From an uncultured Alphaproteobacteria bacterium (lineage in GTDB: Bacteria > Pseudomonadota > Alphaproteobacteria > Puniceispirillales > Marisalimonadaceae): a stretch of 35,797 bases of DNA. The notes under the pieces are model-generated. The model was not told the origin of the DNA and did no database searches. It worked only from the letters and a program-made list of their open reading frames with translations. Positions 1 through 35,797 of this stretch are shown one piece after another. The position numbers were made by a program, and so were the translations under genes. The stretch is from the NCBI GenBank assembly GCA_937142855.1, contig CAKZQZ010000048.1, positions 1-35,797 of the forward strand. Direction: 5' to 3'. Every line of letters begins with the position of its first letter. Within the stretch, counting starts at the first letter, position 1.

Positions 1-3000
1 ACACCAGAAACAGAGGTCTCAACATATGTAGCGTTTCCTATTTGCTTTAATCCGTTTTGGTTGTTAAAATTAACCATCACAAGTCTTCCCAGAGCGATAT
101 TAAGTCCGTTGGTATAGTTTGCACTAACCAATCCGTTAGCTGCAATATCTAGTCCATCCAACTTACCAACTGTCTGACCATCTTGAGATACTGATCTAAC
201 ATTAAAGTCTGATGCAAACTGCGTTGAACCGTCAAAATTTAAGTCTAAATCAATTGAAAGTGCGTTTGTTCCAGCAGCAGCATCTGCGGCAAAGTCACCT
301 TGATACCCTACTTTTTGAACGGGACTGACTAAGTTACCTTGTGTATCAAATGTAAGTTCCCCTGGTCTTAAGAAAACCTTCGCAAATGTACCATCTGTAG
401 TAGGTGTCCACGCATTATCAGGAGCCAAAGTGGTTGTTGTACCCGCATCATTAACATAAAGTGACTGCCCAGTTGCTGAAGTAGCTGTAGTGTTAGCCAT
501 ATTAACAAATGAAGGCGTTGTACCTGTTACCAGCTCAAGGTTATCTAATCCCATACGTGAACTTCCAGATACAAATATTTTACTATTTAATCCTGTAGTA
601 CCAGTCGTAAATGAAAAAGAATTACTTATGGTATCATATGACACTGTTACACCGTTAACAGTATTACCAGAAGGATCTTCCATTTGATTAATCCTTGATT
701 GAAGTGCTGTGGCTAAGGAAGTTCCATTGTAGACGCCTTCAGGCACTTGAATAGCTGCAGTAATGTCGTTTACGTTAACAACAAATATTGTTTCTTCAGC
801 TGCGTCTGATAAGAAAAAATCTTCTGATAAATCTTCGTTTGATGTCTTACCGCTTAAAACCGCTGGAGAAGATTCAAGACCCTTTCCTGCAGTATCGGCT
901 GTGACAGTCGTGATACCATTGGTTGCATTAATACCTAACAAAGCGCTTGTTCCACCAGTTCCTTCAGTAGAAGCTGTTGCCACACCATCGACAATTGCCA
1001 ATCTACCAATTTCAATATTTGAGGATGCTTGACCAGCATCACCCACTCCAACAGCTGAGTTAGCAGGGATGTTTTCACCAGTGGATCCACTGGCAATACT
1101 AAATCTTCGTGTTAAGTTATTATATGATACTTCTACGCCATAAGCTCTTTGTGTGTCTGCAGCTATTTGGTCTCCAGTAAAAAGAACTGATTCTGCTTTT
1201 AATTCAGCTCCACCACCAATATTTGAAGAAGCTTTGTTACTTTGTGTCTTTAAACCTAGAGCATTGGTATTATTGCCTTCACCTGGACCATAGGCTGAAA
1301 AAGAGAACATTTTACTTGGAGTAGACGTACCAATTTTTGAGGGGATACCTTGAAAAGTAAAATTCTGTCCTGAAATATCATAAGCTATTTTTAAAGCAGG
1401 ATCATTCTCATCAACCCAATCATCTGTATTAGAGACATCTTGAGTTATAATCGCATCAATCTCGTGTTGTGCAGCAGTTGTACCACCAACTCCTCTGGTT
1501 AGACCAGTAAAGCTAGTTGCTGTTTTGCCAGTATAAGCAATTAACTCATTACCTATTCTAATAAATCCATTACTCTCAAAATCTGCTGTTGAGTCAACTG
1601 TTAAAGTCGTGCCTGTAGCAGTTAACTGGGCTGCAATATCTGTTTTTCTTTGAGATAAACCTAAGCTATCTACACTATCTAATAAACTAATTTCAGTTGA
1701 TGCAGTAACAGAATTACTCTCAGTATTGTATGCTGCTCTGGTAATACCAGTCAAAGTAGTAGCTGTTTTTCCTGTATAAGTTATAATTTCATTTCCTAAT
1801 TTAAACTTACCGGGGTTATCAGCAGTTGCATCAGTAAAACCGGCAGTAGAACCAACATTCAAAATTTCTGAATCTGCTGGTAAAAATGAAATTGAGGTGT
1901 TGTCAGCAATAGCAGCAGTTGTCGCCGCGCTAATTGTAATTGTAGTGCCGTTTACATTTGTGACTGTTGTTCCAGCAGTAACTCCTTCAACCTCCACAAC
2001 ATCGCCAACTGATATGTTTGTATTAGCATCAACAACTATAGTTGTAGCACCTTGAGCAACGGCACCATTATTTAAAACTTGTGCACCTAGACCATCGCCA
2101 TCTACAAAATTTAATTCTCCGCCATATATGTTAGCAGTTGTGTTTGCACTTGACGTAATTGAAGTTCCAGAAACAGCTGCTACAGTTGTGCCTGTAGCAA
2201 TCCCTGTTCCATAAACCAAATCACCGACTGCTATATTAGTTGCGTCAGCTACAACTATTCCAGTTTGTCCTGTAGCACCAGTACCTATAGTATGGTTACT
2301 TGACATAAATGAAACTTTTGTACCTGTAGCCGTTGTTGTCGTTCCTGTTAAATTTGCTGTAGTTACTGCGCTCAAAGTGACTGTAGATGTATCGTGATTA
2401 ATTGCACTTACATATGTACCAGCAGTTATACCTGCACCAACTACAATATCACCAACTCTAATGCCATTTGTTCCACCATCGACTACAAGAGCTGTTGTTC
2501 CAGCCGTAGATGCTCCTGTTTTTTCATATATAACATTTGTGCCTTCACTTGGAGCATTAGTCGCTCTTGTCGATGGAACTGATGATAAAGTTGTATTTCT
2601 TAGAATGTCTTTAAAGCCACTCATTATACCATCAGAAAAATCAACTGATTTTACAGTAGCGTCATCAAGAGCAGCTGCTGCAGTCGTTCCGTTTGCTCCT
2701 CTAGTAATACCAGTAAAAGTTGTAGCTGTAGTACCAGTATACGATATTTGTTCAGATCCAATTAATAAAGTACCTGATGATGGAAATCCTGCTGTTGTAT
2801 CAACAGTAATTACACCTGCACCTGTTGCAGGATTATTTGCAGATGCAATCGCACCATTAAGCAAAGTATCCGGCTGTTTAAGGTCTTTGTTTAAGTATGC
2901 GTGTTTATTAAGTTCTTTTAAAACAATCCTATTACTTCCAAAATGCTCTGTTTGTCCTGAAAATATACCTGTTCCACCTTCAAAATAGGCAGTTACGTCC

Positions 3001-4943
3001 TTAGATTCAGTATGCAAAACTTTTATTTTTGTATCGGTAATATTAATAGCAGCTGTTGAATCAGATTTAAGATTTAAAAATTCATTTCCATTTGCGTCTG
3101 TACCAGCGCTTGAAACTGAAAATTTTGCACCGTTATATTTCAAATCGTTAGCTGTAGAAGTAGAAGTATCAAACTCTCCAGCAAGATATACTTCCGTTGG
3201 AAAACTTGTTGAACTGATAGAATTATCAGCGTCATTAATGTATATTTTTAAAGTACCACTAGTATCTTGTACCATCGTGTTTCCACCTACAGCAGTCACG
3301 TCTAAAGCTTTGTCAAAAACTTTTAATGTAGGAGAGGCATTATAATAACTATGAAGTAAAAATTTTTCTTCAGTGGTAACGTTGTTTTCATCCGCTAAAT
3401 CCAAAGAAGGTTTTTTATAATTAAAGCTTAAAACTTCTGTTTCTTTAATGGCACCAGATAAAGCTTTACCAGTTACTCTATTAAATAAAGATGAATTTAC
3501 ACCATAAGTTGAGGAATTGTTTGTTGAACCATCTGCTGAAACAGCTGCTCTGTTTAATGCATCATTAATTCTTAATTGAGCATGAGCTAAAAACTCTTCC
3601 CTAGTAAAGTTTGGCGAAGCCACGTTTTCAATACCACTAGTAGTAGTAAATAATTTGTCAGTTACAAAACTATCCTGCATTAAATCTACATTTATAGCCG
3701 ATAATGTTTGTATCTCGTCATTATTATCAAGTTGGTTGAATTGTATTGAAAAACTACCATCAGTAACAGGATCTATTGCTAATTTAGCATCATCTCCGAG
3801 CCCAGAATTAATAGCTCTTTGAACCTCAGAAGCCAATGTTGCTGCTGTATAAGTACCTGGTCTTATGTCTATACTCTTAAAGCCAGCACTACCTGTTGTA
3901 TCATCTACTCTGATTGTAAGAAAATCTTTTCCCCAGTATGTTGATTTATTTAGAGTTGGGTTAGCCTCATAAGTTGTATTATATTGTAAAGGATCAGTTA
4001 CTACAGTTATAGATGGAGCGGTTGCTGTAAAAGCTGCATCTTCTAAAACAGTTGATGTAACTGTTGCTGACTTAGACACTGTCTTATTGGATAAATCGTC
4101 TAAATAAAATAGAGGCTGAGTCTGAGCAACTGAAATAATTTGAGGCTTTTCATTCATAGGTATAATTTGACCAAATCTATCGACAACAAGTGTTTGTCCA
4201 GTTGGTGATATAGCCTCGGTTAATGATGGCTGAACCTCTCTGCCATCAACAATAAATTTTGTTTGATACTTATGTGTTGCTTCATTTCCTTGAGCAGCTT
4301 GCGTTTTAATGAAATAGGCTGTTGCAATCACAGGATTACCAAGGTTATCAAAGATCGTAACAGATGTTGATGAATTAAATGTTGCTGGATTTGCAGGATC
4401 GAAGTCGTCAGCAGAAGCAAATACTGTAGACGAAGCTGGTAGATTAACCGCCAACTCTAAGTTATCTGTTTTTTTGGCTTCACCAGCTTCCAATTCCAAT
4501 TTAAGAGGCTGGGCGTCAGCAATTTCACCACCTTGGACAGATCCATCGTCAGAAACAGGAAGTGCGAGCACAAACTGACCTGCCGAGTCAACAACGTATC
4601 TATCATTATTTACTGAAAAAGAACCGTTCCTAGTATAAACAGTTTGGTTAGTCGTTAATGACGGCTTCAATGCAAAAAAGCCCTGACCTGAAATCGCCAT
4701 ATCAAGAGCATTAAGAGATGATGAGACGTTACCTTGTGTAAATTGCTGCTTAATTCCTTTTAATATTGTACCAGAACCAATAGAGGATGAACTGTTTTGT
4801 AATGGAGAGGTCGCAAAAATATCACCAAATTCAGCTTTACTTCTTTTATAACCTGTCGTTGCAACGTTAGCTATGTTGTTTGAAGTAGCTGAAATATCAG
4901 CCTGCGATCCGTTTAGTCCAGTAAGAGCGGTATAAAATGACAT
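1..4943 (-). CDS. flgE: giant flagellar hook protein FlgE (3' end outside window)
   Basis: Polymerises into the extracellular flagellar hook. The frame opens at the ATG at 4943-4941, behind an AGGAGAA ribosome site, and I found no stop down to position 3, giving at least 1647 codons. The N-terminus has the rod/hook signature (SNNIANVATTGYKRS, residues 23-37) and the usual ALDMAISGQGFF segment. The last residues in the window show the classical FlgE C-terminal region (STQFAS, QDGQTVGKLDGL, YTNGLNIALG, NQNGLKQIGN, ETSVSG). Only about 60-80 residues should therefore be missing. Many FlgE proteins are about 400 residues. The excess here lies in the exposed middle: two flagellin IN-like segments (near residues 340-400 and 1370-1430) and six repeated modules between residues 710 and 1160. 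It is the last visible gene of flgBCDE, 24 nt after flgD. Identity is secure; the insert's function is unknown. Confidence 0.95.
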   Translation of the reverse strand, partial: MSFYTALTGLNGSQADISATSNNIANVATTGYKRSKAEFGDIFATSPLQNSSSSIGSGTILKGIKQQFTQGNVSSSLNALDMAISGQGFFALKPSLTTNQTVYTRNGSFSVNNDRYVVDSAGQFVLALPVSDDGSVQGGEIADAQPLKLELEAGEAKKTDNLELAVNLPASSTVFASADDFDPANPATFNSSTSVTIFDNLGNPVIATAYFIKTQAAQGNEATHKYQTKFIVDGREVQPSLTEAISPTGQTLVVDRFGQIIPMNEKPQIISVAQTQPLFYLDDLSNKTVSKSATVTSTVLEDAAFTATAPSITVVTDPLQYNTTYEANPTLNKSTYWGKDFLTIRVDDTTGSAGFKSIDIRPGTYTAATLASEVQRAINSGLGDDAKLAIDPVTDGSFSIQFNQLDNNDEIQTLSAINVDLMQDSFVTDKLFTTTSGIENVASPNFTREEFLAHAQLRINDALNRAAVSADGSTNNSSTYGVNSSLFNRVTGKALSGAIKETEVLSFNYKKPSLDLADENNVTTEEKFLLHSYYNASPTLKVFDKALDVTAVGGNTMVQDTSGTLKIYINDADNSISSTSFPTEVYLAGEFDTSTSTANDLKYNGAKFSVSSAGTDANGNEFLNLKSDSTAAINITDTKIKVLHTESKDVTAYFEGGTGIFSGQTEHFGSNRIVLKELNKHAYLNKDLKQPDTLLNGAIASANNPATGAGVITVDTTAGFPSSGTLLIGSEQISYTGTTATTFTGITRGANGTTAAAALDDATVKSVDFSDGIMSGFKDILRNTTLSSVPSTRATNAPSEGTNVIYEKTGASTAGTTALVVDGGTNGIRVGDIVVGAGITAGTYVSAINHDTSTVTLSAVTTANLTGTTTTATGTKVSFMSSNHTIGTGATGQTGIVVADATNIAVGDLVYGTGIATGTTVAAVSGTSITSSANTTANIYGGELNFVDGDGLGAQVLNNGAVAQGATTIVVDANTNISVGDVVEVEGVTAGTTVTNVNGTTITISAATTAAIADNTSISFLPADSEILNVGSTAGFTDATADNPGKFKLGNEIITYTGKTATTLTGITRAAYNTESNSVTASTEISLLDSVDSLGLSQRKTDIAAQLTATGTTLTVDSTADFESNGFIRIGNELIAYTGKTATSFTGLTRGVGGTTAAQHEIDAIITQDVSNTDDWVDENDPALKIAYDISGQNFTFQGIPSKIGTSTPSKMFSFSAYGPGEGNNTNALGLKTQSNKASSNIGGGAELKAESVLFTGDQIAADTQRAYGVEVSYNNLTRRFSIASGSTGENIPANSAVGVGDAGQASSNIEIGRLAIVDGVATASTEGTGGTSALLGINATNGITTVTADTAGKGLESSPAVLSGKTSNEDLSEDFFLSDAAEETIFVVNVNDITAAIQVPEGVYNGTSLATALQSRINQMEDPSGNTVNGVTVSYDTISNSFSFTTGTTGLNSKIFVSGSSRMGLDNLELVTGTTPSFVNMANTTATSATGQSLYVNDAGTTTTLAPDNAWTPTTDGTFAKVFLRPGELTFDTQGNLVSPVQKVGYQGDFAADAAAGTNALSIDLDLNFDGSTQFASDFNVRSVSQDGQTVGKLDGLDIAANGLVSANYTNGLNIALGRLVMVNFNNQNGLKQIGNATYVETSVSG
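1463..1871 (-). repeat. FlgE module A, copies 2 and 3
   Basis: Two further A modules, at 1871-1735 (about residues 1025-1070) and 1610-1463 (about 1112-1160). They share (V/D)STA(G/D)F, (L/I)GNE(I/L)I(T/A)YTGKTAT and TG(I/L)TR. Copy 2 has a short insertion after the STAGF motif. Copies 2 and 3 resemble each other more than copy 1. Confidence 0.8.
1904..2501 (-). repeat. FlgE module B, three tandem copies
   Basis: Three tandem modules of about 50 residues: B1 at 2501-2346, B2 at 2270-2121 and B3 at 2051-1904 (about residues 815-866, 892-940 and 965-1013). Each reads as [IL]VV(D/A)xxTN(G/I), VGD(I/L/V)V, (A/E)GI or GTGI or EGV, TxGTxV, then a valine/serine/threonine-rich strand ending near TTANL, TTANI or TTAAI. 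The pattern suggests a small repeated beta-sandwich. Nucleotide identity between copies is only moderate, so the duplications are not recent. Confidence 0.8.
2650..2816 (-). repeat. FlgE module A, copy 1
   Basis: In-frame protein module at about residues 710-765 of FlgE. It reads as [ILV]xVxxTAGF, then IGxExIxYTG, then TATxFTGITRG and a GTTAA end. The same pattern recurs at 1735-1871 and 1463-1610. Modules of this kind are common in marine phage structural proteins (general knowledge, not searched). Confidence 0.8.
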
Positions 4944-4967
4944 CTCTAATTTCTCCTAGTAAATATA

Positions 4968-5660
4968 TTAATTCTTAAATCTGACAACTTGTGAAGGATC
5001 GACCATTCCATAGTCTTCTACTTCTAGCATAACGCCATTTTCAGTTTTGGAAGTTCCAGAAACGCTTGCAAAGACCTGGGTAGAAAGTTCTCCGGTGTCA
5101 CCTACATTGCCTGTAAACGCTCTAATAGTTATAGGTACAGTTGAAGACTTAATATCTTCTGGTAAATCTTTCCATTCAAACCCTACCAAGCCAGCTTTTT
5201 GTGTGCCTAATGTATCTTGATGCAAGACTTCGCCTTCACTATTTTCGAAAATAATATTTAAGTTTGACGCTGTATCAGGTAAATCGACTACTCCACTTAT
5301 AACACCATCCTTATCGGGTCTAGCAAACTTTCCAGGAACTAATACAGAATGGCCCATTAATTGAGTTGTGGAGGCAATCCTCATTTCTGAGAGTTGCTCA
5401 CTAACGGATTTCATAGTTTGATCCATAGAAGTTATACCGGTGACTGTAGAAAATTGTGCCATCTGAGCTATAAAATCAGCATTATCTACTGGTGCAAAAG
5501 GATCTTGATTTTGAAGCTGTGTCGTCATGAGTTTCAAAAAGTCCTCTTGTCCCAATTGATCTTTTGTTTCCTTAGGGGCAAACTTTTCTTTTGAAGAATT
5601 TATGCCTAATTTATCTAAAATGTTATTCAGTGATTGATTTGAAGAGTTTATTTCAGACAT
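4968..5660 (-). CDS. flgD: flagellar hook assembly (cap) protein FlgD
   Basis: Hook-cap scaffold: it caps the growing hook so that FlgE subunits can fold and insert, and is replaced once the hook is finished. The product is 230 residues, a normal family length. The conserved N-terminal FlgD motif is at residues 39-58 (EDFLKLMTTQL, then NQDPFAPVDN), followed by FIAQMAQFSTVTGI. The rest reads as the Ig-like/Tudor-like C-terminal region, with GQEV-type positions replaced by PGKFARPDKDG and a typical ending VDPSQVVRF. It lies 9 nt after flgC and 24 nt before flgE, so co-transcription is likely. A giant hook subunit downstream means this cap must accommodate unusually large FlgE monomers. Confidence 0.96.
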   Translation of the reverse strand: MSEINSSNQSLNNILDKLGINSSKEKFAPKETKDQLGQEDFLKLMTTQLQNQDPFAPVDNADFIAQMAQFSTVTGITSMDQTMKSVSEQLSEMRIASTTQLMGHSVLVPGKFARPDKDGVISGVVDLPDTASNLNIIFENSEGEVLHQDTLGTQKAGLVGFEWKDLPEDIKSSTVPITIRAFTGNVGDTGELSTQVFASVSGTSKTENGVMLEVEDYGMVDPSQVVRFKN

Positions 5661-5669
5661 TATTTTTCC

Positions 5670-6083
5670 TTATTTTCCAATATTTAAAGTTCGCATAGTT
5701 AATGCTCTTAGAGTGGTAATTACTTCGACATTATTCTGGTATTGTCTTGATGCTTCCATCATATCAACCATTTCCTCGTCTACATTGACTGCAGCTTTAT
5801 ATATGTAACCTGCTTCATCAGCAGCTGGGTGAGCTGGCATATATGACTTAATAGGCTCCCTACCTATTTCCTGAACTTCAACCGCATCGACCGTAGCAAT
5901 ACCATTTTTTTTGACTAAATCACTATATTGAGTTTCAAAGATTGGCTTTAAAGGTCTGTAAGTTGTTTTAGGGTCACCCGTAGTTGAACCAGCATTAGCT
6001 AGGTTTGAAGCAACAGTATTTAATCTAACCAACTGTGCGGCCATTGCTCTACCCGCAATATCATAGACTGATTTAATATCCAT
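5670..6083 (-). CDS. flgC: flagellar basal-body rod protein FlgC
   Basis: Proximal rod protein of the flagellar basal body, exported by the flagellar type III system and placed in the periplasmic rod. At 137 residues it has normal length. The N-terminal rod signature is at about residues 11-36 (RLNTVASNLANAGST), the mid-protein YRPLKPIFE is typical, and the C-terminal helix has EEMVDMMEASRQYQNNVEV. Its ATG shares one base with the flgB stop (TAATG overlap at 6083), indicating translational coupling. It belongs to the flgBCDE operon behind the sigma-54 promoter at 6509-6524. Confidence 0.97.
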   Translation of the reverse strand: MDIKSVYDIAGRAMAAQLVRLNTVASNLANAGSTTGDPKTTYRPLKPIFETQYSDLVKKNGIATVDAVEVQEIGREPIKSYMPAHPAADEAGYIYKAAVNVDEEMVDMMEASRQYQNNVEVITTLRALTMRTLNIGK

Positions 6084-6469
6084 TATTCACCCCTAATTGC
6101 AGACATGATTTTATTTATTTTCCCATTTAGAAAATTAACAGTGGATGAGTATCTCATTGAATTTTCTGCAAATTGCATCTGCTCAACTGCTAATTCTACT
6201 GTATTTCCATCAAGTGATGTGATCAGAGGTTCTCTATAAGAAACCTCGTTGAAGGATTTTCCTGAATTATGAACAATATGACTTTCATGGGATGTCTTAA
6301 TAGGACCGTCTCTATCTGCTTTCTTTAATTCATCTAAGAAACTAATATCCCTAGCTTTGTAATTAGGGGTAGCAGCATTAGCTATGTTAGAAGCTAAAAT
6401 ATTATTACGCTTGCCTCTTAATTGTAAGGCTTTTGAATAAAAAGATAATTGATCCTTAATCGCATCCAT
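6083..6469 (-). CDS. flgB: flagellar basal-body rod protein FlgB
   Basis: Proximal rod subunit of the basal body and first gene of the flgBCDE operon. The 128-residue product has the family signature near residues 18-44 (RNNILASNIANAATPNYKAR) and a C-terminal region (AVEQMQFAENSMRYSSTVNFL) typical of FlgB. The start lies about 30 nt downstream of the transcription start predicted from the sigma-54 promoter at 6509-6524, leaving a short leader. Confidence 0.97.
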   Translation of the reverse strand: MDAIKDQLSFYSKALQLRGKRNNILASNIANAATPNYKARDISFLDELKKADRDGPIKTSHESHIVHNSGKSFNEVSYREPLITSLDGNTVELAVEQMQFAENSMRYSSTVNFLNGKINKIMSAIRGE

Positions 6470-6508
6470 CTTAAAAACTCTTAATATAACTAATTTCGAG
6501 TATACAAT

Positions 6509-6524
6509 TGCAAATTAAATGCCA
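6509..6524 (-). promoter_or_regulatory. sigma-54 promoter of flgBCDE
   Basis: Minus-strand TGGCATTTAATTTGCA. It matches the -24/-12 consensus TGGCAY-N5-TTGCA with the required GG-N10-GC spacing. The flgB ATG is about 40 nt downstream of the -12 element. The same TGGCAT half-site recurs before flgP, flhA and the gene at 16552-17355. Confidence 0.88.
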
Positions 6525-6613
6525 ATTATTTTAGAGACACTGATTTTAATTTTTGTAAAAACTTTAAAATTTTTTTAATTGTCGTAATGGATATATAGTA
6601 TAAGGTGTTTATT

Positions 6614-7072
6614 ATGGATTTATCAGAAAAGATTTTAGATAAAAAAGAAGAGCTTTTAGACGAATTTGAGAATTTAAAGCTCGAAGAATTAGCATTAAAA
6701 ATAAAACAGGTTTCTAGCCGGGAAAATAATCTAATTTTTAACATCGCCTGTTTGGCCGCTAGAGTTTCTGTGTTAAACCAGAGAATACAAGCTATAATTA
6801 ACGAGAATACTGCCAACGATAACTATATAAAAGAAGAAATAAGTGATACTGGGAATATAGTTGAAAAAATAATAAAGCGTTCAAAGAAACCGACTAATGT
6901 TCCTGTAGAATGGGTAAGAGTTCAAATAAAAGAAACTACTGAGGTTAATGGAGTTAGGTTTCCTTCTGGAATTCAAATTGATGTAACTGATGAAGATGCT
7001 AAGAAAATGATTGAAGGAGATAAAGCTATATTATTAGAGGATTTAGAAAAAGATAAAGAAAAAGAAACCTAA
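6614..7072 (+). CDS. hypothetical protein, divergent from flgB
   Basis: I do not recognise this 152-residue protein. I chose the ATG at 6614 because TAAGG (6601-6605) sits 8 nt upstream; an in-frame GTG at 6605 would overlap that site. The first 70 or so residues are charged and probably helical (EKILDKKEELLDEFENLKLE), followed by a short linker. A small domain around residues 95-135 follows, with VPVEWVRVQIKE and FPSGIQIDVTDEDA. The tail is rich in Lys and Glu. No signal peptide or membrane segment is seen, so it is probably cytoplasmic. It lies between two flagellar operons and converges on the DUF2802-like gene (3 nt gap), so a motility role is possible but inferred from position only. Confidence 0.75.
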   Translation: MDLSEKILDKKEELLDEFENLKLEELALKIKQVSSRENNLIFNIACLAARVSVLNQRIQAIINENTANDNYIKEEISDTGNIVEKIIKRSKKPTNVPVEWVRVQIKETTEVNGVRFPSGIQIDVTDEDAKKMIEGDKAILLEDLEKDKEKET

Positions 7073-7075
7073 AAT

Positions 7076-7492
7076 CTACTTTCTATAGTATGTGTAAATT
7101 GCTTCTACCTCGTCGTCTCTTAAGCCCGTCTTATTTATTATTTCCTCCCTTGTGCTCCCTTCTCTCGCCATCTCTATGGCTTTCGTTAACACATCTTCAG
7201 ATCCTTTAATTTCACTCAATCTATTTATTTCTCTTTCAATAAATATTATTTTTTCTGAGGCTTTAGTAATTTCTTTTTTTTGTTGGTCTAATAAATTACC
7301 TATGACAATTAGATATTCTTTTATTTCTTTATTAAATTTATTGAGATCTTCAACATATTTAAAAATTATTTCTTTTTCTTGTTTATGATTTTGATTTTGA
7401 AAAAAGAATAATAATAAAAACCCTATAACTAAAATACAAATAGAAGAAAAAACCAAAATCTCAAAATTTGACAACAAAAAATCTATAATCAT
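7076..7492 (-). CDS. membrane-anchored coiled-coil protein with DUF2802-like C-terminus
   Basis: The 138-residue product has one transmembrane helix at about residues 12-31, then a charged coiled-coil stretch (about 35-95). A short C-terminal helical motif follows at about 105-135 (AIEMAREGSTREEI, KTGLRDDEVEAIY). That end resembles the DUF2802 type of domain found beside flagellar and chemotaxis genes in other bacteria (family comparison from memory). No enzymatic residues are visible. It is the last gene of the likely flgP-flgT-LysM-flgA-flgM operon, 51 nt after the preceding ORF. A structural or positioning role in the cell envelope fits the layout, but this is inference. Confidence 0.75.
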   Translation of the reverse strand: MIIDFLLSNFEILVFSSICILVIGFLLLFFFQNQNHKQEKEIIFKYVEDLNKFNKEIKEYLIVIGNLLDQQKKEITKASEKIIFIEREINRLSEIKGSEDVLTKAIEMAREGSTREEIINKTGLRDDEVEAIYTYYRK

Positions 7493-7543
7493 AAATTCAT
7501 ATTCATCATTTTTTTGAAAATTGCTATAAATAATTTGTAAAAA

Positions 7544-7816
7544 TTAAAGCTGGGATTTTGAAAATGAATTTATAATCTCGGCTTTGGGTATCATTTTATC
7601 TTGTAAAGACTCTATCTTAGAAATTATTTCTAAAAACATATTTTTATGATCCAAAAAGAAATTATCTTTCTGTAATTCAACTTTCCTAGATGCTATTTCA
7701 TCTAAAAGTTTCTGTAATTTATTATTAACTATTTGGAATTCAGAAGAGTTAAATTTTTTTTTATCTAACTCATCTAAATTATTAATTAGAGAAGTAAACT
7801 CTTCAATTTTATTCAT
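7544..7816 (-). CDS. small helical protein in the FlgN position
   Basis: Ninety residues, almost entirely predicted helix, rich in Lys, Glu, Asn and Leu, with heptad-like leucine/isoleucine spacing and no signal peptide. Sequence alone does not identify it. It follows flgM by 18 nt in the order flgA-flgM-this gene, which matches the flgA-flgM-flgN order of gammaproteobacteria. FlgN is the export chaperone for the hook-filament junction proteins FlgK and FlgL. FlgN proteins are usually about 140 residues, so this would be a shortened version. Treat the FlgN assignment as a positional hypothesis; the reading frame itself is credible because of its operon position. Confidence 0.7.
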   Translation of the reverse strand: MNKIEEFTSLINNLDELDKKKFNSSEFQIVNNKLQKLLDEIASRKVELQKDNFFLDHKNMFLEIISKIESLQDKMIPKAEIINSFSKSQL

Positions 7817-7834
7817 AATAAATACTTTAAAAAT

Positions 7835-8128
7835 TTATGATTTCATTTCTTTATAAGCCTGCATAAGCGCATCTGTGATTTTATCAAGGTCAAGTGGATA
7901 GTTACCTGATGAGATTGCGTCTTTAATTTTTTGGACCTTATCACCATCAACAGGGGCAGATTTAGCTAAACTAGCTGCCAGTAACTTAGTCTGATTCAGA
8001 TCAACAACATTATCACTTACCTCAGACTTAATAGTTGATACACTTTTAATAGAGGCTTCATGGCTTTGTTTGCCTTTAGAAACATTTTTTTGTATATTAC
8101 TATATGTATTATTTGATATTTTATCCAT
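7835..8128 (-). CDS. flgM: anti-sigma-28 factor FlgM
   Basis: FlgM binds and holds FliA (sigma-28) until the hook is complete and FlgM is exported, linking late gene expression to assembly. The 97-residue product has a disordered, Ser/Lys-rich N-terminal half. Its C-terminal half carries the family pattern: DLNQTKLLAASLAKSAPVDG (about 43-62), VQKIKDAISSGNYPLD (65-80) and a final helix. I chose the ATG at 8128 because GGAGAT (8135-8140) lies 6 nt upstream; a longer frame from a GTG at 8146 would contain that site. It lies 45 nt after flgA. Its partner fliA is at 15432-16136. Confidence 0.92.
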   Translation of the reverse strand: MDKISNNTYSNIQKNVSKGKQSHEASIKSVSTIKSEVSDNVVDLNQTKLLAASLAKSAPVDGDKVQKIKDAISSGNYPLDLDKITDALMQAYKEMKS

Positions 8129-8173
8129 AATCTTATCTCCGCACACACTAATACGACATTATTTATTTTTATT

Positions 8174-8938
8174 TTAGCGAAAAACTCTAATTATTTTATT
8201 TTTTTTTATATAACCTTTAATTACCTTGCCGCTTCTTATATTTTTAACACGAATTAAATCATCTAAATTTCCTGAACCGAGAGCTTCACCTAATACTGTT
8301 ACTGCTATAGTCTTAGTATTTGATACAATCGAAACCTGATCCCCATTATTGACGTCAAACTTTGTATTAAGGTGTCTAGGATGCAATATTTGATCCATTT
8401 TTAAATTTTTATTTAATTTTCTTCCTATTAATTCGTTTTTAGTTTTAAAAAATGAAGTTTGTGAAGATTTACTCGAAAAAGCAACTTTAATATCATCATC
8501 TTGAAGAACAGCATTTTTCTCTAATCCCCTATTCATTTTAAAAATTTTGTATTTTTTTATAACTTTATTTTCTTTTTTATAAACTTTTGTTTTATTTTTA
8601 AATTGGTTTTTGTCTTCTATTTTTTTCGATTTTAATCTTGAATTAGTCTTTATTTTTTCATCTAATTTTATTCTTATAAATAAGTCCAAGGCATCATTAT
8701 TTGGACAATTTACTTTTACTGTTTTAAATGAATTTAAATACTTACTAATCTGAAGCTTTTGTTCACAATCTTTATAAATACGGTTACCTGAAAAAATTGG
8801 CTGCCCCAAAACACCTTTAGAAGATAACCAATTAGAAACTTGAGTTGAGATTTCCTTTCCAGAAAGTGCAAAAGTAAAATTAGAAAAAAAAGTTAGAATT
8901 GTTGTCAAAATCAAAATTTTAAGAAGACCTGTAGTCAA
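8174..8938 (-). CDS. flgA: flagellar P-ring assembly chaperone FlgA
   Basis: Periplasmic chaperone for assembly of the FlgI P-ring around the rod. The 254 residues begin with a signal peptide (about 1-26). A weakly conserved N-terminal domain with two cysteines (C58 and C79) follows, then a Lys-rich linker. The C-terminal SAF-type part spans about 130-250: MNRGLEKNAVLQDDDI, ELIGRKLNKNLKMDQIL, NNGDQVSIV, AVTVLGEALGSGNL and IRVKNIRSGKVIKGYI. The last two are the most diagnostic FlgA motifs. It starts 3 nt after the LysM gene, so both are surely in one transcript with flgP and flgT. Confidence 0.92.
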   Translation of the reverse strand: MTTGLLKILILTTILTFFSNFTFALSGKEISTQVSNWLSSKGVLGQPIFSGNRIYKDCEQKLQISKYLNSFKTVKVNCPNNDALDLFIRIKLDEKIKTNSRLKSKKIEDKNQFKNKTKVYKKENKVIKKYKIFKMNRGLEKNAVLQDDDIKVAFSSKSSQTSFFKTKNELIGRKLNKNLKMDQILHPRHLNTKFDVNNGDQVSIVSNTKTIAVTVLGEALGSGNLDDLIRVKNIRSGKVIKGYIKKNKIIRVFR

Positions 8939-8941
8939 TTT

Positions 8942-9379
8942 TTACCCTCCAAAAAAATATATTTGAGAGGAAAGTGGCGATTTATTTTGATTTTCATCCT
9001 GGTTTTTATTTTTTTTAATAATTAAGCCTTTTATCTCATTAATGCTTGGAAGATAAAGTTGTTTTCCTGAGTAGAGATAGTTAGGATTACTTCTAACAAA
9101 TGCTTTTTTATTAAAATGCACAATTGCTAAACTTAAGATATTTTTATTAAAAGATTTTGAACCATAATAATTCAACATTATGTCACTTAATGTTTCATTT
9201 TTTAAAACAGTATGTTTTGAACTATAATTTAAATCTCTTAAAAATAAATTATCTGAACTGTTATCACCCCTATCTATTTGACCCCTATACTCTAAAACAA
9301 CAAATGGTTCGGATATAGAGATTTTAGAAAAGCAAAATATCAGAATGATAGTAAATTTTAATAAAGACAAAATATTCAT
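8942..9379 (-). CDS. secreted LysM-like protein in the flgP-flgT-flgA operon
   Basis: The 145-residue product has a signal peptide (about 1-23) and one LysM-like segment at about residues 56-112. That segment starts HTVLKNETLSDIMLNYYG and ends NPNYLYSGKQLYLP, a layout seen in LysM modules that bind peptidoglycan, including FimV-type ones. The short tail is charged and ends in an aromatic/glycine patch (YFFGG). It sits between flgT and flgA with gaps of 4 and 3 nt. A role anchoring a basal-body accessory ring to the cell wall is plausible but inferred. No enzymatic domain is present. Confidence 0.8.
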   Translation of the reverse strand: MNILSLLKFTIILIFCFSKISISEPFVVLEYRGQIDRGDNSSDNLFLRDLNYSSKHTVLKNETLSDIMLNYYGSKSFNKNILSLAIVHFNKKAFVRSNPNYLYSGKQLYLPSINEIKGLIIKKNKNQDENQNKSPLSSQIYFFGG

Positions 9380-9383
9380 TACG

Positions 9384-10541
9384 TTACTCCACGAACTCTA
9401 CAGTCATATTGTCTAAGTTAGCTAATTTAAGGTTTTCATTTAATGGAAGTAAAACACTATAATTGTCATAAACTTCTCTTGTATGAACAATAACGGAACT
9501 ATTGTTTAGCATAGAGTTTTCAATGTTTAAGCCTTTTACAATTCCTATTTGCTTTTGTCTAAGACCTTGTTTTTTACCCAAATCTACTATCAATTTTCCT
9601 TCATTTATAGCTAAAACTCCCTCTAAAGGTTGACAATTTAGTTCGAGTAAAAAACTATTTATATTTTCTAAAAAATACTTACTAACTTCTTTGTCAACAT
9701 AATTAATATCTAGGGTTGAGATGTTTTTAAAGAATTGAAATTTACTATCAAACTGGTATTTGATAGGTAGTTCATAGCTCTTTTTTGAAACTAATTTGAA
9801 ATTAGGGCCTCTATATATATTTAGCTCCAGCTTAATCATATAATTTGAAAAAATGTCACTACCACTCATCGCAGCAAGATATAATGATGGAACCATGCTG
9901 TAATCCCCAGCTTGTATATTAGGCAAGCCTTTAGTTAAAGCGTTGTAGTTAAAAGAAGAATTGACATTTGACTTTTTAAGACTTTCAAGTGACTTATCAT
10001 GTTTATTTGAAGTCTTTACATTTGGTATCTTGGGAATAATTTCATATATTTTTTTAAACCATATGGGGGTATATCTAGCTAATTTAGAGGGCACATTAGA
10101 ATGAACATCATAAGATCCCTTTAGCAAAGTTATATTTAGCGGTCTTTTCTTACAATTTTTATTAACTAATTCATTACCAACTACAGCACTAATTTTAATA
10201 CTTAAGAATTCTTTATTTTGTTCTTCGGATAATATTTTAAAATCGATAACCTTATTCGTAGCTTTAACAATAGAGTGATCATTTATAACAGTATTTGAAC
10301 TAATAGCAGAAAACCCATCTATATTTGCACCACCTCTTAACGCGGCAATGTATAACGCATCTTCCAAAGCTCTTTTTCGAGAAGTGTTAATATCACCCTC
10401 TATCAATATTGCTCTTCCTGTAGCTTCAACTTGTTTAAAGCTAGAGTGATTATCAGCCACTAATGGGCCAGAACTTATTAAAAAAAAAGCTAATGTAAAG
10501 TAGGCTTTGATTAGAATTAAATTTTTAAAGTTAAAAAACAT
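9384..10541 (-). CDS. flgT: FlgT-like flagellar assembly protein (H-ring type)
   Basis: A 385-residue periplasmic protein with a signal peptide (about 1-29). Residues 36-122 match the FlgT N-terminal domain: VEATGRAILIEG, RKRALEDALYIAALRGGANID, SIVKATNKVIDFKILSEE and a closing beta stretch IKISAVVG. The middle part is less conserved. Near residues 305-335 a short beta region (VDLGKKQGLRQKQIGIV) looks like the FlgT C-terminal domain. In Vibrio, FlgT forms the H-ring around the LP ring and supports motor-ring assembly. It lies 7 nt after flgP. FlgT is not usual in alphaproteobacteria, and the middle domain is diverged, so its exact role here is inferred. Confidence 0.8.
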   Translation of the reverse strand: MFFNFKNLILIKAYFTLAFFLISSGPLVADNHSSFKQVEATGRAILIEGDINTSRKRALEDALYIAALRGGANIDGFSAISSNTVINDHSIVKATNKVIDFKILSEEQNKEFLSIKISAVVGNELVNKNCKKRPLNITLLKGSYDVHSNVPSKLARYTPIWFKKIYEIIPKIPNVKTSNKHDKSLESLKKSNVNSSFNYNALTKGLPNIQAGDYSMVPSLYLAAMSGSDIFSNYMIKLELNIYRGPNFKLVSKKSYELPIKYQFDSKFQFFKNISTLDINYVDKEVSKYFLENINSFLLELNCQPLEGVLAINEGKLIVDLGKKQGLRQKQIGIVKGLNIENSMLNNSSVIVHTREVYDNYSVLLPLNENLKLANLDNMTVEFVE

Positions 10542-10548
10542 TTTTTAT

Positions 10549-11070
10549 TTATGTTCTTCTTGCATTTCTTAACATCATAAGCATCATGTCTTTATCTATC
10601 TCTAAAACTGTCTCATAAGTATCGTCACCTGTAGGATTAATTCTTACAGTTTTAGCTCCTCTAATAATCCCCTTAACAACAGCTCTAAAAGTATCATTTT
10701 GAACCATTAAATCTATAACGGTAGTGTTTGAGTCAACTTGTATGCCATGTATTTGTTCAGCTAATTCTCTCATAGCAGCCATTCTAGCTGATCTTATAGC
10801 CATAAGTCTTTTTTGAGCATCTGTCCTGCCAGGTTGACTGGAAACAACTGCATACCCAACAGCTGACAAAGTAGGAATTTTTTCAACTGAACTATCAAAA
10901 ACCTCTTTTAAAGCTATGACACCGTCACTTTCAGATTGAATTTGTTTTGCACTTAAATTGTTGCTAGATGAAAAATTAGAGTTAGCAATGTTTTGAAGAC
11001 ACCCTGTCCCTAAAAACAACATCCCTAAAGTTGTACCGACTATTATAGTCTTTGGTCTAATGAACAACAT
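10549..11070 (-). CDS. flgP: FlgP-like outer-membrane flagellar protein (LPP20 family)
   Basis: The 173-residue product has an N-terminal membrane/secretion segment ending in GTGC at residue 24. This is a possible but non-ideal lipobox, since Leu is at -4 rather than -3. Residues 68-165 match the FlgP/LPP20 pattern: LSAVGYAVVSSQPG, KRLMAIRSARMAAMRELAEQ, IHGIQVDSNTTV, GIIRGAKTV and YETVLEI. In Vibrio and Campylobacter, FlgP is an outer-membrane lipoprotein that forms accessory disks at the flagellar base and is needed for motility. First gene of a seven-gene operon behind the sigma-54 promoter at 11107-11122. FlgO, its common partner, is not in the window. Confidence 0.85.
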   Translation of the reverse strand: MLFIRPKTIIVGTTLGMLFLGTGCLQNIANSNFSSSNNLSAKQIQSESDGVIALKEVFDSSVEKIPTLSAVGYAVVSSQPGRTDAQKRLMAIRSARMAAMRELAEQIHGIQVDSNTTVIDLMVQNDTFRAVVKGIIRGAKTVRINPTGDDTYETVLEIDKDMMLMMLRNARRT

Positions 11071-11106
11071 ACAAAACTCCTTAATTAAAATTGATTTAAC
11101 AACCTA

Positions 11107-11122
11107 TGCAGATTACATGCCA
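11107..11122 (-). promoter_or_regulatory. sigma-54 promoter of the flgP operon
   Basis: Minus-strand TGGCATGTAATCTGCA, GG-N10-GC spacing exact; the -12 half is CTGCA rather than TTGCA. About 37 nt separate the -12 GC from the flgP ATG. It is back to back with the flhA promoter at 11189-11204, so an enhancer-binding activator could serve both from the shared 66-nt gap or nearby. Confidence 0.85.
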
Positions 11123-11188
11123 ATTTTATTGGTTAATAAATTTTCACTTAAACAAATAAATCTTAATGAAAGCGAAATAAAATCATAT

Positions 11189-11204
11189 TGGCATTGTTCT
11201 TGCT
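11189..11204 (+). promoter_or_regulatory. sigma-54 promoter of flhA-flhF-flhG-fliA
   Basis: TGGCATTGTTCTTGCT, matching the -24/-12 consensus with exact GG-N10-GC spacing. The predicted start near 11215 leaves a leader of about 70 nt before the flhA ATG at 11286, which is preceded by GTAGGAGAT. Confidence 0.9.
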
Positions 11205-11285
11205 TCCATCTACATAAGGAAAATTAATATTATAAGTAATTGATATATATACATTTTTATTAGAGAAAATAAAGTAGGAGATGTC

Positions 11286-13394
11286 ATGAATTTGACAAAC
11301 ACATTAGGCGGACCAATTTCACTCCCAGAAAAAATAAAACCTTTTGGACTTCCTGTTGCTATATTAATGCTAATGGTGATGATGGTTATTCCCTTGCCAT
11401 CATTTTTATTAGACATATTTTTTACTACAAATATTTTACTTTCCTTACTAATATTAATGGTTTCCATTCACACCTTTAGACCACTTGATTTTTCTAGTTT
11501 TCCCACAGTACTTTTGTTTGCAACTATATTAAGACTTGGTTTGAATGTAGCTTCTACAAGAATAGTTTTAAGTGCAGGACATACTGGCCCAGATGCTGCT
11601 GGCAAGGTGATAGAAGCTTTTGGTGAATTTGTTATTGCTGGGAATTATGTAGTTGGAATATTTGTTTTTGCAATCCTTATAATTATTAACCTTGTTGTTA
11701 TTACAAAAGGTGCAGGAAGAGTTTCAGAAGTTTCTGCAAGATTTACACTTGATGCTATGCCAGGTAAACAGATGGCCATTGACGCTGACTTGAATGCAGG
11801 TCTTTTAACTAGCGAAGAAGCCAAGCAAAGAAGAGAAGATATAGCAAAAGAGGCTGATTTTTACGGTTCAATGGATGGTGCTTCTAAATTTGTTAAAGGA
11901 GATGCTATAGCTGGGATCCTTATACTTCTAATAAATATTATTGGAGGGCTCATAATTGGAATTGCTCAGCATAATTTACCCGTTTCAACTGCAGCTGAAA
12001 ACTATATTATTTTATCAGTTGGTGACGGTTTAGTAGCTCAAATACCATCATTGCTTCTTGCAATCGCTACAGCAATAATTGTAACAAGAGTATCTACAAG
12101 CCAAGACCTTTCAAAGCAAATTGGTTCTCAGATTGGTGTAAAACAAGCTTGGTTACCTAGTGCCTGTGTCTTATTTCTTTTAGGGTTAATACCAGGAATG
12201 CCTAACACTCTTTTCTTACTTGGTTCAGGTTTGACCTTTTTTGTATGGTGGATGCTAAGGAAGAAATCTGAAGAATTAGACGAAGATATAAGAATATCTG
12301 ATGAAAATAACGATATAGAAGATGTAAAAGACGAAAATTCTATTTCTTTATCTGAAATAGCTGATAATTCTGCAATTTCCATGCAACTAGGATATGGACT
12401 AATTCAACTTGTGGATGACGAGAATGAGGGCCCACTAATAGCTAGAATTACAGGGGTAAGAAAACAGATTTCTAAGGAGTTAGGTTTTGTAATACCTCAA
12501 GTAAGGATTAGAGATGATTTAACCCTGGAAGCTAACCATTATAGAATTAGAATTGGACAGGAAATTGTAGCAGAAGATAAAATTTTCCCACAATTACTTT
12601 TAGCTATACCTGGTGATAGTGCTCAAACAAAAATAGAAGGCACTGATGTAAAAGATCCGAGTTTTAATATGGATGCAACTTGGATAGAACCTCATCAACA
12701 AGCAAGAGCCGAAAATTTAGGATATATGGTGGTAGAACCAGAGGCTGTAATAGCTACACATTTAAACCAAATTTTGTCTAAACAAGCTTCTGAGTTACTT
12801 GGACAAGATGATGTTCAGGCACTTTTAGATAATTTATCTAAGACCTCTCCACAATTGGTATCATCTGCCGTTCCAAAATTAATACCCTTAAATATACTTA
12901 CATCTATTCTTAAATCATTATTAGCTGAAAAAATGCCAATTAGTGACCTGAAGAGAATATTAGAGGTTCTAGCTAGCCAAAATATTAAAAATATGTCTCC
13001 TATAGAATTGGCTGAAGCTGTTAGACCAACGATTTCAGGATTGTTGATACAACAAATTGCGCCTTTAAATAGTCCTCTTCCCATTATTACTTTTTCAGCA
13101 GAATTAGAACAAATGATAGTTAATATTGCAAAACAAACAGGGGCTAATGGATTAATCTTAGAGGCTAACTTAATTCAAAAAATTGTAACTGCTATAAATA
13201 ACGTGATTGAAAAACTACAAAGTGAAAACAGGAAAGCTGTTATGATAACTGCTCCTGTTATAAGACGCGATTTGTCGCATATGCTTAGACAGCATATTCC
13301 AACTCTAGACGTCCTATCATTTACTGAGTTACCTGATAACAAAAAGATTGAAGTTGTAGCGAATATTGGTTCAGAAGAACAAAATAAAGATTAA
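11286..13394 (+). CDS. flhA: flagellar type III export gate protein FlhA
   Basis: Inner-membrane component of the flagellar type III export gate; its cytoplasmic domain docks chaperone-substrate complexes. At 702 residues it has the normal length. The N-terminal half has several membrane helices and the conserved FHIPEP-family loop (RLGLNVASTRIVLS, near residues 96-109). The cytoplasmic stretch GRVSEVSARFTLDAMPGKQM and DADLNAGL are also diagnostic. The C-terminal cytoplasmic domain (about 345-702) carries AELLGQDD-type and PVIRRDLSHMLRQHIP motifs. The start is supported by GTAGGAGAT 5 nt upstream. It heads flhA-flhF-flhG-fliA, with 28 nt to flhF. Confidence 0.97.
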   Translation: MNLTNTLGGPISLPEKIKPFGLPVAILMLMVMMVIPLPSFLLDIFFTTNILLSLLILMVSIHTFRPLDFSSFPTVLLFATILRLGLNVASTRIVLSAGHTGPDAAGKVIEAFGEFVIAGNYVVGIFVFAILIIINLVVITKGAGRVSEVSARFTLDAMPGKQMAIDADLNAGLLTSEEAKQRREDIAKEADFYGSMDGASKFVKGDAIAGILILLINIIGGLIIGIAQHNLPVSTAAENYIILSVGDGLVAQIPSLLLAIATAIIVTRVSTSQDLSKQIGSQIGVKQAWLPSACVLFLLGLIPGMPNTLFLLGSGLTFFVWWMLRKKSEELDEDIRISDENNDIEDVKDENSISLSEIADNSAISMQLGYGLIQLVDDENEGPLIARITGVRKQISKELGFVIPQVRIRDDLTLEANHYRIRIGQEIVAEDKIFPQLLLAIPGDSAQTKIEGTDVKDPSFNMDATWIEPHQQARAENLGYMVVEPEAVIATHLNQILSKQASELLGQDDVQALLDNLSKTSPQLVSSAVPKLIPLNILTSILKSLLAEKMPISDLKRILEVLASQNIKNMSPIELAEAVRPTISGLLIQQIAPLNSPLPIITFSAELEQMIVNIAKQTGANGLILEANLIQKIVTAINNVIEKLQSENRKAVMITAPVIRRDLSHMLRQHIPTLDVLSFTELPDNKKIEVVANIGSEEQNKD

Positions 13395-13422
13395 CAAGTA
13401 GTTAATAAGTACGGAGAAAAAA

Positions 13423-14613
13423 ATGACACAACATAAAGTTATTGCTGAAGACAGCCTATCTGCAATGGACGAGATATCAAGAGTCCTAGGTAAAGATGCT
13501 GTAATACTAAAAACAGAAAAAATTAACGGTAAAATTCATATTTTAGGCTCAAATAATATTGAGGATTTAGCAACTTCAAACGCAAAAAAATTGAATAAGC
13601 AAAAATCAAATTTTAGCCATTTATTTACAAATCAAAATTTAGAGCAAAAAACTCAAAGTCGAAAAATTCAATCAGTTATTGAGAAAAATAATATTAAAGA
13701 CAAAGACGTATCAGCTAGCTTTGAAAATCAAAACAATATCATACCTGTAACAAAGTATGTTGATGTTGAAACATTTAAAATTTTTACTAACAAAATAGAA
13801 AATCTATTACAGAACATGATTATATCCGACATGGATACTCTAAGTTCCTATTACAGTCGGTCACTAACGCTTAAATTATTAAAAAAAGGATACTCTAAAA
13901 AAATTATTTCAGAATTTCAAAAAGACGTATTAATTGAAGAAGATATTGATCCTGAGCTAACTTTTTATCATTATTTATCAAAGCAATTAGTTACGCCATT
14001 TGAAGAGACTATACTTAATTCTGATTTAATTTTTGTAAATGGACCCAGTGGTTCTGGTAAAACTACTTTATGCTCAAAAATTGCTTCTTATGTTCTGGAT
14101 CATAAGTTTGTGGGTAATGATAGACACAAACTTTCAATAGTAAATTTCGCTCCAAAATCATCAAATCATTCCGAACTTATTAACTTTGGAAGATTATTAA
14201 ATTTGAATGTAAATTCAATATCTTCTTTAGAGGATCTTATAACATTTATTGAGGCTAATAGAACTCAAAGAAAATTAATAATAGACGTTTCTCAAGAAAA
14301 TAATAATGCCGAAGGATACCATGAGTACATCAACAAACTAACCTTAGATAAAAAATGTTCTAATATAATAGCTCTTCAGGCAAGTACGAATAGGAATATG
14401 ATAAAATCAATAATAAAGTCGTTTGAGAACTCATTTCCTACAATTGCACTCACTAAACTAGATGAGGCTAACATTGGATCCGAAGAGTTATCTATTTTAG
14501 GTGAACTAAAGTGTAAAATTGGTGTTTTATCAGGTTCAAAATCAATTATTGGGTCATTAGCTTTTGCTAAAAGAGAAGTTTTGGCACAATATATGAAAGA
14601 CATTAGTATATAG
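13423..14613 (+). CDS. flhF: FlhF-like SRP-type GTPase with degenerate GTPase motifs
   Basis: FlhF is an SRP-family GTPase that marks the cell pole and recruits the first flagellar proteins there. This 396-residue product has the FlhF layout: an N-terminal basic region (HKVIAEDSLSAMDEISRVLG), a long linker, a helical N domain and a C-terminal G domain. The P-loop GPSGSGKTT (207-215) and the G4 motif TKLDE (344-348) are intact. The usual D-x-x-R element after the first strand is replaced by NFAPKSSNHSEL (241-252), and DTAGR is replaced by IDVSQE (287-292). GTP hydrolysis may therefore be lost or altered. It lies between flhA and flhG, as in polar flagellates. Confidence 0.9.
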   Translation: MTQHKVIAEDSLSAMDEISRVLGKDAVILKTEKINGKIHILGSNNIEDLATSNAKKLNKQKSNFSHLFTNQNLEQKTQSRKIQSVIEKNNIKDKDVSASFENQNNIIPVTKYVDVETFKIFTNKIENLLQNMIISDMDTLSSYYSRSLTLKLLKKGYSKKIISEFQKDVLIEEDIDPELTFYHYLSKQLVTPFEETILNSDLIFVNGPSGSGKTTLCSKIASYVLDHKFVGNDRHKLSIVNFAPKSSNHSELINFGRLLNLNVNSISSLEDLITFIEANRTQRKLIIDVSQENNNAEGYHEYINKLTLDKKCSNIIALQASTNRNMIKSIIKSFENSFPTIALTKLDEANIGSEELSILGELKCKIGVLSGSKSIIGSLAFAKREVLAQYMKDISI

Positions 14614-14633
14614 ATCTTAGATCAGGATTAATT

Positions 14634-15410
14634 ATGACAACTACAATTGCAATCACTTCTGGAAAAGGTGGGGTGGGGAAAACAACAATAGCTGTTAATT
14701 TAGCCTTAAGTCTTTCTTTACAAAAAAAAGAAACTCTTCTTTTAGACGCTGACCTAGGTATGGCTAATGCCCACATTTTACTAGGTATTAATCCTAAACT
14801 ATCCTTAGATGATTTTATAAATGGTAATTTAGAATTAGCAAAAGTCATTACAACGACTAAAGATAATCTGAAGTTTGTTTCTGGTGGAAATGCAATTAAC
14901 AATTTATTGAATTTAGGTGATCTTGAACGTCATAAAATTATCAAAAGCTTTAATGATATTTCTAAAAAACCAGAGTTCATGATAATTGATGTAGGCGCAG
15001 GTGCTGAGGCATCATCAATGACTTTTATGGCGTCTGCAGACAAAGTTATAGTTGTTCTTACTGGTGAACCTACAAGCTTTATAGATGCCTATAGCCTAAT
15101 TAAAACCTCTTTCTTAGACTATAAAATGAATAATTTTGGTATTATAGTTAATTTGTCAACTTCTCCTCTGCAAGCAAAGCTAAATTTTGATAAGTTTCAA
15201 TCAATAACCCATAAGTTTTTAGATGTTAATTTAAAATTTTTAGGTCATGTACCTACATCTCAAAAAATAAAAAATTCAATTATATCTAGATCAGCCTTAA
15301 TGACCTCAAAGGTTGAGAGTCCAGAAAAAAATGCATTTAATGAAATATCTAAAAATTTATTATCCCTCGGAAACAACAAAACAGGAACTATAAAGTTTTT
15401 TGATAATTAA
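14634..15410 (+). CDS. flhG: MinD-like ATPase FlhG (FleN)
   Basis: FlhG is a MinD/ParA-type ATPase that limits flagellar number and acts with FlhF. The 258-residue protein begins almost directly with the deviant Walker A motif GKGGVGKTT (10-18). It continues with DADLGMANAHILLG (38-51), the second Walker-like strand IIDVGAG (117-123) and a family-typical TGEPTSFIDAYSLIK. The region upstream of Walker A, where the FlhF-activating DQAxxLR-type helix often sits, is essentially missing. This fits the partner FlhF having altered GTPase motifs. It is 20 nt after flhF and 21 nt before fliA. Confidence 0.95.
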   Translation: MTTTIAITSGKGGVGKTTIAVNLALSLSLQKKETLLLDADLGMANAHILLGINPKLSLDDFINGNLELAKVITTTKDNLKFVSGGNAINNLLNLGDLERHKIIKSFNDISKKPEFMIIDVGAGAEASSMTFMASADKVIVVLTGEPTSFIDAYSLIKTSFLDYKMNNFGIIVNLSTSPLQAKLNFDKFQSITHKFLDVNLKFLGHVPTSQKIKNSIISRSALMTSKVESPEKNAFNEISKNLLSLGNNKTGTIKFFDN

Positions 15411-15431
15411 CCAAATTTATGAAGATTGAAA

Positions 15432-16136
15432 ATGAATAGTTATTCTAAAATTGTAAAACCAAATATTAATCAATTAATAAACGATCATACGAATTTAGTT
15501 AAAAAAATTTCATGGCATTTACACGGTAGAGTGAGTGCAGTAATTGAAATAGACGATATTATTCAAATAGGTATGCTTGGACTTATTTCAGCTGCTCAAA
15601 ATTATACCCCTCAAAGTGATGCTTCTTTTGCTTCATATGCAAGTATTAGAATTAGAGGTGAAATTCTTGATTTCTTAAGGAAAAGCTCTAATTTAGACAG
15701 AACAACAATCAGTATCAAAAAAAGTGCTGAAAAAGCTATGAATACCCTAAGAAACAAACTCGCCCGAGAACCTCATGAATACGAAATAGCTAATGAACTT
15801 GGTATAACAACTGAAAAATATTTTGAATGGAAGAATGCTTTTGAAGCAAGTGTTTCTAGAAGTTTAGACGATTCATATGATGAGTACTCTAATTGGTTTG
15901 TTGCCAAAGACTTAAACCCTGAAGAACAGATAAATGACACTGAACTAAGACAAAGTTTAAAAGAGGTTATCAAAAAGCTTGATGGAAAAGAAGCTTTGAT
16001 AATACAATTATATTTTGTTGAGGAATTAAATATCTACGAAATAGCAGAAGTTATGGAAGTCTCGACTGGTAGAGTTTCTCAGATAAAAACTTCAGCCATC
16101 AAAAAAATAAGAGAGAATCTTAGTAAAGAAATATAA
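15432..16136 (+). CDS. fliA: flagellar sigma-28 factor FliA
   Basis: Alternative sigma factor for late flagellar genes, inhibited by FlgM (7835-8128). I prefer the ATG at 15432 (234 residues), with GAAGA 6 nt upstream; a TTG two codons earlier is possible. Region 2 is at about residues 20-75 (DDIIQIGMLGLISAAQNY, FASYASIRIRGEILDFLR), region 3 follows (AREPHEYEIANELG), and region 4 helix-turn-helix ends the protein (LNIYEIAEVMEVSTGRVSQI). Length is typical. It is the fourth gene of the flhA operon, expressed early from sigma-54. Confidence 0.96.
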   Translation: MNSYSKIVKPNINQLINDHTNLVKKISWHLHGRVSAVIEIDDIIQIGMLGLISAAQNYTPQSDASFASYASIRIRGEILDFLRKSSNLDRTTISIKKSAEKAMNTLRNKLAREPHEYEIANELGITTEKYFEWKNAFEASVSRSLDDSYDEYSNWFVAKDLNPEEQINDTELRQSLKEVIKKLDGKEALIIQLYFVEELNIYEIAEVMEVSTGRVSQIKTSAIKKIRENLSKEI

Positions 16137-16142
16137 ATTTAC

Positions 16143-16523
16143 ATGCAAAAATTAGAAATGCTTATTAAAACTGTAGATGCGCATTATAATAGTTTACATT
16201 TAATAGAATGTCTTTATCTCTCATGCAGCCTTCTAAATATTGCTAGAGGAACGTGCAATATGATGATTGTAAATGAATCAAAGAACTTCAGAAATAAAAT
16301 TACCATTGAATATGAAAGAGCAATAATGACTGGAACCATTCAGGTTAAAAATGATTTTTTTAAATCTCTACAAAAACAACTTTCTATAAAGAATGAACGT
16401 CCAGCAAGATTAGAATTAATGATAAATGATAAATTAAATATTAATAAGAATGGAATTCTATTTTTAGATAAGCAGTTAGTGTCTGATATTAATGAATATA
16501 AATTCTTTATACCGCTTTTATAA
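16143..16523 (+). CDS. hypothetical protein downstream of fliA
   Basis: I do not recognise this 126-residue protein. It starts 6 nt after the fliA stop and is likely the last gene of the flhA-fliA operon. The N-terminal half contains several Cys and Leu residues and looks helical (IECLYLSCSLLNIARG). The C-terminal half is charged and ends in a hydrophobic patch (YKFFIPLL). No signal peptide is apparent. It converges on the FlgE/F/G-family gene 28 nt away. Possible motility role from position only. Confidence 0.75.
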   Translation: MQKLEMLIKTVDAHYNSLHLIECLYLSCSLLNIARGTCNMMIVNESKNFRNKITIEYERAIMTGTIQVKNDFFKSLQKQLSIKNERPARLELMINDKLNINKNGILFLDKQLVSDINEYKFFIPLL

Positions 16524-16551
16524 TTAAAAACTTGATTCAATAGACCTTAAA

Positions 16552-17355
16552 TTAACCATCAATAAGTCTCTTAGAGATGTCAATTTCTGTTTGAAGTAAC
16601 CGTGAAACACCGGAAAAAGCTTGCTGAGTTTTCAACATAGTTACCATTTCTGACGTAATATCAACATTTGCTCTTTCTAGATTTCCAGCGTTAATCTTCC
16701 CAAAAGAGCCGTTCATAGGTATTCCAAACGTAGGTAATCCAGATTTATTATTATTTTGAAAGCGGTTGTTTCCTACTGGTGTTAGTCCAGGACCATTTAC
16801 AAAAGAAGCTAATGCGAAACTACCAATAACGACTTCTTCATCAAGTCCGTATGTTGCCGTTATTTTGCCGTTAGACGCTACATTAACATTTGAAATAATT
16901 GAGGTTGTTTGATCAGCGTTTTGCTTTGTTGTTGGAATTATTAAATTTTTTAAAACAGCTTTTTCATCTCCTAAGAAACCCATAACTTTCAATCCATCAT
17001 TTGTAACCACTTCACCTTTTGAAGTAATATTAAATGAGCCATCTCTTGTAAAAAAAGGTGTGTCTACTTGATCACCTTGTATTACTGGAAAAAACCCAGT
17101 ACCGGTAATAGCAAGATCAAGCGCCCCTCCAGTTTCTTGAAGTGAACCTTGACTCATTTGTATACGAGGATCGCTTATCCCAACACCCTGACCAGAAAAT
17201 GTGTCTGGGTCTGTAGATTTATGAATAGAATAAATATGTTCAAAATTTGCGGTACTTTTTTTAAAAGCTGTACTATTTGCGTTAGCAATATTATTAGAGA
17301 CTATACCCATTTCTCTTGAGTTAGCATTTAAAGCACTTTTTAAAATTGATAACAT
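16552..17355 (-). CDS. FlgE/FlgF/FlgG-family rod or hook protein
   Basis: An axial flagellar protein of 267 residues. The N-terminal rod/hook motif is clear (MGIVSNNIANANSTAFKKS, about 17-35). It is followed by GSLQETGGALDLAITGTGFF, FFTRDGSFNI and a C-terminal ERANVDITSEMVTMLKTQQAFSGVSRLL. Its size fits FlgF or FlgG (about 240-265). The N-terminus lacks the usual FlgG ANNLANVNTTGFKR wording, and it stands outside flgBCDE, so I leave the subtype open; FlgF or a short FlgE paralogue are the main options. It has its own sigma-54 promoter at 17383-17398, which puts it in the same expression class as flgBCDE. Confidence 0.88.
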   Translation of the reverse strand: MLSILKSALNANSREMGIVSNNIANANSTAFKKSTANFEHIYSIHKSTDPDTFSGQGVGISDPRIQMSQGSLQETGGALDLAITGTGFFPVIQGDQVDTPFFTRDGSFNITSKGEVVTNDGLKVMGFLGDEKAVLKNLIIPTTKQNADQTTSIISNVNVASNGKITATYGLDEEVVIGSFALASFVNGPGLTPVGNNRFQNNNKSGLPTFGIPMNGSFGKINAGNLERANVDITSEMVTMLKTQQAFSGVSRLLQTEIDISKRLIDG

Positions 17356-17382
17356 GTAATAACTCCTATAGGATTATTAGAG

Positions 17383-17398
17383 AGCAATATTTATGCCA
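17383..17398 (-). promoter_or_regulatory. sigma-54 promoter of the FlgE/F/G-family gene
   Basis: Minus-strand TGGCATAAATATTGCT with exact GG-N10-GC spacing, about 28 nt upstream of the ATG at 17355. It is the fourth copy of the TGGCAT-N5-YTGC pattern in the window. Confidence 0.88.
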
Positions 17399-17498
17399 TT
17401 GACTTTTTGTAGAATAAAATTTTATAAACAAAATATTATTTTGATCGTATTGTTGTTTAGTCGTTGATATTTTTTTAACATCTGGGGAAATTTCAAAA

Positions 17499-17897
17499 AT
17501 GAGTTTATCAACTAAGAGTACAGAGTTAATAAAAATCGATGATAAAAAATCAAATCTTCCTATTAAGTTTAATCCTAATGAAATTAACCAAGCATTACAA
17601 TTAGTTGATAAGGACTTATATTTAAAAAATAGAGAGGATGTTAAAAAGTACTTACCTGACATATTAGGTAGAGTTTTAGCAAGAATTTGGATTGATAAAA
17701 CATTTAAGGAAGATTTTAAATCAAATCCTAATGATGTTTTGAATGAAAATGGTGTTTTTTTACCTGAAGATATGATTTTAGAGTTTCAAAAGCCAAACTC
17801 TGATAGACCTAAAATTATAGTTTATGAAAAAAAGCAAAATTCCAATTTCAAGGTTAGAGTTGTTCAATTACAGTTAGTTATGTTGGCAGGCAGGTAA
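17499..17897 (+). CDS. NHLP-like (nitrile-hydratase-type leader) protein, orphan
   Basis: A 132-residue protein behind a GGGGAAA ribosome site (17484-17490). Residues 57-110 resemble the NHLP leader family of ribosomal peptide (RiPP) precursors: VLARIWIDKTFKEDF, SNPNDVLNENGVFLPED and a closing beta strand PKIIVYE. The family pattern, from memory, is AxxWxDxxFxxxLxxDPxxxLxExGxxxP. The final 20 or so residues (KVRVVQLQLVMLAGR) would be the core-like tail. No cysteine is present in the protein, so it is neither a nitrile hydratase metal site nor a lanthipeptide-type core. No YcaO, LanM or C39 peptidase gene is in the window. Whether it is a RiPP precursor or a repurposed NHLP fold is open. Confidence 0.6.
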   Translation: MSLSTKSTELIKIDDKKSNLPIKFNPNEINQALQLVDKDLYLKNREDVKKYLPDILGRVLARIWIDKTFKEDFKSNPNDVLNENGVFLPEDMILEFQKPNSDRPKIIVYEKKQNSNFKVRVVQLQLVMLAGR

Positions 17898-17900
17898 ACT

Positions 17901-18536
17901 TTGTTAAGCTATTTAAATAGTTGTTTCAAAAATTTTAAATATATAAGTTTTATTTTTTTATACCTTTTCTGTTTTTCTTTTTCAGATCAAACTTTAGCCA
18001 ATGAACAGAATAAAAATTTAGAAAATGTTTATAAGCTTCTTCAAGAAAAAAACTTTAAGGATGGGTTAAAGGAACTTCAAATTTTATGTGAAGATAATAA
18101 TATACAAGCTCAGCTTTTATTTTCTAAAATTTTGTTTTCAGGTGATTTGACCCCTCAAGATTTTGAGAATTCTTATTTTTGGTCATCATCTGCATTACTT
18201 GGTGGATTAAAAAAATCAGAAATTATAATAGAAAAATTAAATAATTATCTTTCCGAAGATAAAATAGTAAAAATCAAGGACAATTTAAAAGTTTTTTTAG
18301 AAAAAAAAGCTCTTAATGGAGATAAACGAGCAATAATTCAAATTGCAAAATTTTATGAAATATTTTTAGAACCAGCAGACTTTGTTAATGCTTATACATG
18401 GTATAGTATTGCGGTTGCTCAGGGTATAAAAACGGCAAAAACTAAAAGAGATGAGCTTATAAATGAGCTTAATGAGAAAGATTTACTTGAAGCTCAAACA
18501 TTATCAATTAAGCTGTTTAAGCAAATTAATAATTAA
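17901..18536 (+). CDS. secreted Sel1-like repeat protein
   Basis: A 211-residue protein starting with TTG at 17901, 3 nt after the NHLP-like stop; CAGG at 17891-17894 is the likely ribosome site and no ATG lies in the first 35 codons. A signal peptide (about 1-34, YISFIFLYLFCFSFS) is followed by helical repeats of the Sel1/TPR type. Recognisable repeat pieces are AQLLFSKILFSGDL, NSYFWSSSALLGG, AIIQIAKFYEIF and NAYTWYSIAVAQG. Sel1 proteins are usually protein-interaction scaffolds. It is tightly coupled to the upstream NHLP-like gene, so they probably work together, but no function can be given. Confidence 0.75.
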   Translation: MLSYLNSCFKNFKYISFIFLYLFCFSFSDQTLANEQNKNLENVYKLLQEKNFKDGLKELQILCEDNNIQAQLLFSKILFSGDLTPQDFENSYFWSSSALLGGLKKSEIIIEKLNNYLSEDKIVKIKDNLKVFLEKKALNGDKRAIIQIAKFYEIFLEPADFVNAYTWYSIAVAQGIKTAKTKRDELINELNEKDLLEAQTLSIKLFKQINN

Positions 18537-18547
18537 TGGAGATATTT

Positions 18548-18736
18548 ATGAAATGTAAAGTTCATTGGTTAATTGATGGCCTTGTAGAAATTGAAGCTGA
18601 TAATATTGATAATGCAGAAAAAATTATTAAAGATAAAATTGAAGCTTTTATAAAAAGTAATTCTGACTTTTTTGAAGAAATTGGAGCAAAAGCTGTTCAA
18701 GGTCAAGCCTATTTACCAGGTACCGACGAAAAATAA
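18548..18736 (+). CDS. small conserved-looking protein, unknown
   Basis: A 62-residue cytoplasmic protein with a good ribosome site (TGGAGATA, 18537-18544) before the ATG at 18548. The start MKCKVHWLIDGLVEIEADNI followed by NAEKIIKDKI resembles many small proteins with a beta-beta-alpha layout (strand, turn, EADNxxxAExI helix), but I cannot name a family. It starts 12 nt after the Sel1 gene stop and belongs to the same four-gene run. Confidence 0.65.
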   Translation: MKCKVHWLIDGLVEIEADNIDNAEKIIKDKIEAFIKSNSDFFEEIGAKAVQGQAYLPGTDEK

Positions 18737-18749
18737 TTTGGAGTAAATT

Positions 18750-19049
18750 TTGTTTAATATCAAAACTAGTAATTTAATTAATTTGCTTTCAATTTTGTTA
18801 GCTACATTTTTATATTCATCACATTCCTTTTCAAAAGGTAAAATATATGGAAATTCTAAAACGCTCTCTAAAGAGTATATAAAGTATGAAAAATGTAGAT
18901 TGAAAGAGACCTTAATAAATATCAAAGATGGCCAAAAAGATGGGTATAAATGTGTTTATAAAAGACAAGGTCGGGGTAAAGACATTACAGTTTTTCAGCC
19001 CTCAGCAATATGTCAAAAGTCATTTAAATGCAAAACTGAAATACAATAA
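18750..19049 (+). CDS. secreted small cysteine-containing protein, unknown
   Basis: A 99-residue protein that most likely starts with TTG at 18750, because GGAG (18740-18743) lies 6 nt upstream. The N-terminal 30 residues form a signal peptide (ILLATFLYSSHSFS). The mature part is basic and has four cysteines (KCRLKE, YKCVYK, ICQKS, FKCKTE), consistent with two disulphides in the periplasm. No family is recognised. It is the last gene of the run 17499-19049. Confidence 0.6.
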   Translation: MFNIKTSNLINLLSILLATFLYSSHSFSKGKIYGNSKTLSKEYIKYEKCRLKETLINIKDGQKDGYKCVYKRQGRGKDITVFQPSAICQKSFKCKTEIQ

Positions 19050-19179
19050 TACATTTATAAACCACAATATCTTACTAGTAAAAAAATATCTTATACTAGA
19101 TATGGTATGAAAAAGAAAAAATACCTATTAATATCAATTAGTTATAGTTATTCCTTTTGAAATCCATTAGTATAATAGT

Positions 19180-19542
19180 ATGGATAATTATGAGATAAAT
19201 ATATTAAGACGCAATGGTAACTGGAATAAAATTACACAGAATGACGATGTAATGAACAATAATGAATTACATAATGAAAAAAAATTAGAAAATAAAAATC
19301 ATAATGATTATGAACATTTAAATGATGATTTTAAATTTTATTTAAAACAAGTTAGTTCGATTATAAATAAAATTGAAAGTTTAGAAGAAGAAAAAAATAA
19401 TTTAAAAATTCAACTTAAAACCTACGAGGTAGAATTTATAAACAAAAAAAAAGATACAGAAAATAAGATAAATTTAATGACCGAGGAACGAGATATCCTT
19501 GATAAGACTATTAATGTAATTAAAAATTTGAAATCTATTTAA
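19180..19542 (+). CDS. coiled-coil protein upstream of parA-like gene
   Basis: A 120-residue, Asn/Lys/Glu-rich protein. The N-terminal third is low-complexity and hydrophilic; residues about 45-118 form a coiled coil with heptad leucines (SIINKIESLEEEKNNLKIQL, then TENKINLMTEERDILDKT). No ribosome site is visible, and a TATAAT lies only 3 nt before the ATG, so the true start may be internal (ATG at 19252). It lies 16 nt before a ParA-type ATPase. A coiled-coil adaptor paired with a ParA protein is typical of systems that position cellular structures, which is the working inference. Confidence 0.65.
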   Translation: MDNYEINILRRNGNWNKITQNDDVMNNNELHNEKKLENKNHNDYEHLNDDFKFYLKQVSSIINKIESLEEEKNNLKIQLKTYEVEFINKKKDTENKINLMTEERDILDKTINVIKNLKSI

Positions 19543-19558
19543 TTTAGCGGAGGTAAAG

Positions 19559-20332
19559 ATGTCTAAAATTAAGACTAAACCATTAAATGATGCTAAATCT
19601 ATTTTTGTTGCAAATGTAAAAGGCGGTGTTGGTAAAAGCACATTATCAATTATGCTAGCAAGAGAGTTAGCAGAAAGAATGCCTCCACAAAACATAACAG
19701 TAATTGATACAGATTTACAAAGAACCGCTACTGAGTTTTTAACAAACAGTAACCCAGAAATAAATGTTGAGTTTCTACCAATCACACCTGCCTTTGAAAA
19801 TACAAATATTTCTCTTGTACAGCAGTTTATTAAACAAAACGAGTTTAGACCTGGACATGTAGTGATTGTTGATACTCCTGCAGGAAGTTCTCAAAGATTA
19901 TGGAATTTAGTTGCCGAAGGATATGCTGTTTTAATTCCGACTACTCTAAGTAATGCGGACCTTTTACCTACCGAAAATTTTATTAGGAGTATAGATAAAG
20001 TTAAAGCGAGATATGGCAAATACCACCCGCACTTAATAGTATGCCCAAATAAGATACCCTTTGGTCAAAAGGATTTTTCAGTAATGGCAGATAGATTGAA
20101 TAATCACGATGTGGTAATTGGCCCTGCTTTAAGAGATCTAGCTAGTGTTAGACATTTTTATAATGGAAAGGCAGAAAAGTGGGAAAACAAATCAAATAGT
20201 AATGCACAGTCCGACTTCGAACAATTTGGATCATTTATTGAAAAATATGTTTTAAATGGTGAGTTAGATAAAATTTATAATAAAAATAATACGTCTAAAA
20301 ATGTTATTCCGTTTGGAAAGACTAGTAATTAG
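19559..20332 (+). CDS. ParA-family ATPase
   Basis: A 257-residue Walker-type ATPase with GCGGAGGTAAAG ribosome site. Deviant Walker A KGGVGKST is at 21-28, Walker A' DTDLQRT starts at residue 50 and Walker B VIVDTPAG ends at 109. ParA proteins form nucleotide-dependent gradients on the nucleoid or poles to segregate plasmids or place large complexes such as chemotaxis arrays. No ParB gene or parS site is seen nearby, and the only close partner is the coiled-coil protein 16 nt upstream. The location among flagellar genes favours a role in positioning a motility or chemotaxis structure over chromosome segregation (inference). Confidence 0.88.
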   Translation: MSKIKTKPLNDAKSIFVANVKGGVGKSTLSIMLARELAERMPPQNITVIDTDLQRTATEFLTNSNPEINVEFLPITPAFENTNISLVQQFIKQNEFRPGHVVIVDTPAGSSQRLWNLVAEGYAVLIPTTLSNADLLPTENFIRSIDKVKARYGKYHPHLIVCPNKIPFGQKDFSVMADRLNNHDVVIGPALRDLASVRHFYNGKAEKWENKSNSNAQSDFEQFGSFIEKYVLNGELDKIYNKNNTSKNVIPFGKTSN

Positions 20333-20498
20333 ATTGTAACCTATTACCTAACTGACTTACCCATTTCTCAGTTGCTATAAAAGGTAATTGAGATTGAATA
20401 TCTCTTTTTTTGTTTACTATAATTTTGTCTACAAATAGATTTTCTTCCGATCTATTTTCAGTAGTTTTGAAATTTTCTTCTTTAAATAACTCGTTCAT
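20322..20498 (-). CDS. possible 58-residue ORF, unknown
   Basis: A short minus-strand frame opening at ATG 20498-20496 and ending TAG at 20324-20322, overlapping the end of the parA-like gene by 11 nt. The protein is charged at its N-terminus (ELFKEENFKTTENRSEEN) with a C-terminal stretch (QLPFIATEKWVSQLG) that looks like a short helix. No strong ribosome site precedes it. It would fill most of the 242-nt space between the parA-like gene and the next ORF. The balanced composition, with no odd residues, is in its favour, but this is only a candidate. Confidence 0.4.
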   Translation of the reverse strand: MNELFKEENFKTTENRSEENLFVDKIIVNKKRDIQSQLPFIATEKWVSQLGNRLQSNY

Positions 20499-20574
20499 GT
20501 ATAATTTTACGTCATAAATAAAATTTTGTTTAATTTAACCGTAAACATTATTATGAGTTATATGGAAAATAGTA

Positions 20575-20784
20575 ATGAATAAAGAAGAAGTTGAGGATCA
20601 AGTTTTAAAAAAGATTAATTTAATACTCGCTGAATTTGAATGTTATGAAAAACCTTTGGTGAATTCCAATGGCGATATTATTATTAAAAACAAAATAGTA
20701 AAAGCACCGAATAAGGAGAAATTAATTTTAACAAATATTTTTAAACAGATAATTGCGAATGATATAAAAAAAAACAGGGCTTAA
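20575..20784 (+). CDS. hypothetical small protein
   Basis: A 69-residue basic protein with no membrane segment or signal peptide. It is predicted mostly helical with a short central strand pair (NSNGDIIIKNKIV). I recognise no family. The stop codon falls inside the inverted repeat at 20774-20793. GGAA upstream is a weak ribosome site. The coding potential is moderate. Confidence 0.5.
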   Translation: MNKEEVEDQVLKKINLILAEFECYEKPLVNSNGDIIIKNKIVKAPNKEKLILTNIFKQIIANDIKKNRA

Positions 20785-20793
20785 AAGCCCTGT
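20766..20793 (-). terminator. rho-independent terminator of the 26-residue ORF
   Basis: Perfect inverted repeat ACAGGGCTT / AAGCCCTGT (20774-20782 and 20785-20793) with a 2-nt centre. Read on the minus strand it is followed by a run of 8-9 T (complement of 20766-20774), a classic terminator for minus-strand transcripts. On the plus strand the following bases (TTCGTATTT) make a weaker one, though it could also end transcription of the gene at 20575-20784. Confidence 0.8.
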
Positions 20794-20822
20794 TCGTATT
20801 TAATTAAGAATATGAACCTTAA

Positions 20823-20903
20823 TTAGAGTGCATATTTTATCAAAGGCTGCTCTGATAAATTAAAAACCTTATAGGAACACATTCCATAAAAAATACTAGA
20901 CAT
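20823..20903 (-). CDS. 26-residue ORF with an extended Shine-Dalgarno sequence
   Basis: Minus-strand ATG at 20903-20901 to TAA at 20825-20823, encoding 26 residues beginning MSSIFYGMCSYKV. The ATG is 4 nt after AAAGGAGGTGGTCT (or its GGAGG core 9 nt upstream). That sequence matches the complement of the conserved 16S rRNA 3' tail (AAAGGAGGTGATCC) at 12 of 14 positions. A strong terminator follows 30 nt after the stop. The pairing of a near-perfect ribosome site with a private terminator makes a small translated gene or a leader-type element likely. The peptide is neutral to weakly cationic with one Cys and no clear membrane helix. I recognise no family. Confidence 0.65.
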   Translation of the reverse strand: MSSIFYGMCSYKVFNLSEQPLIKYAL

Positions 20904-21009
20904 CAGACCACCTCCTTTACTGTTTGTTAAAAAAATCATAATAGTATAATTAATTTTAAAAAACAATGTTTCAGAGGTTTTAGCAATAATTTAGAAACAG
21001 GAAAATTTT

Positions 21010-21396
21010 ATGAAAAATAATAAAGAGACAAAAACATATAGAGCCGGCGATGTAATTTATTCTCATAATGATCCTGCAGAATTTATTTTTTTAATACATA
21101 GTGGGAAAGTAAGAATTGAGTCTAAACATGGCTTAGAATTAGGAATATTAGAAACTGGAGAAATATTTGGTGAAGTTGGCCATATAATTGAGTCTCCAAG
21201 AACAGTAACAGCTGTAGCTGTTACTAATTCAATAATCAGAGTTATAGATGAGAAGACAGTTAAAGAAAAAATGAATAAAGCTGACCCCGTTTTAGCAGCA
21301 ATCATTAGAGGCTTGTCTCTTAGAATAGGAGATGCAAACGCCTTAGCTGAAAAGCACTGGCTAGAGCTAAGTTTATACAAATCGCTTGGTAAATAA
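21010..21396 (+). CDS. cyclic-nucleotide-binding-fold protein
   Basis: A 128-residue protein consisting of one CAP/PKA-type sensor domain. The N-terminus reads YRAGDVIYSHNDPAEFIFLIHSG, the middle GILETGEIFGEVGHI and the ligand-pocket loop SPRTVTAVAVTNS. The phosphate-binding cassette keeps FGE...R(T), the residues that normally hold cyclic nucleotide. A helical C-terminal part follows, but no helix-turn-helix DNA-binding domain, so it is not a CRP-type regulator. It lies 34 nt upstream of fliL, suggesting it may link a cyclic nucleotide or related ligand to the motor (inference). Confidence 0.8.
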   Translation: MKNNKETKTYRAGDVIYSHNDPAEFIFLIHSGKVRIESKHGLELGILETGEIFGEVGHIIESPRTVTAVAVTNSIIRVIDEKTVKEKMNKADPVLAAIIRGLSLRIGDANALAEKHWLELSLYKSLGK

Positions 21397-21430
21397 GAAA
21401 TTTTTATATTTATAAAAAAAAGAAACTTAT

Positions 21431-22039
21431 ATGGCAGATCAAACAAAATCATTAAAATCTAAAATAATGAATATAAAAAATTTATATTTATATTTAATAG
21501 GTCTTATCTCTTCTATTTTAACATTATTATTTTTTTACTTTAGCAATCAAATTATTAAAGAAGAAAAAAAAGTAGAAGAAAAAGTTGATATTTACAAAGT
21601 AGCTAAAGAAGAAGCGATAAAATTAGGTAGGTTAGAACCTGATGAAAAACCGATAGTTCAAGAAATTGGCCCTGATGGGAAAGTTATAATACCTACACTA
21701 TCATATGTAGATATAGGAGGTATGGGTGAAAATTCAAATAAAAGTTTTTGGACAAATATACCCAACTCAAAATCTTTCATTAGTTTTGATCTAGTTCTCT
21801 CTTCCTATAAAGGTGAAAAATTAACAGACTATCTAACAGATTATGATGCTGATTTGAGACAAATTGTATATAACGAAATTGGCAAAAAGAAATTAAAAGA
21901 ATTTGATGGTAGTGAAGGTAAGAAAAAATTACTTGAGAATATAAAAAATGAATTTAATGCCTATTTTGATGACAAAGAGTTAGAACCTGTTGTGTTTGGA
22001 GCATATTTTAAAGTTTTTGCAATTACGACTAGAGGCTAA
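21431..22039 (+). CDS. fliL: flagellar motor-associated protein FliL
   Basis: FliL is a single-pass inner-membrane protein around the stator units of the flagellar motor. The 202-residue product has a cytoplasmic N-terminus, one transmembrane helix at about 18-38, then a charged linker. The periplasmic FliL domain starts near residue 105 (FISFDLVLSSYKGEKL) and continues with DYDADLRQIVYNEIG, FDGSEGKKKLLENIKNEF and VVFGAYFKVFAI. The domain order and the DLR segment match the family. It is separated from other fli genes here. It converges directly on the threonine synthase-like gene (0 nt gap). Confidence 0.85.
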   Translation: MADQTKSLKSKIMNIKNLYLYLIGLISSILTLLFFYFSNQIIKEEKKVEEKVDIYKVAKEEAIKLGRLEPDEKPIVQEIGPDGKVIIPTLSYVDIGGMGENSNKSFWTNIPNSKSFISFDLVLSSYKGEKLTDYLTDYDADLRQIVYNEIGKKKLKEFDGSEGKKKLLENIKNEFNAYFDDKELEPVVFGAYFKVFAITTRG

Positions 22040-23266
22040 TCAATTAAAAATCTGATAATTTATTTTTTTATCCTTATCTAACTTATTAGTTACTGGTGGC
22101 AATGGATATTTTAGGCCAGTTGCGCAATTAAAAAGTACAACTTTATCTGACTTTGTAATTAAGTTTTGAGATAATGCTTTTTCATATGCGCTCATTGTAG
22201 CAGCCCCCTCAGGACATAAAAAACACCCATCTGTATTTGCTACTCTATCTCTACTTTTCATTATTTCTTCATCAGAAATAGCTATAGCAAAACCCTTACT
22301 TTCATTGACTGCCCTTATAATCAGAAAATCTCCTACAGCAATAGGCACTCTTATTCCAGCAGCTTTTGTAAAAGCATTTTCCCATAAAGGTGCATGTTCT
22401 TCACCATTTTCCCAAGCTTTTACTATAGGGGCGCACCCTTCTGCTTGGACCGCTACCATTTTAGGAAGATTTCCTTTTATCCAGCCAAGCTCTTTGAGTT
22501 CTAGAAAAGCTTTCCACATACCAATCAAACCAGTACCTCCTCCCGTTGGATAGAAAATGACATCAGGTAATTCCCAATTTAACTGTTCAGCCAATTCTAA
22601 ACCCATAGTCTTTTTGCCTTCTATCCGGTAAGGCTCTTTAAGAGTTGAAACATCAAACCATCCTACAGACTCCTTACCTTCTCCAACTATTCTGCCACAA
22701 TCATTGATAAGCCCATTCACTAAGAAAGTTTCAGCACCTAAAGACTGTATTTCTCTTACATTTATATCTGGTGTGTCATCTGGACAAAACACTGTTGATT
22801 TAATATTTGCGTGTGTAGCGTAGGCTGCCATTGCAGCACCAGCATTTCCGTTAGTGGGGATTGCAAGATGATTTAATTTAAATTGCTTTGCCATTGATAC
22901 TGCTAAGCATAAACCCCTAGCTTTAAAAGAACCTGTTGGAAGTCGTCCTTCGTCTTTTACCAACACGCACCCTTTATCTTTTTCATTATAACTAACTGAG
23001 TGTTTTAGTTTTATTAATGGTGTGATGACTTCTCCAAGAGACACTCTATCATCTGGATTTTTGACTGGCAAAAGAGAAGAATAACGCCAAAGTCCATTTG
23101 TTTTGGAATTCGTAATGTCATCTCTACTAACTTCGTTTTTTAATTTTTCTAAGTCGTAACGTACTAATAAGGGTCTGCCTACTTCTGATAATCCATGAAT
23201 TTTATTTGCTTCGTATTTTTTGCCCGTCATGGAGCATTCAAGATGAGTTACGTAATAGTTATCCAT
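22040..23266 (-). CDS. thrC: threonine synthase-like PLP enzyme
   Basis: A fold-type II PLP-dependent enzyme of 408 residues. The PLP lysine is K115 in GSFKARG, and the phosphate-cradle loop YPTGGGTGLIGMW is near residue 240. The opening VTHLECSMTGKKYEAN and the length are like class 2 threonine synthases, which make threonine from O-phosphohomoserine. It is 16 nt downstream of a tartrate dehydrogenase-like gene and so probably shares its transcript. That partner is unrelated to threonine biosynthesis, so a side activity such as a hydroxy-amino-acid lyase is a possible alternative. Confidence 0.82.
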   Translation of the reverse strand: MDNYYVTHLECSMTGKKYEANKIHGLSEVGRPLLVRYDLEKLKNEVSRDDITNSKTNGLWRYSSLLPVKNPDDRVSLGEVITPLIKLKHSVSYNEKDKGCVLVKDEGRLPTGSFKARGLCLAVSMAKQFKLNHLAIPTNGNAGAAMAAYATHANIKSTVFCPDDTPDINVREIQSLGAETFLVNGLINDCGRIVGEGKESVGWFDVSTLKEPYRIEGKKTMGLELAEQLNWELPDVIFYPTGGGTGLIGMWKAFLELKELGWIKGNLPKMVAVQAEGCAPIVKAWENGEEHAPLWENAFTKAAGIRVPIAVGDFLIIRAVNESKGFAIAISDEEIMKSRDRVANTDGCFLCPEGAATMSAYEKALSQNLITKSDKVVLFNCATGLKYPLPPVTNKLDKDKKINYQIFN

Positions 23267-23282
23267 TTTAAGCCTTATTTAT

Positions 23283-24353
23283 CTAATTATTTTTTCCAGA
23301 AATAATATCAATCATTGCCTTTGTAATTTTTTTAGTAGAACTGTTTCCACCCAGATCTTGAGGCAAGTATTTTTTATCATATGTAAGTTTTTCAATCGCA
23401 AACATTAATTTTTGAGCAGCCTTAAGCTCCCCTAAATTTTCTAGCATCATTACAGCAGACCAATAAGAGCCAATAGGATTGGCAATTCCTTTACCCATTA
23501 TATCAAATGCGGATCCATGAATGGGCTCAAACATTGATGGGTGTCGTTTATCAGGATCCAAATTTGCAGTAGGAGCAATGCCCATAGAACCTGATAAGGA
23601 TGCTGCCAAGTCTGTCAAAATGTCAGCATGAAGATTTGAAGCTACAACTGTGTCTATGCTCTTTGGGTCTAAAACCATTCTTGTAGTCATAGCATCAACA
23701 AGCATTTTATCTGTTGTAATATCTTTATAATCCTCTGATATCTCCTCAAAAATTTCATCCCACATTACCATGCCGTGTCGTTGAGCATTAGACTTAGTTA
23801 CAAGTGTTAGCAATTTTCTAGGTCTGGAACGTGCTATCTCAAAAGCAAATCTCTGTATTCTCTCTACACCTTGTTTTGTAAAGAGTGTAATATCCATAGC
23901 TGTATCATTACTGTAACCCTTGTGACTTCTTCCACCAATGCCAGAATACTCTCCTTCAGAATTTTCCCTAATAAAGGCCCAATCAATATCCTTTTCACTA
24001 ATATCCTTTAATGGTGAATTTATACCAGGAAGCAACCTTACGGGCCTTAAATTAGCATATTGATCAAGACCTTGACATATTTTTAATCTTAACCCCCAGA
24101 GAGTAATATGATCTGGAATTCCAGGATCGCCCGCGGATCCAAAATATATTGAATTAAAATTTTTAAGTTCTTCGACACCATCCTCAGGCATCATCACACC
24201 ATGTTTCCTGTAATGATCCGAACCCCAATCAAACTCCGTAAATTCTATTGGTAAATTAGATTCAACTTTTGAAAGGGCCTTTAATACTTCGACCCCACTA
24301 CTTATAACTTCCGTACCAATTCCGTCACCAGGTATTACGGCTATTTTATACAT
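23283..24353 (-). CDS. tartrate/D-malate dehydrogenase-like beta-decarboxylating enzyme
   Basis: A 356-residue NAD-dependent beta-decarboxylating dehydrogenase. It begins IAVIPGDGIGTEV and carries FGSAGDPGIPDHITLWG and KICQGLDQYANLRPVR, wording typical of the tartrate dehydrogenase/decarboxylase (TtuC) and D-malate dehydrogenase group. The metal/substrate region SNLHADILTDLAASLSGSMG and the HGSAFDIMG motif are intact. It probably oxidises a 2-hydroxy diacid such as tartrate or D-malate in the cytoplasm. It is first in a two-gene unit with the threonine synthase-like gene and divergent from fbpB. The exact substrate cannot be read from sequence. Confidence 0.88.
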   Translation of the reverse strand: MYKIAVIPGDGIGTEVISSGVEVLKALSKVESNLPIEFTEFDWGSDHYRKHGVMMPEDGVEELKNFNSIYFGSAGDPGIPDHITLWGLRLKICQGLDQYANLRPVRLLPGINSPLKDISEKDIDWAFIRENSEGEYSGIGGRSHKGYSNDTAMDITLFTKQGVERIQRFAFEIARSRPRKLLTLVTKSNAQRHGMVMWDEIFEEISEDYKDITTDKMLVDAMTTRMVLDPKSIDTVVASNLHADILTDLAASLSGSMGIAPTANLDPDKRHPSMFEPIHGSAFDIMGKGIANPIGSYWSAVMMLENLGELKAAQKLMFAIEKLTYDKKYLPQDLGGNSSTKKITKAMIDIISGKNN

Positions 24354-24397
24354 TTAACAACTTTCATTTTGATTAAATTATTATTAAAAAAGTTAGA

Positions 24398-24411
24398 ATT
24401 AGTATACTAAT
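24398..24411. promoter_or_regulatory. 14-bp palindrome between divergent genes
   Basis: ATTAGTATACTAAT, a perfect palindrome in the 98-nt space between the tartrate dehydrogenase-like gene and fbpB. It contains TATACT on both strands, so it can be a shared -10 region or an operator. No consensus Fur box is in this gap. Confidence 0.35.
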
Positions 24412-24451
24412 AAAAGTCCATATATTTTAATAATTGATTATAAATAATAAC

Positions 24452-26095
24452 ATGAGTTTTTTTTCAAATTTTTTAAAAACTAATAATAATTTTTATATGA
24501 AATTAATTTGTATTTCTATCATTTTCTTACTAATAGCACCTATAATTGCCATTATTTTTTCAAGTTTTGAAAATACATTTTCCTTATGGATACATCTAAT
24601 TAATACAAGACTAGAATTCTATTTGTACAACACTTTTCTTCTTATGTTTGGTGTTGGTGTAACAACATTTATTATAGGAGTAGGTCTTGCTTGGTTAATA
24701 TGTCGATACGATTTTTTTATGAAAAATATAATAGAATGGGCTTTATTATTACCACTTGCGTTGCCATCATACATAATAGCTTATTGTTATACAGATTTTT
24801 TAGAGTATAGCGGTTATCTCCAAACTCTTATTAGAAATATTTTTGAGTTAAACTCTCCAAATGAATATTTTTTTCCTGAAATAAGATCATTAGGAGGAGC
24901 AATATTTGTCATTTCTTTTGTATTATATCCTTATGTTTATTTAATAACAAAAGTAGCCTTCAGATCAACACCTACATCCTTATTAGAATTAGCTGAAATC
25001 AATGGTAAAAATCCTTTATATTCAGTGGCACTTCCTTTAGCCAGACCTGCCATTATTGCTGGCCTTTCATTAGTATTAATGGAAACAATTTCAGATTTTG
25101 GTACCGTAGATTTTTTTGCTGTAGAAACGATTACTTTAGGTATCTTTAATCTCTGGCTTGGAATGAATAACCTTGCTGCTGCTTCTCAACTAGCTCTAAT
25201 CGGTTTTACGTTTGTATTAGTTTTATTTGCATTAGAGCTTGCTGCAAGAAATAAACAAAGGTTTAATGATACTAAAATAACTTTATATAGAGGCTTTAAT
25301 AAAAAGGTATCTCCACTAAAAAATCTTTTTATTTTTGTGATCTGCCTATTACCCTTAGTTATAGGGTTCATAATACCAGTTTTAATCTTAATTATTAATT
25401 CTATAAGCTACCTAGATTTAGAAAGCTTTAATAACCTAATAAATCTCTCAATTAATTCTTTTTTAATAAGTATTATAACCTCATTAGTTATTGTAATTTT
25501 GTCATTGATCCTTGTTGTTGGTTTGAAATTTTATAATTTTAAGGGAATGAATTTTTTATCAACTGTTGCTGGAATAGGTTATGCTTTCCCAGGTATAATT
25601 ATAGCATTAGGTTCTCTTTTTTTTATATCTTTCCTTCAAAACACAACTAACTCAATATTTTTGTTTTTGGGTACTGAAATAGAAATTATTATGATTGGGT
25701 CATTTTTTATTTTAATATTTGCTTACGTTTCAAGATTTAATGCTGTGGCATTTGGAGCTATTAATAGCGGAATTAGTAGAATTCCTCCTAACATGATGGA
25801 AGCAAGCCTTACTTTAGGGAAGCCTTTTGGTTTTAGTTTTATAAAAATAATACTTCCCCTTATTAAGCCATCAATACTAACGGCTACAATTTTAGCCTTT
25901 GTAGATATAATTAAAGAATTACCAATCACCCTATTACTCAGGCCTTTTAATTTTGAGACTTTAGCAACATATGTATATCAATATGCCAATGATGAAATGC
26001 TCGGAAGGGCTTCTGGACCTGCTTTATTAATCGTATTCATTGGTCTCATACCTATATTATTTATAAATAATGTAATGAATAAAAAAACAATTTAA
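24452..26095 (+). CDS. fbpB: ferric iron ABC transporter permease FbpB
   Basis: Double-domain inner-membrane permease of the FbpABC/AfuABC type, moving Fe3+ across the membrane. The 547-residue product (ATG at 24452; a TTG at 24434 would add 6 residues) has about 12 membrane helices. Two binding-protein-dependent transport signature loops are present: EIANGKNPLYS-like (ELAEINGKNPLYSVALPLAR) in the first half and EASLTLGKPFGFSFIKIILP in the second. The motif FGTVDFFAVETITLGIF is typical of FbpB. The binding protein is at 26621-27658 on the other strand; the ATPase is not in the window. Confidence 0.92.
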   Translation: MSFFSNFLKTNNNFYMKLICISIIFLLIAPIIAIIFSSFENTFSLWIHLINTRLEFYLYNTFLLMFGVGVTTFIIGVGLAWLICRYDFFMKNIIEWALLLPLALPSYIIAYCYTDFLEYSGYLQTLIRNIFELNSPNEYFFPEIRSLGGAIFVISFVLYPYVYLITKVAFRSTPTSLLELAEINGKNPLYSVALPLARPAIIAGLSLVLMETISDFGTVDFFAVETITLGIFNLWLGMNNLAAASQLALIGFTFVLVLFALELAARNKQRFNDTKITLYRGFNKKVSPLKNLFIFVICLLPLVIGFIIPVLILIINSISYLDLESFNNLINLSINSFLISIITSLVIVILSLILVVGLKFYNFKGMNFLSTVAGIGYAFPGIIIALGSLFFISFLQNTTNSIFLFLGTEIEIIMIGSFFILIFAYVSRFNAVAFGAINSGISRIPPNMMEASLTLGKPFGFSFIKIILPLIKPSILTATILAFVDIIKELPITLLLRPFNFETLATYVYQYANDEMLGRASGPALLIVFIGLIPILFINNVMNKKTI

Positions 26096-26152
26096 TTGTT
26101 TGATGAATTATACTACTTTAATTTTATACTAAATATCTTGGGATAGTTAAGC

Positions 26153-26557
26153 ATGGCTAAGCTTTACGAAAAATGTATAAAAGTAGGATTAAGGATGACC
26201 TTGCCTAGAAAGATTATACTCGAAGTAATTGAAGATTCAGCCGATCACCCAGATGTTGATGAACTTTATAGAAGGGCTGTAGAAAAAGATAGGTCAATAT
26301 CGATTGCGACTGTTTATAGAACAACAAAACTTTTTGAAGAAGCAGGTATAATTGAGAGGTTAGATATTGGAGATGGAAGAGCCCGATATGAAGAGGCTGG
26401 TGAACACCATGAACATCTTATTGATATTGAAACTGGAGAAATAATTGAATTTCAAAATGAAGAATTAGAGGAAATGAAAAGACAGGTAGCCAAGAAAATG
26501 GGCTACGAGTTAGTAGATCACAGGTTAGAATTATTTGGAAAAAAAATTAAAAGTTAA
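26153..26557 (+). CDS. fur: Fur-family transcriptional regulator
   Basis: Iron/manganese-responsive repressor of 134 residues. The winged helix spans about 10-75 (GLRMTLPRKIILEVIE, SIATVYRTTKLFEEAGII). The metal-binding motif HHEHLID begins at H85 and is followed by TGEIIEFQNEELEEM, wording close to alphaproteobacterial Fur/Mur. Only one cysteine (C8) is present, so the structural zinc site with paired cysteines is absent, as is common in this group. It is 57 nt after fbpB and near a Fur box at fbpA, suggesting it regulates these neighbours. Whether it senses Fe or Mn cannot be decided. Confidence 0.92.
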   Translation: MAKLYEKCIKVGLRMTLPRKIILEVIEDSADHPDVDELYRRAVEKDRSISIATVYRTTKLFEEAGIIERLDIGDGRARYEEAGEHHEHLIDIETGEIIEFQNEELEEMKRQVAKKMGYELVDHRLELFGKKIKS

Positions 26558-26620
26558 ATATTTTTTATTTTTAAATTATTAGACTTATTCAAAAATTTTC
26601 ATAAATAAATCGTAGTTTAA

Positions 26621-27658
26621 TTACCATCCAACTCTATCAATTATCATTTGAGCATCCTTTGAAAAATCTGCTATTTTACTTATTGGTAAAGCATCTGCTT
26701 TAAAAGTGCCCCACTCCATAATTTTACCATCAGGTTTTACATTAGGATTGACAGGATATTCGAAATTTATATTTGAATATATTTTCTGTGCTTTAGGCAT
26801 AGTTAACCATTCAACAAATTTTAAGGCCTCATTATAATTTTTCGAAAACTTTGCGATGGCAGCACCAGATACATTTATATGTTGTCCCCTATTATTTTGA
26901 TTATAAAAAATTATGTCAGTCGCCTCAGCCCATTTTTTTTGTTCAGGGTTTTTTTCATTAAATTTCATAAGAGCAAAATAATATGTGTTCATTAATACAA
27001 TATCACACTCACCTGAGTAAATTGCTTTTGCTTGAGCTCTATCATTCCCTTTTGCTTTTCTGGCAAAATTAGACACTAATGCTTCTGCCCATAGTTGCGC
27101 TTTTCTTTCACCATGATGAGCTATTATTGATGCTAATAAAGCTCTATTATATGGATGACTACCTATTCTAGTGCATATTTTACCTTTAAATTTTGGATCT
27201 GCTAAATCTTCAATGTTTTGTATTTCATCAACATTTACTCTTTTGTTAGAAACCCCAATAACTCTTGCCCTGGTAGATAAACTAACCCATTTTTTATTTA
27301 CGTCTCGTAAATGATCAGGCACATTTCTATCAATAATTTTTGAGTTTATTGTTCTTACTAAATCCATATCAGCAAGTTCTGATAATCTTGAAATATCTAC
27401 GGTAAGGATTACGTCTGCAGGAGAGTTCTTACCTTCAGATTTAAGTCTTTGGGCAAGGCCTTTCTTAGCATGTAGAATATTAAATTTAACAGCATATTCT
27501 TTTTCGTACTCACTTGTAAAAGGGGCAAGCAGGGCTGGACTTCTATTTGAATAAATATTGATTTCATTTGCACTTGCACGGTGAATTCCAAAAATGAATA
27601 TCGAAATACAAAATATCAGGTTGGAAATACAGAAAATAAAAGGTTTGAAAGATGTCAT
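26621..27658 (-). CDS. fbpA: ferric iron-binding periplasmic protein FbpA
   Basis: Periplasmic Fe3+-binding protein that feeds FbpB. The 345 residues start with a signal peptide (about 1-30, ending ASA). The mature part begins NEINIYSNRSPALLAPF. The tandem tyrosines Y226-Y227 in NTYYFALM are the usual iron ligands, and SGAAIAKFSKN, VEWLTMPKAQKIYSNINFEYPV are family-typical. Y36 in NIYSNR may also contribute. Its promoter (27708-27713 for -35) is overlapped by a Fur box, so expression should be low in iron-replete cells. It converges on fur. Confidence 0.94.
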   Translation of the reverse strand: MTSFKPFIFCISNLIFCISIFIFGIHRASANEINIYSNRSPALLAPFTSEYEKEYAVKFNILHAKKGLAQRLKSEGKNSPADVILTVDISRLSELADMDLVRTINSKIIDRNVPDHLRDVNKKWVSLSTRARVIGVSNKRVNVDEIQNIEDLADPKFKGKICTRIGSHPYNRALLASIIAHHGERKAQLWAEALVSNFARKAKGNDRAQAKAIYSGECDIVLMNTYYFALMKFNEKNPEQKKWAEATDIIFYNQNNRGQHINVSGAAIAKFSKNYNEALKFVEWLTMPKAQKIYSNINFEYPVNPNVKPDGKIMEWGTFKADALPISKIADFSKDAQMIIDRVGW

Positions 27659-27674
27659 TTAGTTTTTCTCTTTT

Positions 27675-27713
27675 GTTAATGATAATCATTATCATAAAGA
27701 TTATCACTGTCAA
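27675..27713 (-). promoter_or_regulatory. fbpA promoter with Fur box
   Basis: Plus-strand 27675-27693 reads GTTAATGATAATCATTATC, matching the 19-bp Fur consensus GATAATGATAATCATTATC at 18 of 19 positions. On the minus strand a TTGACA (-35) is at 27713-27708, and with 16 nt spacing a TAATGA-like -10 falls inside the Fur box. The box centre is about 26 nt upstream of the fbpA ATG. Repression of fbpA by iron-loaded Fur is the direct reading. Confidence 0.88.
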
Positions 27714-27719
27714 TACCTT

Positions 27720-28697
27720 TTATCCCCCTCCTATTAATATTCCAGCGGCAAGAACTAATGACCCTCCAAAAACAACTTGGAATATAGCCTTAGTAAATTT
27801 TATTTTCATATATTTTGTTTGTATCCACGCAATAGCCCATAACTCTACTAAAACAAATAACATTGCTATAACAGTTGCCGTATAGAAATCAGCTATTAAA
27901 TATGGTAACGCATGACCTAAACCACCCAGAGTTGTCATTATACCAGAGGCAAATCCTCTTTTTACTGGAGAACCTCTTCCAGATAGAACTCCGTCATCAT
28001 GTACCGCTTCAGTAAAACCCATCGAAATACCAGCACCAATAGAAGCCGCTAAACCTACTAATAAGGTTGTATGACTATCCTTAGTTGCAAAAGCAGTAGC
28101 AAATATAGGGGCTAATGTAGAGACTGATCCATCCATTAATCCTGCAAGACCTGGCTGTACCCAAGTTAGTATAAATTGTTTTTCATCTTTTTTAATCTCT
28201 TCATCACCAATTTCTGATGATTCAATTTTAGAAAGTTTAAGAGTGGCCTTCTCCCCATGTTTACTTTCAATTGCTGCTAAATCACCTAACAGCTTACGAA
28301 CATCTGGGTCATTAGCCTTTTGAGTTGCATCATAATAAAAGTTAGCAGCGTCACTCTCCATCTTTACAATCTCTTTTCTGACTGTAGATAGAGATAGATT
28401 TTTTGTAAGCCATAAAGGACGTCTAGAATAAAAACCAGAGACGTGTTCACGTTTAATATATGGTATTATATCGTTAAATTTTGTTTTATATAAATCTAAT
28501 AAAAGTCTTCTATGTTCATTTTCTTCATCACACATTTCTTGAAACATTTTTGATGTTTCAGGAAACTCCGTTAAAAAATAAGAAGCGTATTGTTGATAAA
28601 TTTTTGCATCTTCTTCTTCTGCAAATATTGCTAATGCAAGAACCTCTTTATCAGATAGTTTATGATATTTTTTTTTATTGTAAAAAAAAGCAGGCAC
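27720..28697 (-). CDS. mbfA: membrane-bound ferritin/iron exporter MbfA
   Basis: A fusion of a ferritin-like domain and a VIT1/CCC1-type membrane domain; MbfA exports or stores iron in alphaproteobacteria. The product is 325 residues and starts with GTG at 28697 behind TGGAGAT. The N-terminal domain (about 1-165) has the diiron ligands expected: E27-E29 region, E59xxH62, E114 and E144xxH147. Residues about 180-325 form the membrane domain with GLMDGSVSTLAPIFA, GISMGFTEAV and a glycine-rich C-terminal helix. Expected to be induced by iron excess, opposite to fbpA, which starts 61 nt beyond its stop codon. Confidence 0.94.
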   Translation of the reverse strand: MPAFFYNKKKYHKLSDKEVLALAIFAEEEDAKIYQQYASYFLTEFPETSKMFQEMCDEENEHRRLLLDLYKTKFNDIIPYIKREHVSGFYSRRPLWLTKNLSLSTVRKEIVKMESDAANFYYDATQKANDPDVRKLLGDLAAIESKHGEKATLKLSKIESSEIGDEEIKKDEKQFILTWVQPGLAGLMDGSVSTLAPIFATAFATKDSHTTLLVGLAASIGAGISMGFTEAVHDDGVLSGRGSPVKRGFASGIMTTLGGLGHALPYLIADFYTATVIAMLFVLVELWAIAWIQTKYMKIKFTKAIFQVVFGGSLVLAAGILIGGG

Positions 28698-28914
28698 AAA
28701 TATCTCCAGTAAATATCAACTTATCATGATCTTAATTTTAAGTCATTGATTTGATTATTTTTACTTAATTTATTATTTATAACTTAAAAATAAAATATGA
28801 ACATTGAACAATAACATCATTCAGTTTTATTATCATTTAAACCAATCCAAAAATATAGTAATGTTCGAACTTAATTGTTAATATTTTTTTGTTATCTAGA
28901 AAGAATTTATAATC

Positions 28915-30036
28915 ATGCAAAATTTTACAATAGCCACAATTCCTGGAGACGGAATAGGAAAAGATATAATAAAATCAGCTATTGAGTTAGTCGATTTGTC
29001 CTCTGAAATTATAGGCGGTTTTAAATGTGAATGGGAAATGATTGATGCTGGAGCTGAGTATTATTCTAAAAATGGAACCGATGTGGAGCCTCAAGGTGAA
29101 GACAGAATAAATGAAGCCGATAGCATTTTTCTTGGAGCAATTGGGTTACCCTCAGTTAGATATGAAGATGGAACAGAGATATGCCCTCACCTTAGATTTA
29201 GAGAGATGTTTAGCTTATATGCTGGCGTTAGACCTGTAAAAGCCTATCCAAACATAACGAATAGGTTAAGTAATAAGTTATCAAGTAAAATTGATTTAGT
29301 CATATTAAGAGAATCAACCGAAGGTTTGTTTTATACAGCAGCAGTTCATAATAGATGCCCTGTAGACAATAATGATGAAGTTCAGGACATTATGCGTATT
29401 ACAAGAAATACCACTGAAAAACTTCATGATTTTGCATTCAAGTTAGCACGACAGAGAAAAAAGAAAGGAAAGTTGGGCAAAGTGACTTGCGTCGATAAAG
29501 CCAATGTGTTTCGTTCTCAAGCATTTTTTAGAAAAATTTTTGATGAAAGAAAAACTAATTTCCAAGATATTCAATCCGATCATTGTTACGTAGATGCTAT
29601 GGCTTTAAATTTAATCAGAAACCCTTGGGAATATGATGTTATGGTCATGGAAAATATGTTTGGTGATATATTATCTGACCTAGGTGGCGGTTTGGTTGGT
29701 GGCATGGGCATGGCATCGTGTGCAGAAATTGGAGACAATCATGGATTATTTCAGCCAGCTCACGGAAGTGCCCCAGACATTATGGGTCAAGACAAAGCTA
29801 ATCCATTGGCTACCATACTAAGTTCCACTCTAATGCTTGATTATTTAGCTGATAAAAATAATTGTTCAAATGCGGCTAAAAGTTCTAAGTTGATTGAGAC
29901 GGCTATAGAAGTTGGATTTCAAAAAAATAAGCTAAGGCCTATGGAATTTGGTGGTGACATGGGAACGCAAGCCATTACCAAAGAATTGATGGATTTATTA
30001 AAAGATACAAATGTTCAAAAAGAAGCATTAAATTAA
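28915..30036 (+). CDS. isopropylmalate/tartrate dehydrogenase-like enzyme
   Basis: A 373-residue NAD-dependent beta-decarboxylating dehydrogenase of the same superfamily as the gene at 23283-24353 but clearly a separate subgroup. Motifs: IATIPGDGIGKDI, LGAIGLPSVRYEDG, RESTEGLF, the metal/substrate segment ENMFGDILSDLGGGLVGGMG and PAHGSAPDIMGQDKANPLA. It starts a three-gene operon with the ABM-fold protein (18 nt) and the DUF1537 kinase (16 nt after that). In known acid-sugar pathways the partner dehydrogenase is PdxA2, so this enzyme may replace it, oxidising and decarboxylating a phosphorylated four-carbon acid (inference). Confidence 0.9.
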   Translation: MQNFTIATIPGDGIGKDIIKSAIELVDLSSEIIGGFKCEWEMIDAGAEYYSKNGTDVEPQGEDRINEADSIFLGAIGLPSVRYEDGTEICPHLRFREMFSLYAGVRPVKAYPNITNRLSNKLSSKIDLVILRESTEGLFYTAAVHNRCPVDNNDEVQDIMRITRNTTEKLHDFAFKLARQRKKKGKLGKVTCVDKANVFRSQAFFRKIFDERKTNFQDIQSDHCYVDAMALNLIRNPWEYDVMVMENMFGDILSDLGGGLVGGMGMASCAEIGDNHGLFQPAHGSAPDIMGQDKANPLATILSSTLMLDYLADKNNCSNAAKSSKLIETAIEVGFQKNKLRPMEFGGDMGTQAITKELMDLLKDTNVQKEALN

Positions 30037-30054
30037 TAAAAATGGGAGCAATTT

Positions 30055-30345
30055 ATGTTTGTCATAACTGTTAAGTTTGTAATACACGAAGAGTTTATAG
30101 AAAAATTTAAACAAAGAATTTTACAACAAGCAAGAGACTCTCTCGAATTAGAAAAAGAGTGCCATGAATTTGATGTATGTCATGATCCTAATGATGTAAC
30201 AGTTGTATTCTTATACGAAACATACACGGATAAAGATGCTTTTGATGTTCACTTGAATAGTGAACATTATAAAAACTTCAATGAAGAAGTGACGCCGTGG
30301 GTAAAAGAAAAAATAGTTACCCAATTAGTTAAACAAGAATTATAA
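30055..30345 (+). CDS. ABM (antibiotic biosynthesis monooxygenase)-fold protein
   Basis: A 96-residue protein of the dimeric alpha-beta barrel ABM type, related to YgiN/LsrG. It begins FVITVKFVIHEEFIEKFKQRI, then ECHEFDVCHDPNDVTVVFLYE, DAFDVHLNSEHYKNF and a final helix. Such proteins act as small oxygenases or isomerases on sugar or quinone-like substrates. It is the middle gene of the acid-sugar operon. A side-chain isomerase or detoxifying role in that pathway is likely, but the substrate is unknown. Confidence 0.85.
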   Translation: MFVITVKFVIHEEFIEKFKQRILQQARDSLELEKECHEFDVCHDPNDVTVVFLYETYTDKDAFDVHLNSEHYKNFNEEVTPWVKEKIVTQLVKQEL

Positions 30346-30361
30346 TTTAGGTTTTAGGTTT

Positions 30362-31630
30362 ATGAAGTTAGGTATAATAGGTGATGATTTTACAGGTTCT
30401 TCAGATATTGCAAATAATCTCAAGAAATCTGGAATGCAAGTTTCTATGTATGCCGGTATTCCACATTCCATAGCTAAAGACGAACAAAATCATTCAACAG
30501 ATGCAATTGTAATAGCCTTAAAAACAAGAACTATACCTATTGAAAATGCAATATCCGAGAGCTTGAAAGCTCTTTCTTGGTTAAAGGAATGTGGTTGCCA
30601 ACAATTTATTTTTAAATATTGTTCAACATTTGATTCAACAAAAAAAGGAAATATTGGCCCAGTTACTGATGCTTTAATGAAAGAATTAAAAACGGATTTT
30701 ACGATAGCTTGTCCATCATTTCCAGACGCAGGAAGAACAGTTTATAATGGACACATGTTTGTTAATGGCGTCCCATTAAATGAATCAGGTATGCAAAATC
30801 ACCCTCTTACACCAATGACCGATCATAATCTAGTTAGATGGCTCAATTATCAAACCGAAGGCAAGGTGGGTCTTGTAGATTCAACTTCAATCGCAAACGG
30901 CGTAGATAGTGTCATTGGTAAAATTAATGAATTAAAAAACAATGGTTATCAATACGCCATTATTGATACTATTAAGAATGAAGATTTCGATATTATATGT
31001 AATGCGGTAAAAGATTTACCCTTCCTTACTGGAGGATCTGGCATTGCACTAGGCTTACCACAAATTTATAAAGATAGAGGATATCTATCAGGATCAAACT
31101 TTAAAATACCAGAAAATAATTCTAATGCTGTAATCATGTCAGGTTCATGTTCAAATGCGACATTAGAGCAAATTAATATTTATAAAGAAAATAACCCTTC
31201 ATTTTACGTAGATCCTGATAATGTTATGAATAACCAAAACTTACTTGGAACTGTTTTTGATTGGATTAAAGAAAATGAAACAAAATCACCATTGGTATAT
31301 TCATCATCTGAAAGCAAAATAGTTACAGAAAAACAAAGTCAGTACGGCCAAGAGATTTTAGCTGATAAAATTGAAGTTTTCTTTGAAAAATTATCTAAGA
31401 AACTTGTTGAAGATAATTTTGGAAGATTTATCTCTGCAGGAGGTGAAACCTCAGGTGCAATTATAAAAGGTCTTGGTGTACAAGAATTAAAAATAGGCGA
31501 AGAAATTTCACACGGCGTTCCAGCTTTATGGTCCCCTCATTCATATGGTCAAAAACCAATTTCAATCACCCTTAAATCCGGGAATTTCGGACAAAAAGAT
31601 TTTTTTGAACGAGCCCTTAATATACTCTAA
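30362..31630 (+). CDS. DUF1537-family four-carbon acid-sugar kinase
   Basis: ATP-dependent kinase family that phosphorylates four-carbon sugar acids such as threonate or erythronate at O4. The 422 residues begin KLGIIGDDFTGSSDIA (GDDFTGS at 7-13, the family N-terminal signature). The middle has TACPSFPDAGRTVYNG-like wording and the C-terminal ATP-binding region has ISAGGETSGAIIKGLG near residue 360. It is third in the operon after the dehydrogenase and ABM genes and overlaps the convergent RraA-like gene by 4 nt. The substrate stereochemistry cannot be read from sequence, so I give no OtnK or DtnK symbol. Confidence 0.92.
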   Translation: MKLGIIGDDFTGSSDIANNLKKSGMQVSMYAGIPHSIAKDEQNHSTDAIVIALKTRTIPIENAISESLKALSWLKECGCQQFIFKYCSTFDSTKKGNIGPVTDALMKELKTDFTIACPSFPDAGRTVYNGHMFVNGVPLNESGMQNHPLTPMTDHNLVRWLNYQTEGKVGLVDSTSIANGVDSVIGKINELKNNGYQYAIIDTIKNEDFDIICNAVKDLPFLTGGSGIALGLPQIYKDRGYLSGSNFKIPENNSNAVIMSGSCSNATLEQINIYKENNPSFYVDPDNVMNNQNLLGTVFDWIKENETKSPLVYSSSESKIVTEKQSQYGQEILADKIEVFFEKLSKKLVEDNFGRFISAGGETSGAIIKGLGVQELKIGEEISHGVPALWSPHSYGQKPISITLKSGNFGQKDFFERALNIL

Positions 31631-32277
31631 ATTTTTGCAAATTTCTTTAAAGCATTTGTAAATGTTAACCCATTCTCCATTTCGCCCATTGCTTTTTTAT
31701 CATCGGCAGAAAACTTCTCTGAGGCCTCAGTCACCTCCTTTAAATGTTCGATAGGAATACATAAAACACCTGTACCATCAGCAACTATAATATCGCCTTT
31801 TCTGACCCTAACACCTGCACAAATTATTGGTTCATTAATAGATAAAACTTTTATTCTTGTTTTTCCTGGGGTAGGTACCATGTGCTTAGAAAATGCCGGA
31901 AAGGCAAATTCAATAATTTCTTCCCTATCTCGAATTCCACCATCTACAACTAATCCGCCTATACCTTTCAATTTAGCAGCATAAGAAGCCATTCCGCCCC
32001 AAGTAGAAACCTGAGCTCCATTATTTGCTACTACAATAATATCACCAGAGTTTGCGGCATCGATCATATGCCCTACTTTAAAATCTTCAGTTGGGAAACT
32101 ACCAAATGGCCCTGTTGTCTCCTGTACTGTGATTGCTCTTCCAACCATTGTCATCCCAAAACCAGCTGGGGATAAATTATTCATCACTCCATTGAAACCT
32201 ATATCGTCTAATGCGTTTGCAATTGTTGGTGTTGCAATCTTTTTTAATCGTTCCATCAAATTTTCAATATCAGCCAT
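31627..32277 (-). CDS. RraA-like aldolase/decarboxylase
   Basis: A 216-residue protein of the RraA-like/HMG-aldolase family. These metal-dependent enzymes cleave or decarboxylate 2-oxo-4-hydroxy acids; RraA itself inhibits RNase E. The catalytic pattern G-x20-R-D-x2-E is present: G95, R116-D117 and E120 within VDGGIRDREEI. This supports enzyme function rather than a pure RNase inhibitor. It is convergent with the DUF1537 kinase (4-nt overlap). A lyase step producing pyruvate or oxaloacetate would fit the neighbouring acid-sugar catabolism (inference). Confidence 0.9.
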   Translation of the reverse strand: MADIENLMERLKKIATPTIANALDDIGFNGVMNNLSPAGFGMTMVGRAITVQETTGPFGSFPTEDFKVGHMIDAANSGDIIVVANNGAQVSTWGGMASYAAKLKGIGGLVVDGGIRDREEIIEFAFPAFSKHMVPTPGKTRIKVLSINEPIICAGVRVRKGDIIVADGTGVLCIPIEHLKEVTEASEKFSADDKKAMGEMENGLTFTNALKKFAKI

Positions 32278-32414
32278 TTTTATCCTCCCCAGAAAAGAAT
32301 TAAACCAAGTGTTCTTATTTACAATAACTATACTTAATTTAAGATTAATTCTATTGACGTTTAACCTATATAATCTAACTTACTAAAGAATAATTAACTA
32401 AGTAAGTTTTATAT

Positions 32415-33569
32415 ATGTCAAAATTTAATTTTCCATTTATTTCAGAAACAAAAGAGCTATCCAACCTTCGTAAAGAAGTTAGAAAATTTATATCTGAAGC
32501 TTTAATTAACAAAGAATTTGAACCTGCAGCTGACGGATGGGTTTTTTCGGCAAACCCTAATTTTAGTAAAAAGCTAGGCTCAAAAGGATGGCTTGGGATG
32601 TCTTTTCCTAAAAAATATGGAGGAAATGAAAAGACTACTTTAGAGAGATATATTGTTACTGAGGAGCTTTTAGCCTCAGGAGCACCTGTAGCTGCCCACT
32701 GGATTGCAGACAGACAGAGTGGCAGTCAAATATTGCGGTATGGAACAGAAGAACAAAAACAATCCATAATTCCTAAAATAACTTCAGGTGAATGTTTCTT
32801 TGCAATTGGAATGAGTGAACCTGATTCAGGATCAGATTTGGCTTCTGTTAAAACAAAGGCCACCAAAACAGATGATGGCTGGATATTAGAGGGTCGAAAA
32901 ATATGGTCAACCGGAGCTCATTTATCGAATTATATGATTGTTCTTGCAAGGACAAGTCCAGCATCTGAGAAAAACAGGCATGAAGGACTATCACAATTTT
33001 TAGTCGATTTATCATTACCTAACATAGGTATAAAAGGTATTCCTGATATGAGCGGCCAAAGACATTTTAATGAAACATTATTTGATAAAGTCAAACTCCC
33101 AAAAGATGCTTTACTAGGAAGAGAAGGTAAAGGATGGGAACAAGTTGTTGGAGAACTTGCTCTTGAAAGATCAGGCCCAGAAAGATTTTTATCTCATTTC
33201 TGCTTACTTGAAAATTTCATTAATCAATTTAGACATGTTCTAGTGAAATCAGGTTCGCAATTAATTGGAAGATTAATAGCTGAACTGCAAACACTCAGGA
33301 GAATGAGTTTTTCAGTAGCGTCAATGCTACAAAATGGAGAGTCTCCTGAAACTCAAGCTGCCTTTGTCAAGGAATTAGGAAACAGATTTGAGAAAATGAT
33401 GATTGAGTCATTAAGAGAGTTTTCAAATATTATTCCTCTTTATGAATGGCCAAAACAGCTACAAAATTTATTTGAAGATGCAACGCTCAGAATACCTTCA
33501 AATTCACTAAGGGGTGGAACAACTGAAATAATGAGAGGAATAATTGCTAGGCAGTTAGGTCTAAGATGA
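32415..33569 (+). CDS. acyl-CoA dehydrogenase, subunit 1 of a likely heteromeric pair
   Basis: Flavin-dependent dehydrogenase of 384 residues. The N-terminal helical domain includes GWLGMSFPKKYGG, followed by FAIGMSEPDSGSDLASVKT (flavin-contact region) and the C-terminal LRGGTTEIMRGIIARQLG. The arginine-containing RxQFG flavin motif expected in the C-terminal domain is missing at the usual place. It overlaps the next gene by 4 nt (ATGA), so the two are translationally coupled. This is the layout of heterotetrameric acyl-CoA dehydrogenases known from steroid and side-chain degradation, where two unlike subunits share one flavin site. Confidence 0.9.
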   Translation: MSKFNFPFISETKELSNLRKEVRKFISEALINKEFEPAADGWVFSANPNFSKKLGSKGWLGMSFPKKYGGNEKTTLERYIVTEELLASGAPVAAHWIADRQSGSQILRYGTEEQKQSIIPKITSGECFFAIGMSEPDSGSDLASVKTKATKTDDGWILEGRKIWSTGAHLSNYMIVLARTSPASEKNRHEGLSQFLVDLSLPNIGIKGIPDMSGQRHFNETLFDKVKLPKDALLGREGKGWEQVVGELALERSGPERFLSHFCLLENFINQFRHVLVKSGSQLIGRLIAELQTLRRMSFSVASMLQNGESPETQAAFVKELGNRFEKMMIESLREFSNIIPLYEWPKQLQNLFEDATLRIPSNSLRGGTTEIMRGIIARQLGLR

Positions 33570-34597
33570 ATGAAGAAATACAAATTATTTTAGAAACAAC
33601 TGAGAAAGTTCTACAAAAAAATATCAACCATCAACTTAGACAAAATATTGATCAAAAAAATGATGATCTAATAAATGTGTGGAATGAAGTTGAAGAAATA
33701 GGACTTCCTAAAATAGTTGTGAAAGAAAAGTTTGATGGGTTCAATCTAGAATTTGCTTCTGTTTTACCAATAATTCAACTTTCAAATAGCCTTGGCGCGC
33801 CAATACCTCTTTCAGAAACAATTTTATGTAATTATATTTTATCTGAATGTGACATAAACCCTCCAGAAGGCATGATTACTTTTGCCAATGTTGCGAAAAA
33901 TATAAAAATTTCAGGAAATGAGTTAAGTGGTGAATTAATATCAGTCCCCTACTTAAATTTAACAGATAAAATTATGTTCATAACCAAAATTGATGGTGTT
34001 GAAAAAGTAGTTTTTTTACAAAACTCAAATTTGGATATCGAACAAAAAAAGAATTTTTTGGCTGAACCACGATTTAATGTAAATCTTAAAAATAATAATA
34101 TTATTGAAATTAAAACCCTAAATCCCAAAATAAACTTTAACTACTTAGGGGCAATTTTAAGATCAGCACAAATGATCGGTTCCATGGAAAAAATTCTGAA
34201 TCTTTCAATTGATTATTGTTCTCAAAGAAAACAATTTGGTAGGCCTTTATCAAAATTTCAGGCCATTCAACACCAAATTTCAGAAATGGCTGTTGAGTTA
34301 TCAGCTTCTTCAGCAGCTTTGTCTACTATTGCCAGTTCAGAGGATTTGTCTAAAAATATTTATGATATTGCTATTTTAAAAATAAGAACTGGCATTGCCG
34401 CTGGTAAAATAATCGCTATATCTCATCAAGTACATGGTGCAATAGGTTTTACAAAAGAATATGAATTAGCCTATTTTACCAAAAACTTGAATAGTTGGAG
34501 AAATGATTTTGGCAATGAAAGTTACTGGGAAGAATTTTTAGGGAAAGATTTTTTAGAAAATAGTAATAAAAATTTGTGGGAATATCTAACATACTAA
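33566..34597 (+). CDS. acyl-CoA dehydrogenase, subunit 2 of a likely heteromeric pair
   Basis: A shorter, 343-residue acyl-CoA dehydrogenase-fold protein. It keeps the C-terminal flavin-binding motif (SQRKQFGRPLSKFQAIQHQIS), which the upstream subunit lacks, and ends with VHGAIGFTKEYELAYFTKNL. The N-terminal and middle beta domains are shortened and diverged. The complementary loss of motifs and the ATGA overlap strongly suggest that both genes encode one alpha2beta2-type enzyme. The substrate is unknown; the crotonase-fold gene downstream (20 nt) indicates a beta-oxidation-like sequence. Confidence 0.88.
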   Translation: MNEEIQIILETTEKVLQKNINHQLRQNIDQKNDDLINVWNEVEEIGLPKIVVKEKFDGFNLEFASVLPIIQLSNSLGAPIPLSETILCNYILSECDINPPEGMITFANVAKNIKISGNELSGELISVPYLNLTDKIMFITKIDGVEKVVFLQNSNLDIEQKKNFLAEPRFNVNLKNNNIIEIKTLNPKINFNYLGAILRSAQMIGSMEKILNLSIDYCSQRKQFGRPLSKFQAIQHQISEMAVELSASSAALSTIASSEDLSKNIYDIAILKIRTGIAAGKIIAISHQVHGAIGFTKEYELAYFTKNLNSWRNDFGNESYWEEFLGKDFLENSNKNLWEYLTY

Positions 34598-34617
34598 AAT
34601 AAAAATTAAGGAGAACC

Positions 34618-35415
34618 ATGTCTAAATCCGTTTTATATGAACAAGATAAAAGAATAGTTAAAATCACACTTAACAGACCTGATACTAGAAATGCACTCTC
34701 AGGTGATATTATTGAAGAACTTGTAGAGTATTTGAATAAAGCTGATAAAGATAAAAATGTTGGCTGTATAATTTTGACTGGTGCTGGTAAAAGTTTTTCA
34801 TCAGGTGGAAATCTTCAAGAAATTAAAGATATGACCACCAAAGACAATATGTCCTTATCAGAATTAGAGGACTGGTATCGATTTGGAATTCAAAAAATTC
34901 CCAGAACTATGAATAGCATTGACGTACCAATAGTTGCTGCCGTTAACGGTCATGCAATAGGTGCTGGGAATGATTTATGTACTATGTGTGATATACGAAT
35001 TGCTGGTGAGGATGCAAAATTCTCAGAGAGTTTTTTAAGAATTGGTATTATTCCTGGTGATGGCGGATCTTGGTTTCTTCCAAAAATAATTGGGCTATCA
35101 AGAGCAAATGAAATGATCCTAACTTGTGATGTTCTGGATGCTCAAAAAGCATTAGATTGGGGCCTAGTATCTCAAGTTGTTCCTAATGATAATTTACTCA
35201 AAGTCGCACATGAAACTGCTGACAAAATTGCATCACAACCACCTGAAGCTTCTCGAAGAGCTAAAAGACTTTTAAGAATGTCTCAAAATGTATCATTAGA
35301 TAAAGCACTTGAAATGGCTGCCAGTCAACAGAGCATACTTCAACAGCTTAATGATCATAGAGAAGCCATAGATGCTTTGTTAGAAAAAAGAAAAGCTAAT
35401 TATACAAATTCGTAA
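34618..35415 (+). CDS. enoyl-CoA hydratase/isomerase-family protein with altered catalytic residues
   Basis: Crotonase-fold protein of 265 residues with AAGGAG ribosome site. The oxyanion-hole segments are intact: SFSSGGNL (59-66) and GHAIGAGND (111-119). The two catalytic glutamates of classical enoyl-CoA hydratases (144 and 164 in rat enzyme numbering) are replaced by D119 and F139. Simple hydration is therefore doubtful; isomerase, thioester hydrolase or carbon-carbon bond cleavage are family alternatives. It is last in the acyl-CoA dehydrogenase operon, 20 nt after the second subunit. Confidence 0.88.
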   Translation: MSKSVLYEQDKRIVKITLNRPDTRNALSGDIIEELVEYLNKADKDKNVGCIILTGAGKSFSSGGNLQEIKDMTTKDNMSLSELEDWYRFGIQKIPRTMNSIDVPIVAAVNGHAIGAGNDLCTMCDIRIAGEDAKFSESFLRIGIIPGDGGSWFLPKIIGLSRANEMILTCDVLDAQKALDWGLVSQVVPNDNLLKVAHETADKIASQPPEASRRAKRLLRMSQNVSLDKALEMAASQQSILQQLNDHREAIDALLEKRKANYTNS

Positions 35416-35500
35416 TCCAAAAACTAACAGACTACTTGAATGGCTTGAAAGTATAAGTTATCAGAGCTTTATTGAAAATTTAATATATTTTGGAATTTAG

Positions 35501-35553
35501 TCGTCAGGCTCATAACCTGAAGGTCGTAGGTTCAAATCCTACCCCCGCAACCA
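35501..35553 (+). tRNA. 3' fragment of an initiator tRNA-Met (likely att scar)
   Basis: 53 nt covering the anticodon arm, T arm and 3' acceptor strand of tRNA-fMet. Anticodon stem TCAGG/CCTGA encloses loop CTCATAA (anticodon CAT, 35511-35513). T arm is GTAGG/CCTAC around TTCAAAT, then CCCCGCA, A and encoded CCA. The A before the discriminator fits the C1-A72 mismatch of initiators. The 5' acceptor strand and D arm are absent: the upstream bases (TTTTGGAATTTAG) do not pair. It is not a functional tRNA gene; such 3' fragments are left by integrative elements using a tRNA gene as target. Confidence 0.8.
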
Positions 35554-35583
35554 ACTATATTTGAATAAAATCAATAACTTAAC

Positions 35584-35612
35584 GCCTAGTTAGGCATTTT
35601 TTATTTTTTTAT
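35584..35612 (+). terminator. short hairpin with T-run after the tRNA fragment
   Basis: GCCTA-GT-TAGGC (35584-35595) followed by ATTTTTTATTTTTTT. A 5-bp stem is weak alone, but the T-run is long. It probably is the original terminator of the tRNA gene and stayed with the 3' fragment. Confidence 0.55.
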
Positions 35613-35697
35613 AAATCTAAAGTTGCTACTTTCATTGCTACTTTTAAACTTTTTGAAAAATTATTATACAGGGTTACTGCACAATTTTCCTAATCAA

Positions 35698-35735
35698 CAA
35701 TGGTCAATGGTCAGGGGGTGGTCTGCCCATTGACC
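35698..35735. repeat. tandem heptamer and 9-bp inverted repeat
   Basis: CAATGGT occurs twice in tandem (35698-35711). GGTCAATGG (35702-35710) is an exact inverted copy of CCATTGACC (35727-35735), with a 16-nt G-rich loop. It could be an operator or recombination-arm site of an incoming element, or a structured RNA; no function is assigned. Confidence 0.55.
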
Positions 35736-35797
35736 GTAGTCTATGGAGTACGGACCAGGGTTTATTGATAGGTTGGGAAAGTTGATTGGGAGTTATT

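Follow-up and report, generated by a model that had tools for sequence, protein, structure and literature searches.

The giant flagellar hook protein FlgE encoded in the window probably carries decoration domains of a phage type in an insert that splits its D2 domain, where they would be exposed and exchangeable. The window is the whole stretch of DNA that we analysed (35,797 nucleotides). It is the entire contig C48 of an assembly of 2.32 Mb in 122 contigs. The flgE frame starts with an ATG at position 4943 on the minus strand and runs through 1647 stop-free codons to base 3, at the contig end. The genes stand in the order flgB-flgC-flgD-flgE, which places the giant flgE in the flg operon:

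3..4943 (minus strand): flgE, giant hook protein of the flagellum; 1647 aa lie in the window and the last 63 aa beyond the contig end
4044..4943 (minus strand): conserved N-terminal core of FlgE (Flg_bb_rod, D1, first FlgE_D2 part), residues 1-300
2844..4040 (minus strand): FlgE insert, conserved pre-module part, residues 302-700
2643..2822 (minus strand): module A copy 1, residues 708-767
2301..2501 (minus strand): module B copy 1, residues 815-881
2100..2270 (minus strand): module B copy 2, residues 892-948
1878..2051 (minus strand): module B copy 3, residues 965-1022
1680..1874 (minus strand): module A copy 2, residues 1024-1088
1437..1616 (minus strand): module A copy 3, residues 1110-1169
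411..1436 (minus strand): FlgE insert, conserved post-module part, residues 1170-1511
3..410 (minus strand): second FlgE_D2 part and beginning of the C-terminal core, residues 1512-1647
4968..5660 (minus strand): flgD, immediately upstream of flgE
5670..6083 (minus strand): flgC
6083..6469 (minus strand): flgB

The protein is a hook protein by its domains. PF00460, PF22692 and PF07559 (rod, hook D1 and FlgE_D2) all score above the Pfam cut-offs, TIGR03506 (the NCBIfam FlgE/F/G subfamily) reaches 204 bits against a cut-off of 70, and the closest relatives in the PDB are FlgE chains. The domains carried are those of a hook protein, not the N and C domains of a flagellin. As a whole the protein stays below the FlgE equivalog cut-off (best NF004240, 284.6 bits vs 472). 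We put this down to the large insert, since the best listed stretches span the N or the C end alone. Its FlgE relatives are mostly bacteria of the SAR116 cluster. The FlgE_D2 matches (about residues 168-301 and 1512-1589) only flank the modules, so the modules did not turn out to be nothing more than standard D2-type domains, an outcome for which a preliminary description of this DNA had allowed.

The open frame of 1647 codons given in that description is borne out. Of the "normal ends" it also claimed, the N-terminus stands, with its domain matches, whereas the C-terminus falls beyond the window's edge. It can be read from contig C24, which belongs to the same bin, overlaps flgE over 5078 bp without gaps at 85.5% DNA identity and supplies a complete version of 1710 aa; the last 60-80 residues, which were to be looked for in flanking sequence, are found there as the missing 63 aa. 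Downstream of flgE, C24 continues with flgF, G, H, I, J and K (translations judged by eye). Because C24 carries flgE, a second giant flgE in the genome was considered and rejected: C24 and C48 overlap end to end, and each relative locus has one flgE. In our reading C24 stems from another strain or species within the bin; a tandem duplication is the less likely alternative.

Two observations stand beside these. In the single cell AAA015-N04 (locus L045, 8001-12692) flgE lies in two frames, with a break near residue 400 that may be genuine or a sequencing error. In the window, another FlgE/F/G-family protein (16552-17355, minus strand, 267 aa) scores above the TIGR03506 cut-off at a distance from the flg operon, besides the apparent flgF and flgG already on C24.

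FlgE is here three to four times the usual size of a hook protein. A class-wide sample has FlgE_D2 in 78 of 144 genomes; the longest such frame beyond the window's own genome is 1302 aa and most are 400-600 aa. Among the nearest genomes, 39 of 61 have a FlgE_D2 match (own genome counted). Other families of the order have 12 FlgE frames of 1261-1576 aa and three shorter ones (221, 419 and 987 aa), which may be partial at contig ends. In the own genus FlgE frames reach 1747 aa. Giant FlgE is common to the order and longest in this genus.

The modules occupy the centre of the insert. We located them with HMMs built from their own copies, and the order A-B-B-B-A-A of the preliminary description is exact by HMM. 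Used as a query, a single A copy recovers the other two A copies at 45.4 and 22.5 bits, and a single B copy the other two B copies at 17.7 and 16.2 bits. The best scores from 500 shuffles of FlgE are 7.5 bits (A) and 9.0 bits (B), hence the repeats are beyond chance. Identity between copies ranges from 23/59 to 31/57 for A and from 27/57 to 30/58 for B. Among 37 module-bearing FlgE rows, 19 share the layout A-B-B-B-A-A, 18 have A-A-A-A, and there is no third layout; five further rows are fragments of partial frames, with no module match. Since the same layout recurs in 19 rows, nearly all of separate assemblies, the array is not an assembly artefact. Some of these rows carry the codes SCGC or AG-, which we take to denote single-cell genomes.

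The module segment is the most variable stretch of FlgE. In blocks of 50 residues, the 32 complete relatives are 44-72% identical over residues 701-1150, where most blocks have gaps, compared to 76% for 1151-1200 and 79-100% otherwise. The N-terminal core has 90-100% identity per block (32 complete homologues). Residues 302-700 are 79-95% identical per block in the family, and their fold is poorly predicted over much of the length.

This contrast bears on a mechanical explanation. The outer domains could contact their neighbours and build a thick, stiff hook for a filament of giant flagellin, with the modules as mere filler. The non-module insert is 76-95% conserved per block, as for contact surfaces. 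Other axial proteins of relatives are giant as well: FlgK frames reach 2243-2475 aa (2470 and 2243 aa among loci L155, L159, L154 and L156) and flagellin-like frames 981-1045 aa, of which those of L154 and L156 (1045 and 1032 aa) are without modules A or B. In Campylobacter, the available part of one report has D3 and D4 contributing inter-subunit contacts and robustness (PMC5097172). However, the modules are the least conserved part and differ in number and type, which fits a shared contact role poorly. We regard the mechanical explanation as rather unlikely for the whole, yet it may well be true for the conserved parts of the insert.

The array changes as a block. A tree of the flanks requires two layout changes, with five A-A-A-A rows nested within the A-B-B-B-A-A group. 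Compared with A-B-B-B-A-A rows (10 of the 19 were used), the nested rows have flanks that are 93.5% identical and cassettes that are 22.5% identical. Compared with distant A-A-A-A rows (12 of 13 used), the flanks are 88.1% and the cassettes 44.8% identical, with a maximum of 62.3%. The cassette from the first to the last A has been swapped across lineages. Synonymous distances in some close pairs are larger in the modules than in the flanks (1.16 vs 0.49 for L022-L029, 0.46 vs 0.19 for L018-L020), as expected from import; in others they are not, as in L032-L033 (0.11 vs 0.31).

The modules are under weaker constraint than the flanks. For 11 chosen pairs, dN/dS is 0.05-0.32 in the modules and 0.01-0.02 in the flanks, and the modules are higher in 11 of 11. 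All values lie below 1, and no positive selection on the modules was found in these pairs. The raised ratio is what one would expect from a slipped repeat, that is, an array expanding and contracting neutrally within a loop that tolerates it, without any function. Four things argue against such slippage: a module dN/dS below 1, merely two layouts in 37 rows, copies within one protein that are 39-54% identical (old rather than freshly slipped), and cassettes that transfer as units between proteins. We consider it very unlikely.

Where do such modules occur otherwise? The conserved module A pattern is found in at least 600 stretches in IMG/VR, of which 558 of 600 were confirmed. The best 80 viral copies of these at least 600 are 56-74% identical to module A, and the FlgE signature string NNIAN is absent from all frames of the 80 viral loci. 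The FlgE of the window itself matches phrog_4406, a virion structural protein, in three stretches (E 1.2e-15). We scanned 78 of the best 80 viral carriers against PHROG (two of more than 1300 aa were omitted); 73 match phrog_4406, 67 phrog_5107 and 23 phrog_3287. The phrog_4406 match is mainly module A itself. By contrast, phrog_5107 and phrog_3287 span most of the carrier (in the members whose ranges were seen), except for L134, where the match covers the last 397 of 774 residues. PHROG names phrog_5107 "amidase" and puts it in the lysis class. Among named phages, its relatives bear the labels tail structure, structural, stabilization, amidase or hypothetical, and two records carry the annotation nonribosomal peptide synthetase. 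In HMO-2011 the gene of phrog_5107 type comes after a "tail protein" gene. Because of these gene neighbours and the annotations of its relatives, we take phrog_5107 for a tail protein.

The two carriers of the viral locus L124 have their closest named relatives in Puniceispirillum phage HMO-2011, a SAR116 phage, with 50.2% identity over 100% of the query for the phrog_5107 member (gp44) and 56.5% over 74% for the other. HMO-2011 lacks module A in both genes, whereas both L124 genes contain it as a clean insert, and so does the single L057 gene that was aligned. Hence module A is a plug-in domain in phages too. Direct matches to named phages are marginal: the whole module segment hits 105 records, all below 60% identity, the best at E 3e-4. 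The 30 listed of these 105 all match on the third A copy, in proteins annotated as tail tube, tail, baseplate wedge, structural, hypothetical and, once, "large exoprotein". Searches of named phages with tblastn, using two module-length queries and one consensus, gave no good match.

Two viral loci with module A deserve separate mention. The module A region of L134 (3092-5413, plus strand) matches Pfam Rcc01698_C at E 0.0017, below the cut-off; the name is associated with gene transfer agents. L100 (1725-5870, plus strand) encodes a viral tail-fibre-like protein of 1382 aa that contains three A modules in addition to four stretches of CBM_5_12.

Predicted folds point in the same direction. The AlphaFold2 models were built on SAR116-only alignments. 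For the window FlgE, pLDDT is mostly 75-93 over residues of about 785-1165, with dips to 54, and for the third A module of the relative L030 it is 90-96. Over most of the remaining FlgE the models are poor, with a mean pLDDT of 62.6 (window) and 42.1 (L030). VIA-align places the third A module with phage VP1 (Z 10.6-11.0, rmsd 3.4-4.1), the Chi tail tip (8vjh; Z 10.3-10.5, rmsd 1.7, 74 aligned), the JBD30 baseplate (8rk3; Z 10.1, rmsd 1.9, 71 aligned) and the GP4 portal-tail (Z 9.9-10.2, rmsd 3.8-3.9). The third B module is placed with the Mystique tail tube (9n71; Z 10.6, rmsd 1.9, 69 aligned), the LKA1 tailspike (4ru4; Z 9.3, 68 aligned) and other tailspikes, the P22 coat (8i1v; Z 8.0, 68 aligned) and a GTA virion protein (Z 7.2). 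The Bridgette decoration protein reaches Z 8.8 on the B1-B2 stretch. Of the 392 viral matches from Foldseek, 68 reach E 0.001 or better; against the PDB, it gives no match at E 0.001 or below, conserved insert parts included.

The predicted fold of module A fits a phage tail or baseplate domain and that of module B a phage decoration or P22 insertion domain. For module B the phage relation rests mainly on the predicted fold. By sequence its best PDB match is weak (8eci, E 0.01). It has 20 relatives on viral contigs, and 6 of the 8 carriers scanned belong to virion or tail PHROG families; it was not found in the 80 viral module A loci. Module A, judged by sequence and predicted fold together, has its kin in a domain that phages use in tail and baseplate proteins. 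In the window it sits inside FlgE and not in a virion protein; it is a relative of a phage domain, not itself a phage protein. The resemblance to structural repeats of marine phages that had been suspected from the wording of the modules is thus supported, for module A by sequence and for the modules by predicted fold.

In bacteria the modules are narrowly distributed. At E 1e-4, 32 of the 98 genomes examined from the order have module A; every one of them belongs to the own family, and 0 of the 64 outside it have the module (some genomes are incomplete). Of the 32 positive genomes, 26 have it in FlgE-sized frames and six solely in frames of 447-694 aa. Module B (E 1e-6) is found in 16 of the 98 genomes, again in the own family only. 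At E 1e-7, module A is present in one of 288 genomes of a class sample, the own genome, and in four of 397 of a phylum sample, the own genome and three others. The carriers of these three match phage PHROGs, one of them as a tail fibre protein along 460 residues (E 1.4e-116). The other three of the four scanned frames match PHROG mainly via module A itself. Viral and genome sets are not normalised to each other, and the rarity of module A in cells relative to phages has to be read with this in mind.

A further protein of the own genome carries the domain. On contig C13 (locus L151, 5002-6342, minus strand) a 447-aa protein has one divergent module A (E 2e-8) and a signal-like N-terminus (judged by eye); it has no Pfam match, and an assignment to DUF2066 is unsupported. 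Frames of 447-482 aa with a match of module A type recur across the family.

Could the modules simply be a generic small extracellular beta domain, whose likeness to phages stems from common folds and turn motifs without any transfer? The domains are short, and in the VIA-align background an unrelated barrel (the N-terminal barrel of F1-ATPase) still reaches a Z of about 7. The secreted-looking 447-aa protein and its counterparts in the family also fit a domain of general use. Yet the identity of the best 80 viral copies listed goes beyond likeness at the level of the fold. Furthermore, beyond the own genome only 3 of 396 genomes of the phylum sample have module A, in PHROG-matching proteins (mainly via the module in three of the four frames), and the order genomes outside the family have none. 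A generic domain without transfer is therefore highly improbable to us.

The direction of transfer is less clear. In a tree of module A (60 columns) there are nine changes between flagellar and phage labels. The AU test does not reject one clade of all flagellar copies (p-AU 0.348), and the FlgE copies constrained to one clade scored above the free tree (p-AU 0.634). In view of these two values we abandoned a count of transfers from this tree. Transfer may have run from flagella to phages, or both may have drawn on a third source: the tree mixes flagellar and phage copies with a root that is not fixed, and the cultured HMO-2011, without the module in both tail-region genes, makes module A accessory in phages too. 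However, module A occurs in several families of phage tail, baseplate and fibre proteins but, phage-like proteins aside, in one bacterial family among those sampled. We think this origin unlikely.

The modules extend to other flagellar proteins. An A-A-A cassette is present in 5 of 27 FlgK frames of relatives' loci (in two of these 27 an array would not show, as the frames are too short) and in the flagellins of three genomes. Of these carriers, one frame (2470 aa) is confirmed as FlgK by Pfam, and two of the three flagellins as flagellin. The FlgK and flagellin genes of genome G003 have a stretch of 647 bp in common, 91.5% identical, and no other DNA match longer than 60 bp; across genomes, FlgK and flagellin are 85-86% identical in DNA. 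For comparison, the flagellins of G003 and G023 are 82.6% identical overall, and the FlgK of G003 and G012 94.7%. At the protein level, FlgK 583-1112 and flagellin 267-860 are 47% identical (low-complexity filter off). We read the sharing in G003, from these identities, as a probable recent exchange or conversion within one genome. The shared DNA shows that axial components of a single machine are able to swap domains. The window's genome has one flagellin with one module B, which similar frames in G061 and G062 also carry. The domain exchange between phage and hook that the preliminary description proposed, whatever its direction and the number of transfers, gains from the cassette swaps between lineages and from the FlgK-flagellin sharing.

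To explain these observations together, we favour a hook protein with a split D2. An insert of about 1200 residues separates the two parts of D2, and its centre is a hypervariable array of small beta domains like those that decorate phage tails, baseplates and spikes. By analogy with the extra domains D3 and D4 in Campylobacter, the array would face outward and be dispensable for hook polymerisation; therefore modules could be replaced without loss of function. SAR116 bacteria may have acquired the module domains from tail genes of marine phages, and the modules may now form an exchangeable coat on the hook, the hook-filament junction and the filament.

Exposure of the modules at the surface is inferred but plausible, because the insert splits D2 as D3 and D4 do in Campylobacter. 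Judging from work on the Campylobacter hook (PMC5097172; PMC5069557) and from flagellin structure, modules in the D2 insert of FlgE, in FlgK and in the central region of flagellin would all sit on the outer face of the axial structure. Being exchangeable, variable and on the outside, the modules suggest a surface role. Most likely, they diversify the exposed surface towards whatever binds the flagellum: phages, grazers or particles. Their role may be one in camouflage, adhesion or stiffness, and they may also affect phage recognition, as the preliminary description proposed. The same domains in two other parts of the flagellum of relatives suggest a common stock of surface modules on which both flagella and phages draw.

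In a more far-reaching version of this idea, a single pool of decoration modules would serve both SAR116 flagella and the tails of surrounding marine phages, with repeated two-way exchange owing to contact between phage and flagellum. Phages would dock on flagella or mimic them by means of the modules, or the host would carry modules of phage tails as decoys. HMO-2011-type phages, including the cultured SAR116 phage, would be the leading partner. We put this forward tentatively, as an unlikely but not negligible reading. If the favoured reading of exchangeable phage-type domains in a split D2 is true, it is a concrete instance of genes passing between the tails of phages and the flagella of bacteria in a lineage of the ocean, and the diversification of flagellar surfaces in response to phages becomes testable.

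Hook proteins with extra outer domains and giant flagellins are already known. Among the open-licence papers listed we found no report of a phage-virion-type exchangeable array across hook, hook junction and filament, and no open-licence paper that treats SAR116 together with FlgE. The FlgE of Campylobacter jejuni, an 865-aa protein whose D2 contains D3 and D4 as inserts, is alike in having extra outer domains in D2 and variability focused on the exposed extras. It differs in being half as long, yet it is called among the longest FlgE, and the available parts of the two papers do not mention phage-type repeat modules or cassette swaps (PMC5097172; PMC5069557). The giant flagellins of marine gammaproteobacteria (Bermanella, Oleibacter) are likewise giant axial proteins with a duplication of a central domain, according to the part of the report available, but they are filament proteins and the word "phage" is absent from its main text (PMC6248924).

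Solved phage domains are similar in shape. The folds of Chi, JBD30, GP4 and VP1 for module A, and of the Mystique tail tube, the P22 coat insertion domain and tailspikes for module B, match the predicted folds at Z 8-11, although sequence identity to the modules is 8-28% and a shared fold shows no function. A parallel in sequence is provided by the tail-region proteins of HMO-2011 type (PHROG 10775 "tail protein" and 5107 "amidase"). Isolates of this type have SAR116, SAR11 and Roseobacter as hosts, in the part of the source available (PMC9038755). The tail-region proteins differ from the hook in being phage proteins, and the cultured HMO-2011 is without the insert. In their relatives on viral contigs, module A forms a clean insert about 60-80 aa long, and 43 of the best 80 viral loci listed have both a 270-340-aa and a 430-600-aa carrier of module A.
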